From Halobacteriales archaeon YIM A00013 (GTDB taxonomy: Archaea > Halobacteriota > Halobacteria > Halobacteriales > Haloarculaceae): a stretch of 64,000 bases of DNA. The stretch lies in assembly GCA_025041195.1 (NCBI GenBank), contig JAKCFM010000001.1:1364001-1428000 (forward strand), given 5' to 3'. The position numbers and the translations under genes are program-made. Below, piece by piece: positions 1-64,000 of this stretch. The notes below the pieces were generated by a model. It was not told the origin of the DNA. It did no database searches and worked only from the letters and a program-made list of their open reading frames with translations. Within the stretch, counting starts at the first letter, position 1, and each line of letters begins with the position of its first letter.

Positions 1-101
1 GACCGATCGGCGCTGCCACGCCACCAGTCAGCAACTGCCCAGAGTGACAGCAGCACGCTGTTTGCCAGCAAGAGCACAGTAAGCGCTTCGAAAACCGGCA
101 T
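1..101 (-). CDS. small membrane protein, C-terminus beyond window edge (partial)
   Basis: The frame starts at an ATG (99-101, reverse strand) and runs off the window after 33 codons. It encodes one hydrophobic segment followed by a DWWRG sequence. The next gene on the same strand (171-488) has a matching segment followed by DWYRG and then a polar TDRN stretch, so the two look like tandem paralogues 70 bp apart. No function can be given. They are probably small haloarchaeal inner-membrane proteins, and the pairing is the main support that this short frame is coding. Confidence 0.5.
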   Translation of the reverse strand, partial: MPVFEALTVLLLANSVLLSLWAVADWWRGSADR

Positions 102-170
102 ATAATAGATAATAAATGATGGTACAAAGCCATATCGTTGGGATACAGTTTCGCCTTTGTTCGGTGACGG

Positions 171-488
171 TCAACGCATACTGGAGCGTCGTTCGTGAAA
201 CAGCGATCCTCCCACCAACAGACAGCCACTGATCGCGAGAAAAACTCCGAACCACTCGGTGAACGGTTGGTTTTTCCCGAAAAGCGCCGTCTCCCAGGAA
301 AACGCGACCATCCCATTTCCGAGATACGCCAGCGACAGGCCACCGATTACGCTGAGACGGTTCCGATCGGTGTTCCCACGATACCAGTCGAGCCACATCC
401 ACAGTACGCACACGAGACTTCCTGCTGTCAGAATCATCCAGATCGGCTCCATCAGCGCCATATATTGAATCTCAGATGGTTCGAACAT
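171..488 (-). CDS. small membrane protein, about 3 transmembrane segments
   Basis: This 105-residue protein begins MFEPSEI and has three hydrophobic stretches at about residues 13-33, 45-65 and 76-95, with a short polar loop (YRGNTDRNR) after the first and a basic C-terminus. It lies immediately upstream of a truncated paralogue on the same strand and is divergent from the ferredoxin gene, with 87 bp between starts. No known domain is recognised. The hydrophobic pattern is continuous across the frame, which argues for a real gene, but its role is unknown. Confidence 0.6.
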   Translation of the reverse strand: MFEPSEIQYMALMEPIWMILTAGSLVCVLWMWLDWYRGNTDRNRLSVIGGLSLAYLGNGMVAFSWETALFGKNQPFTEWFGVFLAISGCLLVGGSLFHERRSSMR

Positions 489-575
489 TATTGTTCGGGT
501 GTCAATCCCGGGGATTCAAGCTGGATTCATCGAGGGGACCCGACGCTTAGGTACGCAGGAGTGCTATCGTGGGAC

Positions 576-938
576 ATGGTAGAGTACACCGTCGAGATCG
601 AGATCCCGGAGGACGCAGACATGTCCACCGCCGGCGAAACGATCACGCTCACGATACCCGAAACGGAGACAATTCTCGGGAGGGCAAGAGCAAACGGGCT
701 GTGGCTGCCGGCAGACTGCCAGCAGGGCTGGTGTACGACCTGTGCCGCCAGATTGCTCTCGGGTGATGTAGACCAATCAACTGCGCGTCGGTATTACGAG
801 AGCGACGCGGCAGCCGGCTTCGTGCTCACCTGTACGGCAACGCCCCGCTCTGATTGTCGGATCGTCGCCTGTCAGCGAGGGTCGATTCTCGAGCATCGGG
901 CCGAACACGACCTGCCACCAGGCCGTTCGAAGGGGTGA
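576..938 (+). CDS. 2Fe-2S plant-type ferredoxin
   Basis: A 120-residue electron carrier. Four cysteines are placed as in plant/halobacterial-type ferredoxins: C48, C53 and C56 in a CQQGWCTTC block and C86 in LTCTA, which would hold one 2Fe-2S cluster. The ATG at 576 gives a protein that begins directly with the beta-grasp strand VEYTVEI. The frame is open further upstream, but that part reads as low-complexity non-homologous sequence and is excluded. It is shorter than the main haloarchaeal ferredoxin, which carries an extra acidic helical insertion. The redox partner is unknown, and no oxidoreductase lies next to it. Confidence 0.85.
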   Translation: MVEYTVEIEIPEDADMSTAGETITLTIPETETILGRARANGLWLPADCQQGWCTTCAARLLSGDVDQSTARRYYESDAAAGFVLTCTATPRSDCRIVACQRGSILEHRAEHDLPPGRSKG

Positions 939-1074
939 GTGATTGTCCGACACAGCGGCTTAGCGTTCACGCAGCTACATTGTTTGCTGATAGCGGATAA
1001 AAGAATTGTATTTTCAATAATTAGTTATATTTACGCTCACTACCCTTATTACATACTATTACATATAACAGAGT

Positions 1075-1428
1075 ATGCCGATCGACATCGAACGGTTCGA
1101 AGAAAGTGATGAGTCGGAACTCCGAGCCCGGAGTCCAACAAATGCAGAAATTATTCTCACGTTTCTTGCGTCCGATCCAGAGCAGGCCTATCTCCCGAAG
1201 GAGATTCACGACCGAACAGGAGTTCCACGCGGAAGTGTAGGAGTCGTCCTCTCTCGACTTGAAGATCGTGGACTGGTGCGACATCGTGGCGAGTACTGGG
1301 CGATTACAGAATCCGACGAAATTCACTCGGTACTGTCTACCCTTCGATCCGCAGCAGCTGTATCGGACCGATTTGGACCAGAAGATCCCGAGGAGTGGGG
1401 CCCTGGCATTGGCGGGGAGCAATCCTGA
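1075..1428 (+). CDS. winged-helix DNA-binding protein, probable antitoxin
   Basis: A 117-residue acidic protein. Residues about 25-80 read as a MarR/winged-helix fold: NAEIILTFLAS, then a recognition segment around GVPRGSVGVVLSRLEDRGLV, then a wing at HRGEYW. Its stop overlaps the start of the following toxin-like gene as TGATG, a sign of translational coupling. Pairing of an HTH protein with a PemK/MazF-like protein is the usual type II toxin-antitoxin layout, so I infer that it neutralises the toxin and represses the pair. The AT-rich upstream region carries TATA-like sequence around 1044-1066. Confidence 0.7.
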   Translation: MPIDIERFEESDESELRARSPTNAEIILTFLASDPEQAYLPKEIHDRTGVPRGSVGVVLSRLEDRGLVRHRGEYWAITESDEIHSVLSTLRSAAAVSDRFGPEDPEEWGPGIGGEQS

Positions 1429-1769
1429 TGCAGTATTCAGCCGGTGATGTCTGGTGGGGGCCAGCCATACACAAATCGGCACCATCCTATCGACCCTGGG
1501 TGATCATCAGCAATGATACACATCCATTCCATCACACGGAATGCGTCGCTATGGCGATAACGACACAAGCACACTCCGCAGGAGTTGAAATTCGAGCAGA
1601 GGACTGGATACGCGGAGGCTCGAAAACTGATTCGTACATCTCTCCCTGGTATGTTCTTACGATGAAATACTGTGATTTCGACCGACAGCAGGGTACCCTA
1701 CGAAAGGGGCTTTTGGAAACGGCAACTGATGAACTCACAACCTATGTCTTCGGCGTCGACCAACGGTGA
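1428..1769 (+). CDS. PemK/MazF-family toxin (endoribonuclease-like)
   Basis: A 113-residue protein starting MQYSAGDVWW. The DVWWG, RPWVIISND and YISPWYVLTM blocks match the beta-barrel layout of PemK/MazF proteins, in which an early strand precedes an RP-(V/W)-(V/L)-(I/V)-S/N motif. Family members cut mRNA and stop growth until neutralised. The start at 1428 overlaps the stop of the HTH partner (TGATG). Catalytic residues were not modelled, so activity is inferred from family resemblance and from the operon partner. Confidence 0.75.
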   Translation: MQYSAGDVWWGPAIHKSAPSYRPWVIISNDTHPFHHTECVAMAITTQAHSAGVEIRAEDWIRGGSKTDSYISPWYVLTMKYCDFDRQQGTLRKGLLETATDELTTYVFGVDQR

Positions 1770-1848
1770 GAGCGTCACTGCCGTAATCGATGGGGCCTCA
1801 CAGCCATCGAAATCAACAGGCCGTTCGAAGCGGTAGCCGGCGAACGAA

Positions 1849-1858
1849 CGATTTATTC
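1849..1858 (+). promoter_or_regulatory. TATA-like box of tyrS
   Basis: The sequence TTTATT at 1852-1857 is centred about 27 bases before the tyrS ATG at 1881. This is the spacing expected for a leaderless archaeal transcript starting at or next to the start codon. Confidence 0.5.
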
Positions 1859-1880
1859 GGACCACGACGAAATCGCAGGC

Positions 1881-2906
1881 ATGAACGCCGCCGATCGGCG
1901 GGCACTCGTTTCCCGCTACACCGAAGAGGTCGTCACCGAGGCCGAACTCGACGAGCTACTCGAACGCGAGAATCCGTCGGTGTACATCGGCTACGCCCCC
2001 ACTGGACAGATGCACATCGGCCATTTCACCACGATTCGGAAGCTGGCCGATTTCCTCCGGGCGGATTTCGACGTCACAGTTCTGATCGCAGATCTCCACG
2101 CGCATCTCGACGATGAGAAGAGCCCGTTCGATCTCCTCGACGCCCGCTCGGAGTACTACCAGACAGCGATCGAGGCGATGGTCGAAACCGCCGGCGCAAG
2201 CGTCGATGATCTGACGTTCGTCCAGGGACGTGAGTTCGAACTCGATGAAGAGTACACCCTCGAACTGCTCCAGATGGCCGCCGACACCACAATCACGCGC
2301 GCCCAGCGCGCCGGCAGCGAGGTCGTTCGCCAGTCCGACAACCCTTCGCTCGGCGGCGTGCTCTACACGCTGATGCAGGCGCTCGATGTGGCCGCGCTCG
2401 ATGCCGACGTCGCCTACGGTGGGATCGACCAGCGAGGAATCTACATGCTCGCACGGGAGTTGCTCCCCGACTGGGGCTACGAGAAGCCAATCTGTGTGTT
2501 TGCACCGCTGCTTTCGGGACTCTCTGGCGGGAAGATGAGCGCCTCTGATGCGAGTTCGAAAGTCGGGCTCACCGATTCACCGGAGGAGATTCAGGAGAAA
2601 CTCCAGCAAGCCTACTGCCCACAGGGTGAACGTGAGGACAACGGCGTGCTCGAATACGTGAAATATCTCGTCTTTCCCATCCTCGACGACCGCGGTGAAT
2701 CGTTCGAGATCGAACGGCCGGAGCAGTACGGCGGCAATCTAACGTACGATCAGTACGCGGAGCTCGAAGCCGACTTCGTCAGCGAGGAGCTCCACCCACA
2801 GGATCTGAAGGGCGCCACAGCAGAGTACATCGCCGAGATTGTTGCCCCCATTGGCGAGACGATTGAGGAAGAGCCAGGGCTGATCGACCGCGCCTATCCC
2901 GAGTGA
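1881..2906 (+). CDS. tyrS: tyrosyl-tRNA synthetase
   Basis: A class I aminoacyl-tRNA synthetase of 341 residues that charges tRNA-Tyr in the cytoplasm. The ATP-binding HIGH signature is at residues 45-48 (TGQMHIGH) and the second signature KMSAS at 218-222. Between them are the archaeal TyrS features YIGYAPTG and the Tyr-recognition region around GGIDQRG. The length and layout match archaeal TyrS, which lacks the C-terminal S4 domain of many bacterial forms. TrpS was considered, but the N-terminus and the GGIDQR region fit TyrS better. It has its own TATA-like box, and a T-run follows shortly after the stop. Confidence 0.93.
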   Translation: MNAADRRALVSRYTEEVVTEAELDELLERENPSVYIGYAPTGQMHIGHFTTIRKLADFLRADFDVTVLIADLHAHLDDEKSPFDLLDARSEYYQTAIEAMVETAGASVDDLTFVQGREFELDEEYTLELLQMAADTTITRAQRAGSEVVRQSDNPSLGGVLYTLMQALDVAALDADVAYGGIDQRGIYMLARELLPDWGYEKPICVFAPLLSGLSGGKMSASDASSKVGLTDSPEEIQEKLQQAYCPQGEREDNGVLEYVKYLVFPILDDRGESFEIERPEQYGGNLTYDQYAELEADFVSEELHPQDLKGATAEYIAEIVAPIGETIEEEPGLIDRAYPE

Positions 2907-2925
2907 GTCAGTCGTCCGACGGGTA

Positions 2926-2936
2926 GCTTTTTGGTG
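2926..2936 (+). terminator. T-run after tyrS
   Basis: A short T5 tract follows the tyrS stop by about 20 bases in otherwise G-rich sequence. Archaeal RNA polymerase commonly stops at such U-tracts without a hairpin. This is a weak call. Confidence 0.3.
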
Positions 2937-2940
2937 GGGG

Positions 2941-3375
2941 GTGAAATACTACGATCGAATGGCGTCTTCTGGTGGCACTTCGGATGGAGTTGGCGTCCGC
3001 CTGGCTCGAATCATCTCATTTTCCGTCGTGTTACAGCTCGCACTGCTGCCAATTGTGATGGATTTCTCCGATGCGTTGCTGGTTGGTGATTCACTCGGTG
3101 GTCGCGAGCTTGTTGTTGTAACGGGGCTGGCGATTGTCCTGGGGGTCACCATCGAGCAGTTTCGACTGATGACCCCAACGGACACCGTCTGGAAGTTCAG
3201 TCTGGCGACGCTGGTTTCCTATCACGTCTTTCGTTCGCTGGTCATCTCATCGTCCATTCGCACTGGCGGATCGATCTACTATCCGCTACTGGTGGGATCA
3301 GTGGTCATTGGCGCAATGGCCATAGGGTATCTCATCACAACCGTTCGTCTCAGGGGGTTGGTTCCCGGCCGGTGA
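2941..3375 (+). CDS. membrane protein with about 4 transmembrane segments
   Basis: The longest form starts at a GTG (2941, 144 residues). An in-frame ATG at 2959 (MASSGG) is an equally good start. Four hydrophobic segments are visible at about residues 23-45, 58-78, 85-105 and 117-137. No recognised domain. It is the first gene of a local group: membrane protein, short Tat protein, long beta-propeller Tat protein, second membrane protein (5060-5452). The group could supply an exported PQQ-like repeat protein with membrane partners, but that is inference only. Confidence 0.6.
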   Translation: MKYYDRMASSGGTSDGVGVRLARIISFSVVLQLALLPIVMDFSDALLVGDSLGGRELVVVTGLAIVLGVTIEQFRLMTPTDTVWKFSLATLVSYHVFRSLVISSSIRTGGSIYYPLLVGSVVIGAMAIGYLITTVRLRGLVPGR

Positions 3376-3435
3376 AGTCACGATCCGGAACAACCACTCA
3401 GAAGGAGTTTCAGGCTGTGATACTACCCAGTCACA

Positions 3436-3777
3436 ATGGAAAAGGACCGCTATCGAATCACCCGCCGGCGTGCGCTCGCGGTTGGTGGCACTGCCATCGC
3501 GGGCGGACTGGCGTTTCCTCGGCGCTGGGTGACAGCACCACATTCGACGGCTGCAACGACCAGTCGCGCTAACTGGCCACTGGTGCAGGGTGGACCATCG
3601 CGCGCGGGACATCAGCACGTCTCCGTCTCCGTCTCCGTCCAGCAATCAGATCCGGCGACGGGCGACCCAGTGGGTGAGCGTTTGTGGCTCAAAGAAGGCT
3701 GTCACGCACCTATTGCCCTCGATGGTGCACTCTATGCACACACAGACGACGCCGTCCTCAGACTCAGAACCGAGTGA
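3436..3777 (+). CDS. short Tat-signal protein, internally deleted paralogue of the beta-propeller protein
   Basis: A 113-residue protein with a Tat signal (ITRRRALAVGG, then an Ala/Gly-rich hydrophobic stretch and PRRW). Its first 60 residues resemble the start of the next gene (ITRRQALAAGA..., LPRRW, then NWPLVQGGPSRAGH against AWPMGQHDPAGTGH). Its last 25 (HAPIALDGALYAHTDDAVLRL) resemble that gene's last 25 (WSPIAVDGVLYAVRDDGVVKL). The roughly 290 residues of propeller blades in between are missing. It therefore looks like a duplicate that lost its core. It may be a functional small secreted protein or a decaying copy. Confidence 0.6.
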   Translation: MEKDRYRITRRRALAVGGTAIAGGLAFPRRWVTAPHSTAATTSRANWPLVQGGPSRAGHQHVSVSVSVQQSDPATGDPVGERLWLKEGCHAPIALDGALYAHTDDAVLRLRTE

Positions 3778-3839
3778 TCGTCCGATCCCTCGTGCCAATC
3801 TGGCGTGTAATTCTCTGTGATTTATAGCACCAGTGTTCA

Positions 3840-5063
3840 ATGCATACACAGATGCAACCAGACACCTTCCAGATTACCCGACGGCAGGCGCTGGCCGCCG
3901 GTGCGATCACTGGGGCCAGCGCGCTTGGGCTGCCGAGACGGTGGTTCAAGTCGGCGTACGAATCGCCCGCTGCTGTCGAGAACGCCGCGTGGCCGATGGG
4001 CCAGCACGACCCCGCAGGAACGGGCCACACCGAAGACAGCGTTATGATCCAGACCCGCAATCAGCCGGCTTGGAGCGCGAAAATCGACGATCCAGTGCTC
4101 GGGATCGTTGCTGGAGGCGAGCAGCTGTTTTTCACGACGAACCAGTCGGTCGGCGCGATCGCTCGATCGGACGGCACGATCAACTGGCATGTCTCGCAGT
4201 TCAATCCAATCCCCTGGCGGAACGAATCGCTCTCGTTTGCGATCGAGCCAACGTATCTGGGTGACCAGCTACTCGTGGCCGAAGCAACCTCGATCGTGGC
4301 GCTCAATCCCGAAAACGGGACGACGCTCTGGGAGTTCGAAACCGACGATACCATCACCTCGATGCTAGCGCTTGGAAACACGGTGTACTGCGAGGCCACG
4401 CTCGACGATGCGCAAGTGACGATCGCACTCGATGCGTCCACAGGATTCGAGCGGTTTCGGGTACCAACAGAGCGGGCGATCCACCCACAAGTCAGCAGCG
4501 ATAGACTGCTCGTCGGCACCGCTGTAGACGATCCAAAAACGGTTCGCGCACTCGATCTGCAATCCGGCAGCATGCGCTGGACACAAACGCTCGACGTTCC
4601 ACAGCAATCGGCCGCATTGGCGGGCACTGGCGGGCCGTGCATCGTCGATGGCACCGTCATCTTCGGTGGCCAGACCGTCCAGGCAGTATCGCTTGAAGAC
4701 GGCGAAACGCGCTGGACCCAGGAGCTCGATGTCACTACCGACGGCAGATTCGCCGTGGTCTCAAACGGCGAGATGGTCCACGTGTTCGCCATCGAAGCCG
4801 ATCTGATCGCCGGGATCACCCTCAGTGACGGCGACGATCTCTGGACTATGTCGAAACTCGGACTCGCCGACTGGAACCCAGCACTCACCGCGGATGTCCT
4901 CTACGTTGGCGTTGACGACGGGATGTACAGCGTCGCCCCCAAAAGTGGACTCGCCGCGCTACCAAAGATATCTGCGTTCACCGCCATGTGGTCTCCCATC
5001 GCTGTTGACGGCGTCCTGTATGCGGTCCGTGATGATGGTGTTGTCAAACTAAAAGGACAATGA
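3840..5063 (+). CDS. Tat-exported PQQ-like beta-propeller repeat protein
   Basis: A 407-residue protein with an N-terminal Tat motif (TRRQAL) and hydrophobic segment. It then carries a series of blades of the PQQ/pyrrolo-quinoline type, seen as repeated W-x-F/x-T or RW-T-Q motifs after ALD/ALN (for example IVALNPENGTTLWEFET, RALDLQSGSMRWTQ, AVSLEDGETRWTQ, LSDGDDLWTM). Such proteins act outside the membrane as binding or scaffold propellers, and the ligand cannot be deduced. A TATA-like ATTTATAG lies at about 3819-3826, which fits a leaderless start at the internal ATG 3852 (residue 5) slightly better than 3840. The stop overlaps the next gene by 4 bp (ATGA). Confidence 0.82.
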   Translation: MHTQMQPDTFQITRRQALAAGAITGASALGLPRRWFKSAYESPAAVENAAWPMGQHDPAGTGHTEDSVMIQTRNQPAWSAKIDDPVLGIVAGGEQLFFTTNQSVGAIARSDGTINWHVSQFNPIPWRNESLSFAIEPTYLGDQLLVAEATSIVALNPENGTTLWEFETDDTITSMLALGNTVYCEATLDDAQVTIALDASTGFERFRVPTERAIHPQVSSDRLLVGTAVDDPKTVRALDLQSGSMRWTQTLDVPQQSAALAGTGGPCIVDGTVIFGGQTVQAVSLEDGETRWTQELDVTTDGRFAVVSNGEMVHVFAIEADLIAGITLSDGDDLWTMSKLGLADWNPALTADVLYVGVDDGMYSVAPKSGLAALPKISAFTAMWSPIAVDGVLYAVRDDGVVKLKGQ

Positions 5064-5452
5064 GCATTGGACAGTACATTGACGACGACCGAACCGAACG
5101 CGCAGTGACGCTCATCGGCTATTGGCTGGCAACGGGACTGCTGGTAGTTCCGGGGCTCGCGCTGGTGTTGCGCATGGTGTTGATCGACGAGCCGACCGTG
5201 ACGCCAGTTGTGATCGCTCTCGTGCTGTCGATTCCGATTGCAGGGTGGTGCTATCGATCGAGAGGGACACTGCAACTCCGATCACTGCTCGTCTGGGGAC
5301 TCACCACAGCCCTCTGTGTGGGCTTTCTTGGCTGGGTAACTGAAACGGTTCTGACCCGACTGAGTGGCAGCCTGTATTTCACGCTCGTAGCGCTGTTGGG
5401 CTGGGTAAGTGCGAGTGCGGTTGGCTGGGTTGTTCAGAAGTCGGCTAGGTAG
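5060..5452 (+). CDS. small membrane protein, about 4 transmembrane segments
   Basis: A 130-residue protein whose ATG overlaps the stop of the beta-propeller gene (ATGA), so the two are almost certainly co-transcribed. After an acidic N-terminus (DDDRTER) there are hydrophobic segments at about residues 16-38, 47-63, 73-92 and 100-122. No family is recognised. The overlap suggests a membrane partner or anchor for the secreted propeller protein. Confidence 0.65.
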   Translation: MSIGQYIDDDRTERAVTLIGYWLATGLLVVPGLALVLRMVLIDEPTVTPVVIALVLSIPIAGWCYRSRGTLQLRSLLVWGLTTALCVGFLGWVTETVLTRLSGSLYFTLVALLGWVSASAVGWVVQKSAR

Positions 5453-5539
5453 ATTCGCCATGCGCAGCTGTTTGTGAAATTTAGATGATCAAAATAGATT
5501 TTGGTGCTAATCATGCATTCGAAATCGACCTGCTAGAAT

Positions 5540-5806
5540 TCAGCTACCGATTGCGAGCAGGATGGCGACAACGGTGAAGAGCGCCTGATGGTTGATGAAT
5601 GCCCTAACTGCTGTCGGCTCCGGGTGGCCTCGGTTCGTGCTATTCGCAGACTGTGGCGGAGCTATCCTGGAATCATCATTTCCTAGCTGGGGCTTCGATA
5701 CCGAACCCACCACGACTGAATCGTCACGACGTGGCCATTGGTACCAGTGCCCATCAATTACTGATAAACAGTCTGAAAATGTAACCCAGGATGATATACG
5801 TCTATG
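5540..5806 (-). pseudogene. probable gene remnant, C-terminal part of a membrane-anchored protein
   Basis: Read on the reverse strand, this frame is open for 88 codons between in-frame stops (TAA at 5807-5809, TGA at 5540-5542) but has no ATG near its beginning; the first usable start is GTG about halfway. The translation looks protein-like: an aromatic patch (DGHWYQW), a polar linker and a C-terminal hydrophobic helix (ALFTVVAILLAIGS). It abuts the AT-rich membrane protein at 5802-6143. I interpret it as the 3' part of a disrupted gene. A small GTG-started gene (5540-5710) is the alternative. Confidence 0.35.
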
Positions 5807-6143
5807 TTATTCTATTTTTGATATCACAAAAAATCCATCCACTCGCAAAGGCAATACCAGCCAGGAGTGAGGGAGATCCAGCCGTGATAATTAACCAGAT
5901 GCACAGTATGAGAAGAGTGAATCCTGGGTAAAGCTCACGTAGTATCTTCGGAAGATCCAATACAACGATAATCAATTCAATGAAGCTTCCTAAAAGGAAT
6001 ACAGCAATCACTGGGACAAGCCAGGTATCCGTCAGATTGAATGATATAGTAGTAAATATTATAAATATTGTAAGAATTAACCACCCTAGGAAATTCCGGA
6101 ATTCACTACGAGATGTTTGGAAATAGTTATCAATGTCTAACAT
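5802..6143 (-). CDS. AT-rich small membrane protein
   Basis: A 113-residue protein starting MLDIDNYFQTSRSEF, with four hydrophobic segments at about residues 18-38, 42-60, 72-90 and 92-106. Base composition and codons are clearly more AT-rich (many ATA, TTA, AAT codons) than the flanking genes, which suggests acquisition from elsewhere or relaxed selection. A TATA-like stretch (ATAAAAATAC on the reverse strand, about 6165-6176) lies roughly 25-30 bases before the ATG. No function recognised. Confidence 0.6.
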   Translation of the reverse strand: MLDIDNYFQTSRSEFRNFLGWLILTIFIIFTTISFNLTDTWLVPVIAVFLLGSFIELIIVVLDLPKILRELYPGFTLLILCIWLIITAGSPSLLAGIAFASGWIFCDIKNRIT

Positions 6144-6437
6144 TCTCTTATTTATTAGTATACCTTTGTATTTTTATAATTGTAAGTGGTGATCTATACA
6201 TCATCCGACGGAATATCGATATTGTCGTGGATTAGTTTCAATCATACACCACAGAACTATGTTGAAGTTACTAACGAGTTTATGATATATAATGATTTGG
6301 AAATAATAGGAGGGAGAACGGACAGCGTGCGAAATGAAACGACGGAGACGAACGGTTGATCGCAGGCCAGAACTCCGAAGCCGGCGAGGATTGTAACCAA
6401 CGCCACGGCTTATTAGTGACCGATTGCAGATACGGGT
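6144..6437. other. AT-rich intergenic region
   Basis: These 294 bases between two divergent genes hold the reverse promoter of the AT-rich membrane protein and the forward TATA-like box of the aminotransferase (CTTATTAG, 6409-6416, about 26 bases before the ATG at 6438). Nothing else is visible. Confidence 0.5.
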
Positions 6438-7625
6438 ATGACCGACGAGTTTCTACTGTTGAATCCGGGGCCAGTGCCACTCTCGGAGCCAGTGCGCACA
6501 GCGATGGACGCACCGATGGTGTCACATCGTTCGGCCGAGTTTGAGGAAACGTATGCGCGCGCACAGAACGGCCTTGAGACGGTGTTCACCCAATCAACGC
6601 TCGATGGGAGCGCGAGCGGATCGGGAACGCCACTGATTCTCAACGGCACCGCCACCATGGGGATGGAGATGGCCGTTGCCAATCTCACCGACGAGACTAG
6701 TGAGGTCGTTGCGCTTGTCAACGGGAAGTTCGGCCGCCGATTCAAGCGGATCGCCGGCCGTCATGCATCCGTAACCCCGGTCGAGGTCGAATGGGGCGAC
6801 TCGTTCGATATGGCGGCAGTGTCCGAAGCGATCACGGACGAGACCGATCTCGTCACGATGGTCCACAACGAAACCTCAACCGGGCTCTTGAATCCGGTGG
6901 CCGAGGTGGGGGAAATCGCCGCCGAACACGACGCGCTGTTCGTCGTCGATGGCGTCACCTCGATCGGTGGCGATGTCTTCAAAATCGATGCGTGGAACGT
7001 TGATGTGGCAATCACGGATGCCCAGAAGGCGCTTGGCGCACCACCGGGCGTGAGCGCGCTATTCGTCACTGAACGCGCCGTCGGCGCCATCGATGGCGAC
7101 TCCGCGCCGTTCTATCAGGATCTCGACTGGCATCTCCGAAAAGCCTCCGACAACCAGACGCCGTTTACGAGCGCCGTCCCGTTGTTCCGTGCGCTCGCCG
7201 TCGCCCTCTCCGAGATCGCTGACGAAGGCATGGAAACGAGAATCCGTCGCCACCGTCGGCAGTCGCGTGCGTTCCGCGCCGCATTCGACGCGTTCGGGCT
7301 GGAATCATTCCCGAACGTCCAGGGTCCAACCGAACTGTCGAACACACTCACGGCGATCAGCCTCCCCGGACCGATCGCCGAGGATCCTGACGCCTTTTTC
7401 GATGCGATCGCAGATCGAAACGTCTCGATCAGCGGCGGACAGGCACACCTCGGCGGCGACATCTTCCGCGTGAGTAATATGGGCAAGCTTGCTGACGAAC
7501 AGATTCAACGCGGCGTTCGAGCAATCGGTGAGGCGCTGAACGAGTGTGGTTTCGACTGCTCGGTCGAACAGGGGCTCTCGGCAGCCACTGAAACGCTCGA
7601 ATCGGAACCCGCGACTACAGCGTGA
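6438..7625 (+). CDS. class V aminotransferase (alanine-glyoxylate / serine-pyruvate type)
   Basis: A 395-residue PLP enzyme of the alanine-glyoxylate/serine-pyruvate aminotransferase group. It begins with the family signature LLNPGPVPL and the MVSHRSAEFE block. Asp171 (VVDGVTSIGGD) would bind the pyridine nitrogen, and Lys197 in TDAQKALGAPPG is the predicted Schiff-base lysine. Likely substrates are serine, alanine or glyoxylate, linking to glycine metabolism (gcvT and gcvH lie elsewhere in the window). Its 3' end overlaps the convergent oxidoreductase gene by 11 bp. Substrate specificity cannot be fixed from sequence alone. Confidence 0.85.
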   Translation: MTDEFLLLNPGPVPLSEPVRTAMDAPMVSHRSAEFEETYARAQNGLETVFTQSTLDGSASGSGTPLILNGTATMGMEMAVANLTDETSEVVALVNGKFGRRFKRIAGRHASVTPVEVEWGDSFDMAAVSEAITDETDLVTMVHNETSTGLLNPVAEVGEIAAEHDALFVVDGVTSIGGDVFKIDAWNVDVAITDAQKALGAPPGVSALFVTERAVGAIDGDSAPFYQDLDWHLRKASDNQTPFTSAVPLFRALAVALSEIADEGMETRIRRHRRQSRAFRAAFDAFGLESFPNVQGPTELSNTLTAISLPGPIAEDPDAFFDAIADRNVSISGGQAHLGGDIFRVSNMGKLADEQIQRGVRAIGEALNECGFDCSVEQGLSAATETLESEPATTA

Positions 7626-8589
7626 TCCGCTCGCCCGTGGCGTCGCTCTCGACGACCGCATCAATCACGCGCATATTTCGAACGGCTTCGTTGCCGTCGG
7701 TCTCTGGCGGAACACCCTCCTCAATCGCCTCGGCGAACGCCGTAATTTCTCGGGCGTACTGATCGACCGGCTCGAATCCCTCGGTCTCGTGTTCACCATC
7801 GATGACGTACTCGATCGACACCGATGCGTCGGAATCGACATCGAAAGCGGTCTCCGTTCTGATCCAGCCGTTTTCGGCGTCAATCCGGTAGTACTGTTCC
7901 ATCTGTGAGTCGAATCCCGACTCCACCGTCGCCGTCGTGCCGTCGTCATATGCCAACACGGCCGTCATTTCGGTGTCGACGCCTGCGTCTCTCGAATCAG
8001 AGCGCCAACCGCTGACCGAAGTTGGCTCGCCCATGAACGTTCTGGCAGCGTTGATCGGGTAACAGCCCACATCCATCAGTGATCCACCAGCCAGCTCCGG
8101 TAAGAGACGGATGTCGTCCGGACGATCACGGAGCGGGAATTTGAACGCAGATTTGAACGACGTCAGTCGGCCCAATCTGCTATCAATAAGTTCACTGATC
8201 CGCTTCGTTCGAGGATGATACCGATACATGAACCCTTCCATCAGCACCACCCCCCGTTCGCTACAGTACTCAACGAGCTCGCGTGCGGTCTGAGCGTCCT
8301 CGGCAAGTGGTTTCTCACAGAGCACGTGCAATCCAGCATCCGCCGCCCGGCGAACCCACTCGCCATGCAGCGCGTTCGGGAGCGGAATGTACACCGCATC
8401 CAGTGTGTCGTCACTCACCAGTGCGTCGTAGCTGCCGTGGACCCCTGAAACGTCGAACTGCTCGGCAAGCGCACGTGCATCGTCCGCCGACCGCGAGCCA
8501 ATCGCACCGATCGAATGGTCCGTCGACTGAATCGCCGGTAACACTGATTTTCGACCAATCTTTGCCGTGCTGAGTACACCAATCTTCAT
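7615..8589 (-). CDS. Gfo/Idh/MocA-family oxidoreductase
   Basis: A 324-residue NAD(P)-dependent sugar or cyclitol dehydrogenase-like protein. It opens with a Rossmann start (MKIGVLSTAKIG) and carries the family hallmark CEKPLA near residue 97, followed by the MEGFMYRYHP and GGSLMDVGCYPI motifs typical of the C-terminal domain. The frame is open upstream, but ATG 8589 gives the correct Rossmann start. The substrate (for example a pentose or inositol) is unknown. It lies 46 bp downstream of the CBS-ParB gene on the same strand. Confidence 0.82.
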   Translation of the reverse strand: MKIGVLSTAKIGRKSVLPAIQSTDHSIGAIGSRSADDARALAEQFDVSGVHGSYDALVSDDTLDAVYIPLPNALHGEWVRRAADAGLHVLCEKPLAEDAQTARELVEYCSERGVVLMEGFMYRYHPRTKRISELIDSRLGRLTSFKSAFKFPLRDRPDDIRLLPELAGGSLMDVGCYPINAARTFMGEPTSVSGWRSDSRDAGVDTEMTAVLAYDDGTTATVESGFDSQMEQYYRIDAENGWIRTETAFDVDSDASVSIEYVIDGEHETEGFEPVDQYAREITAFAEAIEEGVPPETDGNEAVRNMRVIDAVVESDATGERITL

Positions 8590-8635
8590 ATGAATGCACA
8601 ATTGATGGACGGCGAAAAACCCACTGAGACGTTTC

Positions 8636-9445
8636 TTATTCGTCGTTAGATTGGAGTCTGGTGGTGGTCTCAATCAGTGGATGGTGCGCATAATCGACGA
8701 CCGTGATGTCGTCAATGCTCTCAAGTTCGTCTTTCCGTGCCGTCTCTGCCATGCCGAGTTCGACCGGCTCTTTGAGCTCAATCACGTAGGCATCCATCGA
8801 TTCAACGCCGACACGTTGGGCCGCTTTCACGCGGTGATGACCGTCCGCGAGCAACAGCCGTCGGCTGCCGTTGTCGATCACAACCAGCGGCTCTGCGAGG
8901 CCGTTTTCGAGCTCATAGATCCGACCTTCGAGCTCGTCGGTGTACACCTTCCCTTGTGTTGGAATCAGCGTGTCGAGATCGACCGTCCGGCGGACCTGTT
9001 GCATATCAACTCCATGAATGGTTTTCAAGGTCTGCACCAGCTTGTTCACTTTTCCGGGGGTTGCCCGCTCTATCTGACTCCGAACGACATCGGCGTTTGA
9101 GATAATACCGACGAGATGACCAGCATCGTCGACAACGGGGAGTTTCTGGATACCAGATCGAAGAATCACCCGGCCCGCATCGGTGATATCCATCTCCGGA
9201 TGAGCGACGATCAGATCCTCGTTCATCACCGTGAAAATCGGATCGTCATCACCAGCGAGCAAGAGATCGCGGGCCGTTATTATTCCCTGTACGTACCGGC
9301 CGTTACAGACAGGAAAGCCGCTGTGACCCTCATTTTCGGCAATGCGGCGGGCAACGTCCGCGACAAGTTCGTCCGGGCTCACCGTCGCTACCTCCCGGGT
9401 CATGTAATCTTTGACGCGCGGCTTCTGGCCCTCGGTATCGTCCAT
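8636..9445 (-). CDS. CBS-domain pair fused to a ParB/Srx-like domain
   Basis: A 269-residue protein with two CBS domains (about residues 11-66 and 70-125; motifs VKDYMTREVATVSPD, GIITARDLL, LVGIISNADVV). A ParB/sulfiredoxin-like domain follows (about 160-230) with the signature LLLADGHHRVKAAQ, DGHHR being at residues 201-205. CBS pairs bind adenine nucleotides. ParB/Srx folds bind or hydrolyse nucleoside triphosphates, and free-standing serine kinases of this fold exist. The fusion suggests nucleotide-sensing control of the ParB-like module, possibly a small-molecule kinase. It is transcribed with the upstream DHH protein (46 bp gap). Confidence 0.8.
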   Translation of the reverse strand: MDDTEGQKPRVKDYMTREVATVSPDELVADVARRIAENEGHSGFPVCNGRYVQGIITARDLLLAGDDDPIFTVMNEDLIVAHPEMDITDAGRVILRSGIQKLPVVDDAGHLVGIISNADVVRSQIERATPGKVNKLVQTLKTIHGVDMQQVRRTVDLDTLIPTQGKVYTDELEGRIYELENGLAEPLVVIDNGSRRLLLADGHHRVKAAQRVGVESMDAYVIELKEPVELGMAETARKDELESIDDITVVDYAHHPLIETTTRLQSNDE

Positions 9446-9490
9446 TAAATTCTGCTATGAAGCAACTGGGTAAATGGTTCACGGTCGTCA

Positions 9491-10960
9491 CTACCAGTAG
9501 ACGCTATCAGTGACGCCACTGTCGCGCTGCCAGGCCGGCCGTTCCCGTATCGTTTCGAAGAATCGTTCGTCGATAACAGTCTGAACGGTCTCAATGAGCA
9601 CATCCGCGTCATCATCGCCGTCGTTTTCGATCAAGCCAAGAAATCCGAGTGGAATCTGCGCGCCGGCCATATCGGCGTGTCCGCCGGCATCACCAATCTG
9701 ATCGAACGCGTTGCGAAGCGTTTCACCAACATCCAGTGGCGTCGACCGGGTGCGAGCAGAGGCGTAGATCACGTTATCTCTGATGCCATACACCATGGTT
9801 GTTGTGACGCCCTCGATATCGAGCAGCCGATCCGACGCCTGCGCGATTGCATCGCGCTCACGGAACTGACCGACACAGCTCGTCAACACCGACCCTTCGA
9901 CGGTCCGATTCCGAATTGCCCGCCCGATCGTTGCGAACGTCTCTGCTGTCATCCGGGGGGATTCGACCTGGGCTAACACCTCCATATCAGCGTACGGGAT
10001 GAGATACGCTGCCGCCTCGAAATCATCCACTGCGATTTCACGGCTGAACTGCTTCGTGTCGACCCAGATTCCAAACAACAGCCCGGTCGTGATAGGCGTT
10101 GGCGGAACGATATCAAGCCGTTGGAAGTAATCAACAAGCAGTGTGCTAGTTGCCCCGACGTCACTCCGGAGATCGACAAAGCGCGCCTCAACAGGTTTTC
10201 GTGGCGGGTGATGATCGACGACAATATCGATTGGTCGCTCCTTTTCGAGCTGATCGTTGACACCGGGACGAGCGTGATCGACGAGGGCAATCGCATCGTA
10301 GTCGTCGATATCGAACGATTCGTCGTCGAAATGCAGTAGCTCGTACTCAAGAAGGTTTACGAGCGCACGGTTTTCTTGATGGGTGATATCACCAGCATAA
10401 CAGGCATCCGCCGGACAGTTGACCCGATCGGCGAGCGCAACGAGCGCAAGTGCACTCGCGATCGCGTCAGGGTCTGGATTGTCATGCATTACGACGGCCA
10501 GTTTTCCGTCAATCTCGCGCAATGCTCGATGAAGCTGTCGGACACGGTGGCCCTGTCTGCCTGCAGACGCAAGCACCTGTTCGGCGATTGCACCCCCGGG
10601 ATCAATCACCCGATCGGCAACGGATTTGAGCTGTTCGGTGTGATCTGTGCTCGGAACGCGTCCGAGATAGGCGACGAGCAGCGCATCTGGAAACGCGGTC
10701 CGCGCCGCGCGTGCAGCTCGATAGTTCGTCGCCCCATCTCCGCTCGCAACAATAATCGATTCTGCTGGAGGGTCGATTACCGTCTTGAGTGTCTCTGCAG
10801 CGTACTCCGGAACGTGGACCGTCGGAATGCCATCACCGCGGAGCGTCTCCGCGTGATCGCCATCCGTAACGACGACCTGCAGCTCTCCAGGTCGATCGAC
10901 GAGTGAATCAACCAGCAGCTGCCCGAGTGAGTCACACCCAAGCACCAGCCGGGTAACCAT
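9491..10960 (-). CDS. TrkA-N (RCK) plus DHH/DHHA1 phosphoesterase-like protein
   Basis: A 489-residue protein with three modules: an N-terminal TrkA-N/RCK nucleotide-binding fold (about 1-120), a DHH phosphoesterase domain (about 150-330) and a DHHA1 domain at the end (GGHADMAGAQIPLG). The metal-binding motifs are complete: H159-x3-D163-x-D165 (HDNPDPDAIAS), D228 in LVDHA and D249-H250-H251. Members of this superfamily hydrolyse phosphodiesters such as cyclic dinucleotides or nanoRNA. ATG 10960 was chosen because it starts directly with the RCK strand VTRLVLGCDS. A degenerate paralogue lies at 35601-37049. Confidence 0.82.
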   Translation of the reverse strand: MVTRLVLGCDSLGQLLVDSLVDRPGELQVVVTDGDHAETLRGDGIPTVHVPEYAAETLKTVIDPPAESIIVASGDGATNYRAARAARTAFPDALLVAYLGRVPSTDHTEQLKSVADRVIDPGGAIAEQVLASAGRQGHRVRQLHRALREIDGKLAVVMHDNPDPDAIASALALVALADRVNCPADACYAGDITHQENRALVNLLEYELLHFDDESFDIDDYDAIALVDHARPGVNDQLEKERPIDIVVDHHPPRKPVEARFVDLRSDVGATSTLLVDYFQRLDIVPPTPITTGLLFGIWVDTKQFSREIAVDDFEAAAYLIPYADMEVLAQVESPRMTAETFATIGRAIRNRTVEGSVLTSCVGQFRERDAIAQASDRLLDIEGVTTTMVYGIRDNVIYASARTRSTPLDVGETLRNAFDQIGDAGGHADMAGAQIPLGFLGLIENDGDDDADVLIETVQTVIDERFFETIRERPAWQRDSGVTDSVYW

Positions 10961-11043
10961 ATCACGTATTGTGGTTTGGGCCGGTAAATACTTCCTCTTT
11001 CGAGAGGCAGCCAAAAAATCGGATAGAATCGGTGCGAAACCGC

Positions 11044-12540
11044 TTAGAAGAGCGCGTTCGACGCCAGCTGCGCCGGATCAGTGAACAGCGCAAGCCCTGG
11101 AAGCAACAGCACCGTCACGACTGCGGCAACGACTACTGCTGCGTAGAGCCCAGTTGGGTACTCTTCGATCGTGCGCCCCGGAACTGGATCTTCGATCCAC
11201 ATAGCCTTGATGACGCGCGCATAGATGAACACCGACAGCGCGCTGTTGACGATGAGGGCGGCGGCGAGCAGATACGACGATGTAAGCACGGTCCCGAGAA
11301 GCAGGAAGTATTTCGAGACGAAGCCACCACCGAACGGCAGCCCAGCAAGGCTGACCAGAAACAGCGACATCGCCGTGCAGGCGACGGGTGCCTCTTTTGC
11401 AAGCCCGTTGAAATCTTCGAACCGACGACCGATTCCCCACTGTTCTGCCAGTGCGATGAAGAGGAATGCACCCGTGTTCATAAAGCCATACACGAGCAGG
11501 TGTAGCATTCCCGCTCCGACGAGCAGTTGATCCGCTGCGCCGGTGAGCGCACCGAGTGCGATCAGCGCGTAGCCCGCGTGTGCGATCGATGAGTACGCGA
11601 GCATCCGTTTGACCTCTTCCTGGGTGGCAGCGGCGAACGTTCCGAGCGTCATGGTGATGAGTGCGAGTACTTGGAATGCGAGCACCCAGTCGACCCCTGC
11701 AACTGCCGACGTTGGGAACGCCGTCAGGAACACGCGGAACGCCAACACGAAGCCGGCTGCCTTCGACGCGGAGGAGAGAAATCCAGCGATCGGTGCTGGT
11801 GCGCCCTCGTAGGCCTCCGGTGCCCAGAAGTGGAACGGCACGGAGGCCGTCTTGAACGCGACGCCACCGAGAATCATCACGATACCGATGCCGAGCACGC
11901 CCGTCAGACTGCCGTCGATACCAGCATCGAGAACGGTTGCGATCTCTGCGAGCGTGAGCGTTCCCGTAACGGCGTAGACCAGACTGATCCCATAGAGGAA
12001 CACCGCCGAGGAGAGACCGCCAATGAGGAGATATTTCAGCGCGCCTTCTGCGCTACCGCGGTTATCCTTGAGATACGCTACGAGCGCATACGATGGGAGC
12101 GAAGCAAGTTCGAGACTCACGAACGCCGTCACGAGACTGTTTGCGCTTGCCAGCATCGTCATCCCGGTCGCCGCTAGCACAACCAGCGCGTAGTATTCGC
12201 CCTGGTTTGGCCGGTCGGCGATGTAATCGTGACTCGCCAGTGCGACGAGTGCCGTCACGCTCGTGAAGATGACGGTGAAAAACAGGCTCATCCCATCCAC
12301 AATCAGCTGGCCATCGAACAGCGTCGCCGCTTCGGGCGATAAGAACAGCTGTGCGCCAGCAACGAGCAGCGACGCGAGTGAGCCGGCAATCGTGACCGTC
12401 GCCAGCAGCGTGTTCGACTGCTCATTCGGCCAGATCGTATCGACGAGCAACACCAACAGCGCGGTCACGCCGAGCAACAGCGCCGGGACGAGTGGCTGAT
12501 AGCCACCAAGCCCGAGGGCAGCTGAGACGGGGTCAGTCAT
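11044..12540 (-). CDS. nuoN: NADH-quinone oxidoreductase-like subunit N
   Basis: A 498-residue polytopic membrane protein, one of three antiporter-like proton-channel subunits of the complex I membrane arm. It shows about 14 hydrophobic segments and the conserved lysine-bearing segments, including FKTASVPFHFWAPEAYEGAP with the internal channel and VKRMLAYSSIAHAGY. It is last in the nuoJ1-J2-K-L-M-N run and overlaps nuoM by 4 bp. In haloarchaea the electron donor to this complex is not settled, because the NADH-binding subunits NuoE/F/G are usually absent. Confidence 0.92.
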   Translation of the reverse strand: MTDPVSAALGLGGYQPLVPALLLGVTALLVLLVDTIWPNEQSNTLLATVTIAGSLASLLVAGAQLFLSPEAATLFDGQLIVDGMSLFFTVIFTSVTALVALASHDYIADRPNQGEYYALVVLAATGMTMLASANSLVTAFVSLELASLPSYALVAYLKDNRGSAEGALKYLLIGGLSSAVFLYGISLVYAVTGTLTLAEIATVLDAGIDGSLTGVLGIGIVMILGGVAFKTASVPFHFWAPEAYEGAPAPIAGFLSSASKAAGFVLAFRVFLTAFPTSAVAGVDWVLAFQVLALITMTLGTFAAATQEEVKRMLAYSSIAHAGYALIALGALTGAADQLLVGAGMLHLLVYGFMNTGAFLFIALAEQWGIGRRFEDFNGLAKEAPVACTAMSLFLVSLAGLPFGGGFVSKYFLLLGTVLTSSYLLAAALIVNSALSVFIYARVIKAMWIEDPVPGRTIEEYPTGLYAAVVVAAVVTVLLLPGLALFTDPAQLASNALF

Positions 12541-14123
12541 CGGACAACACCTCCAATCGTGGACGCCACATCACGCAGCTCCATCGAACCCATGGCCGCG
12601 TGCTGGGTGTGTGTCAGTTCAGTCATCGGTGTGACGGCATCCTGGATCATGCCGAAGATCAGCTCCGGTGCGGAGCCAAGCGCGATGATGAGGACGATCA
12701 ACACGACGAGCGGCGCAATGTCGTGTGGTTTTGCGCGTGTGATCTCGTAATCGGTCGCCACGCGGAATGAACCGAACAGCGTCCGCTGCATCGCGAACAG
12801 ATAGTAGCCGGCGACGATGACGATGCCGAACATCGCGATCGCCGTCAGTAGCTGTGCGTGTGGGAACGTGGCCGAAAAGCCGCCGCTGAACACCATAAAC
12901 TCGGCGACGAACCCGGACATGAGCGGGAGGCCCATGTAGGCGAACGAACCGGCGACCATCGCACCGGCCGTGATCGGCATCCGGTCTGCCAGGCCGCTCA
13001 TATCGCCGACCATCCGCGTGTGCGTCGTGTTATAGATGACGCCAACACAGAGGAACAACAGCCCGGAGATCAGGCCGTGGCTGATCATCTGGAACGTTGC
13101 GCCTCCGAGCCCGTACAGATTGAACGCCACGAGCCCGAGAATGACATAGCCCATCGATGAAACCGACGAGTACGCGACAATCCGTTTGAGATCCTGCTGT
13201 GCAAGCGCGAGCAGCGCTCCATAGAGTACTGAGACGACCGCAATCGCGACCAGCACGAGTGCGTAGTCGGCGGCCACCTCCGGGAGGAGCGTGAAGTTGA
13301 ACCGGAGCAGGGCGTACGTACCCATCTTCAATAGCACACCAGCCAGAATGACCGACACCGGCGTTGGCGCTTCAACGTGGGCGTCAGGCAGCCAGGTGTG
13401 CACCGGAACGACCGGCACCTTCACCGCAAAGCCGGCGAACATCGCGAAGAAGGCGACCACTTTCACCTGCTGTGGCGAAAGGCCGCCGACCGAAGAGACC
13501 GAACCAGTCGCGAGCTGCTGTGCGAGTTCGGGCAGTCCGAGCGACGTGACGCCCGAACCCATCACGAGCAGGAAAAAGCCGACGAACATCACCAGCGAGG
13601 CGACGTTCGTGTAGACGAAGAACTTGATCGCGGCGTACTTTCTGCGGGGACCGCCCCAGACGCCAATGAGGAAGTACATCGGCACGAGCACGGCCTCCCA
13701 AAAGATGAACCAGACGAAAAAGTCCAGCGCACCGAACACGCCGATGAGGCTGCCCTCAAGCAGCAACATTAACCCGTAGAACTGGGATTTGCGCTCGTTG
13801 ATCGGGGTCCACGCGCTCAAGATGGCGAGACTCGTGAGGATCGTCGAGAGCACGATCAACGGCATACTGATGCCGTCGAGGCCGACGTGCCACGACAGAT
13901 CGTACGGCCCAAGCGAGAGCCAGTGGGCGTTCGTCTCAAACGCCAGTTTGCCGCCCTCAAGCAGGGCGTTGCCGGCGCCATCGAACGCCGAGAACATGTA
14001 CAGACTGACCGCGATTGCCACGACGCTGATACCGAACGAGAGCCGTGGTGCGTATCGGTCGGGCAGCAAGAAGACACCGACCGAACCCAGCAGACAGACT
14101 GCGATGAGCAGTTCAATCAGCAT
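12537..14123 (-). CDS. nuoM: NADH-quinone oxidoreductase-like subunit M
   Basis: A 528-residue antiporter-like membrane subunit that pumps protons in the complex I membrane arm. Recognisable motifs are HVGLDGISMPLIVLS, FKVPVVP-like (AVKVPVVPVHTWLPDAHVEAPTPVSV) and LKRIVAYSSVSSMGYV, with about 14 membrane segments. It sits immediately after nuoL (stop and start abut at 14123/14124) and overlaps nuoN by 4 bp, which indicates one operon. Confidence 0.93.
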   Translation of the reverse strand: MLIELLIAVCLLGSVGVFLLPDRYAPRLSFGISVVAIAVSLYMFSAFDGAGNALLEGGKLAFETNAHWLSLGPYDLSWHVGLDGISMPLIVLSTILTSLAILSAWTPINERKSQFYGLMLLLEGSLIGVFGALDFFVWFIFWEAVLVPMYFLIGVWGGPRRKYAAIKFFVYTNVASLVMFVGFFLLVMGSGVTSLGLPELAQQLATGSVSSVGGLSPQQVKVVAFFAMFAGFAVKVPVVPVHTWLPDAHVEAPTPVSVILAGVLLKMGTYALLRFNFTLLPEVAADYALVLVAIAVVSVLYGALLALAQQDLKRIVAYSSVSSMGYVILGLVAFNLYGLGGATFQMISHGLISGLLFLCVGVIYNTTHTRMVGDMSGLADRMPITAGAMVAGSFAYMGLPLMSGFVAEFMVFSGGFSATFPHAQLLTAIAMFGIVIVAGYYLFAMQRTLFGSFRVATDYEITRAKPHDIAPLVVLIVLIIALGSAPELIFGMIQDAVTPMTELTHTQHAAMGSMELRDVASTIGGVVR

Positions 14124-16154
14124 TCAGAACCACCCCCCGAGCAGTCCCATCGCAACGAGCAACACGACCAGACCGACCGTGAGCAACGCCGCGTAGTTCG
14201 TCACGACGCCAGTCTGGATCCTCCGGACGCGCTCGCCAGCAAACAGCGAGACGCTAGAGACGCCATTGACTGCACCGTCGATGACGCCCTGGTCGAACGT
14301 ATTCGCTGCGCGTGCCACGTTCGCCGTGAGCCCTTCAGCGAGCCATACCTGATATTCGTCCTGGTAGTAATTGTTGAACAACACCGTCTTGATCGATCCG
14401 AGTTTGTCCGTGTGTTCCTCCGGGGACGGCACGTTGTAGAGCACGTGCGCCACGGCGACGCCTGCGAGCGCGAGCCCGAGCGAGAGCGCACCGGAGCCAA
14501 GCATGAGGCCCGTCGAGTTCTCGACGTGGTGGACGCCGCTCACCTCGGTAAGGAGATGGTGATAATGCTCGACGGTCAGCAGCTCGCCGCCGTTTTCGAA
14601 CCAGTGGTGGAGATACGTCAGATCCATACCGGTCAGCTTTGCGAGCGGGGCCATGTTGATGAGCCCGACGACGACCGCGAGCGCACCGAGCACCACCAGC
14701 GGCGCTTTCATGTTCCAGCCGTACTGGTGTGGACTCTCCGCAATGTTCGTCCGTGGCTCACCGTGGAAGGTGAGAAACACCATCCGGAAGGTGTAGAATC
14801 CGGTGAAAAACACCGCGATCAGCCCCATGGCGTAGGCAGCCATGAATACCGGATCGTTGAGGCCGAGTCGCAGTGCCTCATACAGCACCTCGTCTTTCGA
14901 CCAGAAGCCACTGAACGGAATGATGCCCGCGAGCGCGAGCGACCCGGCGAGGAACGTGTAGTACGTAACCGGGAGTTCGTTTTTGAGACCGCCCATCTTC
15001 CACATGTCCTCATCGTGGTGCATTGCGACGATCACCGCACCAGCGCCGAGGAACAACAGCGCCTTGAACACCGCGTGGGTGGTGAGATGGAAGACACCAG
15101 CCACGTAGCCACCCGCACCCAGTGCGAGCATCATATACCCGTACTGAGAGATGGTGGAGTAGGCCAGCACCTGTTTGATCTCCCGTTTGACGACGCCCAT
15201 GGTGGCCGCAAACAGCGCGGTAAAACCACCGACGAAGGCGATAATAGCCAACGCCGTCGGACTGAGCGCGTAAAAGCCGTACATCCGTGCGACGAGATAG
15301 ACACCCGCCGCAACCATCGTCGCTGCGTGAATCAGCGCACTGACGGGCGTTGGGCCTTCCATTGCGTCGGGAAGCCACGTGTGGAGTGGGAACTGTGCGG
15401 ATTTGCCCATCACGCCGCCGAGGACGAGCAGTGCAAGGATGGTGAACCACGTCTGTGGATCGAAGCCGAACGTGTGGACGTGGTCGGCCGACCCGGTGAG
15501 TGCGTGCTCAGCAAGTGCCGGGAAGCTTTCTGTGCCACCCGTTCCGATAAATGCTGAGGTTCCAAACGTTGCCAGAATCCCGACAACGCCGATGAGGAAG
15601 AAATAATCACCAAATCGGGTGACGATAAACGCCTTTTTCGCCGCCGACGGTGGTGCATCCTCACGGAACCAGAAGCCAATCAGCAGATACGAGCAGAGCC
15701 CGACCAGCTCAAAGAACATGAAGGCCATGAACAGGTTCGAGGCCATCACGAACGAGAGCATGCTGAAGCTAAAGAGGCTTAGTCCAGCGTAGTAGCGCGG
15801 GAGGCCGGTCTCGCCTTCGTCGTTCATATAGCCGAGCGAGAAGACGAACACCAAAAACGAGATGAGCGTCACGATCAGCAACATCAGCGCCGAGAGCTGA
15901 TCGATCAGAATCCCGAGTTCGAGTGAAAACGGCTCTGCCACTGCCACGAGCGTGTGCAGGTGTTCAGTGTGTGGTTCGCCGTTGCCCATGACGGTGAAAT
16001 ACGTCCAGATTGCGAGCAACAGCGAGCCGGCGGTTGCCGTGATTCCGGCCAGCGCGCCTTTCTTCGGCATATATCGCCCGAAGAACAGGGCGATCACGAA
16101 CGATACGAACGGTAATGCGGCGATCGCTGGTGCGAATTCCAATGGTCCTGCCAT
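14124..16154 (-). CDS. nuoL: NADH-quinone oxidoreductase-like subunit L
   Basis: A 676-residue protein, the largest antiporter-like subunit, at the distal end of the complex I membrane arm. It has the typical ILIDQLSALMLLIVT start, AQFPLHTWLPDAMEGPTPVSALIHAATMVAAG-region motifs (about residues 225-260) and REIKQVLAYSTISQYGYM. Its C-terminal extension fits the lateral helix that spans the arm. It lies 3 bp after nuoK and abuts nuoM. Length is normal for the family. Confidence 0.94.
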   Translation of the reverse strand: MAGPLEFAPAIAALPFVSFVIALFFGRYMPKKGALAGITATAGSLLLAIWTYFTVMGNGEPHTEHLHTLVAVAEPFSLELGILIDQLSALMLLIVTLISFLVFVFSLGYMNDEGETGLPRYYAGLSLFSFSMLSFVMASNLFMAFMFFELVGLCSYLLIGFWFREDAPPSAAKKAFIVTRFGDYFFLIGVVGILATFGTSAFIGTGGTESFPALAEHALTGSADHVHTFGFDPQTWFTILALLVLGGVMGKSAQFPLHTWLPDAMEGPTPVSALIHAATMVAAGVYLVARMYGFYALSPTALAIIAFVGGFTALFAATMGVVKREIKQVLAYSTISQYGYMMLALGAGGYVAGVFHLTTHAVFKALLFLGAGAVIVAMHHDEDMWKMGGLKNELPVTYYTFLAGSLALAGIIPFSGFWSKDEVLYEALRLGLNDPVFMAAYAMGLIAVFFTGFYTFRMVFLTFHGEPRTNIAESPHQYGWNMKAPLVVLGALAVVVGLINMAPLAKLTGMDLTYLHHWFENGGELLTVEHYHHLLTEVSGVHHVENSTGLMLGSGALSLGLALAGVAVAHVLYNVPSPEEHTDKLGSIKTVLFNNYYQDEYQVWLAEGLTANVARAANTFDQGVIDGAVNGVSSVSLFAGERVRRIQTGVVTNYAALLTVGLVVLLVAMGLLGGWF

Positions 16155-16157
16155 ATC

Positions 16158-16460
16158 TTACCACCTCATCGAAGTTGCCGTGGTAACGTCCACGTCGTCG
16201 AAGTTCCGATAGAGCACCAGAATGATACCGATGCCAACGGCGACCTCGGCCGCGGCCAGTGCCATGGTGAACAGGCTAAACACCTGTCCCGAAAGGTTGC
16301 CGTGCTGTGCGGAGAACGCGACGAGGTTGATGTTCGCCGCGTTCAACATGAGCTCGATGCTCATCAGGAAGATCAGTGCGTTACGACGGGTGAGGATGCC
16401 GAACAGGCCGATACAGAACACGGCCGCCGACAGCAACAGATAGTACTTGGCTGCGATCAT
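16158..16460 (-). CDS. nuoK: NADH-quinone oxidoreductase-like subunit K
   Basis: A 100-residue, three-helix membrane subunit of complex I. It has the conserved ALIFLMSIELMLNAANINLVAFS region, whose glutamates lie in the proton path, and AAEVAVGIGIILVLYRN near the end. Its start overlaps the stop of nuoJ2 by 4 bp. Confidence 0.93.
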   Translation of the reverse strand: MIAAKYYLLLSAAVFCIGLFGILTRRNALIFLMSIELMLNAANINLVAFSAQHGNLSGQVFSLFTMALAAAEVAVGIGIILVLYRNFDDVDVTTATSMRW

Positions 16461-16786
16461 CGATCATCACCCCGTCCGCCGTCGGTCCGGACCGACCCAC
16501 TCGAGTCGTTGCCTTCGCGACGCGCAAGCATGACCGCGCCGACGAGTGCCGCCACGAGGACGACATCGATGATTTCGAACGCGACGAGGAAATTCGCCGA
16601 TGGTATCGACGGTTCGAGCGCGAACATTGCCATGCCGATCGATCGGAGAACCGAACCCTCACCGAATCCCGCGGGCGCTGGGAAATTCCCCTGCAGGAAC
16701 ACGGCCGCCATCACGGTAAACAGCGCCACGGCAGCCAGTCCCGGCAACAGGTGCGATCCGAGCTTCAATCGTGGTCGTGTCGTCAT
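16457..16786 (-). CDS. nuoJ2: complex I subunit J, C-terminal half (split nuoJ)
   Basis: A 109-residue protein with two or three hydrophobic segments that represents the second half of NuoJ. In haloarchaea nuoJ is commonly split into J1 and J2. It ends in VLVAALVGAVMLARREGND, the typical end of NuoJ. It overlaps J1 and K by 4 bp each, so the three are translationally coupled. Confidence 0.82.
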   Translation of the reverse strand: MTTRPRLKLGSHLLPGLAAVALFTVMAAVFLQGNFPAPAGFGEGSVLRSIGMAMFALEPSIPSANFLVAFEIIDVVLVAALVGAVMLARREGNDSSGSVRTDGGRGDDR

Positions 16787-17055
16787 TGTCCCACCTCGAC
16801 AGCGGGATCGTCACGGGTGAGCATCACGGCGAACGTGATGAGAACCAACACTCCCCCGACGTACACGAGTATCTGCATCGTACCGATGAATGCCGCCTGT
16901 GTCATGACGTAATGTACTGCTACCGAAAGAAGTGCGACTCCGAGTAGGAGCGCAGAATGCCACACGTCACGAACGAGAACAACCCCCAGGCTACTCCCGA
17001 TCGTGATTGCGGCAAACAGCACAAACGCCAGTAACTCGTACGGTGCTCCTGCCAT
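16783..17055 (-). CDS. nuoJ1: complex I subunit J, N-terminal half (split nuoJ)
   Basis: A 90-residue protein with three hydrophobic segments and the NuoJ motif FIGTMQILVYVGGVLVLITFAVML. It is the first gene of the run. Only 252 bp separate it from a divergent gene, so nuoA, B, CD, H and I, which normally precede J in haloarchaea, are not here. A short reverse-strand open frame (17065-17208), ending 9 bases before this ATG, could be the tail of a lost upstream gene but has no recognised homology. Confidence 0.85.
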   Translation of the reverse strand: MAGAPYELLAFVLFAAITIGSSLGVVLVRDVWHSALLLGVALLSVAVHYVMTQAAFIGTMQILVYVGGVLVLITFAVMLTRDDPAVEVGQ

Positions 17056-17281
17056 TAGTGTCCCTCATGTTGGCTTCCCTTTGAAGATTTCGAGAACGTA
17101 TTGTGAGCTTTGGCCCCTGAGCACCCGAGCCATCAGCAAAATCGGATATGTTCTGGTATCAATTTTTGTTACGGTCGGCGTGCGACACCAACTCACACCA
17201 CCCGCGGTTCACCACCTGTCGCGACGCTTACCAGTCTTGCGCGTGACTGTGAGGGGATGTCACGCATTGGTGACAGATCAA

Positions 17282-17292
17282 AATGATATTAA
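17282..17292 (+). promoter_or_regulatory. TATA-like box of the GT-C-like gene
   Basis: GATATTAACC near 17284-17292 lies 20 bases before ATG 17308 and about 28 before the in-frame ATG 17317. The spacing favours a leaderless start at 17317. Confidence 0.35.
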
Positions 17293-17307
17293 CCAACCAT
17301 TCTATAG

Positions 17308-18906
17308 ATGGTTGTAATGAACCGTTCTTTTAGGCATGCCCTCCTGCCTGCGGTCGTCGGCATTTTTGTCTTTCTGCCGATCTATGGGACGTATTATCTA
17401 ACACATCCGTATCCGTCGCTCGGTGGGGGGCTGTTTCTGATGATGGGTCAGGAGATCGTATTGAACGGCTTTGCAATCCCTCAGACGGTGCCGTACTACA
17501 CGGCTGGTGGCATTCCACTGGGCTATCCGCCGCTGATGTTGACCATCGCAGGGGGCGTTGTACAGCTTGGATTTTCACCGTTTGTAGTCGCGCGTGTTAT
17601 GCCGGGCTTGTTGATGGTGTGTGCGCTCGTCGCATTCGGTGTCGCCGCGAAAACGGTGTTAGAGAGCCGGTTTCAGGCGGCCCTTGCGGTCATCATCTTT
17701 GTCACCTCACCACCAGTTCTCGAATTTACGGTGACTGCTGGTGGCACTGTTCGAGCGGCGGCAATGGTGTTGTCCTGTTCAGGCATCTACACCGCGGTTC
17801 GAATGTATCGGACCGGCGATTGGACGTGGATAATCGCAACCGCTGCCCTGTTCGGAGCGACGATACAGACGCATCCGCTGTACACCATCTTCTTCGGGAC
17901 AAACGTCGCTGCGCTGTGGCTCGGCACCGACCGGTCGCTCCGTGGGCTTGTTTCCGGTGGCGCCGTTGCTGCTGGCGGTATTCTACTTGCTGCACCGTGG
18001 TGGCTGACAATAGCCGATGTACACGGCGTCGAACTGTTTTTCACCGCATCGAGTACCCATGGCGGTGTTGGCTATTTTGACTGGTACTGGCGGCTTCTCA
18101 GTCGATCGACGGTGCCAGCCTCGCCGTGGCCAGTGGTCTCGCTTGTGGCGGCAGCAGTGCTAGTCATCAAGCGGCGACCCGCAATCCCATTCTGGCTCGT
18201 CAGTGTTGGATTCTTAACTGGGCGTGACGAGTATCTGCTCGTCATCGGCGCGATGGCAATCGCGACTGCGTTCACCGACGAACTGCTCCCACTGGTTGAC
18301 GGCGTTGGTGTTTCGAAAGCGCACGGACCGACGGGTAACCGACTGACACAATGGACGCGTAACCGCATTCGGGCGATCAGCGGCGAATCGCATGGTATTC
18401 TCACTGTGGTTGCTCTGTTCTGTCTGTTCGTCGGGACGGCATACGGTGGTGCAACCGCCATGAACTACGTCGATGGGACCCAGTCCGATCCAGCACTGCC
18501 GATGTACGTCCAGGGGTCCGATATGAAAGCAGCCGAGTGGATCAAAGGACACACACAGCAGGATGCGTCATTCGTCGTCATCGGTGACGTGGCCGAATGG
18601 TTCCCGCTCATTTCGGATCGAACGTCGCTGATCGTTCCCCAGGGTGCCGAATGGAACGGCCAGCGAACCGAGCAGATTGAACTGCGGAGCTCCATCAGCA
18701 ACTGTCGGACGACCGTCTGTCTCACGAATCAGCTAGCTGCGGCCGATCTCTCACCTGAATATATTTATCTCTCACGCGCGGGCTACCACGACGATGCATC
18801 CGCGTTTCGGTGGCAATCGCTCGGGTTCAGTCTCGAAACCGATCAGTCCTACACGATCGTCTACGAGAATGATAATGTAATCATCGCAGAACGTATTTCT
18901 GGTTGA
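17308..18906 (+). CDS. polytopic membrane protein, GT-C glycosyltransferase-like
   Basis: A 532-residue protein with about 10-12 membrane helices in the first two thirds and a hydrophilic outer domain at the end (about residues 395-532). An acidic first loop followed by a PYYTAGGIPLGYPPL motif is typical of archaeal GT-C/oligosaccharide-type membrane enzymes that use lipid-linked sugars. There is no WWDxG signature, so it is not AglB. I infer a role in surface glycan or lipid-linked sugar transfer, with moderate confidence only. The start may be ATG 17308 or 17317; the latter fits the promoter spacing. Confidence 0.6.
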   Translation: MVVMNRSFRHALLPAVVGIFVFLPIYGTYYLTHPYPSLGGGLFLMMGQEIVLNGFAIPQTVPYYTAGGIPLGYPPLMLTIAGGVVQLGFSPFVVARVMPGLLMVCALVAFGVAAKTVLESRFQAALAVIIFVTSPPVLEFTVTAGGTVRAAAMVLSCSGIYTAVRMYRTGDWTWIIATAALFGATIQTHPLYTIFFGTNVAALWLGTDRSLRGLVSGGAVAAGGILLAAPWWLTIADVHGVELFFTASSTHGGVGYFDWYWRLLSRSTVPASPWPVVSLVAAAVLVIKRRPAIPFWLVSVGFLTGRDEYLLVIGAMAIATAFTDELLPLVDGVGVSKAHGPTGNRLTQWTRNRIRAISGESHGILTVVALFCLFVGTAYGGATAMNYVDGTQSDPALPMYVQGSDMKAAEWIKGHTQQDASFVVIGDVAEWFPLISDRTSLIVPQGAEWNGQRTEQIELRSSISNCRTTVCLTNQLAAADLSPEYIYLSRAGYHDDASAFRWQSLGFSLETDQSYTIVYENDNVIIAERISG

Positions 18907-19062
18907 TGACAATCGGGAGTTCGGATTGCTATCCCAGTGAGCGTTGTCAGTATCTACCGATTTGACCGCAAGTGATATCTATTCCCCACATCATTGATAA
19001 ACAATCCAACAATTCATAAAACAGATATTTTTAAATAACATCCATTCATACAACACATTGCT

Positions 19063-20013
19063 ATGGTCCAAGAACAGTCCCGACGACGGTTTCTCCAGGT
19101 CGCAGCAGCTGGTGCAACCTCCGTTGGAATGAGCGGTGTTGCATCGCAGCACAGCCTGGCAGTGCCGGCGATCGGTGGTCCCGCGGCAGTCATCCAGACT
19201 GGTACCCTGGTGATCGACCGGACAGACCGACGGGCGTGGAATCGCGTCTCGTTCGGGACCTCGTTTGCGCTCTCACCGATCGTCATCGTACAGCCGGTCA
19301 CGGCTCGATTCGCGCCGGTGGCGGTACGGAAAGTGACTCGACGCGGCTTCGAGTTCAATTTTTCTGGCGGGCTTGACGACCAGGAGTTGCACTTTCCCCA
19401 GCGACTCAGCTACGTGGCCGTTGCGCGCGGTGAGTACACAATGACAGGAACGTCGCTCTCCGTTGCAGCCGGCTTTACGACCTGTGGTCCCACGCCATCA
19501 TCGATCACGTTCGACCGATCGTTCGACGATGTGCCAGTCGTGTTTACACAGCCACAAACGACGTCTGCTGGCGACCAGTTCCACGAGACGAGGGCGCTGA
19601 CACAGACATCACCGGCAGACCCACAGTCGTGTACAATTCGTCTCGACGGGCCGCCGTCGATCGACCCACAGACGGTCGGGTATCTCGCATTTGAACGCGG
19701 AACGGGCGTCCTCGATCCGCCCGAAGAGATTCCCGAAGAGCTGTTGAGCAGGTACGAAGTCGTCAGTACGGACCGAACGCTGACGGATTCCTGGCACTCG
19801 TTTCAGTTTCACCAGCGATACGATCAGCCAGTCGTCCTTGTCGAATCGCAGTCGAATGAGCGCGGATCGACGGCGATTACACACGTTTCAGATCTCAACA
19901 GTGGTGGTGGATCGCTGCGGATCGCGGATGGACGCCCGACGCGAGCCTCCCCAGCCCGAACGGAACGAATCGGCTATGGCGTTTTCGAGAACGAGTTCGT
20001 CCTGTTCGCTTAA
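19063..20013 (+). CDS. Tat-exported protein with repeated H-type-lectin-like domains
   Basis: A 316-residue protein beginning with a Tat signal (QSRRRFLQVAAAG). The mature part has at least two similar units of about 110-130 residues. Each has a segment like W-x-R/S-x-x-F-x-x-x-F/Y-x-x-P-V/I-V-I/L-V-Q/E (AWNRVSFGTSFALSPIVIVQ; DSWHSFQFHQRYDQPVVLVE) and ends in a strand around aromatic-G/A-V (LSYVAVARGEY, VGYLAFERG, IGYGVFENE). This resembles H-type lectin (agglutinin) domains. It is probably a cell-surface or secreted carbohydrate-binding protein. A TATA-like stretch (ATATTTTTAAATA) lies at about 19024-19036. Confidence 0.65.
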   Translation: MVQEQSRRRFLQVAAAGATSVGMSGVASQHSLAVPAIGGPAAVIQTGTLVIDRTDRRAWNRVSFGTSFALSPIVIVQPVTARFAPVAVRKVTRRGFEFNFSGGLDDQELHFPQRLSYVAVARGEYTMTGTSLSVAAGFTTCGPTPSSITFDRSFDDVPVVFTQPQTTSAGDQFHETRALTQTSPADPQSCTIRLDGPPSIDPQTVGYLAFERGTGVLDPPEEIPEELLSRYEVVSTDRTLTDSWHSFQFHQRYDQPVVLVESQSNERGSTAITHVSDLNSGGGSLRIADGRPTRASPARTERIGYGVFENEFVLFA

Positions 20014-20122
20014 GCACTCGGGGGCGAGCCTGTTCATCTGCCTGATCCATACCGTTGCCAAATCGGTAGATCCTGTAGAAACATTTGTGTGGGATGGATC
20101 GTATTAGGTGTACGTACTAGGT

Positions 20123-20446
20123 ATGGTCAATCGAAGTAACTCGCAAACGGTCGATCGGATCACAGATCTTCGAATCGACGACAAAATCAACGTTCGCTCG
20201 CTTGAAACCGGGCGAGAGGATGCGTTCATCGTTGCTGGATTCGATCTCAATATCGTCAATCACCGACCTGAAGTGACAGCACAGCTTCTGACGCCGGCAG
20301 AAGAGCCCGCACCGATAGTCGTGTTCGATACCCCGTCCGGGATTTGTCTCAGCCCGACGGACGTTCCCCAGCGCCAAGAGATAGATGCTGAGGTTATTCT
20401 CTTCGAGAGCCGTCAGCAACAGCCCCAGCAGACACAGTTCCGGTGA
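20123..20446 (+). CDS. small conserved-type protein of unknown function
   Basis: A 107-residue soluble protein starting MVNRSNSQTVDRI. A beta-rich core (RIDDKINVRSL, EDAFIVAGFDLN, PIVVFDTPSG) is followed by a Gln-rich tail (ESRQQQPQQTQ). An upstream GTG (20108) is in frame but ATG 20123 is preferred. No family recognised. It stands alone between a surface protein and a membrane protein. Confidence 0.55.
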   Translation: MVNRSNSQTVDRITDLRIDDKINVRSLETGREDAFIVAGFDLNIVNHRPEVTAQLLTPAEEPAPIVVFDTPSGICLSPTDVPQRQEIDAEVILFESRQQQPQQTQFR

Positions 20447-20472
20447 CGACTCGGATTGCGTTCCGATCGAAT

Positions 20473-20883
20473 TCAGACCAGTTGCAGTGAGTGGCTGTAC
20501 CAGAACACACTCACCGTGCCGAGCAGTGCCGTCAGAACGACTGCGAGTGGATGGTACTGAAACAGCGGATCAACCGGGAACGAGAGAATTAGCTCTGTAT
20601 CGAGCGACAAGGCCCAACTTGCCGTTATTCCGAGCGAAAAGAGCATGAGCGAGAGGCTTACTCCAGCAGCAAGGGAGGGCTCCGTGCGCTCTGTGCTTGC
20701 GGCTGCAATAACAATCGCACAACAGATCCCAAGCAAACCAGCAAGCAGGGGATCGACCGGACCAGCGCTGTAGTATAGTTCGACGGAGCTCGTATCGAGG
20801 GCCACGAACGGAAGCCCAACCCCTACAACGAGCAACAGACACCAGACCGTCGCGATGCGGGCAGCGATTTGGCGGCCAGCCAT
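20473..20883 (-). CDS. small membrane protein, 4 transmembrane segments
   Basis: A 136-residue protein with hydrophobic segments at about residues 11-29, 46-63, 72-92 and 110-130 and short loops. No recognised domain; it is of a type often seen singly in haloarchaeal genomes. It is divergent from the coiled-coil gene at 20966. Confidence 0.6.
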   Translation of the reverse strand: MAGRQIAARIATVWCLLLVVGVGLPFVALDTSSVELYYSAGPVDPLLAGLLGICCAIVIAAASTERTEPSLAAGVSLSLMLFSLGITASWALSLDTELILSFPVDPLFQYHPLAVVLTALLGTVSVFWYSHSLQLV

Positions 20884-20965
20884 AGCCTATATCCCGGGCG
20901 CTATGGCCTTACCCTTTCTGAAACTCCACCACAAAGTACAGGTTTCTACAGCTCCCCCTACGGGT

Positions 20966-21310
20966 ATGGGACTCGGTGGAACGGCAAAAAAACTCCAGCA
21001 GGTCATAAATATGGCCGAGGAGCTGTATGCTCGAATGAATGACCTTCGTGAACAGCTCCAACAGCTGCGTGAGACCGTCGAGGAGACGAACGCAACGGTG
21101 CAACAGCTCCAGCAGGAAAACGCCGAACTCCGTGCTGTCGTCGGAGCGATGGCCGAACAACAGGGGATCGATCCACAGGAAGTTGTTGCGTCTCAGCAAC
21201 GGTCTGAAGGGGCAGTCGGTGGGCATACTGATCGGACGGGGACACAGAGCAACACCAATCGCGGATCTGCACCCGGATCGTCTTCGATCGATCAGCCGCC
21301 AGATCGATGA
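20966..21310 (+). CDS. coiled-coil protein (haloarchaeal DUF5798-like)
   Basis: A 114-residue protein starting MGLGGTAKKLQQVINMAEELY. It has a long heptad-rich coiled coil (about residues 15-60; LREQLQQLRETVEET, VQQLQQENAELRAVV), then EQQGIDPQEVV and a disordered Ser/Thr/Gly-rich tail. The arrangement resembles a small family found across haloarchaea whose role is unknown. ATG 20966 is chosen because the sequence before it is not coding-like. It is convergent with the CoA-binding protein gene, with 10 bp between. Confidence 0.7.
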   Translation: MGLGGTAKKLQQVINMAEELYARMNDLREQLQQLRETVEETNATVQQLQQENAELRAVVGAMAEQQGIDPQEVVASQQRSEGAVGGHTDRTGTQSNTNRGSAPGSSSIDQPPDR

Positions 21311-21320
21311 GGCTGGCAAT

Positions 21321-21731
21321 TCACTTGAGGCGGCGGTGTTCGACCTTGAGACAGCTGTCCTGAACGAACTGTCGGCCCGATTTTCTGATCTGTCGCCCGG
21401 CTCGATCGTTTCGAATGCCAAGCTGTAGCCACACCGTGTCAACATCGCTTCGATCGAGAACTGATTCGACGATTCCACCAACCTCTGCGCTGGGCCGGAA
21501 CACGTCGACGATGTCGATCTCCTGCTCAACCGCGTCGAGGCTATCCACCGCTGAGTGGCCGAAGATTTCGTCGGCGTAGGGATTAACGGGAATCACGGTG
21601 TAGCCAGCGTCTTTCAGATAGCGCGGAATCTCGTGTGCGTCTTTCCCGGGGGTGGATGAACAGCCAACGACGGCGATCGTGTCCGCGTCAAGGATCTCGT
21701 GCAGCGTCGCATCGTCAGGGGAATCGTTCAT
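21321..21731 (-). CDS. CoA-binding domain protein (YccU-like)
   Basis: A 136-residue Rossmann-fold protein of the succinyl-CoA-ligase-alpha-like CoA-binding family. Motifs are TIAVVGCSSTPGKDAHEIPRYL at about residues 18-39, IPVNPYADEIFG, and VWLQLGIRND with RQFVQDSCLKVEH near the end. These single-domain proteins bind CoA or a related nucleotide; their physiological role is poorly defined. Length is normal. Confidence 0.8.
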   Translation of the reverse strand: MNDSPDDATLHEILDADTIAVVGCSSTPGKDAHEIPRYLKDAGYTVIPVNPYADEIFGHSAVDSLDAVEQEIDIVDVFRPSAEVGGIVESVLDRSDVDTVWLQLGIRNDRAGRQIRKSGRQFVQDSCLKVEHRRLK

Positions 21732-21775
21732 ATCTCAATTACTACGATGAGCAACAAAAAGTTGCACCTACTATC

Positions 21776-22609
21776 TCACCCAACGACCCGCCCGGCGACG
21801 AACGCACCGGCCGCCAAAAACATGCCGAGTTTTGTCGTGAGCTGTGCAGTCGTGGGGTCGCGAAAGCTGTACAGCGCACTCCCAATCAGGAGACAGTCCG
21901 CAGGAATGACGAGTAGCAGATAGGCCACCCCAAACGTACCATCGAGATAGACCAGCGGGCTCAGGGCGACGGCACCACCCATCACCACGGTTCCAATCAC
22001 GAGTGCGCGTCGAACGCCAACGGCGATCGGGAGCGTGTACAGTCCTTCCTCGCGGTCGCCTTCGATGTCCTCTACGTCCTTGATGATCTCCCGGGTCAGG
22101 GTTGTGAGCCCCGCCAGCAGTCCCAGTACGGCGACCGGTGCGAGGATATCACTGCCGACGGCTGCGCCACCGAATAGAAACGTCGATCCACCGAGTCCGG
22201 CCACCACCACGTTTCCGACGCCGGGTAGGCCTTTGAACAGTTTCGTGTAAGCCACCAGCGCGAGGAGATCGATCGTCGCTATTGCGATTGCCGTCAGTGG
22301 GAGGGTCAACGCCAGCACGATCGCGAGACAGAACAGGATCACACTGCTCCACAGCGCCTGTTGTGGCGTGACTGCGCCCCGCGGAATCGGTCGCTCTGGG
22401 TCGTTGATCGCATCGATCTCCCGGTCGAAGTAGTCGTTGATCGTGTTGCCAGCCCCAGCCGCCAGCACGGTTGCGAGCCCGGCCGCAATGGCGGCCGTCG
22501 GATGCACCCCGAGTCCGCCAGCGACGTACGCGCCGATGAGCGTGAGAATGCCGCCGACGATTGCGTTCATCGGGCGCGTCAGTTCCACCACGCCTCGAAC
22601 GGTTTCCAT
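21776..22609 (-). CDS. digeranylgeranylglyceryl phosphate synthase-type UbiA prenyltransferase
   Basis: A 277-residue integral membrane protein of the UbiA superfamily. The first aspartate-rich motif is NDYFDREIDAINDPERPIPRG (about residues 59-79) and the second is around KDVEDIEGDREEGL. In archaea, family members of this type attach the second geranylgeranyl chain to geranylgeranylglyceryl phosphate, a core step of archaeal lipid synthesis. Other UbiA members make quinones or heme O, but the length and the IPRG motif fit the lipid enzyme. Confidence 0.82.
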   Translation of the reverse strand: METVRGVVELTRPMNAIVGGILTLIGAYVAGGLGVHPTAAIAAGLATVLAAGAGNTINDYFDREIDAINDPERPIPRGAVTPQQALWSSVILFCLAIVLALTLPLTAIAIATIDLLALVAYTKLFKGLPGVGNVVVAGLGGSTFLFGGAAVGSDILAPVAVLGLLAGLTTLTREIIKDVEDIEGDREEGLYTLPIAVGVRRALVIGTVVMGGAVALSPLVYLDGTFGVAYLLLVIPADCLLIGSALYSFRDPTTAQLTTKLGMFLAAGAFVAGRVVG

Positions 22610-22691
22610 AGATGGTCCTACCGGAGGAGCGAAATAAGTACCCCGAATACAATAGACAGACTTAAATTAGTCCGCTTATTCCGAAGGAGTA

Positions 22692-22768
22692 GGGCGCTTA
22701 GCTCAGCCTGGACTTAGAGTGCTTGGCTTCGGACCAAGTTGTCGGGGGTTCAAATCCCTCAGCGCCCG
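22692..22768 (+). tRNA. tRNA-Arg (anticodon TCG)
   Basis: A full cloverleaf is visible. The acceptor stem GGGCGCT pairs with AGCGCCC (22761-22767), with discriminator G at 22768. The D arm is GCTC/GAGT, and the anticodon arm CTTGG/CCAAG has loop CTTCGGA, giving anticodon TCG. The T arm is GGGGG TTCAAAT CCCTC. Anticodon TCG decodes CGA (Arg). No CCA is encoded and there is no intron. The last 21 bases recur twice downstream. Confidence 0.93.
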
Positions 22769-22960
22769 TGGAGCGAGGAACGCAGTGAGGAGCGAACTGG
22801 CACTGCGGGATTTGAAGTAAGGAGCGGCTTTGCTACGATTGTAGTTCAAATCCCTCAGCGCCCGTGGAGCGAGGAACGCAGTGAGGAGCGAACTGGCACT
22901 GCTGGATTTGAAGTAAGGAGCAGCTCTGCTGCGACTGTAGTTCAAATCCCTCAGCGCCCG
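22748..22960 (+). repeat. tandem 96-bp repeat carrying the tRNA-Arg 3' end
   Basis: The terminal 21 bases of the tRNA (22748-22768) recur exactly at 22844-22864 and 22940-22960, with a period of exactly 96 bp. The two intervening 96-bp units differ at about five positions. Each unit also carries an inverted copy of the T-arm sequence (GGATTTGAA at about 22808-22817 and 22904-22912) that could pair with the following TTCAAATCC. The layout looks like multiple att sites left by repeated integration or recombination at the tRNA gene, followed by tandem duplication. Confidence 0.8.
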
Positions 22961-23219
22961 TCCGATTTTCGAACAGTTCAATTCCAACAGCAGTTGGTGC
23001 TGTCGTGCGGTTTGCTACATCCAATGTCGGTAGTACGGAGCTTCATCAATGCGTCTGTTGTCTCTGCGATTCATTCAGACAGGATCGGTAGCAGTTTTCA
23101 CTGCATGAGCTGGACAGACGCACAAGAGATGCAGCTCGGCCCGTGGAGTACGACCCACACTGTAACACTACTCGAAACTTGGTTATAAATCAGTTTCGCG
23201 CCATGTTACAGCATGGGTG
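22961..23219. other. intergenic region downstream of tRNA repeats
   Basis: No convincing gene. A TATA-like GGTTATAAATC lies at about 23181-23191, roughly 30 bases before the small HTH gene that follows. Confidence 0.4.
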
Positions 23220-23399
23220 ATGACGACACGGTACTACCGTGGACTCGAAGTGCTCTACGCGCTTGATGAACCGAAGACAGTCGAGAAATTGTCGACAGCC
23301 CTTGAACTTGATATTGAGGAGTGTGCTGATCGAGTGACGTATCTGGAGGTGTTCGATCGAGTCTCCAAGGTCGGAGAGACGGTCTATTTAGCGAAGTAG
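23220..23399 (+). CDS. small winged-helix-like protein
   Basis: A 59-residue protein (ATG 23220; an adjacent GTG at 23217 is also possible). TVEKLSTALELDIEECADRVTYLE resembles a helix-turn-helix and is followed by a short wing (VSKVGETVYLAK). A TATA-like TTATAAATC about 30 bases upstream supports a leaderless gene. It may be a transcription factor or a protein-interaction HTH. Too short for firm assignment. Confidence 0.5.
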   Translation: MTTRYYRGLEVLYALDEPKTVEKLSTALELDIEECADRVTYLEVFDRVSKVGETVYLAK

Positions 23400-23626
23400 G
23401 GTCCGATGCGACGACGGATCAGAGGAGAATCGTCCACAGCAGATGGTTTCAGTAATATAGAGTCACCATCCGGGATCTACGCCAGCTCCTGTAATCAATT
23501 TTGAACGAGATCAACCATCGTATTTGATCACGGCTGCAGTGGCTTCGCCCGTAATGAATGCCTCACCGATCCCTGTACGGCAGTAGTTCGATAGCGATCC
23601 AACCCACCGCTCGCCGAACAGTCCAG

Positions 23627-23638
23627 AATATTTATATC
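23627..23638 (+). promoter_or_regulatory. TATA-like box of the H-NOX operon
   Basis: TTTATAT at 23631-23637 is centred 28 bases before ATG 23662, the start of a 37-codon frame whose stop overlaps the H-NOX start. The spacing fits a leaderless transcript that begins at 23662 and not at the H-NOX gene itself. Confidence 0.5.
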
Positions 23639-23661
23639 AGATGGTTTCACAATGTGGAGCC

Positions 23662-23775
23662 ATGTCCACTCAGCGCCGACCACGGGTTGACCAGTCGTTA
23701 CGATGGACTGTGCCGGACGCCACCAGCAGCCTGTCTCGCCCAACATGGGAACTGGCTCTCACAGCGAGCGTCTGA
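23662..23775 (+). CDS. 37-residue leader ORF coupled to the H-NOX gene
   Basis: ATG 23662 opens a 37-codon frame (MSTQRRPRVDQSLRW...) that ends with TGA at 23773-23775, overlapping the H-NOX ATG at 23775 (TGATG). It starts 28 bases after a TATA-like box. The peptide is basic at its N-terminus with several Trp and Ser residues and has no recognised domain. It may be a small protein or serve only to bring ribosomes to the overlapping start. Confidence 0.4.
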   Translation: MSTQRRPRVDQSLRWTVPDATSSLSRPTWELALTASV

Positions 23776-24326
23776 TGCACGGAATCGTTCTGAAAGGGTT
23801 CAAGGATTTCGTGATTGAGCGGTTTGACCGTGAGACCTGGCGCGCAATCCAGGCGGATGCGGGCCTTGAGGGAAAACTCTACGTCCCAGTGACGGAGTAT
23901 CCGGACGATGAGGTCAGAGCGTTGCTCAAGGCTGCCGTTTCAATCAGCAACACGCCCGCTAACGAACTTCTCGAAGCGTTTGGTGAGTTTCTGCTCCCAT
24001 CGTTGCTCGAAACCTACGGCGTGCACGTTGATGACCAGTGGAGTGCGCTCGAACTCATCGCCAACGTCGAGGAGTATATCCACACCTCGCTCCGCGCGAA
24101 AGCCGTCGCCGCGTACACGCCACCGCAGCTCCAATCCGACTGGATTGACGACTCGAACGTCCGAATCGTCTATCGCTCAGAACGGACGCTTTGTGCGTTC
24201 GCGCGCGGATTGATCAGTGGCATCGGAACCCATCGCGGAGAACAACTCACTATCGAGGAACGGGCGTGTATGCACAACGGTGACCCACAGTGTGTGCTCG
24301 TCGTCAGCCGACGCCACACGCCCTGA
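23775..24326 (+). CDS. H-NOX (heme-NO/O2-binding) sensor protein
   Basis: A 183-residue stand-alone heme sensor. MHGIVLKGFKDFV matches the H-NOX start. The proximal heme ligand is His103 (EEYIHTSLR), and Tyr133-x-Ser135-x-Arg137 (YRSER) is the invariant propionate-binding motif. A proline pair at 116-117 sits where the heme-distorting proline lies in known H-NOX proteins, and the His-to-YxSxR spacing agrees with the family. Such proteins bind NO, and some also O2. Neighbouring chemotaxis genes suggest it reports gas levels to the transducer or CheA. ATG 23745 is an alternative start; 23775 matches the family. Confidence 0.85.
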   Translation: MHGIVLKGFKDFVIERFDRETWRAIQADAGLEGKLYVPVTEYPDDEVRALLKAAVSISNTPANELLEAFGEFLLPSLLETYGVHVDDQWSALELIANVEEYIHTSLRAKAVAAYTPPQLQSDWIDDSNVRIVYRSERTLCAFARGLISGIGTHRGEQLTIEERACMHNGDPQCVLVVSRRHTP

Positions 24327-24424
24327 TCGGTCGCCAAGTGGCCGAATCGAACCCACAGATATTCCAAGTTCTAAGAAGTACAATTTGATTAAAATTATTC
24401 TCACTTAATGTAAAGATGTGACAA

Positions 24425-24434
24425 GGTTTATAAC
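24425..24434 (+). promoter_or_regulatory. TATA-like box of the chemotaxis operon
   Basis: TTTATAA at 24427-24433 predicts initiation near 24456. This is downstream of ATG 24447 and 6 bases before ATG 24462, so it decides for the latter as the transducer start. It also implies that the chemotaxis operon can be transcribed separately from the H-NOX gene. Confidence 0.5.
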
Positions 24435-24461
24435 ACATCGTTGTGAATGCTCCTTCCAATC

Positions 24462-25973
24462 ATGGGACTGCCCGGTACAGCACGAATTGGGTACCACCAC
24501 AGGGTATCGCTCGCCGTCTGTGGTGGGATAGTGGTGGTGGGGGCGATTCCGGTCGTAGTGACGGGGACAGTCAATCGGGAGTTGATCGCCGCCGCCGCCG
24601 GTGGAACAGCAATCGGTGGGCTGATCGGACTGGTCGGGCTCGTCCACCTGATGGGACAGATCGGCGGGCTGTTATCGGACGTCGATGCGGACGCTGATCC
24701 GTCAGTGTTCAGCCCGACAGCCGAACAGTCGGGACTCGTTGGTCGAATCGCCACCCACTGTATGACACTCCAAAGGCTTCAACGCGAAACGACGGCGATC
24801 GAACGGACCGCGATGTCGTATCGACGGGCAATCGAGGAGACAAACAGCACCGAGATGACGCCCCACTTAGACACTGCCGTTGAACCAGAACCGCTTGCTG
24901 GGCTTGGAACGGTAATCAACACCGCGTTTAACGATCTCGAAGCACGAATTGGCGAGCTAACGTCGTTTGCGACTGAAGTCGCAACGTACGGCCAGGAACT
25001 CCGGATGAGCAGCGAGGAGCTTCACGACGGAAGTCAACAGGTGACTGAAACAATCCAGGAAATCTCCGACAACGCACACAGACAACACCAGGAGCTTGAA
25101 ACGGTTGCCGTCGAGATGGAGGCGTTCTCGACGACGGTCGATGAGATTGCTGACGCCGCCACCGACGTGGCAGCGCTCTCCACTCGAACGGTTGAAACGG
25201 GCCAGAGCGGCCGAGAGTCCGCACACACGGCGATTGAGGGGATGCACCAGATCGAAGCCGAAGCAACGGAGACGATCGAAGAGATCGAAGCGCTTACAAC
25301 AGCCGTTGAACAGATCGACGAGTTGATAGATTTCATCGCCGAGATCGCTGAGCAGACGAACATGCTGGCGCTGAACGCGAACATTGAGGCGTCGCGCGCT
25401 GGCGAAGCCGGCGATGGATTTGGGGCTGTTGCCAGCGAGATCAAAGCGCTGGCCGAGCGGACCAAAGACGCTGCCACTGACATCGAAGATCGGCTGGCCG
25501 AGATTCAGCACCGAACCGACCGGACGGTCACCGAGGTGGAAGCCACAAGCGAGCGGATCGCAGCGAATGCCGATGCCATCGAAAACGCATTGACAGCGCT
25601 CGATGAGATCGCTGCGCTCGCGCAGGAAACGAACGACGGCGTCCAGTCGATTCGCCAGATGACAGCACAGGAGCTCGAAACCACCCAGGAGATAGCCGAC
25701 GTGGTTGACCGGACGGCACAAACGGCTGCCTCCATTGGCGAAGAGACCACGGAAGAGTCTGAAACCGTCGTTGCGGCGGCACAGGCACAGACGGCCGCGC
25801 TCGATCAGATCGCCGATAGCGCTGGACAGCTCGCAGAGCGGGCCTCCCGACTGAGCTCACTGCTGGGGTCGGTAACCCCAGCGTCGGATTCGAACGGATT
25901 CGAACCCGAGGGGCCGCCATCCACAGACGCAGCACCGTCTGACGATCAGACTACCCTTGAGAACTCTCACTGA
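24462..25973 (+). CDS. methyl-accepting chemotaxis transducer without extracellular domain
   Basis: A 503-residue transducer. Two adjacent hydrophobic helices (about residues 15-40 and 48-72) are separated by only a few residues, so there is no extracellular ligand-binding domain. A HAMP-like/linker region follows (about 75-165), then a long coiled coil with the signalling hairpin [20 protein letters not shown] (about residues 302-321) and [15 protein letters not shown]. Gln/Glu pairs in the flanking helices are potential methylation sites. Signals could reach it from the cytoplasm, for example through the H-NOX protein. The stop overlaps the cheW start (TGATG). Confidence 0.88.
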
Positions 25974-26470
25974 TGAGCCAGTCACGATCCGACGACGCCG
26001 ATGCCATCGCTCGTAAACACCGCGTCGAATTCGTTCACGTTCGGATCGACACCGAACGATGGGCGATCGAACGCGGACGCGTCCGCCGGCTCGTTCGAAC
26101 GCCACAGCTCACGCGAATTCCCCGGGCACCTGCACCGATTGCTGGCGCAACGGAACAGAGTGGAACCGTAACGGCAGTGATCGATGGACGCACCCTCTGT
26201 GGAGCTGACGCGGGGAGAGGCCAGCAAGCGGATGGCACACTCGTCGTGTTCGAGGGGCCACAGCTCGAACAGCGAACCGGACTGCTTGTCGATCACGTGC
26301 AGGGGATCGAATCACATTCCGTCGATCAGATCTCTGCAGTGGCGGACGAACGGCCACAGAGCCCTTCGTACCACTGTGCCCGCATTGACGAGACCGCGTG
26401 GGTTCTCGATCCGAATCGACTGATAGACGCCATCAGCACTGGCAACGCCAGTGTGACTTCCGACCAGTAA
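25973..26470 (+). CDS. cheW: CheW-like chemotaxis adaptor
   Basis: A 165-residue protein with the CheW beta-barrel pattern: IDTERWAIERGRVRRLVR, TRIPRAPAPIAGATEQSGTVTAVIDGR, LVVFEGPQLEQRTGLLVDHVQGI and WVLDPNRLI. Adaptors of this type join the transducer tip to CheA. It is more divergent than typical CheW, with a long insertion after the central strand (GADAGRGQQADG). It is coupled to the transducer by a TGATG overlap, and cheY begins one base after its stop. Confidence 0.82.
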   Translation: MSQSRSDDADAIARKHRVEFVHVRIDTERWAIERGRVRRLVRTPQLTRIPRAPAPIAGATEQSGTVTAVIDGRTLCGADAGRGQQADGTLVVFEGPQLEQRTGLLVDHVQGIESHSVDQISAVADERPQSPSYHCARIDETAWVLDPNRLIDAISTGNASVTSDQ

Positions 26471-26471
26471 C

Positions 26472-26840
26472 ATGACTGTACGAATCTTGCTCGTTGACGA
26501 CTCGGTGTACATGCGCCGACGGATCGCCAGTGCCTTGCCAGAAGCCGCCTACGAGGTGGTGGCTGAGGCTCCAAACGGTGCTGATGCAGTCCGCAAGTAC
26601 AAACAACACGCCGATGCGATCGATGTCGTCTTGATGGATATCGTCATGGCCCAGGCAAACGGAATCAAAGCCACGGCCGCTATCAAACAGCTCGATCAGT
26701 CCGTCAGGATCGTTATGTGCACGAGTGTTGGCCAGCGGGCAAAGATGAAGCTGGCCGCCCGTGCGGGCGCTGATGGCTATCTCATCAAGCCGTTCGCCGA
26801 TGAAGACATCGTCGATGCGATCGATCAGGTTCACGCATGA
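26472..26840 (+). CDS. cheY: CheY-type response regulator
   Basis: A 122-residue single receiver domain. The acidic pair D9-D10 (LLVDD), phosphoacceptor D56 (VVLMDIVM), the switch residue T84 (VMCTS) and K106 (LIKPF) are all present. It should accept phosphate from the CheA encoded next to it and signal towards the archaellar motor or a local output. Its stop overlaps the cheA start by 4 bp (ATGA). Confidence 0.9.
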   Translation: MTVRILLVDDSVYMRRRIASALPEAAYEVVAEAPNGADAVRKYKQHADAIDVVLMDIVMAQANGIKATAAIKQLDQSVRIVMCTSVGQRAKMKLAARAGADGYLIKPFADEDIVDAIDQVHA

Positions 26841-29098
26841 GTGACGATGAAACGCTCCGCAGAGAGGTGATCGAGCTCACTGCAGCGCTCCACGATGGAC
26901 TGCTTGCCATAGAAGACGACGGCGATGAGACCGCGATTGCAGAGCTGTTCCGGGCAACGCACACGCTGAAAGGAACGTGTTCGATGGGCGGACTCGAAGC
27001 AGCGGCTGGCGCCGCGCACGCGCTCGAAGAACTGTTCGAAGCCATTCGCGAGGACGCTATCGAGCCGACGACCCCACTCGTTGACGCGGCGCTTGATGGG
27101 GTCGATGCCATCGCAGCCGTCGTCGACGCCCCCGATATCCAGTCGGCGGTTGCGCCAGCCCAGGCCACTTCCGCGCTGCAATCGCAGCTTTCGGAGCAGT
27201 TGGATGCTCGTCCAGGCGCCACTGCAACGGACGACACGGATACGCCACCCCATAGCTCGACGGAGACGAACGAGCAGACGCAACCACCCGACGAAGATCC
27301 GTTTGTCTGGGTCAGCGAGACGCCAGCAACCGACATAAAAACGCTCGAAACAGAGCTTGAAGGGGTGTCATTCGGGGAGTTCGATGAGCAGGACGAGCTA
27401 AGCATTCGGGAGCTCCTCGAAATTGAGCCAGAGACGGAACCGGACGAGAATTCCGACGGCGGTGCTACTGATACTGGGAGTGCAGACGACGATCGCCCTG
27501 GTGAGAGAGCTGACGATGGGAGCCCCACTGAGGTGGCGCCAACCGACGCTGATACCGAGTCTATCGACGCCGCCGGAGATCCATTCGTCTGGGTGTCCGA
27601 TGATGCACCTGCCGGAGCTGATCTCGAAGCCCTCGAAGCTGAGCTTGCGTCGGTTTCGTTCGGGCCGTTCGACGACGAAGACGTGCTATCGATCCAGGAG
27701 TTGCTCGAAATCGAACCGGAAGAAAAGACCGACACCGACGCGTCTGCCCTCGATTCGGTTACGCTACCGACGGCAGAGGAGACACAGGACCACACATCCG
27801 AGCTCGCTCAACCGGCATCGTTCGAGCCCGATCCCGAAACAAAAGCGTTTGCCGACAGATTCGAAGCGCTGTTCGAAGCAGAGACCGATGGTGATGTTCG
27901 CGCAGTCGGGACGATCGAGGAGAGCAGTCTGGAGCTGCCCACACAGTCCACTCGCGAGGAGGCCATGCAGTCGATTCACTCGGTGACTGTCGACGTGACG
28001 ACTGCAGACGACCTGCTAGCGCTCGCCGAAAAACTGTCGATGGTCTCGCTGTCGCTCGAAGCGGAGCTCGATACTGACGACGATGCGCTCGAATCATTGT
28101 TGGAAACCCTCTCATCGGTCGAGACTGACGTGCTCCAGACGGTTCTGAAGCTTCGATTGCTTGAGTTTGGTGACGTGGTCGATCGACTGCCACGGGTTGT
28201 TCGTGACATTGCGAACGCACAGGACAAACAGATCACCCTCGATATCGAGGGTAACGACGCGACGTTCGATCGCCGAATCGCAGAACAGGTCAGAGAGCCG
28301 CTATTGCACCTGGTGCGTAACGCTGCCGACCACGGGATCGAATCACCGTCTACACGTAAGTCGCTCGGAAAGCCACCTACTGGAACGGTCACCGTTCGGG
28401 CCAAACAGATCCGAAACGGCGCTCTCATCGAAGTTGAAGATGATGGGGCCGGTATTGATCCCGAGGCCGTGCTTGACGCCGCGGTCGAAGCGGGTGTGTG
28501 TGCTGCGGACGAAGTTGCCGATTACGACCGGTCTGAAGCGCTTGAACTCCTGTTCCATCACGGGCTTTCGACCGCGTCGTCAGTCACGGACGTTAGCGGT
28601 CGCGGCGTGGGGATGGAGATCGTCGATCGAGTGTGTACGTCGCTCGATGGCTCCGTAGAGATCGAGAGCACTCCTGGCTCCGGAACGACGGTGCAACTTC
28701 ACGTCCCCATTACGGCAGCGATGGCGCCGCTGTTGTTCGTCTCGGCCGGTGCCGAGCGGTTCGCGATTCCACAGTCAGCAGTCGAAGGCGTGGCGAGAAA
28801 ACGACACAGTGAGGATGGACACACCCCACCGTATTCGCGCTCCGACGGCGAAGAGTATCGACTGTGTAGTCTTCACGAGCGATTCGATGTCCCACGGACG
28901 CGGACAACGACGAGCAACATCGTCTGGCTGCTTGCCGATATCGATCGCGTTGGGATCGAATGCGACCGGGTGATTGGCACACGGCAGGCGGTGGTGACAC
29001 CGTACGGACCGCCAGTTGATTCGATACAGGGAATCAGCGGGGCAACGATCGAGGAAAGCGGCGACGTTATCAACGTGATCGATGCGACGACGATCTAA
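26837..29098 (+). CDS. cheA: CheA chemotaxis histidine kinase with duplicated linker motif
   Basis: A 753-residue kinase. P1 Hpt domain (1-105) with phosphoacceptor His42 (ATHTLKGTCSMGG). A long acidic linker (106-375) follows in place of a clear P2. P3 dimerisation (about 376-465), P4 ATPase (about 466-625; N box HLVRN at 491-495, EDDGAGID, GRGVGMEIV) and a C-terminal CheW-like P5 (from about 630). The linker holds two copies of a roughly 45-residue unit (residues 154-198 and 248-295) of the form DPFVWVS...LE-EL--VSFG-FD--D-LSI-ELLEIEPE. These may dock CheY, CheC or another partner. It is translationally coupled to cheY. Confidence 0.92.
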   Translation: MSDDETLRREVIELTAALHDGLLAIEDDGDETAIAELFRATHTLKGTCSMGGLEAAAGAAHALEELFEAIREDAIEPTTPLVDAALDGVDAIAAVVDAPDIQSAVAPAQATSALQSQLSEQLDARPGATATDDTDTPPHSSTETNEQTQPPDEDPFVWVSETPATDIKTLETELEGVSFGEFDEQDELSIRELLEIEPETEPDENSDGGATDTGSADDDRPGERADDGSPTEVAPTDADTESIDAAGDPFVWVSDDAPAGADLEALEAELASVSFGPFDDEDVLSIQELLEIEPEEKTDTDASALDSVTLPTAEETQDHTSELAQPASFEPDPETKAFADRFEALFEAETDGDVRAVGTIEESSLELPTQSTREEAMQSIHSVTVDVTTADDLLALAEKLSMVSLSLEAELDTDDDALESLLETLSSVETDVLQTVLKLRLLEFGDVVDRLPRVVRDIANAQDKQITLDIEGNDATFDRRIAEQVREPLLHLVRNAADHGIESPSTRKSLGKPPTGTVTVRAKQIRNGALIEVEDDGAGIDPEAVLDAAVEAGVCAADEVADYDRSEALELLFHHGLSTASSVTDVSGRGVGMEIVDRVCTSLDGSVEIESTPGSGTTVQLHVPITAAMAPLLFVSAGAERFAIPQSAVEGVARKRHSEDGHTPPYSRSDGEEYRLCSLHERFDVPRTRTTTSNIVWLLADIDRVGIECDRVIGTRQAVVTPYGPPVDSIQGISGATIEESGDVINVIDATTI

Positions 29099-29104
29099 CC
29101 ACGC

Positions 29105-30346
29105 ATGAAACTTGACCTACCCAGACTGGAGTCGGTGTACGAGATGGCACACGACGGCGCCCAACTGGCCGCAACACGATTTACGAACAGTCTGGAAATC
29201 GACACACGTGTTCGAAACACACGGATTGCCTTCGGGACTCCCCCAACGTCCGCAGCCGATGAACGATCGGTCGCCGTGGCTATCGATCTCGATGGCTTTC
29301 TCGATGGTCGGTGTTTCGTCGAATTCGACGAATCGATCGTGGCAACGATCCAACGACGCCTCGTTGGTGGGCGGTTTGACGAACCCGATCCGGCGCTCGG
29401 ACGGAGCGCACTCCGTGAGGTTGGGGCGATGCTCAACAACGGCTTCGTTGACGGCTGGGCGGACGCACTCGATGCCGACATCGACGTCTCACCGCCATCG
29501 ATCGAATCCATTGGTACCCCCCAGAGACAGGTTACAGCCTCTGAACCACTCGAACTGTCGTTCTGGAGCCAAATCGACACGGTCGATCACAGCCGAGCGT
29601 TTACACTCTGTTTCGTCCCAACTGCTGACTGTGTGGAACGGCTTGTGAGCACCGATGCTGGCGAGCGTGCGATCGAAGCGAGCGCCCTGCGTGGTCTCGA
29701 CACGCTGCTTGAGAACGGCGTTGCATCGATGTCCGACACCGTCACTGCAATGACTGGAATCGAGGTTGAAACGCCCACAAACCGACTGGAATTCATCTCG
29801 ATCGATCGCCTTCCCGCCCGCGTTTCGAACGGTCGATATCGAAGTGTAGCGTTCAGTTTCCACGATACACCTAGTGGCTATCTGCTCTTTTTGTTCGACC
29901 ACGACGGTGCCAGCGCACTCGTCCGAGAGCTGTTCGGAGAACCGTCGCACAATGGGGCGATGGCACGCGATGCGATTCAGGAACTGGCCAACGTGATGAC
30001 CAGCAGTTTGCTCGACGGGTGGGCAAACGTCCTTGAGACGACGATCGATCATTCCACACCCGCCTACACGGACGACATGGGTGCTGCCGTGATCGATCCG
30101 CTGGTGGTTGGACTGAGCGAGCGCCAGGAGTTCGCGTTTGTCTTCTCCTTTCAGTTGCGTGCGATCGATACGTCGATCGAGCTGGATGTCTACACCATTC
30201 CTGACGAGGCCGATCTCCTCAGGGCGCTCCGTCTCCTCGAAACGAAGCCCATCGAACCCGTTGCGCAGCCACCATCGTTCACGCCGACAGAGGCGACGCC
30301 CACGGCGTTTGCCGTCGGAGACCTACTCGAATCCGATCATCCATGA
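29105..30346 (+). CDS. cheC: double CheC-type CheY-phosphate phosphatase
   Basis: A 413-residue protein about twice the usual CheC length, consisting of two CheC domains. The CheC active-site pattern D/S-x3-E-x2-N-x22-P is perfect in the last helix pair (D289, E293, N296, P319). The equivalent site in the first domain has S101, E105 and P131 but Ala108 in place of Asn. The other sites (for example 193-200) have lost both Glu and Asn. It should dephosphorylate CheY-P with one active site. It follows cheA by 6 bp, and its stop overlaps cheD. Confidence 0.82.
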   Translation: MKLDLPRLESVYEMAHDGAQLAATRFTNSLEIDTRVRNTRIAFGTPPTSAADERSVAVAIDLDGFLDGRCFVEFDESIVATIQRRLVGGRFDEPDPALGRSALREVGAMLNNGFVDGWADALDADIDVSPPSIESIGTPQRQVTASEPLELSFWSQIDTVDHSRAFTLCFVPTADCVERLVSTDAGERAIEASALRGLDTLLENGVASMSDTVTAMTGIEVETPTNRLEFISIDRLPARVSNGRYRSVAFSFHDTPSGYLLFLFDHDGASALVRELFGEPSHNGAMARDAIQELANVMTSSLLDGWANVLETTIDHSTPAYTDDMGAAVIDPLVVGLSERQEFAFVFSFQLRAIDTSIELDVYTIPDEADLLRALRLLETKPIEPVAQPPSFTPTEATPTAFAVGDLLESDHP

Positions 30347-30849
30347 CCAACGCACTTGAAGACGTTCTAGCAGACGAATCAGACGAAACGCTCGTCCGAG
30401 CAGGAGAGTACCGTGTCGTACCGTCCGGAGCGTCCCTGTACGCCTACGGCCTCGGGGCAAGCGTCGCGATCGCGATCTGTGGACCCGACTCGATGGGCGG
30501 ACTTGCACATGCGCTGCTATCCCGCCCAGACGGCGCCATGCGCCGTGGTGCAGGGACCTTCGTTGAGTCTGCGATCCGTGAGATGTTGCGAGAACTGATC
30601 GAGGCGGGCGCAGGCTACGGCTCGTGCGAGGCGAAGCTCGCCGGGGGCGCGACGGTGTTTCAGCTTGAGGGACTCGATCCAGATACCGGCGGGCAAACGG
30701 TGGCAACCGCCCGCCAAGAGCTCTCAGCTCTGGACGTTCCCGTCGTCGCCACGGCGGTCGGTGGCCAGCGCGGCCGGTGTGTTGCCTTCGACACCGCAGC
30801 AGATGAGCTCACCGTGGCCACCAGTGATGGCGAAACAACCCAGCTTTGA
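30343..30849 (+). CDS. cheD: CheD-like protein lacking the catalytic cysteine
   Basis: A 168-residue CheD-family protein. CheD deamidates transducer glutamines and binds CheC, raising its phosphatase activity. The core LGASVAIAICGPDSMGGLAHALL aligns with the family pattern LG-S-C-V...GG-(M/L)-AH-(I/V)-(M/L)-LP. His56 is present, but Ser40 stands where the catalytic Cys is expected. Deamidase activity is therefore doubtful, while CheC binding may remain. It overlaps the cheC stop by 4 bp and ends the operon; no cheB or cheR is in the window. Confidence 0.8.
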   Translation: MTNALEDVLADESDETLVRAGEYRVVPSGASLYAYGLGASVAIAICGPDSMGGLAHALLSRPDGAMRRGAGTFVESAIREMLRELIEAGAGYGSCEAKLAGGATVFQLEGLDPDTGGQTVATARQELSALDVPVVATAVGGQRGRCVAFDTAADELTVATSDGETTQL

Positions 30850-30903
30850 CACCCTCAACGGGGATGATAACACCTATCGCACGCGCGGGGTGCTAGCTAC
30901 ACA

Positions 30904-31932
30904 ATGGCCATGGGTATCGAGACAGGGCTGTTCGGCCACGTGCTGTTGGTGGTCGTGACGGCACTGTTAATCTGGGTTGGGAGTGGGTGGCTTGAGCGTG
31001 GCTCCGAAGAACTGGCCGGTCATTACGGCCTCCCTGCAGTGGTACAGGGATCGGTCGTCGTCGCGGTTGGCTCTAGCTTTCCCGAGCTGGTGACGGTGAT
31101 CGTCACTGCCCTCTCAGGAGTCCCGGATATGGGCGTCGGAGGAATTGTTGGCTCTGCGGTGTTCAACGTACTCGTCATTCCAGCAGTTGCTGGGCTGGCA
31201 ACGGCATCCGCAATTGAGTCGAGTCGGACGATCGTCTATAAGGAAGCCCAGTTCTACATGATAGCGGTCTCTGCACTGATCGTGACGTTCGCGCTGGCAG
31301 TGATCTACGAGCCCGTCACCACCAGCGGTGAGCTGATCGGAACGATCACCCGTCCGCTCGCGTTGATCCCGCTCGCGTTGTACGGGCTCTACCTGTTTAT
31401 TCAGTACCAGGATGTGAGTGATGCAGCCCAACCCACGGAGCCGACCGACAGTGTCCCTCGAATGTGGGGGCTGCTGGCGGGCGGCCTGGCTGTTATTCTC
31501 GTTGCCGTCCATCAGCTCGTTGCGAGCGTCGAATCGCTCAGCACAGCGTTTGGCGTCCCGGAGTTCATGGCCGGCGTGACGATCATAGCCGCTGCGACGA
31601 GTCTGCCGGACACACTCGTCAGCGTGCGCTCAGCGACGAACGGCAACGGCTCGACCAGTCTGGGAAACGTCCTCGGCTCGAATACGTTCGATCTGCTCGT
31701 GGCGATCCCGATCGGCGTGTTAATCGCCGGTGGAATCGTGGTGAACTTCGCCGTGGCTGCACCGATGATGGGCGTGTTGACCGTCGCGACAATTTTGCTG
31801 TTTACCGTCTTGCGAACGGAACTAACGCTGACGACCACAGAGTCTCTGGTGTTGCTGGGTGCGTATTTCGTCTTCGTCGGCTGGGTGGCAGCCGAATCAG
31901 TCGGGCTCTCGCACCTGATCAGGGGTGCGTAG
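30904..31932 (+). CDS. sodium/calcium exchanger-family (CaCA) cation antiporter
   Basis: A 342-residue membrane protein with about 10 helices and the two inverted alpha-repeats of the CaCA superfamily: AVGSSFPELVTVIVTAL with VGSAVFNVLVIP (about residues 57-100) and AAATSLPDTLVSVRSA with LGSNTFDLLVAIP (about 228-270). The acidic residues in these repeats bind the exchanged cation. It would export Ca2+ (or another cation) against Na+ or H+. Its 3' end overlaps the convergent uridine kinase gene by 14 bp. Confidence 0.87.
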   Translation: MAMGIETGLFGHVLLVVVTALLIWVGSGWLERGSEELAGHYGLPAVVQGSVVVAVGSSFPELVTVIVTALSGVPDMGVGGIVGSAVFNVLVIPAVAGLATASAIESSRTIVYKEAQFYMIAVSALIVTFALAVIYEPVTTSGELIGTITRPLALIPLALYGLYLFIQYQDVSDAAQPTEPTDSVPRMWGLLAGGLAVILVAVHQLVASVESLSTAFGVPEFMAGVTIIAAATSLPDTLVSVRSATNGNGSTSLGNVLGSNTFDLLVAIPIGVLIAGGIVVNFAVAAPMMGVLTVATILLFTVLRTELTLTTTESLVLLGAYFVFVGWVAAESVGLSHLIRGA

Positions 31933-32560
31933 CCTCAATTGCAGCGCCGTCGATGGCAGACCGAATTCGTGCACTGAGAACGGAAACTGCGCTGTGGTTG
32001 AGCCCCTCGGGAACGATCAGATCGGCGTGGCGTTTCGTCGGCTCAACGTAGCGTTCGTGCATCGGCTTGACAGTCTCAAGATACTGCTCAATCACACCCT
32101 CAAGCGTCCGCCCCCGCTCGATAACGTCGCGCTCAATCCGCCGAAGAATCCGAACGTCAGCGTCGGTATGCACGTAGACGCTGAGATCATAGCAATCGCG
32201 AAGGCGGCCATTGTACAAGCTCAAGATTCCCTCTACGATGCAGATTTTGGTGGGTTCGACCCGGACTCGCTCATCGGTCCGCGTGTGTGTGGTGAAATCA
32301 TACTGGGGCATTTTTATTGGCGACCCGCTGGTGAGCTGCTCAAGCTGATCGACCAGCAGCTCCCACTCGAACGCATCTGGGTGGTCGTAGTTTATCTCCG
32401 ATCGGGCCGCTAGCGATCGGTCACTGTGATCCCGGTAGTAATTATCGAGCGAGAGGATCGAGACTGGCTCGTCAACTGACGAGGAAAGCGCCTCTGCGAC
32501 GGCTGTCTTTCCGGCCCCCGTCCCGCCGGCCATCCCGATAACGAACGAATCGCCACTCAT
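31919..32560 (-). CDS. udk: uridine kinase-type P-loop kinase
   Basis: A 213-residue kinase that phosphorylates uridine/cytidine for pyrimidine salvage. The Walker A is GGTGAGKT (about residues 11-18), followed by SILSLDNYYRD, YDHPDAFEWELL, the PQYDFTTHTR lid, VEGILSLYN and RRIERDVIERGRT, all in uridine kinase order. ATG 32560 is preferred over upstream codons because it starts just before the Walker A strand (FVIGMAGG). Length is normal. Confidence 0.9.
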   Translation of the reverse strand: MSGDSFVIGMAGGTGAGKTAVAEALSSSVDEPVSILSLDNYYRDHSDRSLAARSEINYDHPDAFEWELLVDQLEQLTSGSPIKMPQYDFTTHTRTDERVRVEPTKICIVEGILSLYNGRLRDCYDLSVYVHTDADVRILRRIERDVIERGRTLEGVIEQYLETVKPMHERYVEPTKRHADLIVPEGLNHSAVSVLSARIRSAIDGAAIEATHP

Positions 32561-32669
32561 TGTTTCTACTGAGACCTTATACTGGATAAACATCAGCATT
32601 TTATGTCCCGCCCCCTGCCCCGTCGCCTTTCAGTAGAGTTATGTCCCATTCGGAAACGAAAATACACCC

Positions 32670-33440
32670 GTGTGGTCGAAAGTTCGCTGTGCGAATGATC
32701 GCGTCTCTCGGAGGGGCTTACTCGCAACACTGGGTGCTGGGTTGATCGCGACGACTGCTGGCTGTGTGCATCCGCGGCCCCCGCCGCAGGGGATTCTCCT
32801 CCAGAAAGGGATCTACGCCAAAAATGAAAATGACCAGCGGGTCACCGTCCTCCAGGCCGGAGACAATGAGCTTAACATCTCTGATCCGCTGTTGCAATCG
32901 AAACTGCCAAGAGCAAACGAACCTGCGAACACGACTATCCCGGAATCTGTCCACGAACGGCTCAAAAACCGTTATTCGGACATATTCTACTACGTCGAAG
33001 TGAAAAAGCTCAACGAGCATGGCCCACTGGTGCCGACGCAATCCGGTGATAAGCCCCGCTATCCAGCAATCGGCGGAAAGCCAAAATACAACCTCTCACG
33101 CGAAGAGTTCGGAAAGGTCATTTCCGGTGATCGAATCGAATACACAGTTGATATGTTCGATAGCAGGAAGATGGATACGCTGACGGTTATCATCCGGAAA
33201 GGGACAGTGGCGAAAAAGCAGCCGATCTCGAACGACAATCTTCCGGACGGGGTCGACCCGTATCTGATCCGTGTCAATCACGGCTCTGATGACTCGCCGT
33301 ACGGTATGGAGTACTACGCGACGGAAGACGCCTATCAGAACGCACCCGTCGGCTCAAAAAGCTGGTTTGGCGTCATCTACGAGAACCGGATCAAACCCAC
33401 AATTCAGACGTTTCGACCGGATCCGTACGGGAATTTATGA
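32670..33440 (+). CDS. Tat lipoprotein of unknown function
   Basis: A 256-residue protein from a GTG start. The N-terminus is a Tat signal with a lipobox (SRRGLLATLGAGLIATTAGC), so Cys32 is probably lipidated and the protein is anchored outside the cell. The mature part is soluble, Lys/Asn-richer than usual and beta-strand-like, with no recognised domain. It is separated by 4 bp from a convergent small membrane protein gene. The function is unknown. Confidence 0.7.
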   Translation: MWSKVRCANDRVSRRGLLATLGAGLIATTAGCVHPRPPPQGILLQKGIYAKNENDQRVTVLQAGDNELNISDPLLQSKLPRANEPANTTIPESVHERLKNRYSDIFYYVEVKKLNEHGPLVPTQSGDKPRYPAIGGKPKYNLSREEFGKVISGDRIEYTVDMFDSRKMDTLTVIIRKGTVAKKQPISNDNLPDGVDPYLIRVNHGSDDSPYGMEYYATEDAYQNAPVGSKSWFGVIYENRIKPTIQTFRPDPYGNL

Positions 33441-33444
33441 GCAA

Positions 33445-33792
33445 TCAGAGCCGGCGCCGTTCGGACGGCCCGTTCTTGCGCGGCGTTGACCGAACGGTTG
33501 GCAGGTCTATCTCCTCTCGAAGCCCGATGGCTACTGTTCGAATCGTCTCCAGGACCGATCCGAAATCATCTGCCGTAAACCAGTAACAGTAGCTGATTCC
33601 GGTCACTACCATCAACACGAATGAGTAATACACTAGTGCAGTGTAGATATCTGTCGTAAATAGTGCGAAATAAATACCATTGATGAGCAAAAACACGCCA
33701 AGTAGCTGGAGACCGATGTTGGTCCGTTGCATCCATTCTTTCGACTCCTCGGCAGATCGATTCCGAGCAGTCGTTCCGTCCAGCGATTCCAT
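33445..33792 (-). CDS. small membrane protein, 2-3 transmembrane segments
   Basis: A 115-residue protein with a polar N-terminus (TTARNRSAEESKEW), hydrophobic segments at about residues 26-46 and 50-73, and a basic Arg-rich C-terminus (RKNGPSERRRL). No domain recognised. It is convergent with the lipoprotein gene. Confidence 0.6.
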   Translation of the reverse strand: MESLDGTTARNRSAEESKEWMQRTNIGLQLLGVFLLINGIYFALFTTDIYTALVYYSFVLMVVTGISYCYWFTADDFGSVLETIRTVAIGLREEIDLPTVRSTPRKNGPSERRRL

Positions 33793-33837
33793 GAATTACA
33801 TTTCGAGACACACACTAAAGTATGTTCGTCAGACAGT

Positions 33838-33855
33838 CGTCACACGAGTGTGACG
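33838..33855. promoter_or_regulatory. perfect inverted repeat upstream of guaB
   Basis: CGTCACAC-GA-GTGTGACG is an 18-bp perfect dyad. It lies about 20 bases upstream of the TATA-like CCTTTTA (33875-33881), which is itself about 27 bases before the guaB ATG. The position, just outside the BRE/TATA, suits an operator for a dimeric regulator. Confidence 0.5.
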
Positions 33856-33904
33856 ATATCGCGTCCCACGCAATCCTTTTAGGAAACGATCTACGACCGT
33901 TAAC

Positions 33905-35392
33905 ATGGCAAAGGAGTCCTACGAGCAGAGATTTCTCGAGAAGTTGAACGTACCCGAGACGTTGACGTTTGACGACGTTCTGTTGCGACCCACCGAGAGC
34001 AACGTCGAGCCAGAACAGGCTGGAACAGACACCAGGGTGTCGAAATCGGTGACGCTGTCAGTTCCGGTGCTATCAGCTGCAATGGATACGGTGACATCGA
34101 CGGAGATGGCAATCGAGATGGCACGTCAAGGCGGACTTGGGGTGCTCCATCGGAACATGCCCGTTGGGGCGACGGGCGATGCCGTCGAACGGGTAAAACG
34201 AGCCGATGAGCTGATCATCCGTGATGTCGTCACGGCCAGTCCGGACCAGACAGTTCAGGACGTTGATGGAATGATGTCCAGCGAAGGCGTGAGTGGAGCG
34301 CCCGTCGTAGACGAGGACGGCGTCGTTCTGGGGATCATCTCCGGAACAGACATTCGACCGTATCTGGAAGTGGGAGACCGCGATGAAGTCAGGGAAGCGA
34401 TGACCGATGAGGTGATCACTGCTTCCGACGACGTGACCGCGAGAAAAGCGCTCGAGCTCATGTACGAACACAAAATCGAGCGTGTCCCAATCGTCGACGA
34501 GAACGGAACGCTCACCGGGCTCGTGACGATGCAAGGCATCTTACAGCGCCGAGAGTACGACAACGCCGCGCGTGATTCGACAGGTCGGCTCCGAGTTGGC
34601 GTTGCCGTCGGACCGTTCGAAGAAGACCGGGCGGTCGTTGCCGACGAGGCCGGTGCTGACGTGTTGTTTATCGACTGTGCGCACGCCCACAACCGGTCGG
34701 TGATCGACAGCGCAAAAGCAATCAAATCGACCGTCGATGCGGACGTTGTCGTCGGCAACATTGGCACTGCAGACGCTGCGCGCGAGCTCGTCGACTTTGC
34801 TGACGGTCTCAAGGTTGGTATCGGTCCTGGAAGCATCTGTACGACTCGCGTGGTCAGCGGTGCTGGGATGCCACAGATTACCGCTATCGCGAGCGTTGCA
34901 GATGTGGCAGCCGAACACGACGTTCCTGTAATCGCCGACGGCGGCATTCGCTACTCCGGCGATGCGATCAAAGCGATTGCCGCCGGCGCCGATGCCGTCA
35001 TGCTCGGCTCGTATTTTGCCGGCACCGACGAAGCACCCGGTCGCATCATTACGATGAACGGGAAGAAATACAAACAGTACCGCGGCATGGGTTCGGTCGG
35101 AGCGATGCAGTCCGGTGGTGGCGATCGGTATCTCAAAGACGCCGACGAAGACGAAGAGTACGTTCCGGAGGGCGTTGAGGCAGCGACGCCGTACAAAGGC
35201 TCACTCGAAAGCGAACTCCACCAGCTTGTTGGCGGTATGCAGTCCGGAATGGGCTACGTTGGTGCCGAATCGATCCAGACCGTCAAAGAAACGGCCGAAT
35301 TCGTTCGCGTCTCACCGGCCGGACAGACGGAGGGCCATCCACACGATGTGGTCATCACGGACGAAGCACCGAACTACAAGCCACGAGAGTAG
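33905..35392 (+). CDS. guaB: IMP dehydrogenase
   Basis: A 495-residue enzyme that oxidises IMP to XMP with NAD, the committed step of GMP synthesis. A TIM-barrel (TFDDVLLRP start) is interrupted by two CBS domains (about residues 95-205; [34 protein letters not shown]). The catalytic Cys lies in GPGSICTTR (about 310), followed by the [11 protein letters not shown] phosphate site and the [13 protein letters not shown] flap region. It has its own promoter with a perfect 18-bp dyad just upstream of the TATA-like box. Confidence 0.95.
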
Positions 35393-35432
35393 GCAAACAA
35401 AACTCTACAGAATTATTGACCGCAGGAGTTGA

Positions 35433-35506
35433 CGGGCTGAGAGGGATTTGAACCCTCGGCCGTCTGGTTAAGAGCCAGATGCTCTGCCTGGCTGAGCTAT
35501 CAGCCC
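35433..35506 (-). tRNA. tRNA-Lys (anticodon CTT)
   Basis: Read on the reverse strand, the acceptor stem GGGCTGA pairs with TCAGCCC, with discriminator G. The D arm is GCTC/GAGC, and the anticodon stem TCTGG/CCAGA has loop CTCTTAA (anticodon CTT). The T arm GAGGG TTCAAAT CCCTC is complete. It decodes AAG (Lys). Length 74 nt, no intron and no encoded CCA. Confidence 0.94.
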
Positions 35507-35600
35507 TGTTTGACCATTGCGAGGGTTCATTCATATACGTTTCTGTTGCGGATGATCAAGAGGAGAGTTTCAAGTAGGTTCGAGACCCAATTTGCGTACC

Positions 35601-37049
35601 ATGAGCACCGCCATCACGATGGCGTCGATGTCTACGTACGCGATTCTCGGTTGTGGAAGCGTCGGTCACGCCGTCGCTGAGGAGCTCGAACGGGAGAAAA
35701 AAGACGTACTCATTCTCGACGAAGACGAGGATCGCGTCGAGGCCCTTCGTGATCAGGATCTCGACGCTCGGGTTGCAGACATTCGCGAGCCCGACGTGGC
35801 CGAATCGATCGCCGACCGAGACGTGATACTGATCATGGCAACCGACGTTGCGACCAACAAGTCAGCGGTGACCAATCTGCGCGAACTATCCGGTGAGCGC
35901 TACATCGTCGTTCGCGCGTCAGATCCCGTCTCTGCCGATACGTTCACTGATCTGGGCGCGGACGTGGTGATCAATCCGTCGGCGGTGATCGCTGATTCGA
36001 CGCTTCGCGCGCTCGAATCCGGTGAACTCGATTTCAAAACAAATGAGCTAGTGGATACGATCGACGCGACGAACACGGGACTGGCGATAATGACCCATCA
36101 TCGACCAAGCCCAGATGCGATCGCCAGCGCAGTTGCCCTCCAGGCCATCGCTGCAGAGCAAGACGTGGACGCCGACGTGATCTACGATGGAGAGATGTCG
36201 CTCCAGGAAAACCGGGCATTCGTCAATCTGCTCGGCATCGATCTCGTCCCGAAAAGTGAGGTGGCAATCGGTGATTACGACACGGTTGCGCTCATCAATC
36301 ACGCACACGCGACCGAACCGGCCATAGATGGCGTCGTCGACATTTACATCGACCACGACGAACCCCAAGTTGATGTTGAGGTCTCCTTCTCCGATATCCG
36401 CCCGAACGTTTCATCCTCCTCGACGATACTCACGAAATACATCCAGACGCTCGATCTCACGCTTGAGGAGACGGTTGCGACAGCGCTTCTCTATGGCATT
36501 CGTGCGGAGACGATGGACTTCAAACGCGATACGACGCCCGCTGATCTCACCGCGGCTGCGTATCTCTATCCGTTCGCCGATCACGACACGCTCGAACAGG
36601 TTGAAGCGCCGAGTATGAGCCCGGAAACGCTCGACGTGCTCGCAGAGGCGATTCACAATCGAGAGGTTAAAGGGAGTCACCTCGTTTCCAACGCCGGATT
36701 CGTCCGCGATAAAAACGCCCTCGGACAGGCAGCTCAGCGATTGCTCAACCTCGAAGGCATCACTACCAGCGCCGTCTTTGCGATCACAGACGATGCGATC
36801 TATCTCGCAGCTCGGTCGAAGGATATTCGAATGAACATTGGGTCGGTGCTCGAAGACGCATTCGGGGACATTGGCGAGGCGGCCGGCCACTCAACCGACG
36901 CCAGCGCAACCATCCCGCTCGGAATCTTTACAGGGATTGAAACCAGCGAAGAAAATCGAGACACGCTGTTGGCGCTCGTCGAAAAAGCCGTCCGGACGAA
37001 ACTGTTCTCGGAGCTCGGTGTCGAAACTGGCGACAGCAACGGATCGTGA
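35601..37049 (+). CDS. TrkA-N/DHH-family protein with degenerate active site
   Basis: A 482-residue paralogue of the protein at 9491-10960: TrkA-N/RCK fold (GCGSVGHAVAEEL, residues 17-29), DHH domain (about 160-330) and DHHA1-like end (AGHSTDASATIPLG). The metal motifs are altered at every place where the paralogue is canonical: motif I has Ser170 for Asp (HHRPSPD), motif II Asn233 for Asp (LINHA), and the DHH triad reads D251-H252-D253. It is probably a binding or regulatory protein and not a phosphoesterase. ATG 35628 (MSTYAIL) is an alternative start. Confidence 0.8.
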   Translation: MSTAITMASMSTYAILGCGSVGHAVAEELEREKKDVLILDEDEDRVEALRDQDLDARVADIREPDVAESIADRDVILIMATDVATNKSAVTNLRELSGERYIVVRASDPVSADTFTDLGADVVINPSAVIADSTLRALESGELDFKTNELVDTIDATNTGLAIMTHHRPSPDAIASAVALQAIAAEQDVDADVIYDGEMSLQENRAFVNLLGIDLVPKSEVAIGDYDTVALINHAHATEPAIDGVVDIYIDHDEPQVDVEVSFSDIRPNVSSSSTILTKYIQTLDLTLEETVATALLYGIRAETMDFKRDTTPADLTAAAYLYPFADHDTLEQVEAPSMSPETLDVLAEAIHNREVKGSHLVSNAGFVRDKNALGQAAQRLLNLEGITTSAVFAITDDAIYLAARSKDIRMNIGSVLEDAFGDIGEAAGHSTDASATIPLGIFTGIETSEENRDTLLALVEKAVRTKLFSELGVETGDSNGS

Positions 37050-37088
37050 GGGCACTCGCACCGACGTAGCCGACTCACGGGCAATGAT

Positions 37089-37388
37089 TCACTCCGCGAT
37101 TTCTTGCTTTCGTTCAGCGGTGTGTTTGAGCCTGTCGATCGTTTCGTTGACGATCACGACGTCGCCAACCGACCGAACCCATCGATACGGAACGATCACC
37201 CCCTGGCCCTCGTTGATGTGGTCATCGAACAGCTCCAGGTTCACTTCGCCAAGTGCCAGGCCAGTAACCATCTCGGCGTCGAGATCGAGCTTTAGATCGT
37301 CGACTCTGCCGACAAACGTTCCACCTGCAGAATACACATCGTGGTCGATCAACGCGGTGATCTCGCGAGGATCTGCATCGTGCTCCAT
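37089..37388 (-). CDS. PRC-barrel domain protein
   Basis: A 99-residue protein with a PRC-barrel fold (EITALIDHDVYSAGGTFVGRVDDLKLDLDAEMVTGL region, residues 9-43), closing with VIVPYRWVRSVGDVVIV. Stand-alone PRC-barrels in archaea are linked to RNA metabolism and to the Cdv division system. This one has no informative neighbour. The 3' end faces the DHH paralogue. Confidence 0.82.
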   Translation of the reverse strand: MEHDADPREITALIDHDVYSAGGTFVGRVDDLKLDLDAEMVTGLALGEVNLELFDDHINEGQGVIVPYRWVRSVGDVVIVNETIDRLKHTAERKQEIAE

Positions 37389-37635
37389 ATCGTGGCGTCG
37401 ATGGCAAACGCCTTAATCGTTTGTGGGTGGCTGATTATTCGCCAACTGCCAAATAAACCAACGGATACACCATAATCGAGATAGTAATTGGAAGTATAAG
37501 TTATAATAATCGAAGATTCGTGACAGTGATGGAATTTTTGATCGGAAACGATCCGGTGGCTCTATATATTTCTTTGGTCTGATGATATAAATTACGGTGA
37601 AAATTTGCACAGAGAGCCCGACGACGGCCCAATGA
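37389..37635. other. AT-rich intergenic DNA
   Basis: No gene is convincing here. A reverse-strand open frame of 65 codons (37413-37610) has atypical composition and no hydrophobic or domain pattern. Several TATA-like stretches occur because the DNA is AT-rich. Confidence 0.45.
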
Positions 37636-37800
37636 TTTTTATAGCATTATTGGTTGTCGAGTGAGTTGCTCAAGGAGTAAAGTGAAATACGTGGGCATCC
37701 AGGATCCACCTGCCGGATGCCTCTGACACCCCGGCAGCTATCCTACCTGTGACGGTTCTGCCCGACCCGTTGCAGGTTTCGACCAAACTGCCCCCAGAGT
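37636..37800 (+). ncRNA. candidate structured non-coding RNA
   Basis: A TATA-like TTTTTATAG (37636-37644) precedes a GC-rich stretch with no plausible ORF. It contains two strong hairpins. The first is GGGCATCC (37693-37700) with GGATGCCT (37715-37722), 8 bp. The second is ACCTGTGACGG (37745-37755) with CCGTTGCAGGT (37767-37777), 11 bp including two G-U pairs. A short GTTT/AAAC stem follows. It does not show signal-recognition or RNase P RNA motifs. It could instead be the 3' region of the reverse-strand zinc-ribbon gene. Confidence 0.35.
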
Positions 37801-37815
37801 CGTCTCTATGGCGGT

Positions 37816-38052
37816 TTATTCGTGTGCAGCATCCCACAGTTCGGCCTTGTGAACGTTGCCACAGTCGGTGCATTTGATGCGCCCCATTGCATCGACGGCC
37901 GTCGCAAACGACTCACAGTTTCCGCAGTAAAATCCCCACCGATCAGTCTGATCGGGTCCGTAAACGACGTAGAATGGAGCTTTTGAGCCCCGTTCGCCAG
38001 TGGACCGATCGACGAACAGTGTGGTGCCATCCGGATGGCGCGCTTTGTGCAT
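37816..38052 (-). CDS. small zinc-ribbon protein (haloarchaeal DUF5816-like)
   Basis: A 78-residue protein. Two CxxC knuckles (YCGNCESF and IKCTDCGN), about 20 residues apart in the second half, form a zinc ribbon. The N-terminal half (VDRSTGERGSKAPFYVVYG) is a short beta unit. The arrangement is common in haloarchaea, but the function is not known. Such proteins may bind nucleic acid or act as small regulators. Confidence 0.78.
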   Translation of the reverse strand: MHKARHPDGTTLFVDRSTGERGSKAPFYVVYGPDQTDRWGFYCGNCESFATAVDAMGRIKCTDCGNVHKAELWDAAHE

Positions 38053-38515
38053 ACTCGCTGTTCAGGTGCGAAGCTACTAATACTGTCTGACAGCTCTCAC
38101 TGGGAGCCTGCATATTCGCCACCGCAGAAGATCGACGAAACGACGACACCAGCCAGTTGATCCTGTCCGATGATCGATCGGGCCTGCAGACAGTGGCTGA
38201 CTGCCAGCACCTGACGGGTGAGTCGCTAAGGACCCTCCCTTTGATGCACACACTGTCGGTGGTGATCACCGACGCGTCGCCACGACGGGTACGTGGTGGT
38301 CAATCGGGTGTCAGCGTGGACCACTGCAATCGGGTTCATCGGCTGGTCAGCGGGGTCCCGGTCCACGCCCCTTGCCTCCACCGACGAATGCGTGCCACCG
38401 AATGGACGAATCATCGTTTTCGCAACTGTCCACCGACAGCGTCTGGCAATTCTTGTGAGTGGATTGGCGGAACCCAAAGTCACTTTTAGCCCAGTACCTT
38501 AACTACTGTAACTCT
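38053..38515. other. intergenic region upstream of PAN without recognised gene
   Basis: These 463 bp contain only short open frames on both strands with no protein-like pattern. The last 35 bases hold the PAN promoter: TTTTAG at 38484-38489, about 29 bases before ATG 38516. The remainder is GC-rich with several short complementary segments (for example GGTGGTGATCACC-type near 38259), but no clear RNA. Confidence 0.5.
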
Positions 38516-39739
38516 ATGTCCCGTAGTCCTTCGTTGCCGGATCGGCCCCAGCTCGAACTCGATCCGGAAATGCCGCCGGCTGAACGACTTGATGCACTAC
38601 AGCGACACTACTGCAGAATTCTTGAAGTCAACGAACAGCTCGACGACCAGCTCCAGTCTGCGCGCTCCCAACAGGGCGCACTCCGCGACGATGTCGATTC
38701 GCTCCAGCGGGAGAATGAAACCCTCAAAGCGTCTGCCCAGTACATTGCGACGGTTGAGGAGGTGCTCGAAGAGCAGGTCGTGATCAAACAGCACGGGAAC
38801 AACCAGGAAGTCCTCACGGACATCTCCCCACGGCTTCAGGAGTCGGTCGAGGCCGGGGACCGGGTTGCGATCAGTGATTCATTCACGGTCCAAAACATTC
38901 TCAACGCCGAAACCGACTCGCGCGCGCAGGCGATGCAGGTGACAAAGCGGCCGACCGTCACGTACGACGATATCGGTGGGCTGGACGATGAGATCCGCGA
39001 AGTGCGCGAGACGATCGAAGAACCGCTTGTCGCCCCAGAGCAGTTCGAGACGGTCGGCATCGAGCCACCATCCGGTGTGTTGCTCCATGGACCACCGGGC
39101 ACCGGTAAGACGATGCTTGCCAAGGCCGTCGCCAATCAGACGGATGCGACGTTCATCAAGATGGCAGGCTCAGAGCTGGTCCAAAAATTCATTGGTGAAG
39201 GCGCACGGCTCGTCCGTGATCTCTTCGAGCTTGCCGCCGAACGCGAGCCGGCCGTGCTGTTCATCGACGAGATCGACGCCATTGCGGCCAAGCGGACGGA
39301 TTCGAAAACGTCCGGCGACGCTGAGGTCCAGCGGACGATGATGCAACTGCTCGCCGAGATGGACGGCTTCGATGAGCGTGGCCAAATTTCGATTATCGCC
39401 GCCACCAACCGGTTCGACATGCTCGATCGGGCGATCCTGCGGCCAGGACGGTTCGACCGGCTGATCGAGGTGCCAGAGCCGGATCAGACGGGACGCGAGC
39501 GGATCATCGAGATCCACGCAGAGTCGATGGAGCTGGCCGACGATGTGGCCATTGACTCCCTTGCGGAGATGACTGCGGGCTTCAGTGGGGCGGAGCTGTC
39601 GAGTCTGGTGACCGAGGCCGGCATGTTCGCTGTGCGTGATGAGCGGACGGCCGTTGAGATGGCAGACTTCGATGCAGCCTACGAGAAGTTGACGGATGAG
39701 GACGACGACGCGACGGTTACAACCGCGACGTTCTACTGA
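38516..39739 (+). CDS. pan: proteasome-activating nucleotidase (AAA ATPase)
   Basis: A 407-residue regulatory ATPase that unfolds substrates for the 20S proteasome. An N-terminal coiled coil (about 20-80) is followed by an OB-fold (ISPRLQESVEAGDRVAI) and an AAA module: Walker A GPPGTGKT (about 186-193), Walker B LFIDEIDAIA, arginine-finger region RPGRFDRLIEVP. The terminus TTATFY carries the hydrophobic-Tyr-X (HbYX-like) gate-opening tail variant. ATG 38516 fits the TATA-like box. Its 3' end overlaps the convergent malic enzyme gene by 7 bp. Confidence 0.93.
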   Translation: MSRSPSLPDRPQLELDPEMPPAERLDALQRHYCRILEVNEQLDDQLQSARSQQGALRDDVDSLQRENETLKASAQYIATVEEVLEEQVVIKQHGNNQEVLTDISPRLQESVEAGDRVAISDSFTVQNILNAETDSRAQAMQVTKRPTVTYDDIGGLDDEIREVRETIEEPLVAPEQFETVGIEPPSGVLLHGPPGTGKTMLAKAVANQTDATFIKMAGSELVQKFIGEGARLVRDLFELAAEREPAVLFIDEIDAIAAKRTDSKTSGDAEVQRTMMQLLAEMDGFDERGQISIIAATNRFDMLDRAILRPGRFDRLIEVPEPDQTGRERIIEIHAESMELADDVAIDSLAEMTAGFSGAELSSLVTEAGMFAVRDERTAVEMADFDAAYEKLTDEDDDATVTTATFY

Positions 39740-41997
39740 TCGCCGTCTGTTGTCAGCGCATCAACAGCTGCGATGCCGGCGAGGTTAACGATATCGGCCA
39801 CTTCATCGCCTCGCTGGAGGATATGTACGGGCTGGTCCATACCGACGAGCATTGGGCCAATTGCTTCCGCACCACCGAGCCGCTGCAGTAGTTTATATCC
39901 AATATTTCCAGCCTCGAGATTCGGGAACACGAGCACGTTCGCCGGTTCGTCCAGCTCGCTGAACTCGTAGGTACCCGTCAGCATTTCCTCAACAACGGCC
40001 GTATCGGCTTGCATCTCGCCGTCGACGGGGAAATCGACCGACGGATCGTTCTGAAGGCGTTCGGCTGCCGTTCGGGGTTTTTCGGTGCCGGTTGTGCGAA
40101 CACTGCCGAAATCGGAGTATGACAAAAACGCCACCCGTGGCGAGACGTTGAATCGTCGGGCAAGTTCCGCAGTGTGCTGGGCGATTTCTGCGAGAACGTC
40201 TTCGTCAGGGTCCTGATTGACCGTTGCATCAGCACAGAACACCACCCTGTTTTTGAACGTCAGCAGATAGACGCCAGCGGCATAGTCGGCGTCTTCTGCG
40301 GTGCCAATCACCTGGAGCGGTGGCAAGAGCGCCGAAGGATAATGGTGCGTAAGCCCAGTCAGCAGGGCGTCTGCGTCACCGAGCTCAACCATCACGCTGC
40401 CGAGATAGTTGCCGTCCTGGATCAGCTCACCGGCTTCGCGCCGGGTGATTCCTTTGCGCTTTCGGCGTTCATAGAGCCGATCAGCATACGCCTCAAGGGA
40501 ATCGACCGCCGGATCGACGATTTCCGGGCTCATTTCGAGACCGAGCGAGTCGGCCGTGGCGTGAATCTCCTCGCGCCCACCAATGAGAACTGGCTTGGCG
40601 ATATCCTGATCGATCAGCTGATGGGCCGCCCTGATCACCTTCTCGTTCGTTCCTTCTGCGAGGACAACACGCTGGTCGGTTGATTTCGCTTTGTTGAGCA
40701 CTACGCGCATCATTTCGCGCGATTTCCCCAGGCGGGCTTCGAGCGCCTCACGATACGCGTCGAGCGACACTGAGTCGCGTGCCACACCGCTTTCGATCGC
40801 CGCAGTGGCGACCGCCGCCGAGACATCGAACAGCACGCGCGAATCCAGCGGCTTCGGAATTATGTACTCCGGGCCAAACTGAAGCGGGTCGTCACCGTAG
40901 GCCTTCACGACCGCGTCTGGAACATCCTTGCGGGCGAGATCGGCCAGCGCGTTGGCCGCAGCCACTTTCATCGCTTCATTGATCTCGGTCGCCCGCACGT
41001 CAAGGGCACCCCGGAAGATGAACGGAAAGCCGAGCACGTTGTTCACCTGATTCGGATAATCAGAGCGACCAGTCGCCATAATGACATCGTCATCGCGGGC
41101 GCTTTTCGCGCTCTCATAATCGATCTCAGGGTCGGGATTTGCCATCGCGAAGATGATCGGATCGGACGCCATCGACGCGACCATTGATTTGCTGACAATG
41201 CCACCGACAGAAAGGCCAACGAACACGTCAGCACCCTCCATTGCCGTCGACAGATCGCCGGCTGGAATGTCACGCGCGAACTCTGTTTTGAACTCGTTGA
41301 GATCGTCACGTTCGACCCTGTCAGCCGTGATGATTCCCGTCGAATCACACATCGTGATGTTTGCTTTACTGACGCCCAGGGAGACGTAAAATCGTGCCGT
41401 TGCGACGGCACTCGCACCCGCTCCAGAGAAGACAACTTCGAGCTCGGAGAGGTCTTTGCCGGCCAGATCCGCGGCGTTCAACAGCGCGGCCCCGGAGATG
41501 ATGGCGGTTCCGTGCTGGTCGTCATGAAACACCGGGATATCCATCCGCTCACGGAGTCGTTGCTCGATCTCGAAACACTCGGGGGCTTTGATGTCCTCAA
41601 GGTTGATCCCGCCGAACGTCGGCTCCATTGCCGCGACGGCAGTAACGAACGCATCAACGTCCGCTTCTTCCAGTTCGATGTCGAACACGTCGATGTCGGC
41701 AAAGCGCTTGAAGAGGACGCCCTTGCCCTCCATCACGGGTTTCGACGCCTGTGCACCAATATCGCCCAGTCCGAGCACCGCTGAGCCATCAGAAACGACG
41801 CCAACCAGGTTTCCTTTGGCAGTGTAGCGGTAGGCGTCGTCGGAATTGTCTGCGATTTCCAGACACGGCGTGGCGACGCCGGGCGAGTACGCCAGACTCA
41901 GATCATGCTGCGTGCTGGTCGGTTTCGTCGTGGCCATCGCAATCTTTCCGGGGGGGTCTTCGCGGTGATACGCCAGAGAATCCTCATCTAGTCCCAT
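39733..41997 (-). CDS. maeB: malic enzyme with C-terminal phosphotransacetylase-like domain
   Basis: A 754-residue fused protein of the MaeB type. Residues 1-430 are NAD(P)-malic enzyme ([44 protein letters not shown] and [11 protein letters not shown] motifs), which converts malate to pyruvate and CO2. Residues about 430-754 resemble phosphate acetyltransferase ([15 protein letters not shown]) and usually act as an acetyl-CoA-responsive regulatory domain. ATG 41997 is used because earlier codons give a non-homologous leader; a TATA-like AATTATTTAGG lies about 26-30 bases upstream of it. Confidence 0.92.
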
Positions 41998-42114
41998 GTA
42001 CGCCCTGTGCGGAGGAAGCCTAAATAATTTCCTCGATTTTGCACAATCGTCGAGGGGGAGGTTCGTCGCATGCGAGATGGCTGGATTCAAATGATCGCAC
42101 GTCAGAGGTCACGT

Positions 42115-42969
42115 ATGAGCAAACGATTCCGTCGCTACCTCGTTTTTACGGCGGGACTGACCTACGTACTGATGTTGCTGGGCATCTTCACGGCTTCATT
42201 CGGTGCGGGACTGACCTGCGGTCAGCGGTGGCCGTTCTGTGACGGCTGGATGGGGCTGTTTCCGGCGACCATTCCGAGCTTCGTCGAGTGGTTCCACCGT
42301 CTCGTCGCGATGATCACCGGCTTTGTCATTCTCGGTGGGGCATACGCTGGGTGGCGGTATCAGGACGACCGACGCGTTGCCTACGCGATCACGCTCGCGG
42401 TCGTGTTGTTGCCCGTTCAGATTGGTCTGGGCGCGGTCACTGTGACGCTGAACGGGCTGTTGCCGTGGGGATACGCGCCGATCGTGCAGCTGTTGCATTA
42501 CGTGGTTGCCCTCCTGATTCTCGGGCTGTTGACGGTCGCGACTGCGCGGACGCTTGCAACGAGCGCGCCCGATCGAGTGGGTCGCTGGATACGAGTTGGT
42601 CTCACCGCCGTCTTGCCAGCGATTGGCGTTCAGTATCTGTTCAGCTACAACACCGTGTTTGCCTTCACCCCGACGGTACAGATCGTCTACTACGCGTTGT
42701 TGCTCGGGATGTTCGCAGTGCTTGTTGCGGTCATCGTCTGGGGCGGCGTTGCTCCTGGGATGGGTCGAATTCGCTGGCTGGCCGCGGGTGGAACGCTCAT
42801 TCTCGGCACACAGATGCTCGTTGCCAGACGGCTCTGGGGTGCCGTTCCAGCCGGCGTTGCGGACGGGCTAACCGCGCTGCTGGTTGTCGTGGTGGCAGTC
42901 GCCGTCTGGTTGGTCCATCGTGGTGGATCAGTTGCGCCACCGAATGGCGAGCAGTCCACCACGCGATAG
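42115..42969 (+). CDS. ctaA: heme A synthase (CtaA/COX15 family)
   Basis: A 284-residue membrane protein with about eight helices arranged as two four-helix halves. It has the conserved histidines of CtaA in EWFHRLVAMITGF and VQLLHYVVALLIL, and the GAGLTCGQRWPFCDGW loop with a cysteine pair between helices 1 and 2. It converts heme O to heme A for terminal oxidases. ATG 42115 (MSKRF) begins just before the first helix. It is divergent from maeB and nearly abuts the convergent rfcL. Confidence 0.88.
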   Translation: MSKRFRRYLVFTAGLTYVLMLLGIFTASFGAGLTCGQRWPFCDGWMGLFPATIPSFVEWFHRLVAMITGFVILGGAYAGWRYQDDRRVAYAITLAVVLLPVQIGLGAVTVTLNGLLPWGYAPIVQLLHYVVALLILGLLTVATARTLATSAPDRVGRWIRVGLTAVLPAIGVQYLFSYNTVFAFTPTVQIVYYALLLGMFAVLVAVIVWGGVAPGMGRIRWLAAGGTLILGTQMLVARRLWGAVPAGVADGLTALLVVVVAVAVWLVHRGGSVAPPNGEQSTTR

Positions 42970-42970
42970 G

Positions 42971-44398
42971 TCACAAAAAGTCGTCAAGCCCAGTCTGTTG
43001 CTCGTCGTCGTCGTCAGCTGACTCGTCTGCTGGTGCAGTTGCCACATCGGTTTCCGTGGATGTCGAGTCGTCGTTGTTGTCAGTATTCTCTTGAGACGCA
43101 GTCGGTGGGTCGTCAGCGTTCTCGTCACCATCTGGTGCGCGCAGTTGTGCCGCGTCTTCGACGATCGATTCTACCTTCTTTGTTGATTTTCCAGAGCCAG
43201 TGATCAGTGCGACGTGTTCGGCCTCAAGTTCGTACTGTGCAGCCACTGCAACGGTGAGCTCCCGTGGCTTGCAGTGGTGGATCATCGTTTCGAGATACGG
43301 CACGATCGCTTTCCTGGCCGTTGCCATGCTGACGTGGCTGCTGGTGGCAATCTGCTGTGCGACGTAATCACGATTCGAGCGAGCGGATCGAGTCCGACCC
43401 AGCTTCGACCAGTAACTCGGCGGACTGAAACGCGTCCACCCGCCTTTGGGCTCCGCTCTGGCGGCTGCCACGCCGGCGGTCATTGTATCGCTCGCATAGC
43501 GCCAGAACGAGTAATTTTGCGTGGCACGAACCCGGCCAAGCCAGCGATCGGCTGCCGAAAGATTGCGGTAGGCCGGTGGGAGCTCGTCACTGGTGTACAC
43601 CGCCGGGAGATTGTCTTCAATCCAGTTGATCATATCATCCGGCGTTTCATCGACCGAATACGAAAATTCGAGCGCCCCCTGCGCGTCTTCGTCTTTCAAC
43701 ACGGCATCGAGCAGCTGGAATATCCCCTCCGTTCGATCACGATCGGCAGTGACAACCATCGATTCGGTGAGCTTGCCACCGGCTTCGGTTGCGGCCTGGA
43801 GATCGTGAATTGCCCCTCTGAGGTCACCGCTGTTCTGCTCGGCGATCGCCTCCAGGGCGTCGCTTTCGAAATCGATTGACTCCTTGCGGGCGATATCGCG
43901 CAACACAGGAACGATCGACCGGGCGGAGACGTCGCGGAATTCGATCTCCTGAGTGGCGTTTCTGAGCGCGTTCGACATCTCGTAGAACTCGTTTGCGATG
44001 AGGACGATCGGCTGTTTGGCGCGCTTGACGAGCGACGTGATCGCGCGCGTGCCACCCCGATCGGCGTTGCCGTGGATATTGTCGGCCTCATCGACGATGA
44101 CGAGCTGACGACCACCGCCAGTCAGTGACTGATTCATCGCCGCACTCCCCGCGACTCGCTCAATCTCGGCTTTCGTTCGCTGATCGCTTGCGTTCAGTTC
44201 GATCGTCGACCAGCCCATGTCGGCCGCCAGCGCGTGTGCGCCCGAGGTTTTTCCAACCCCAGGACTGCCGTGAAGAATGACTGCCTCATGGTGGTCGTCC
44301 CAGGTTTGGGCCCACTCCTGGAGCTGGTCGCGAGCCTTGTTGTTTCCACGGAGTTCGGTCAGCGTCGTTGGCCGATACTTCTCCGTCCAGTCAGCCAT
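42971..44398 (-). CDS. rfcL: replication factor C large subunit
   Basis: A 475-residue clamp-loader AAA ATPase that loads PCNA. It begins WTEKYRP (RFC box), with Walker A GSPGVGKT (about 45-52), Walker B VIVDEAD and a sensor region. A long acidic, disordered C-terminal tail ends in QTGLDDFL, a canonical PCNA-interacting (PIP) box. Nine bases before its ATG is a strong Shine-Dalgarno sequence (GGAGGTGA on the reverse strand, 44408-44415), unusual beside the leaderless genes here. A TATA-like CTAATTAAG lies at about 44464-44473, implying a 5' leader. Confidence 0.94.
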   Translation of the reverse strand: MADWTEKYRPTTLTELRGNNKARDQLQEWAQTWDDHHEAVILHGSPGVGKTSGAHALAADMGWSTIELNASDQRTKAEIERVAGSAAMNQSLTGGGRQLVIVDEADNIHGNADRGGTRAITSLVKRAKQPIVLIANEFYEMSNALRNATQEIEFRDVSARSIVPVLRDIARKESIDFESDALEAIAEQNSGDLRGAIHDLQAATEAGGKLTESMVVTADRDRTEGIFQLLDAVLKDEDAQGALEFSYSVDETPDDMINWIEDNLPAVYTSDELPPAYRNLSAADRWLGRVRATQNYSFWRYASDTMTAGVAAARAEPKGGWTRFSPPSYWSKLGRTRSARSNRDYVAQQIATSSHVSMATARKAIVPYLETMIHHCKPRELTVAVAAQYELEAEHVALITGSGKSTKKVESIVEDAAQLRAPDGDENADDPPTASQENTDNNDDSTSTETDVATAPADESADDDDEQQTGLDDFL

Positions 44399-44407
44399 CC
44401 GCGCGAT

Positions 44408-44415
44408 TCACCTCC
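44408..44415 (-). promoter_or_regulatory. Shine-Dalgarno site of rfcL
   Basis: Reverse-strand GGAGGTGA lies 9 bases before the rfcL ATG and is a full match to the 16S rRNA 3' end. It marks this gene as translated from a leadered transcript. Confidence 0.6.
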
Positions 44416-44521
44416 GTACTGGTGGCACCATCGTCGATCATGGTCGAGCTAACGACTCCGGTGCTTAATTAGTTGCGAGTACCCGTTCGACGATCGTAGA
44501 AAAATTGACGTCGATACCGGT

Positions 44522-45457
44522 TCAGGAAAAGTCTTCAGCCGTGTAGACACACTCGGTGATGAGTGATTCGTCGAGCTGGTTCTCCGCCAAATACCAGTCG
44601 TCCGACTCGAACACCGGCTCAGGCCGTTTGTACCCCTCTGGTGTCGATCCTCGCGAGACGTCAGCGTAGGCGTCCGCAATGTGGACATCGCCGAGCGGCC
44701 AGTGCCATGCCTCGGGGACGGCGAGCATCCGGATATCGTCCGTGTGGATCTCCGTGCCGTCCATTTTCTGGACGAGATATGGATCGAAGAACAACTCATC
44801 ACCGTGTTCCCCCAGCAGGGTTTTGTCCGGGAGCTCGATCGTACATCCCGCTTCGAAGGTGAGCGTCAGTGTTGCCATCTCTTTTGGCATCGTACAGCCA
44901 TCGAACTCCTCCGGTGGCTCGCCGTTCTGGAGATCCGAGAGGATGGCTGCCGTCTCCGGAAACACCTCCAGATCCAGATCCGCATCGGCCTCGAACGATC
45001 CAGCGCTGCTCTTGGAATCGATCGTCGCACCTGACTGATCTTTGACGGTGAGTTCGTAGCTGCCAGCACTGCAAAGCACGTCACCGGGGAATCGCATGTG
45101 CCACGAGTGGTCGGCCTCCCCACCGCGCGCCTGAGGCACGATGTCGACGGTCATTTCGATCACTGTCGCCATGTGCTCCATCGACTCGACAACCGTGTAG
45201 CTCGCATCAATCTCCACCAGGAAGTCGTTGTAATCCCAGTCGGATTTTTCGAGCGTCCAGTCCTCGTACCCGAACGTGAGCTGCCCCGTTAGCGTCGAGG
45301 TTTCATCATCCGGACAGTCAACCGGGATGCAACAACAGATCCCGTGTGCGTTTCCGGTCCCTGTCATGGTGCCAATTCCAGCAATCGACAGGGCAGTCGT
45401 TTTCAGCGCTGTTCGTCGTGTCATACTCGGCATCTGGCTGCTGTCGTCGTCAGTCAT
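44522..45457 (-). CDS. Tat-exported LruC/DUF4842-like protein
   Basis: A 311-residue protein with a Tat signal (MTRRTALKTTALSIAG) and a cysteine cluster in the early mature part (GICCCIPVDCPDD). The LruC-type signature is FGYEDWTLEKSDWDYNDFLVEI (about residues 62-83), which in this family forms an acidic, calcium-binding-like turn (D-D-D-N-D). Known LruC-domain proteins are surface or secreted proteins of bacteria. A haloarchaeal version is probably anchored or secreted; the substrate is unknown. ATG 45457 places the Tat motif near the N-terminus. Confidence 0.65.
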   Translation of the reverse strand: MTDDDSSQMPSMTRRTALKTTALSIAGIGTMTGTGNAHGICCCIPVDCPDDETSTLTGQLTFGYEDWTLEKSDWDYNDFLVEIDASYTVVESMEHMATVIEMTVDIVPQARGGEADHSWHMRFPGDVLCSAGSYELTVKDQSGATIDSKSSAGSFEADADLDLEVFPETAAILSDLQNGEPPEEFDGCTMPKEMATLTLTFEAGCTIELPDKTLLGEHGDELFFDPYLVQKMDGTEIHTDDIRMLAVPEAWHWPLGDVHIADAYADVSRGSTPEGYKRPEPVFESDDWYLAENQLDESLITECVYTAEDFS

Positions 45458-45716
45458 GGTGTTTGCAACTGGGCTGGTATCCAACCGCCAGTCCCTAGTT
45501 TTCACTACTTGCTAATCATAGTTTTTCAGATCGAAAATAAATACTATTATCAATTTATGACTATATCAGAGAGACAGCATTGTTAACGGCTGATATCGGC
45601 CTGTTCATTCACACGTGGTTCACATTGTGCTGCCGAATACCTTCGGGACGAATATAGTGTGTGAAAAAGTATCACACTCTAGAAACTGCTTAGTCCGTGC
45701 GCAAAAAGAGTCGAGC

Positions 45717-46316
45717 ATGTTCCCAGAATCGATATCGACCGAGCGCCTTTCGCTGGAGGTGCTCAGCGAGGACCATCTCTTCGAGCTCTACGAGCACGTC
45801 GCAGTTGATGCTGACCACATCGATGAAATCACCGAGTATCTCAACTGGTCGCCGCACAGAACGCTCAACGATTCACGGGAATTCATCGAGAGTACCTGCG
45901 ATGAGCGTGAATCGGGACGTGGCGTCACATACGTCGTCTATCCGTGTGCGGATGAACCAAACGCCGGCGAGTTTGGCGGCCTGTGTGGGCTCTCCATCGA
46001 GTGGGAAAAGCGGACCGGTACGCTTGGCCTCTGGCTGCGAAAACCGTTGTGGGGCCGGGGCTACTCCGGCGAACGCGCCGATGCGTTGCTAACCATGGCG
46101 TTTGATCGCCTCGACCTGGAGCTCGTCGAAGTGTTCCACCACGTCGACAACAATGCCTCCCGATCGGCGATCGAGAAATACGTCGACAGACACGGTGGCC
46201 GCAAAGAGGGCGTGCTCAGAAACTATCTCGTGTATGATGACGGAACTGTCGTTGATTCCGTTCGGTATACGATTTCACAGGCAGAATTCAAGGGCGCCAC
46301 CACCCAGAACGTGTGA
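45717..46316 (+). CDS. GNAT-family N-acetyltransferase (RimJ/RimL-like)
   Basis: A 199-residue acetyltransferase. It starts FPESISTERLSLEVL, the typical RimJ/RimL beginning, and includes LGLWLRKPLWGRGYSGERADAL, the acetyl-CoA pyrophosphate loop (about residues 104-125), and ELVEVFHHVDNNASRSAIEKY. It may acetylate ribosomal-protein N-termini or a small molecule. ATG 45717 is used because the upstream extension is not homologous. It is followed by an ABC transporter but not obviously coupled to it. Confidence 0.83.
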   Translation: MFPESISTERLSLEVLSEDHLFELYEHVAVDADHIDEITEYLNWSPHRTLNDSREFIESTCDERESGRGVTYVVYPCADEPNAGEFGGLCGLSIEWEKRTGTLGLWLRKPLWGRGYSGERADALLTMAFDRLDLELVEVFHHVDNNASRSAIEKYVDRHGGRKEGVLRNYLVYDDGTVVDSVRYTISQAEFKGATTQNV

Positions 46317-46384
46317 ATTCGGCATACACTCACATCAATTATCAAATCTAATTACCAACAAATATCCGAATACTTACTATTATA

Positions 46385-46405
46385 CCGACGGCTGAGTAAC
46401 GTCGG
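46385..46405. promoter_or_regulatory. short dyad immediately before the ABC ATPase start
   Basis: CCGACG (46385-46390) and CGTCGG (46400-46405) are complementary with a 9-base spacer and end 2 bases before ATG 46408. The site overlaps the expected transcription start and could be an operator or a 5' hairpin. Confidence 0.35.
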
Positions 46406-46407
46406 CT

Positions 46408-47328
46408 ATGGCTGCGATCGAACTCCACGGTGTAACCAAACGCTTCGGTAGCGTGCGGGCCCTGGATGATCTCGAACTGACGGTTCCCGCGGGCGAGATA
46501 TATGGCTTTCTGGGCCCCAACGGTGCTGGGAAATCGACCACGATCGACGTGTTGTTGGATTTCGTCCGCCCGACGACTGGACGAGCAACGGTGCTCGGCC
46601 ATGACGCCCAGAGCGAGTCTCGGGCGATCAGATCCCGTGTCGGCGTGTTGCCCGACGGCTATCACGTCTACGACCGGCTGACCGGTCGCCAGCACGTCCA
46701 GTTTGCGATGGACTCGAAGGGAATTGATGGCGACGCGGGGGCAATTCTCGAACGAGTAGGGCTGACCGAGGCGATTGATCGACGCGCGGGAGGCTATTCG
46801 AAAGGGATGGCCCAGCGACTCGTGCTCGGGATGGCGCTCGTCGGTGAGCCCGATCTCCTCATCCTCGATGAACCCTCTACCGGGCTTGATCCTGCCGGAG
46901 CACGGCGAATGCGCGAGATCATTCGTGATGAGGCGGCCAGGGGGGCAGCAGTCTTCTTTTCGAGTCACATTCTCGGCCAGGTTGATGCGGTCTGTGACCG
47001 CGTTGGCATACTCCGCGAGGGGCGGCTTGTTGCAGAGGACACCCCACAGAAGCTGCGCTCTTCGATTGGATTTCAGTCGAAGATGGTCGTCCACGTTGAC
47101 CGGACGCCATCCGATATCCAACAGCGTCTGAGTGCACTCCAGGGGGTAACGGACGTTGCGGTTGCCAACGGGACGATAACGGTGGAGTCTGCCGATGACT
47201 CCAAATCGGCGGTGTTGACCACGATCGAGGAGAGCGGCGTGGCAGTCGAGGATTTCACCACGGAGAGTGCGTCGCTTGAGGATCTGTTCATGGCGTACAC
47301 CAAAGACGCCCCCGAGGTTCCAGCATGA
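46408..47328 (+). CDS. ABC transporter ATP-binding protein
   Basis: A 306-residue ABC-2-type ATPase. Walker A is GPNGAGKS (about residues 37-44), the signature GGYSKGMAQR is at about 129-138, Walker B is LLILDEPSTGLDPAG and the switch is SSHILGQ. The C-terminal 80 residues form the usual accessory domain. It is coupled to the permease gene by a 4-bp overlap. The substrate (drug, lipid or ion) cannot be predicted. Confidence 0.92.
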   Translation: MAAIELHGVTKRFGSVRALDDLELTVPAGEIYGFLGPNGAGKSTTIDVLLDFVRPTTGRATVLGHDAQSESRAIRSRVGVLPDGYHVYDRLTGRQHVQFAMDSKGIDGDAGAILERVGLTEAIDRRAGGYSKGMAQRLVLGMALVGEPDLLILDEPSTGLDPAGARRMREIIRDEAARGAAVFFSSHILGQVDAVCDRVGILREGRLVAEDTPQKLRSSIGFQSKMVVHVDRTPSDIQQRLSALQGVTDVAVANGTITVESADDSKSAVLTTIEESGVAVEDFTTESASLEDLFMAYTKDAPEVPA

Positions 47329-48176
47329 CGTGGACGGTCATTGCGCGCAAGGAGTTTCGTGACGCCAGCCGATCGAAGCTCCTGTGGCTCGTGGTGGGGC
47401 TGTTTGTGGTCTTTGCTGGTGGGGCATCGTATCTGTACGCACAGATCCCCTCATTCCACATTGGTGGGCCGAACACGCAGTTTTCTGCGGTCGGATTGCT
47501 CGTGTTTCTGGAGTGGCCAGTGACGGTGCTCGTGCCGGTGCTTGGGTTGTTGCTGGGCTATAAATCGATCGCCGGAGAGATCGAAAGTGGGAGCGTTAAG
47601 CTGTTGCTCTCGCTGCCACACAACCGCTCTGCAGTCGTGCTCGGAAAGCTCGCTGGACGATATCTCGTGTTGGCAGTCGGCATTGTCGCCGGATTTTTCG
47701 CGGCCAGCATCTTCGTGGCTGCCAGCTATCCGACGGCCCAGATTGGCGCTTCGATCGGCTTCGTTCTTGTGACGATCGGGCTGGGATGGGCCTACATTTC
47801 CATTGGGACCTGCATTTCAGCACTCACGCAGTCAACGACGCGAGCGGGAGCGCTGATATTCGGCGCGTACTTCCTGTTCGGATCGCTGTGGCAGCCGTTC
47901 GGACGACTCATTCACTGGGCGACCACGGGGTCGTTCTCCTTTGGATTCACCGGGCCGCCGGAGTGGTTCATCATTTTCTCACGGTTGAGTCCGAACGGAG
48001 CGTTTCACGGCGTGCTCTCTGGGCTGCTGTCGTTTGCGAAAACCGATGCGGGACTGTCTGCGTTTCAGGCCGATCCGGTGTATCTTTCGAGCTGGGTTGG
48101 GGGACTGACGCTGTTGGGCTGGCTCATCGCGCCAATACTCATCGGATATCTTCGATTTGCCGGTGCAGACGTCTGA
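47325..48176 (+). CDS. ABC-2 type permease
   Basis: A 283-residue membrane protein with six hydrophobic segments. It has a start typical of ABC-2 permeases of the NosY type (WTVIARKEFRDASRSKLLWLVVGLF) and GYKSIAGEIESGSVKLLLSLPHNRSAVVLGK after helix 2. With the ATPase upstream it forms an exporter or membrane-remodelling unit. The NosY-like look could hint at copper or NO-reductase maturation, but no nos genes are nearby, so this is only a possibility. Confidence 0.88.
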   Translation: MTWTVIARKEFRDASRSKLLWLVVGLFVVFAGGASYLYAQIPSFHIGGPNTQFSAVGLLVFLEWPVTVLVPVLGLLLGYKSIAGEIESGSVKLLLSLPHNRSAVVLGKLAGRYLVLAVGIVAGFFAASIFVAASYPTAQIGASIGFVLVTIGLGWAYISIGTCISALTQSTTRAGALIFGAYFLFGSLWQPFGRLIHWATTGSFSFGFTGPPEWFIIFSRLSPNGAFHGVLSGLLSFAKTDAGLSAFQADPVYLSSWVGGLTLLGWLIAPILIGYLRFAGADV

Positions 48177-48225
48177 GTGCTCAGCGAAGGACAACTGATT
48201 ACAGGACTGGCGTCAAATCCGGGAT

Positions 48226-49314
48226 ATGGAGCTACGATCGCCACCGCTGTTCGAGGTGCATGCTGGGGCAGACGCGACAGTCACCGCGTTTGGCGGCTGG
48301 GAGATGCCTGTCGAATTCGATTCGATCCGAACCGAACACGACGCTGTTAGAGAATCGGTTGGGAAGTTCGACGTTTCACACATGGGCCAGATCGAGGTCA
48401 CGGGACCGGACGCTGCAGCGCTCATGCAGCGACTCACCACCAACGACGTGCAGCAGCTATCGGTCGGGGAGGGCCAGTACGCAGCGATTACGGACGAGGA
48501 CGGCGTCATGCTCGACGACACCGTCGTCTACCGGCTTGATACTGAGGCGTTTCTGTTCATTCCGAACGCGGGTCATGACGAGGAAATGGCAGCCAGGTGG
48601 GTCGAGTTTCGTGACGCGTTCGATCTCGACTGTACGGTCGAGAACACCACCGAGGAGTGGGCGATGATCGCGGTGCAGGGGCCCGACAGCGAGGCGCTCT
48701 GTCTCGACGCCGGGATCGAGGTTACAGATATTGGCCGATTCGAGATCGCCACGGTAGCACTCGACGGAGCCGACTGTTACTGTGCGCGGACGGGATACAC
48801 CGGTGAGGACGGCTTCGAGCTACTTGCACCGGTTGCACACGCAGAATCACTCTGGCGAGCGTTCGACTGCCAGCCGTGTGGGCTGGGCGCACGGGATACG
48901 CTTCGCCTTGAGCAGGGGTTTTTGCTCTCGGGACAGGATTTCGACCCCGAATCGAATCCTCGAACGCCGTATGAAGCAGGGATCGGCTTCGTCGTCGACA
49001 CTGACACCGAATTCGTCGGTCGGGACGCACTCACAGAGCCTGCACGCGACCCTGACGAGCAGCTGGTTGGCTTTTCGCTCACCGAGCGAGCAATCCCGCG
49101 TCACGGCTACGCGATCGAAGCCAGCGATGGATCGACGCTCGGTGCGGTGACGAGTGGCACCCAGAGCCCAACGCTCGAACTCCCGATCGGTCTGGGCTAC
49201 GTTCCAACGACACACGCAAGCGAGGGAACTGAGATCGCTGTGGTCGTGCGTGGAGACCGAAAGGCAGGACTCATCAGGAACCCACCCTTTGAGCAGGCAA
49301 CAACGGACCAATGA
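48226..49314 (+). CDS. gcvT: aminomethyltransferase (glycine cleavage T protein)
   Basis: A 362-residue, folate-dependent T protein that transfers the methylene group from lipoyl-bound aminomethyl on GcvH to tetrahydrofolate, releasing ammonia. Motifs: [10 protein letters not shown] (residues 24-33), [31 protein letters not shown] and a glycine-rich [14 protein letters not shown]. It is translationally coupled to gcvH (ATGA overlap). The P protein is not in the window. Confidence 0.92.
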
Positions 49315-49700
49315 GCTTCGAAGTACCCGAGGACAAACAGTATCTCGAAACACACGAATGGGCACAGATCGACACGGACGCGAACACCGCCCGGATCGGC
49401 ATTTCGGCGTTCGCACAGGACGAACTCGGAGACATCGTCTTCGTCGAGCTGCCGGCCGTTGGAGACACAATCGAACAGGACACCGAGTTTGGCGTCGTCG
49501 AATCGATCAAGGCCGTCTCGGATCTGTACGCGCCACTGTCAGGAACGGTCAGTGCCGTCAACGAGGACGTCTTCGACACGCCTGAGCTTCTCAACGAGGC
49601 CCCCTACGGAGACGGCTGGCTGCTCGAACTCGAATCGATCGATGCTGATGAGATCGATGCCTTGCTCGACGCAGACGCCTACCAACAACAGATAGAGTAA
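49311..49700 (+). CDS. gcvH: glycine cleavage H protein
   Basis: A 129-residue lipoyl carrier of the glycine cleavage system. Lys67 in [14 protein letters not shown] is the lipoylation site. THEWAQI near the N-terminus and DGWLLELE near the end are typical. Length and order (after gcvT, 4-bp overlap) are as expected. It is convergent with hemA, with 7 bp between. Confidence 0.94.
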
Positions 49701-49707
49701 CGGTCTT

Positions 49708-51012
49708 TTAGTCGTCGTCCGCGCGTTCTGTCTGTACCGAGGGAGAAGCACTGCGAACAGCCGACGTGGTTTCGCCCGGATCGAAGAGCTGGAGCGCGGT
49801 GTTGATCGTCGACCAGTCATCACGCTCTGCTGCATCACGGAGGCTTTTGGTTGGAGCAGCAAGCAACTGATTGATTAGCGAGTCCGCCAGCGACTCGACC
49901 GTCGCTCTCTGCTCGGCCGTCAGCTCGCCATCAGCACGGAGCTTCGAAATCGCCGTCGAGAGTTCCTGTTCTTTCATTCGTTCGGCACCCTCGTACATGG
50001 CGGCAATCACCTCATCGGCCTGATTGCGTTTATACTGGATCAACAGCCGATCGACGGCGGTGTCGATCATTGATTCGACGGCGTTCGCCGCCTGTTCTCT
50101 GTTTGCCGTCGTTGCCCGTGTGATCTCTTCGAGGGCGTCCAGATCGTACACCGATATGCCCGCACGGTCACTGAGTGTGGGTTCGATATCCCGTGGCTGG
50201 GCGATATCAATGAACGTCGTCTGGCCAATATCACGCGAATCGAGGAGCGACCGGTCGATGATCTGCTCGTCACTGGCGGTGGCACTCACCACAATATCTG
50301 TCGATTCGAGTGCCATACCGAGCGAATCAAGTCCGATCGCCGTTCCGTTATCAATCGCAGTGGCGATGTGGGTGGCGCGATCAACCGTTCGGTTGGCTAC
50401 GACCACCCGTTCAGCCGCCGTCGAGAGCGCGTTGGCTGCGATTGCTCCCATTTCACCCGCACCGATGACGGTTGCCGTGGCCGAGGAGAGATCGATTCGA
50501 CGGGCGGCGAGTTCAACGGCCGCACTCCCCAGTGAGACGACGCCTTCGTTGATCGTCGTCTCCGTTCGAGCGCGCTCGCCGACGTGAATTGCTTTCGTGA
50601 TCGCTGCCTCAAGCACTGGACCGATACCACCCCGTTCGGTGGCGGTGGCATAGGCGTCGCGAACCTGCCCGAGTATCTGATCCTCGCCGAGAACGAGTGA
50701 CTCAAGGCCACACGAGACACGGAGGAGATGTTCGAGTGCGGATTCGTGGTCAAGCCGACGGCGGACATCGGTCGGAACGGCCGGCGTTGCCGTTTCCAGC
50801 GCAGCATCGCCAGCCGCTTTTGAATCCGTGACGACGTACCATTCAGCTCGGTTGCACGTCTGGAGACAGAACGCCTCCGAGACGCGTGGTGATTCGAGAA
50901 GGGCATCGACGATGGCCGCGGGTGATCGGGCACAGGCCGCCTCGATCGTCTCGATATCGGCGTGGCTGTGCGCAATCGACCAGCCCGTGATAACACCAGA
51001 TACAGCCGTCAT
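49708..51012 (-). CDS. hemA: glutamyl-tRNA reductase
   Basis: A 434-residue enzyme that reduces glutamyl-tRNA(Glu) to glutamate-1-semialdehyde, the first step of C5 tetrapyrrole synthesis. The catalytic Cys is in CLQTCNRAEWYV (about residue 50-53). The NADPH-binding fold is around VIGAGEMGAIAANAL (about 187-201), and a C-terminal helical dimerisation region follows. It is the last gene of an overlapping operon with the precorrin-2 dehydrogenase and ahbAB genes (4-bp overlaps). Confidence 0.93.
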   Translation of the reverse strand: MTAVSGVITGWSIAHSHADIETIEAACARSPAAIVDALLESPRVSEAFCLQTCNRAEWYVVTDSKAAGDAALETATPAVPTDVRRRLDHESALEHLLRVSCGLESLVLGEDQILGQVRDAYATATERGGIGPVLEAAITKAIHVGERARTETTINEGVVSLGSAAVELAARRIDLSSATATVIGAGEMGAIAANALSTAAERVVVANRTVDRATHIATAIDNGTAIGLDSLGMALESTDIVVSATASDEQIIDRSLLDSRDIGQTTFIDIAQPRDIEPTLSDRAGISVYDLDALEEITRATTANREQAANAVESMIDTAVDRLLIQYKRNQADEVIAAMYEGAERMKEQELSTAISKLRADGELTAEQRATVESLADSLINQLLAAPTKSLRDAAERDDWSTINTALQLFDPGETTSAVRSASPSVQTERADDD

Positions 51013-51656
51013 TTTGTTTCACCCAGAGCCCCAGCGATGGTTTCGCTCACTACGTGCGCAGTGTTGGAATGGGGATCACCTAAAGCCTTCCAAACACGAT
51101 CAGATGAGACGACGGCCCGGAGCGCGTCCCGTCGGTCGGCCGGGGATTCCTCAGCCAGTCGTTCGCGTTGCGTGGCAAGAATCGTTGCGAGTGATCCTGT
51201 TCCCTCGATCGTTGGTTCGATTTTCTTTCGAAGCGTCCGACTCAGTGCAGGACTGGTCGCTCCCGACGAGATGCCCACCACCACCGGATCATCGCGAATC
51301 ATCGATGGAATCGTGACGTCGCCAACCGTGCGGTCAGTTCCGGTTGATCGATCTGCACGATTGCAGAGCACGTTCGTCTCTGCAACAGCGGCGTCGATCG
51401 CGTCGTTGACCGACGGATCGTCCGTCGCTGCCACCACCAGTGCGGGCGCAACTCGGTCGATCCAGGAAGCGATGGTTGCAGGCGTTGGTCGACAGCGGAT
51501 GCGCTCTGCGCCGCCGAACGACCCGGGTTCGAACGTTGGACTCAGCACGATCACCGTCGCTTCGGTCGCGAACGTCCGTGCACGACGCTGTCCAACAGCA
51601 CCGCCACCAACGATCAACACCCGTTCATCAGTGAAATCATGCGCGAGCAAAATCAC
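51009..51656 (-). CDS. precorrin-2 dehydrogenase / siroheme synthase-like protein
   Basis: A 215-residue NAD-dependent protein like the N-terminal domain of CysG or Met8. It has a Rossmann start (LIVGGGAVGQRRA, residues 14-26), VVAATDDPSVNDAI, NVLCNRADRSTGTDRTVGDV and GISSGATSPALSRTLRKKIE. It oxidises precorrin-2 to sirohydrochlorin and may insert iron. Position between ahbAB and hemA supports a siroheme/heme role. Confidence 0.88.
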   Translation of the reverse strand: MILLAHDFTDERVLIVGGGAVGQRRARTFATEATVIVLSPTFEPGSFGGAERIRCRPTPATIASWIDRVAPALVVAATDDPSVNDAIDAAVAETNVLCNRADRSTGTDRTVGDVTIPSMIRDDPVVVGISSGATSPALSRTLRKKIEPTIEGTGSLATILATQRERLAEESPADRRDALRAVVSSDRVWKALGDPHSNTAHVVSETIAGALGETK

Positions 51657-52717
51657 GGCGAGTCCACCGATGCGTTGAGTCGCTCATCGAGCCGGATGCC
51701 GGTCTTTTTCAACACCGACGTGGAGAACAGTGTCGTCCAGTCCTCGTCGGTGACCGCCCAGAACTCACCCATTCGTTCTTCGACCGTCCGAATGCGGGCA
51801 TCAGACTCCGACTCACTGCGGCCATGGGTCATCGCAAAGAAGTTGTACGGCCAGACGTCGTCGTGGCGTGGCCGTTCATAACAGTGGGTTACAAACTCCA
51901 GCTCGGCTATTGCCGGGCCAACGTCCGCGAGTCGGTCGTCGGGAACATCCCACACTGTCATGCCGTTTTCCGTATAGCCCAGCGCGTAGTGGTTCGGAAC
52001 CACACCGATTCGACGAATCTTCCCTTCAGCCCTGAATCTGGCAATCGTCTCACGAACCCACGATGGCGTGCGATCGATCTCCGTGGCCACCGTTGCGTAA
52101 GGCTGTGGCGTGATCGGGAGCCCATCCTGAATTTCGAGTAACAGATCGCGCTCGTCTGCCGTGATGTCGGTGCGATCGGTGGGCTTTGGCGACGGCCCGC
52201 GATCGGTGCAATCGATCGGTGCGTCCCTGAGTGGCCCATCGATTGGGAACTTCGCCTCAACGCGAAACTCCTGTTGTTTGGGCATGTTGTAGGTGGGCTG
52301 GCCGGTTTCGCGCTCGATTTCATCGAGCACCGTTTCCACGCGGTCTGCATCTCCGACGGAAACGACGAACCAGACGTTGAGTTGGTCGTGCGCGCGCTCG
52401 TAATTATGTGCGACCTCCCGGTGATCGTTGATCAACTCGACGTTCTCATCGAACTGATCGTCTGGCACGTGTGTGGCCACGAGCGTTGCGGTTCCACCGA
52501 TTGCTTCGGCGTTGATGAGCGGGCCGAATCGAGTGAGAATCCCAGCATCATCTAACGACCGGATTCGATCGCGCAACTGCTCGGCGGTGATCGACACGTC
52601 TGCAGACCGAAGGGCAGCAGCCGCCGCATCGAACGGCGCGTCACAGACCGGAAATCCACCCTGAAAGCCGTTGATGATGGCTCGATCGGTGGCGTCTGCG
52701 TCGTCGAGCGTACTCAT
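51653..52717 (-). CDS. ahbAB: siroheme decarboxylase, fused AhbA-AhbB (Lrp/AsnC-like)
   Basis: A 354-residue protein with two Lrp/AsnC-type units in tandem (about 1-160 and 185-340). Each has an HTH (AEQLRDRIRSLDDAGILTRFG; WVRETIARFRAEGKIRRIG) and an alpha-beta domain. This is the layout of AhbA/AhbB (NirDL/GH-like) siroheme decarboxylases, which convert siroheme to 12,18-didecarboxysiroheme in the alternative heme pathway. In many organisms the two halves are separate genes. Operon with precorrin-2 dehydrogenase and hemA fits. ATG 52717 (MSTLDD) is preferred; 52723 is also possible. Confidence 0.88.
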   Translation of the reverse strand: MSTLDDADATDRAIINGFQGGFPVCDAPFDAAAAALRSADVSITAEQLRDRIRSLDDAGILTRFGPLINAEAIGGTATLVATHVPDDQFDENVELINDHREVAHNYERAHDQLNVWFVVSVGDADRVETVLDEIERETGQPTYNMPKQQEFRVEAKFPIDGPLRDAPIDCTDRGPSPKPTDRTDITADERDLLLEIQDGLPITPQPYATVATEIDRTPSWVRETIARFRAEGKIRRIGVVPNHYALGYTENGMTVWDVPDDRLADVGPAIAELEFVTHCYERPRHDDVWPYNFFAMTHGRSESESDARIRTVEERMGEFWAVTDEDWTTLFSTSVLKKTGIRLDERLNASVDSP

Positions 52718-52776
52718 TGTCACAACTCGGTGCTATCGGCTGATAAACGCCACGTTCGACCGAATTCGTTAGGTGT

Positions 52777-52959
52777 ATGGAAACCGTTACCATAGTTGTG
52801 CCCTGCTTCGTTGTCTGTACGAACTGCGGCCAAAGTGACTCCTACACCGATAGACACGCGGCCCGTCGGGACGACTGGCACGAGCTTTCGATCGATGGCG
52901 TGGTCGGTCCTGCCGACCAGTCCGAGTGGTACGGGCTCTGTCCGGAGTGCAGCCGGTAA
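52777..52959 (+). CDS. small zinc-finger protein
   Basis: A 60-residue protein with two CxxC pairs (VCTNCGQ near residues 14-17 and CPEC at the end), about 38 residues apart, so one zinc site holds the ends together. Acidic middle part. This matches small haloarchaeal zinc-finger proteins of unknown function. It is divergent from ahbAB, with 59 bp between starts. Confidence 0.7.
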   Translation: METVTIVVPCFVVCTNCGQSDSYTDRHAARRDDWHELSIDGVVGPADQSEWYGLCPECSR

Positions 52960-52996
52960 GGTCCCGCCAACGTCGACGGCAACTGATCGGCTGGAC

Positions 52997-54559
52997 TTAT
53001 TCAAGAATCGGTAGGCGCAGTCGTGTCTCTTCCGGCGATCCGTGATAGAGCCACACCCCAACTGCGCTTCGAGAGGGCTGATACCCGACGTTTGTCGTCG
53101 AGATGGTCAATCTGAGTGTATCACCGGGCGAGAACGGGCGTGAAAGTGGTGGGAGTCGTATCGTTCTGTCGATCGGACCATCATCCTCGATTCGCAACGG
53201 CGTCACCTGGCCATCGATCGGCGTGACAGCATCATCACGCACGCGTACAAGCGATGCGAACAACCGACACTCCGGACCGAACGGATCGACAGTGAGTGAG
53301 AGTTCCGGCGTGCCAAACAGCGTCAGCTCTCGATCGATTGCCCATTCGAACGATAGTTCGCTAATGGAACTCTCGATGGGACCAGTGTTGGGTGCATATG
53401 ACGTATCATCGTCAGTGACGTCAGCCACAGACCACTCCTCCCACGTGGTTCCCGATGCTGGAATGCCGTCTGCGGTTTTATACCCGCCGGATTCACTGTC
53501 GTAGTACGTGATCGCAGGGAGATTGGTCGTTCCATCTCCACGAAGATGTGTATCGAGCCATGTGTGCGCCAGTGCGTCGATTACTGCCGCTTCGTCGGAG
53601 AGACCAGCTGCTACCCCCGTAAGGCTGTGGCCACCGTTCGTCAACACCAGTCGATGGGCGGTACTGGCACGCGCGTTCCAGAGCGCCTCAAGCGGGGTAA
53701 ACAGCGTATCAGAGAAGCCGTGGATGAAAAGTGCCGGCGCGGTTACCGAGTCAATCATCCCAACTGGTGACCGATCGGTTAGATATCGGATCCCCCAGTC
53801 AGGAAGCTCGTTTTTCACCAGACCGTGGTATAGAAGTTCGTACAGTTCAGGTGCCTGCCCCTGCAGGAAATCGAACGCATCGGTGCCACTAAGGTGTGCG
53901 CCCGCCGCGCCAGCAACCGTCAACAACAGCGCCCAGCCACGTTTGATCACGCCGTTCGGTGCCAGCGAGTACGTCAGATCGTGCCAGGCCCAGCGCGGCA
54001 CGATCGCATCGATTCGGTCGTTGCTTTCGGGGAGTCCTGCACCGTTTGCTTCCGCAATCGCCGTGTTCAGCTGAATGCCACCCCCATACGACGTGCCGTC
54101 CATTCCGATCCGTGGGTTGTCCGGCCCGTCCGTCTGAACCGAATCAACTGCTGCCAGATAGGTGATGCAATGCTGAGCATCTCTGATTTCGTTTGGGCCG
54201 TTGAGTCCCACTTTTCCACCTGAGTTACCGAATCCACGAGAGTCGTAGGTTAATACGACATAGCCGTTGGAAGCGTACGTAGTCGCACGATCGTCGAGAA
54301 AGGGTGAAATCGCCCGATTCCCTCCGTAGCCATGAGTCATCAACACCGCTGGATGTGGCCCATCGCCGGAGGGCTCATACAGCGTTGCACCGAGCTCAGT
54401 TCCGTCGAACGATTCGATCGTCAGATTCGATTGCGATATCCCATCCGAACCGACCGCACCCGAGACACCCACACCGAACATCGTCGTACTCGCCCCGACT
54501 ACTGTGAGAAATCGTCGACGGTCGATCTGGCCGCCGTGAAGCGTGTTGTATGATACCAT
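52997..54559 (-). CDS. Tat-exported X-Pro dipeptidyl-peptidase-like (CocE/NonD) hydrolase
   Basis: A 520-residue secreted alpha/beta-hydrolase. Tat signal (IDRRRFLTVVGAS), hydrolase core (PAVLMTHGYGGNR; nucleophile elbow GMDGTSYGGGIQ with Ser near residue 154; acid around FIHGFSDTLF; His in GGHSLTG) and a C-terminal jelly-roll domain (from about 370) typical of CocE/X-Pro dipeptidyl peptidases. It probably cleaves peptides or esters outside the cell. ATG 54559 places the Tat motif close to the N-terminus. Confidence 0.82.
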   Translation of the reverse strand: MVSYNTLHGGQIDRRRFLTVVGASTTMFGVGVSGAVGSDGISQSNLTIESFDGTELGATLYEPSGDGPHPAVLMTHGYGGNRAISPFLDDRATTYASNGYVVLTYDSRGFGNSGGKVGLNGPNEIRDAQHCITYLAAVDSVQTDGPDNPRIGMDGTSYGGGIQLNTAIAEANGAGLPESNDRIDAIVPRWAWHDLTYSLAPNGVIKRGWALLLTVAGAAGAHLSGTDAFDFLQGQAPELYELLYHGLVKNELPDWGIRYLTDRSPVGMIDSVTAPALFIHGFSDTLFTPLEALWNARASTAHRLVLTNGGHSLTGVAAGLSDEAAVIDALAHTWLDTHLRGDGTTNLPAITYYDSESGGYKTADGIPASGTTWEEWSVADVTDDDTSYAPNTGPIESSISELSFEWAIDRELTLFGTPELSLTVDPFGPECRLFASLVRVRDDAVTPIDGQVTPLRIEDDGPIDRTIRLPPLSRPFSPGDTLRLTISTTNVGYQPSRSAVGVWLYHGSPEETRLRLPILE

Positions 54560-54639
54560 AAAACAGGCATTATTGACGATGGTCTTTTTATCACCCCCGT
54601 TCATCCTCGGCTTTTTATTACAATAGAATATTTGAAGAA

Positions 54640-55275
54640 TTATATACTGTCCATTAGCGAATCAACGAGCTTGTTTTCGGCTCGTCTGAGATGCTCTTCG
54701 GCAGTCCGGCGTTCGACGCCAAGTTTTTCGGCAATCGCTGCGGTTGAGATCTCGCGAGGAATATCGTAGTAGCCGTTTGCATGGGCGATCTGCATGGCTT
54801 CGCGCTGTCGGTCGGTGAGCTCCACGTGGTGTGGGGTTTCCATCGACATCGGTGACCCCTCAGAGAGCGACCGCTTCGTGACGACGCGCACCGGCACCCC
54901 GTCCCTGCAGAGCGCGCGATACCACGCGGTCAGGGATTCGCCATCGAGTGCAAGCACGCGACAGTGCTTGGCACCATTTTCGTAGACCAGTGGCGGAAGC
55001 AACAGACAGTTGTGGCGCGCGATGTAGCCGTCGATCGCGTCAGGAAGGCGCGCGCGGAGACACGTATCAGTGATGAGAACGGATTCGGTGCCGGATTCGA
55101 AGATTGCAGTGACTCCGACCGCGGTTTCGACCTCCGCGACCACTGGTTCGAGCGGCCCAGCAACGGAAAGAAGATCGCACTGATCGAGACACCATAGTTC
55201 AATGCGTCCACCAGTGCGCTCGCTGGCGTTCGCACACGGACCATCGCTGTCGACGGCAATGATTGCCTCGTGCAT
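54640..55275 (-). CDS. bacterio-opsin-activator-type HTH regulator, likely hut regulator
   Basis: A 211-residue regulator with an N-terminal sensing region (about 1-140) and a C-terminal HTH_10 (bat-type) domain: LTDRQREAMQIAHANGYYDIPREISTAAIAEKLGVERRTAEEHLRRAENKLV. It is divergent from the hutUGIH operon and is the obvious candidate to control it in response to histidine or urocanate. ATG 55275 was chosen because a TATA-like TATTTTTGTATG (reverse strand, about 55294-55305) lies 25 bases upstream; the longer frame would start inside the promoter. Confidence 0.8.
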   Translation of the reverse strand: MHEAIIAVDSDGPCANASERTGGRIELWCLDQCDLLSVAGPLEPVVAEVETAVGVTAIFESGTESVLITDTCLRARLPDAIDGYIARHNCLLLPPLVYENGAKHCRVLALDGESLTAWYRALCRDGVPVRVVTKRSLSEGSPMSMETPHHVELTDRQREAMQIAHANGYYDIPREISTAAIAEKLGVERRTAEEHLRRAENKLVDSLMDSI

Positions 55276-55293
55276 GCGCTCAGTTTCGGCTGC

Positions 55294-55305
55294 ATACAAA
55301 AATAC
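55294..55305 (-). promoter_or_regulatory. TATA-like box of the hut regulator
   Basis: Reverse-strand TATTTTTGTATG centred at about 55300 is 25 bases before ATG 55275, consistent with a leaderless start and with the shorter reading of the gene. Confidence 0.5.
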
Positions 55306-55356
55306 CCCGCCATACGGAGGCCCGTTGCTGGTGATGCTGGCCACTGAATACTCGCT

Positions 55357-57078
55357 ATGACCAAAGACCTGATCGGAGCGCCCAGCGAGCAGTGGCGTTC
55401 CTATCGTGGCTCACCAACGGGAACAACGCTCGAATGCAACGACTGGCCACAGGAGGCCGCATTCCGGCTGTTGAACAACAATCTCGATCCCGAGGTTGGC
55501 GAGGATCCGGAGTCGCTAGTCGTTTACGGTGGGACGGGGCGTGCGGCCCGCAGCTGGGACGCCTACGACGCCATTCTCGACGAGCTTCGTTCGCTCGGTG
55601 ATGCCGAAACGTTGCTCGTGCAGTCTGGAAAACCGGTTGGGCGGTTTGAAACCCACGAGCGTGCACCACGCGTGTTGATAGCCAACTCGAATCTCGTTGG
55701 CAACTGGGACGACTGGGAGACGTTTCACGAGCTTGAGGCCGAGGGGAAGATCATGTACGGACAGATGACCGCGGGCTCGTGGGCGTACATCGGTACGCAA
55801 GGAATTATTCAGGGAACGTACGAAACGCTCGCGGAGCTTGCGCGCCAGCAGTACGATAGCGATCTCTCGGGGAAGATCGTCGTCACTGGCGGGCTTGGGG
55901 GAATGGGTGGCGCACAACCGCTTGCAGTGACGATGAACAACGGCGTCTGCATCGCTGCGGAGGTCGATGAAACTCGGATTGATCGGCGGATCGAAACGGG
56001 ATACTGTCAGGAGAAAACCGACGATCTCGCGTGGGCAATCGACCGCGCACAGGAGGCGGCCACGGCCGGTGAGCCCTACAGCGTTGGTGTCCACATGAAC
56101 GCAGCAGAGATGCTCGAATCGATGCTCGATCGTGGGTTCGTTCCAGACGTGCTCACCGATCAGACCAGCGCGCACGACGCTCGCAATGGCTACTATCCAA
56201 GCGGCTACTCCGTCGCTGAAGCCGACGCACTCCGTGATCGTGACCCAGACCGCTATATGAAAGCCTCGCTCGACACGATGGAACGCCACGTTCGGGCAAT
56301 GCTCAAGCTGCAGGACCAGGGGGCGATAACGTTCGAATACGGGAACAACATCCGTGGCCAGGTGGCGGGCGACCGATGGGACGGAAATGGTGATCCATTC
56401 GACTTTCCTGGATTCGTTCCGGCCTACATTCGTCCGTTGTTCTGTGAAGGGAAAGGGCCGTTTCGGTGGGTCGCACTCTCTGGCGATCCGGCTGATATCC
56501 ACCGAACGGATGAGGCAATCCTGGAGCTGTTTCCCGAAAAGGATCATCTCCGGCGCTGGATTGAGCTTGCCCAGGAACAGGTCGACTTTCAGGGGCTCCC
56601 GAGCAGGGTCTGCTGGCTGGGCTATGCGACAGACGACGACGGGCTGACCGAACGGGCACGGTTCGGGCTGGCAATCAACGAGCTCGTGCGCACCGGAGAA
56701 ATCAGCGCGCCGGTCGTCGTCACGCGTGACCATCTCGACGCCGGCTCAGTGGCGAGCCCGAATCGAGAGACCGAATCGATGCGGGACGGCACCGACGCGG
56801 TCGCAGACTGGCCTATCCTGAACGCCCTGCTCAACTGTGCCGCCGGCGCTGATATCGTCAGCGTCCACGATGGTGGCGGCGTTGGCATTGGCAACGCGGT
56901 GCACACGAACAATCACGTTGTGCTCGATGGCACCGATCGGGCTGGGGAGACTGCGCGTCGCGTGTTCACCACCGATCCGGGAATGGGCGTGATCAGACAC
57001 GCGGACGCGGGCTATGACGACGCGTTGGGTGCGGCTGACAGATCGTCTGTTCACATTCCGATGGAGGAACACCAGTGA
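55357..57078 (+). CDS. hutU: urocanate hydratase
   Basis: A 573-residue NAD-dependent urocanase that hydrates urocanate to imidazolone propionate. Motifs include [42 protein letters not shown] (NAD region), [17 protein letters not shown] and [14 protein letters not shown] near the end, in family order. It is the first gene of hutUGIH; the hutG start (GTG) overlaps its stop. Length is typical (about 550-575). Confidence 0.95.
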
Positions 57079-58004
57079 GCGCCCCCCTCCGCAAACCCCC
57101 CATTGACTGGACAGGACCATCGAGCGATCCGAACGACGAACAGCTCGGTGATGTCACTGAGCAGATTGGAATCGAGAAAGCCACGGATCGAACGGCGATG
57201 TTTGTGGGCGAGCCAACCGATCGGGCGGTGATTGGACGGAAGGGTGCACGCGAGGGGCCTCGTGCGCTCCGTGAGGCACTCGCCGGAACGAAAACCCATC
57301 AGTTCGACCGTGGACCGATCGATGCGCTTGGCGATCTCGGCGATGTCGCATTCGAGTCGACCCATTCAGTTACTGACCGACAGGAGCTGGCAGCGGAGGT
57401 CGCCACGACACTGTACGATTCCGAGACACGACCGGTGTTTCTTGGCGGTGACAATTCGATGACTGTCGGAAACGTCCGCCCGTTACTCGAACGTGGGAGC
57501 GTTGGCGTGATCAGTCTCGATGCGCATCTCGACAGTCGTGCGGGAGCGCCATCCAGCGGAACGCCGTATCGTCAGCTGTTCGAAGCGGGCCTCGACACGT
57601 ACGCCGTCGTTGGGGCTCGCTCATTCGAAAACTCGACGGCCTACGCCGAGTATGCACGCGAGCACGGCACGGTCGTGACCGCAGAATCGATACGCCAGGA
57701 TCTTGCGGGCGCAATCGAACGGGTCGAATCAGCAATGGCAGACGTCGAGCAGTTGTTTTTGAGCGTTGATCTCGACGTGGTTACGGCCGCGGCAGCGCCC
57801 GGCGTCAGCGCACCCACGCCCGGCGGAATCAGTACGCGAGAGCTGTTTGCGCTGGTCGAACGGTTCGCCACGATGGACCGACTGGCCGGCGTCGAAGTCG
57901 TAGAGTGCGCGCCAGCGCTCGATGCTGGCGATCGAACCGCAATCGTGGGTGCACGCGCCATCGCCCACGTGGTGAGCCAGTGGAGCAGTGGTGAAACACA
58001 ATGA
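57075..58004 (+). CDS. hutG: formimidoylglutamase (arginase superfamily)
   Basis: A 309-residue enzyme that splits formimidoylglutamate into glutamate and formamide. Arginase-fold metal motifs: SLDAHLDSR (about 155-163), SVDLDVV (about 234-240) and PTPGGIS. The first metal motif reads GGDNS where arginase relatives have GGDHS, so one His ligand is replaced by Asn. The start is a GTG overlapping the hutU stop; the stop overlaps hutI by 4 bp. Confidence 0.9.
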
Positions 58005-59218
58005 TCGATCTCCTCATTCACAACGCAGCCGAACTGTTGACAGGACCGACCGACGGAGCGCTACAACCGATTGAAGACGGTGCGGTTGCGATTGATGACG
58101 GAACTGTTGTGTCGGCCGGCGAGAACGAAGCCGTCACGGAGGCGTATCCGCCGGCGAATGCAACACAGACGATCGATGCCAGCGGCCAGACCCTCGCTCC
58201 GGGATTCGTCGATAGCCACACACACGCACTGTTTGGTGGCGACCGATCCGACGAATTCGCCGCCAAGCTCGAAGGAACGTCGTATCAGGAGATTGCAGAG
58301 GACGGCGGTGGCATTCTTCGAACGGTTCGTGCAACGCGGTCGGCCAGTGATGACGTGTTACTCGACCGGTTGCGGGCGACACTCGATACGATGCTAGCCC
58401 ACGGCACCACCACCGTCGAGATCAAATCGGGCTATGGTCTCGATGTCGAAACTGAACTACGCATGCTTGCGTTGATCGAGCGGGCCGGCAAGACGCATCC
58501 GGTTGACGTGATTCCAACGTTCATGGGCGCACACGCGGTTCCCGAAGACGAATCGACGTCAGCGTACGTCGATCGGGTTGTCACCGAACAGCTGCCCGCC
58601 GTGGAAAATCAGGGAATTGCGCAGTTCTGTGATGTGTTCTGTGAAGACGGCGTGTTCGACGTTGCGCAGGCCAGACGGATCCTCACAGCTGGCATCGATC
58701 ACGGGCTGACACCGAAGATTCACGCTGAAGAGTTCGTGCATCTCGGCGGCGCAGCGCTCGCTGCGGAAATCGGTGCCGCAAGCGCGGACCATCTCCTGAA
58801 AGCCACTGACGACGACCGGGAGGCACTCATCGAAGCGGCTGTTACGCCAGTGTTGTTGCCCGGCACTGCGTTCACGCTCGATGCCGAGTATGCAGACGCG
58901 CGTGCGTTCCTGGATGCTGGGGGAACCGTTGCGCTCGCGACCGATTTCAATCCTAACTGTCACTCGCCAAGCATGCCAATGACGGTCGCGCTGGGCTGTG
59001 TGGGGATGCGGATGACGCCGCTAGAGTCGATGACTGCGGCCACAGTTGGGGGAGCCCACGCCCTCAATCTCGGAGAAACTGGAGTTGGGACCATCCAGCA
59101 GGGTGCGCCGGCAGATCTCGTCGTGCTCGATGGGCCGAATCACGTTCACGTCCCGTATTCGTTCGGCGTCAATCCAGTTGCAACCGTCGTGAAGGAAGGA
59201 GAGGTAGTAGTACAATGA
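58001..59218 (+). CDS. hutI: imidazolonepropionase
   Basis: A 405-residue amidohydrolase that opens imidazolone propionate to formimidoylglutamate. The metal motif HTH (VDSHTHALFGGDR, about residue 70) is present, followed by KSGYGLDVETELRML, the HAEEFVHLGGAALA block with metal ligands and ATDFNPNCHSPSMPM near 310. Tight 4-bp overlaps with hutG and hutH show a single operon. Confidence 0.95.
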   Translation: MIDLLIHNAAELLTGPTDGALQPIEDGAVAIDDGTVVSAGENEAVTEAYPPANATQTIDASGQTLAPGFVDSHTHALFGGDRSDEFAAKLEGTSYQEIAEDGGGILRTVRATRSASDDVLLDRLRATLDTMLAHGTTTVEIKSGYGLDVETELRMLALIERAGKTHPVDVIPTFMGAHAVPEDESTSAYVDRVVTEQLPAVENQGIAQFCDVFCEDGVFDVAQARRILTAGIDHGLTPKIHAEEFVHLGGAALAAEIGAASADHLLKATDDDREALIEAAVTPVLLPGTAFTLDAEYADARAFLDAGGTVALATDFNPNCHSPSMPMTVALGCVGMRMTPLESMTAATVGGAHALNLGETGVGTIQQGAPADLVVLDGPNHVHVPYSFGVNPVATVVKEGEVVVQ

Positions 59219-60783
59219 CAATTACGCTGGACGGAGCGTCGCTAACCCCCGAAGCCGTTGCGCGCGTCGCTCGGCAGGACGAACGCGTGGAGGTGGCTGA
59301 TAGCGCCTGGAAAGCGGTGCGGACGTCTCGCGAGCGCGTAGCAGACGTGGTCGCGTCCGAGGAGCCAGTGTACGGTCTCAACACCGGGTTCGGCCAGCTT
59401 GTCACCGAGCGAATTCCCGCAGACGATCTTGAGCAGCTCCAGACCAACCTGGTCCGGTCACACGCAGCCGGAACTGGACGTGAGCTCTCACGCGAGGAGG
59501 TGCGCGCGATGATGCTCACCCGGATCAACGCCCTGGTGAAGGGCTACTCAGGTGTACGCCCGGTTGTAATCGAGTATCTGCTCGAACTGCTGAACGGGCA
59601 GGTGCATCCGATCGTCCGGTCGCGAGGGAGCCTCGGCGCGAGTGGTGATCTCGCCCCGCTCGCACACATGGCGCTCGTGTTGATCGGCGAAGGAACTGCC
59701 ATCGTCGAGCCAGAGGACGAGCGACGATCCGGCACCGCAGCACTCCAGGCGGTTGGATTGGAGCCACTCGAACTGGTAGCAAAAGAAGGGCTGGCGTTGA
59801 TCAACGGCACGCAGCTCACCGTCGGGTTGGCAGCGTTGCTCGTGGTGGATGGCCAGCGGCTGATTGACGCCGCCGACGTCGCCGGCGGATTCACAACTGA
59901 GGTGACGATGGGAACGACTGCGGCCTGTGATCCGGCGATTCAGTCCGTCCGACCACACACTGGCCAAGCAACCAGTGCGCGCACCGTTCAGTCCGTCACC
60001 GACGGTTCGGAGATTGTCGAATCGCATCGCAACTGCGATCGCGTCCAGGACGCCTACTCGATTCGCTGTTTGCCCCAGGTTCACGGTGCAGTGCGCGATG
60101 CGATCAATCATCTGCGTGAAGCCGTCGAAGTTGAGCTCAACAGCGCCACAGACAACCCACTCATTTTCTCTGCTGAGGAGGCTGACGACCGCGCAAGCGG
60201 CACTGCGGATGTGGGCGTCATCTCCGGGGGGAATTTCCACGGCGAGCCGCTCGCGTTGCGGCTGGATTACGTGAAAAATGCGCTCACGGAGCTGTCGACG
60301 ATCAGCGAGCGCCGTGTTGACAGAATGGTGAATCCAAACATCCAGGAGTCACATCTCCCGGCGTTTCTCGCGAGCAACAGCGGCCTCGAATCCGGGTATA
60401 TGATTGCTCAGTACAGCGCCGCGGCACTCATCAACGAGAATCGCTCGCTCGGCGATCCCTCAACGGATTCGACGCCAGTGTCTGGTGGCCAGGAGGATCA
60501 CGTTTCGATGAGTGCTCAGTCGGCGTTCAACGCTCGACGAGTGCTTGAAAACGCCTCGCGCGTCGTTGCAGTCGAGCTGTTGTGTGGCACACAGGCGCTT
60601 GAGTTCGTGCCAGAGCTATCGCCGGGTGCGGGGACGAAACTCGCCTATGAGCACGTCAGAGATCGAGTGCCACCGCTTGAGACCGATCGGCCGCTCACCG
60701 AAGAGATCGAGGCGATCGAAACGTCGATCTGCTCGGGCGCGCTCGTCGATGCGGTTGTGGAGTATCTACCCAGTCGGTCGTGA
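59215..60783 (+). CDS. hutH: histidine ammonia-lyase
   Basis: A 522-residue lyase that deaminates histidine to urocanate, the first step of the pathway. The self-forming MIO cofactor would arise from A142-S143-G144 (SLGASGDLAPLAH). YGLNTGFGQL near residue 53, QDAYSIRCLPQVHG and NSATDNPL are further family motifs. It is last in hutUGIH. Together with hutU, hutI and hutG the operon encodes the whole route from histidine to glutamate. Confidence 0.96.
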   Translation: MTITLDGASLTPEAVARVARQDERVEVADSAWKAVRTSRERVADVVASEEPVYGLNTGFGQLVTERIPADDLEQLQTNLVRSHAAGTGRELSREEVRAMMLTRINALVKGYSGVRPVVIEYLLELLNGQVHPIVRSRGSLGASGDLAPLAHMALVLIGEGTAIVEPEDERRSGTAALQAVGLEPLELVAKEGLALINGTQLTVGLAALLVVDGQRLIDAADVAGGFTTEVTMGTTAACDPAIQSVRPHTGQATSARTVQSVTDGSEIVESHRNCDRVQDAYSIRCLPQVHGAVRDAINHLREAVEVELNSATDNPLIFSAEEADDRASGTADVGVISGGNFHGEPLALRLDYVKNALTELSTISERRVDRMVNPNIQESHLPAFLASNSGLESGYMIAQYSAAALINENRSLGDPSTDSTPVSGGQEDHVSMSAQSAFNARRVLENASRVVAVELLCGTQALEFVPELSPGAGTKLAYEHVRDRVPPLETDRPLTEEIEAIETSICSGALVDAVVEYLPSRS

Positions 60784-60864
60784 GCTGTTGGTAAACACAT
60801 CTGTCAGACATCAAATCATCACGGCATTGATTACTGGAAAATTCTACCATGCCAACAAAACCAG

Positions 60865-61656
60865 CTATTGCTTCGTATCGGAGCCACCGATTGTCGCCCG
60901 CAAGCAGATCGATTCCGGTGGGTGAGTGCGGAGCGCTCGTGTCAGCTCCGGATGCTCACGCGCAAATGCTTCGTCCGGCGTTGGCTCTTCAACGGCCTGG
61001 AGCTCGAATCCAGCTGCGACCAAGGGAGTTAGCAGCGATTCGATCGAACGGCGGTAGTAGGTTCCACGATTGGCGACCGCATCAGTTCCCCAGCGGATGT
61101 CGTATCGTTCGGTTTCGGCATAGTCTGGAGAATCCGACGCCGTTTCAACGGTCGCTTCGGGTTCATCGCCGGTGGATGGGTAGTCCTCATCACGGACGAC
61201 CAGATACTCGTGGATTGGGTTGTGGGTTGAAATGAGGAGAACACCTCCATCGTCGAGCACCCGGGCGAACTCGTTGAGTGGCGTGGCCACCGTTTCAAGA
61301 TGGGAAAATACGTGCTGGCAGAGAACAACATCAACGCTGTCGTCTGCTAACCATCCCAATCCCTCACTCAAATCAGCGTGCACGAACTCTCCGTTCGGAA
61401 CACGCTCGCGGGCCTGCTGGAGCATTGCCTCGCTGGCGTCGATTCCAATCACTTCGGCGCCGTTCTCGTTGAGCTGTGCGGAGTAAAACCCATACCCACA
61501 GCCCGCATCGAGCACACGACGCCCATTCAGGTCGGGGAGCCAGCCCGCCAACGTGGTCCAGAGCAACCGATCACGGGCGGGCGTGTCGACGATCGCAGAC
61601 CAGTTGTCGGCGAGATCGTCGAAGTGAGCTGCGATTCGTGGGGGTGTGTCGGGCAT
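60865..61656 (-). CDS. SAM-dependent methyltransferase
   Basis: A 263-residue class I methyltransferase. The SAM-binding motif VLDAGCGYGFYSAQL is at about residues 47-61, with EVIGIDAS (motif II), VDVVLCQHVFSHLE (motif IV) and VLDDGGVLLISTHNP (motif V). The substrate is unknown; the C-terminal part has a UbiE/COQ5-like overall shape but no specific signature. ATG 61656 is the sensible start. It is convergent with hutH. Confidence 0.85.
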   Translation of the reverse strand: MPDTPPRIAAHFDDLADNWSAIVDTPARDRLLWTTLAGWLPDLNGRRVLDAGCGYGFYSAQLNENGAEVIGIDASEAMLQQARERVPNGEFVHADLSEGLGWLADDSVDVVLCQHVFSHLETVATPLNEFARVLDDGGVLLISTHNPIHEYLVVRDEDYPSTGDEPEATVETASDSPDYAETERYDIRWGTDAVANRGTYYRRSIESLLTPLVAAGFELQAVEEPTPDEAFAREHPELTRALRTHPPESICLRATIGGSDTKQ

Positions 61657-61775
61657 ACACGATTGTCCAGACCTCAACTCATAACGCCCTCGAATAGTAT
61701 GCAGATGAACACGATAAACAAACTATTTTAATAGAATCCGTCACAACTGTAGCGCACGGTCCGAACAACACGTAT

Positions 61776-62622
61776 ATGGTACAGATTCAGAATGCAGTCG
61801 ATCCCGGGTCGGGGGTGAACGAGGATATCACTGTAATTGGTGAGGAGTATGCCATTCTACTGGACGGCGCAACCGGGCTCACAGAAGAATCGTCCACGGA
61901 CGGTCCAACTGATGGACGGTGGTACGTCGAAGCGCTTTCGGAAGAACTCACAGATCGAATTCCCCAGACGGAGCGTCTCTCAACGGCTGCCGAAATGTCG
62001 ATTGAGGCCGTTCGAGATCGATACAACGCTCTGACGGGTGCGGTTTCACCGCCACCAGAGGCAGTTCCCTCGGCATCTGGTGCGATCATCGACTGGTCGG
62101 ATGGAGAGCTCACGTACTTCATTCTTGGCGACTGTTCGGTGATCCTTCAGACGAATACCAGTGTGATTCCAGTGATTGGTGGGGGACCTCGAACGCTTGA
62201 CGAACGAGTGCTCGATAGAATGATAGCGCTACGAGAAGCAAACCCGGAGCTTTCGCAGGAAGCACTATGGGACCAAGTAACGCCACTGCTCAGAGAACAC
62301 CGAACGCGAAAAAATACTCCGGACGGATACTGGGTGTTCAGCCTCAACCCCGAAGCTGTCAATTACGCTATGGAAGGGGGGGGGAATTCCACTGTCCGAG
62401 ACGGAGTATGTGGTCGGCTTCACGGACGGTGTAGAGCCGCTACAGGAACCGTTTGATCTCTTTTCGGACTGGAGCACATTCGCATCGTACGTTCATCGAA
62501 ACGGTATCGACCGAACGATCAGATTGCTACGAACGTTCGAAGGAACTGACGAGGACTGTCGGGAGTATCCCCGGTTGAAAGCGTCTGACGATGTCGGCAT
62601 CGTCACCGTAGAGCCGGAGTGA
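61776..62622 (+). pseudogene. PP2C-like protein phosphatase split by a frameshift at a G9 run
   Basis: Two overlapping frames together make one PP2C-family phosphatase. The first (from ATG 61776) has the N-terminal metal/phosphate signature around NEDITVIGEEYAILLDGATGL and runs to DGYWVFSLNPEAVNYAMEG. At 62376-62384 there are nine consecutive G residues. With eight G the reading continues as GIPLSETEYVVGFTDGVEPL and ends in PRLKASDDVGIVTVEPE (stop at 62622), which carries the second (TDG) and third (DD) acidic motifs. As read, translation stops at 62456 without these ligands. Intact length would be 281 residues. This may be an authentic mutation, phase variation or a homopolymer sequencing error. 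Confidence 0.75.
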
Positions 62623-62626
62623 TTCA

Positions 62627-63733
62627 ATGGGAGCACATTCAATTGATGAAACGATGTTCGAATCGATCGCAACCGGCGAGGATCCCGAGGCGATCGTTTC
62701 GTTTCTCGAATCGCTCCCACCCGAGCGAGAGCATGGATGGGAACTACACCTCACGAAGTTGATCGAAACCGCCCCGGACTGTCGGAGAACACTCCGGAGC
62801 ATCCTCAATGACGAAGCGAGTCCGGAATCCGTCCGATTCGGGGCATTTTTTGCCTGTTGTATTTATCATCGTCGACAGGGCAACGTGACGCAGTTTGGGA
62901 TGTTACTCCGGGAGTACGCTGAGTTCGACGATCATCCACTGTTCCCACACCTTCAGGGACTCCATCAGAGTCAGCTCTCATCGCCTGGAAGCGGTCACCG
63001 GGCGATCGAATTCGCCAGGGAAGCCGCCCAGAGAGTTGGCGCACATCCCGGGGTACGTCACAGTTTGGCCATCGCAATCGTCGAGCATCTCGAACAGGAA
63101 CCGTCCGAGTCTGCCCAGGAACTGCTCGAAGAAGCCCACGAAAACGTCACCACGGCAATCGAACGAATTGAGTATCCACGATATTTCGATACGTTGGGGC
63201 GCATTCTGACCCATCAGGGAAAATACGACGACGCAAGAGCGAACATACACAAGGCGATTGATCTAGAGGACGAGGCGAAAGAGGATTACGCAATCCGGAT
63301 CGGAATGTATCGCTCACACGAATTCAGGGTCATTCTCGAAGAGCATGCTGCTGATATTTCGAACGAACAACAGACAATTCGTACGCAACAGCGCGAGCTG
63401 GGTGAGAAGGTATCCGGAGCGGTTGCGCAACTGGAGCACGCCAGCGAACAGTCAGAAGAACGCATGCGAGAAATCCAGACCCAGACGTTGCAGTTCATGG
63501 CGTTTTTCGCGACGATGCTGGCGGTCATCGTCAGCTCGATAACCGTCACGACTCGCTTTCCGGTTCCCGACGCAGCAGCGTTGATTCTGGTGTTGACTGG
63601 CGGATTGCTCGCTGCGTTCGGCGGATTCACAATTGTTCTTCCGATCGATCGCGTTCGAACGAAAGCGGCTGCGTTGTTCGGGATGGGAACCCTGATTGCG
63701 GGTGCTGGAATTGGCGTTATCCTCTCCCTGTGA
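62627..63733 (+). CDS. TPR-like protein with coiled coil and C-terminal membrane anchor
   Basis: A 368-residue protein that starts 4 bp after the PP2C-like gene, so the two are probably one operon. Residues about 20-235 are helical repeats of the TPR/SEL type (for example YFDTLGRILTHQGKYDDARANIHKAI). A coiled coil of about 55 residues (EEHAADISNEQQTIRTQQRE...) follows, then three hydrophobic helices (about 280-305, 312-332 and 345-366). The layout is a cytosolic TPR platform tethered to the membrane. No known homologue is recognised; a signalling partner role with the phosphatase is inferred. Confidence 0.7.
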   Translation: MGAHSIDETMFESIATGEDPEAIVSFLESLPPEREHGWELHLTKLIETAPDCRRTLRSILNDEASPESVRFGAFFACCIYHRRQGNVTQFGMLLREYAEFDDHPLFPHLQGLHQSQLSSPGSGHRAIEFAREAAQRVGAHPGVRHSLAIAIVEHLEQEPSESAQELLEEAHENVTTAIERIEYPRYFDTLGRILTHQGKYDDARANIHKAIDLEDEAKEDYAIRIGMYRSHEFRVILEEHAADISNEQQTIRTQQRELGEKVSGAVAQLEHASEQSEERMREIQTQTLQFMAFFATMLAVIVSSITVTTRFPVPDAAALILVLTGGLLAAFGGFTIVLPIDRVRTKAAALFGMGTLIAGAGIGVILSL

Positions 63734-63805
63734 GCAGTTCGTGGATTTCGGTTGTGACAGCATTGGTGTCTCGTCGCAACGTTCAAATCGATACCCAGTA
63801 GACCC

Positions 63806-64000
63806 ATGGATGTGAATCGGAACGATCGGGCGATCACGGGGTTAGTCATGCTGGGCCATTCGCTGGTGCATACCTACGAGTTCGTGTTGCCGGTGTTCAT
63901 TCCGATCTGGCTCGTACAGTTCTCCACGACGGAGTTCGTCGTCGGTTCGATTGTGGGCGTTGGCATGGCGTTGTTCGGACTCGGCGCGCCGCTGGCCGGC
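63806..64000 (+). CDS. MFS transporter, N-terminal part (cut by window end)
   Basis: ATG 63806 opens a frame that runs off the window after 65 codons. After a short polar N-terminus (MDVNRNDRAITG) come a first helix (LVMLGHSLVHTYEFVLPVFIP) and a second (GSIVGVGMALFGLGAPLAG). This matches the start of major facilitator transporters, with some likeness to fosmidomycin-resistance-type exporters. It may be co-transcribed with the PP2C/TPR pair (72 bp gap). Confidence 0.7.
   Translation, partial: MDVNRNDRAITGLVMLGHSLVHTYEFVLPVFIPIWLVQFSTTEFVVGSIVGVGMALFGLGAPLAG

Follow-up and report, generated by a model that had tools for sequence, protein, structure and literature searches.

The locus described here lies in a window of 64,000 nucleotides, the whole stretch of DNA that was analysed, from the genome of Halobacteriales archaeon YIM A00013, and all coordinates are positions in that window. 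A six-frame ORF list and a Pfam scan confirmed the presence of an H-NOX gene followed by genes for a transducer, CheW, CheY, CheA, CheC and CheD, with the operon ending at 30849. The genes and the elements associated with them are as follows.

23628-23637, forward strand: TATA-like element TTTATAT, putative promoter of the small ORF/H-NOX transcript, as read in the sequence
23662-23775, forward strand: small ORF of 37 codons, coding or leader, open in the window and in the relative YIM 93972
23775-24326, forward strand: H-NOX (HNOB), stand-alone, 183 aa; Pfam, PDB sequence search, AF2, Foldseek and residue table
24427-24433, forward strand: TATA-like element TTTATAA, putative promoter of the transducer/che transcript, in a block conserved in YIM 93972
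24462-25973 (longest ORF from 24447), forward strand: transducer with MCP signalling domain; PF00015 (MCPsignal), E 4e-33, and TM scan
25973-26470, forward strand: CheW coupling protein; PF01584, E 2.5e-16
26472-26840, forward strand: CheY response regulator; PF00072, E 4e-26, and alignment
26837-29098, forward strand: CheA kinase with Hpt, HATPase and CheW domains; Pfam, alignment and membership of the H-NOX-linked CheA clade
29105-30346, forward strand: CheC, double-length; PF04509/PF13690 and alignment
30343-30849, forward strand: CheD, predicted pseudo-enzyme; PF03975, E 2.9e-16, and alignments

CheW, CheY, CheA, the double-length CheC and CheD each score above the respective Pfam cut-off, and gene junctions overlap or nearly touch, with ATGA overlaps at MCP/CheW, CheY/CheA and CheC/CheD. 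The initial annotation had described a transducer and a full CheW-CheY-CheA-CheC-CheD set behind H-NOX, with neither CheB nor CheR, and this inventory stands: every gene was found, and CheB and CheR are missing both here and in the rest of the genome. The gene for a Na+/Ca2+ exchanger located downstream (30904-31932) was considered as a further part of the system and rejected, because among the relatives just the closest one has it beside the operon.

Transcription of H-NOX probably starts from a promoter separate from that of the che genes. The two TATA-like elements lie in blocks that are almost unchanged in the nearest relative, so that H-NOX may be transcribed apart from the che genes, and co-transcription is consequently not certain. 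The stretch from approximately 23612 to 23703 is nearly identical in YIM 93972 while the DNA further upstream is not, and the TTTATAA block is perfectly conserved there. Since this block precedes position 24462, the transducer is more likely to start at 24462 than at 24447. A scan for bacterial promoters and terminators gave matches no more than expected by chance. The stop codon of the small ORF overlaps the H-NOX start (TGATG), with the same overlap and open frame in YIM 93972, which makes this putatively coding ORF a possible leader or a possible means of translational coupling.

That the first gene encodes a stand-alone H-NOX protein, with a proximal His103 and a characteristic motif at residues 133-137, had been read from the sequence alone and is confirmed by an HMM search of 23775-24326, which matches HNOB (PF07700, E 3.6e-31, 108.7 bits against a cut-off of 25.5), and by the presence of H103, Y133-x-S135-x-R137 and the proximal proline P117. 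The best PDB sequence matches are 2kii, 4u9b and 4u99, the nearest solved relatives being Shewanella oneidensis H-NOX. An H-NOX fold is also predicted by AF2 (pLDDT 81), with 4u99 as the best Foldseek match (TM 0.87, E 4e-14) and with H-NOX proteins or soluble guanylate cyclase as the only other matches among those shown. Both H103 and the Y-x-S-x-R motif are kept in every transducer-linked homologue examined.

The distal O2-stabilising position was placed by reference to the known sequence of an O2-binding H-NOX. It is occupied by F142 in the window protein and by L, V, F, M, W or I in the haloarchaeal homologues, with Tyr in none of the 63 further proteins aligned. A distal Tyr marks O2-binding H-NOX according to a review, and its absence from the window protein and from the homologues examined favours NO over O2. 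Heme and NO binding are predicted, and the protein is probably an NO sensor, so that of the two gases proposed in the initial annotation NO is retained and O2 disfavoured. A primary role in O2 sensing, as in obligate anaerobes whose H-NOX-transducer fusions bind O2, seems distinctly unlikely. In its favour, having a transducer as partner is reminiscent of those fusions (review), other heme transducers mediate O2 taxis in haloarchaea (2022 survey) and a globin encoded next to the operon in relatives could handle O2. Against it, the distal Tyr is replaced in all haloarchaeal homologues examined and the organism has no archaellum with which to perform aerotaxis. Alternatively, the protein could be a redox sensor in which heme plays a minor part, as has been suggested for the heme-free H-NOX of Vibrio cholerae, since Cys140, Cys165 and Cys173 align with three zinc-site Cys of Shewanella H-NOX, E162 taking the position of the fourth ligand. 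However, this cluster is also kept in most haloarchaeal homologues, including those that lack the heme histidine, and may therefore be structural, and H103 and the pocket motif are present in all transducer-linked copies, which leaves the redox reading unlikely.

The transducer is the sole protein with an MCP domain in the genome. Its two TM segments (residues 20-38 and from 46) are separated by a short loop and it has no outer domain, in line with the earlier description of a transducer devoid of an extracellular domain. The transducers beside H-NOX share this lack of an outer domain: the 19 that adjoin one, that of the window among them, show at most two TM segments, which lie close together. 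Three transducers of the same loci that do not adjoin H-NOX have TM segments approximately 270 residues apart and an outer domain. The strict methylation-site consensus has no match in the window transducer, but it is also missing from some relatives with CheR in their genomes, which makes its absence a weak sign. At one locus (L034:9980-10798), the protein adjoining H-NOX is a 272-aa coiled-coil protein that resembles a transducer without the signalling tip, and in which Pfam finds no MCP domain.

The full gene set (class A) recurs in 11 complete haloarchaeal loci from several genera, a conservation far beyond chance, which settles in the affirmative whether the arrangement extends to relatives. 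These loci come from the window genome, YIM 93972, Halocatena marina, three Haloferax-type genomes, two genomes of another family, Halorussus aquaticus, Salinigranum salinum and isolate LT46; an additional one, in Haloferax profundi, lies on a truncated contig and is outside the 11. H-NOX and the transducer are separate ORFs in all 11, and the order is rearranged to CheY-CheA-CheC-H-NOX-MCP-CheW-CheC-CheD in L035, L036, L117 and L119. A divergent truncated globin (PF01152), a member of a family that handles NO and O2, is encoded at the edge of each of the nine non-Halocatena class A loci examined, one of them on a truncated contig (L035, L036, L038-L041 and L117-L119), and there is no globin at the operon in Halocatena. 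Other haloarchaea commonly have H-NOX with a transducer only (class B), or H-NOX alone in a conserved housekeeping neighbourhood (class C). H103 is found in every class A and class B protein and is replaced by Tyr, Thr, Val, Ala, Arg or Ser in a clade of H-NOX-like proteins (L043, L044, L046, L048-L053, L055, L058, L060, L063, L067, L069, L073 and L075-L091), most of which stand alone near prs and ileS, Tyr being the substitute in 20; as judged from this residue, they may bind heme differently or not at all.

Outside the haloarchaea, a family of the same phylum has an H-NOX of different sequence, with the conserved His, encoded between cheB and cheA in che operons that comprise MCP, CheW, CheY, CheX-like, CheB, H-NOX and CheA (L151, L153, L157 and L158, also L152 and L156). 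This is a separate case of an archaeal H-NOX coupled to a Che system. It bears on the possibility that H-NOX and the che operon are adjacent but functionally separate, the transducer sensing something else, as might be suspected from the promoter-like element that H-NOX has of its own and from haloarchaeal H-NOX genes that have no che neighbour. Such independence is highly improbable considering that the neighbourhood is kept across several genera and in this independent family, that the transducers beside H-NOX are sensor-less, and that H-NOX, MCP and CheA are lost or retained jointly in Halocatena, all three being present in three of the five genomes and none in the other two (one of which has a weak kinase-domain match only).

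CheY keeps the acidic pocket, the phospho-acceptor Asp and the Lys in alignments, and matches the CheY_Halo model NF041367 with an E-value of 1e-38, below the curated cut-off of that model. The class A CheAs split from other haloarchaeal CheAs with a support of 1.0, and in Haloferax and others the H-NOX-linked CheA coexists with a separate motility-cluster CheA. The linker of the window CheA contains an F-G-x-F-D motif twice, at aa 179 and 275 (27371-27415 and 27659-27703). The strict form of this motif, F-G-x-F-D...I-x-[ED]-L, occurs in the majority of class A CheAs but not in any of nine others, two of which have looser versions, and the repeated acidic motif is a possible docking site. The two acidic repeats, FGEFDEQDELSIREL and FGPFDDEDVLSIQEL, are typical of H-NOX-linked CheAs. 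In CheC, the C-terminal half keeps the phosphatase motif E-x2-N (ELAN), and the N-terminal half is without it (EVGA).

The Cys of the CheD motif G-L-G-[SA]-C is catalytic, and in three Halocatena genomes it is replaced by Ser (GLGASVAI, compared with GLGACVAI or GLGSC elsewhere), while the class A CheDs of other genera retain it. Together with the lack of CheR and CheB, this substitution means that covalent receptor modification appears to have been lost in Halocatena. In Bacillus subtilis, CheC binding by CheD counts for far more than its deamidase activity (PMC3513319), so that CheD can remain of use even as a pseudo-enzyme. The operon would also be a naturally occurring example of chemosensory signalling that has lost methylation-based adaptation and is still under selection.

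What this pathway controls is constrained by the rest of the genome (3.73 Mb, 96.5% complete), which encodes one H-NOX, one MCP-domain protein and one CheA (two CheA matches, in the same frame). The closest named relatives, YIM 93972 (Actinoarchaeum halophilum, whose H-NOX is 90% identical) and H. marina, are both filed under Halocatena by NCBI. CheF and CheR are absent from all five Halocatena genomes, the window genome included, and no archaellin match was found in any of the five, so that the gap is not an assembly accident. This agrees with a report that YIM 93972 forms hyphae and spores and that its clade has lost the archaellum and a PilB3-type pilus, in the text of which chemotaxis is not mentioned (PMC10067837). 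A complete Che core is therefore present in an organism that has no motility organelle, and motility as output, one of the options left by the initial annotation, was rejected for this organism, while the other option, some different output, fits. No output protein is encoded in the operon. Each Halocatena genome encodes one PilB-like ATPase, which can be regarded only as a candidate output machine because it is also present in the two genomes that lack the operon. On the input side, production of NO by the organism's own NirK is unsupported: no match to this nitrite reductase above cut-off was found in Halocatena genomes, so any NO would be external or come from another source.

These absences might also be read as signs that the operon is a decaying remnant of motility chemotaxis left after loss of the archaellum, for there is neither archaellin nor CheF, CheB and CheR are missing, the catalytic Cys of CheD has been lost and two congeners are devoid of H-NOX, MCP and CheA altogether. 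This is very unlikely in view of the fact that none of the seven genes is disrupted and all evolve under purifying selection, with dN/dS ratios of 0.06-0.33 that are similar to those of neighbouring genes (0.10 for CheD and 0.11 for H-NOX), and that CheA belongs to the H-NOX-linked clade, which coexists with a separate motility-cluster CheA in Haloferax and others.

We therefore consider it probable, with some confidence, that the operon specifies a chemosensory pathway for gas sensing whose receptor is split, H-NOX providing the input and CheY-P acting on a non-archaellar target. The initial proposal that a stand-alone H-NOX serves a compact Che system as its gas-sensing subunit is well supported by the conserved gene order, the sensor-less transducers, the kept heme His and the flanking globin in relatives. 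A point against the split receptor is that several haloarchaeal H-NOX genes that keep H103 lack an adjoining transducer. Sensing, ligand, H-NOX-transducer contact, kinase control and output are all parts of a scheme that we infer as follows. Cytosolic H-NOX would bind heme and, most likely, NO, and NO binding would change its contact with the sensor-less membrane transducer or with the CheA-CheW array, altering CheA autophosphorylation and hence the level of CheY-P, which CheC would remove to end the signal. Since the organism has no archaellum, the target of CheY-P would lie elsewhere and might be a pilus-type machine, cell-surface or hyphal/spore development, or another protein; non-motility outputs such as pili have been proposed in a 2022 survey of archaeal chemoreceptors. 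With neither receptor methylation nor deamidation, the Halocatena pathway should report the gas level itself, and not compare levels over time as in gradient sensing. A more specific version, in which an NO-responsive array without adaptation enzymes or motility organelle controls differentiation (hyphae/spores) or surface behaviour in filamentous haloarchaea, is put forward tentatively and is rather doubtful. If true, a chemotaxis machine would have become a developmental switch under the control of a gas. Two questions become testable in this organism: whether H-NOX lets archaea use NO as a signal, and what chemotaxis-type arrays do in non-swimming archaea. Its one transducer, one CheA and one H-NOX form an unusually simple array, in which no redundancy stands in the way of assigning input and output.

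Parts of this arrangement have precedents, H-NOX-transducer fusions and H-NOX/kinase pairs being already known. As in the H-NOX-MCP fusions of the Caldanaerobacter/Thermoanaerobacter and Clostridium type, H-NOX would feed a membrane transducer and then a Che pathway, but those are single polypeptides with an O2-binding distal Tyr, whereas the archaeal window encodes two proteins, without distal Tyr, in a dedicated operon. The H-NOX/HnoK pairs of Shewanella and Vibrio share with it a stand-alone H-NOX that is similar in sequence and fold and has the three zinc-site Cys; however, their kinase feeds c-di-GMP or quorum-sensing circuits, while the partners here are those of an MCP/CheA array. Haloarchaeal motility chemotaxis uses homologous CheW, CheY, CheA, CheC and CheD, but the window system has no CheB, CheR, CheF or archaellum, a CheA of a separate clade and a single transducer. 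The Methanosarcina che2 regions are likewise archaeal che clusters without CheF, although the species concerned have archaellum genes, and we know of no H-NOX in these regions. As in bacterial alternative-function chemosensory systems, the Che output would not be flagellar rotation, yet the present operon is archaeal, has a gas-sensor input and lacks an output enzyme. In the literature searched, which omits most subscription journals, we found no paper on archaeal H-NOX, in keeping with the statement in the initial annotation that no such archaeal chemotaxis system was known, and no description of a split H-NOX-driven Che operon as the sole chemosensory system of a non-motile archaeon.

The DNA upstream of the operon has features of its own. 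A tRNA-Arg gene (TCG) is followed, within 22692-22961, by a 96-nt tandem repeat that contains three exact copies of the 22-nt 3' end of the tRNA, which makes this region a possible integration site and a mobile-element origin conceivable. No matching exact copy of the tRNA-Arg end was found beyond the operon, GC is flat, and a plasmid search with CheA gave no close relative. The same type of repeat lies directly before H-NOX in YIM 93972.
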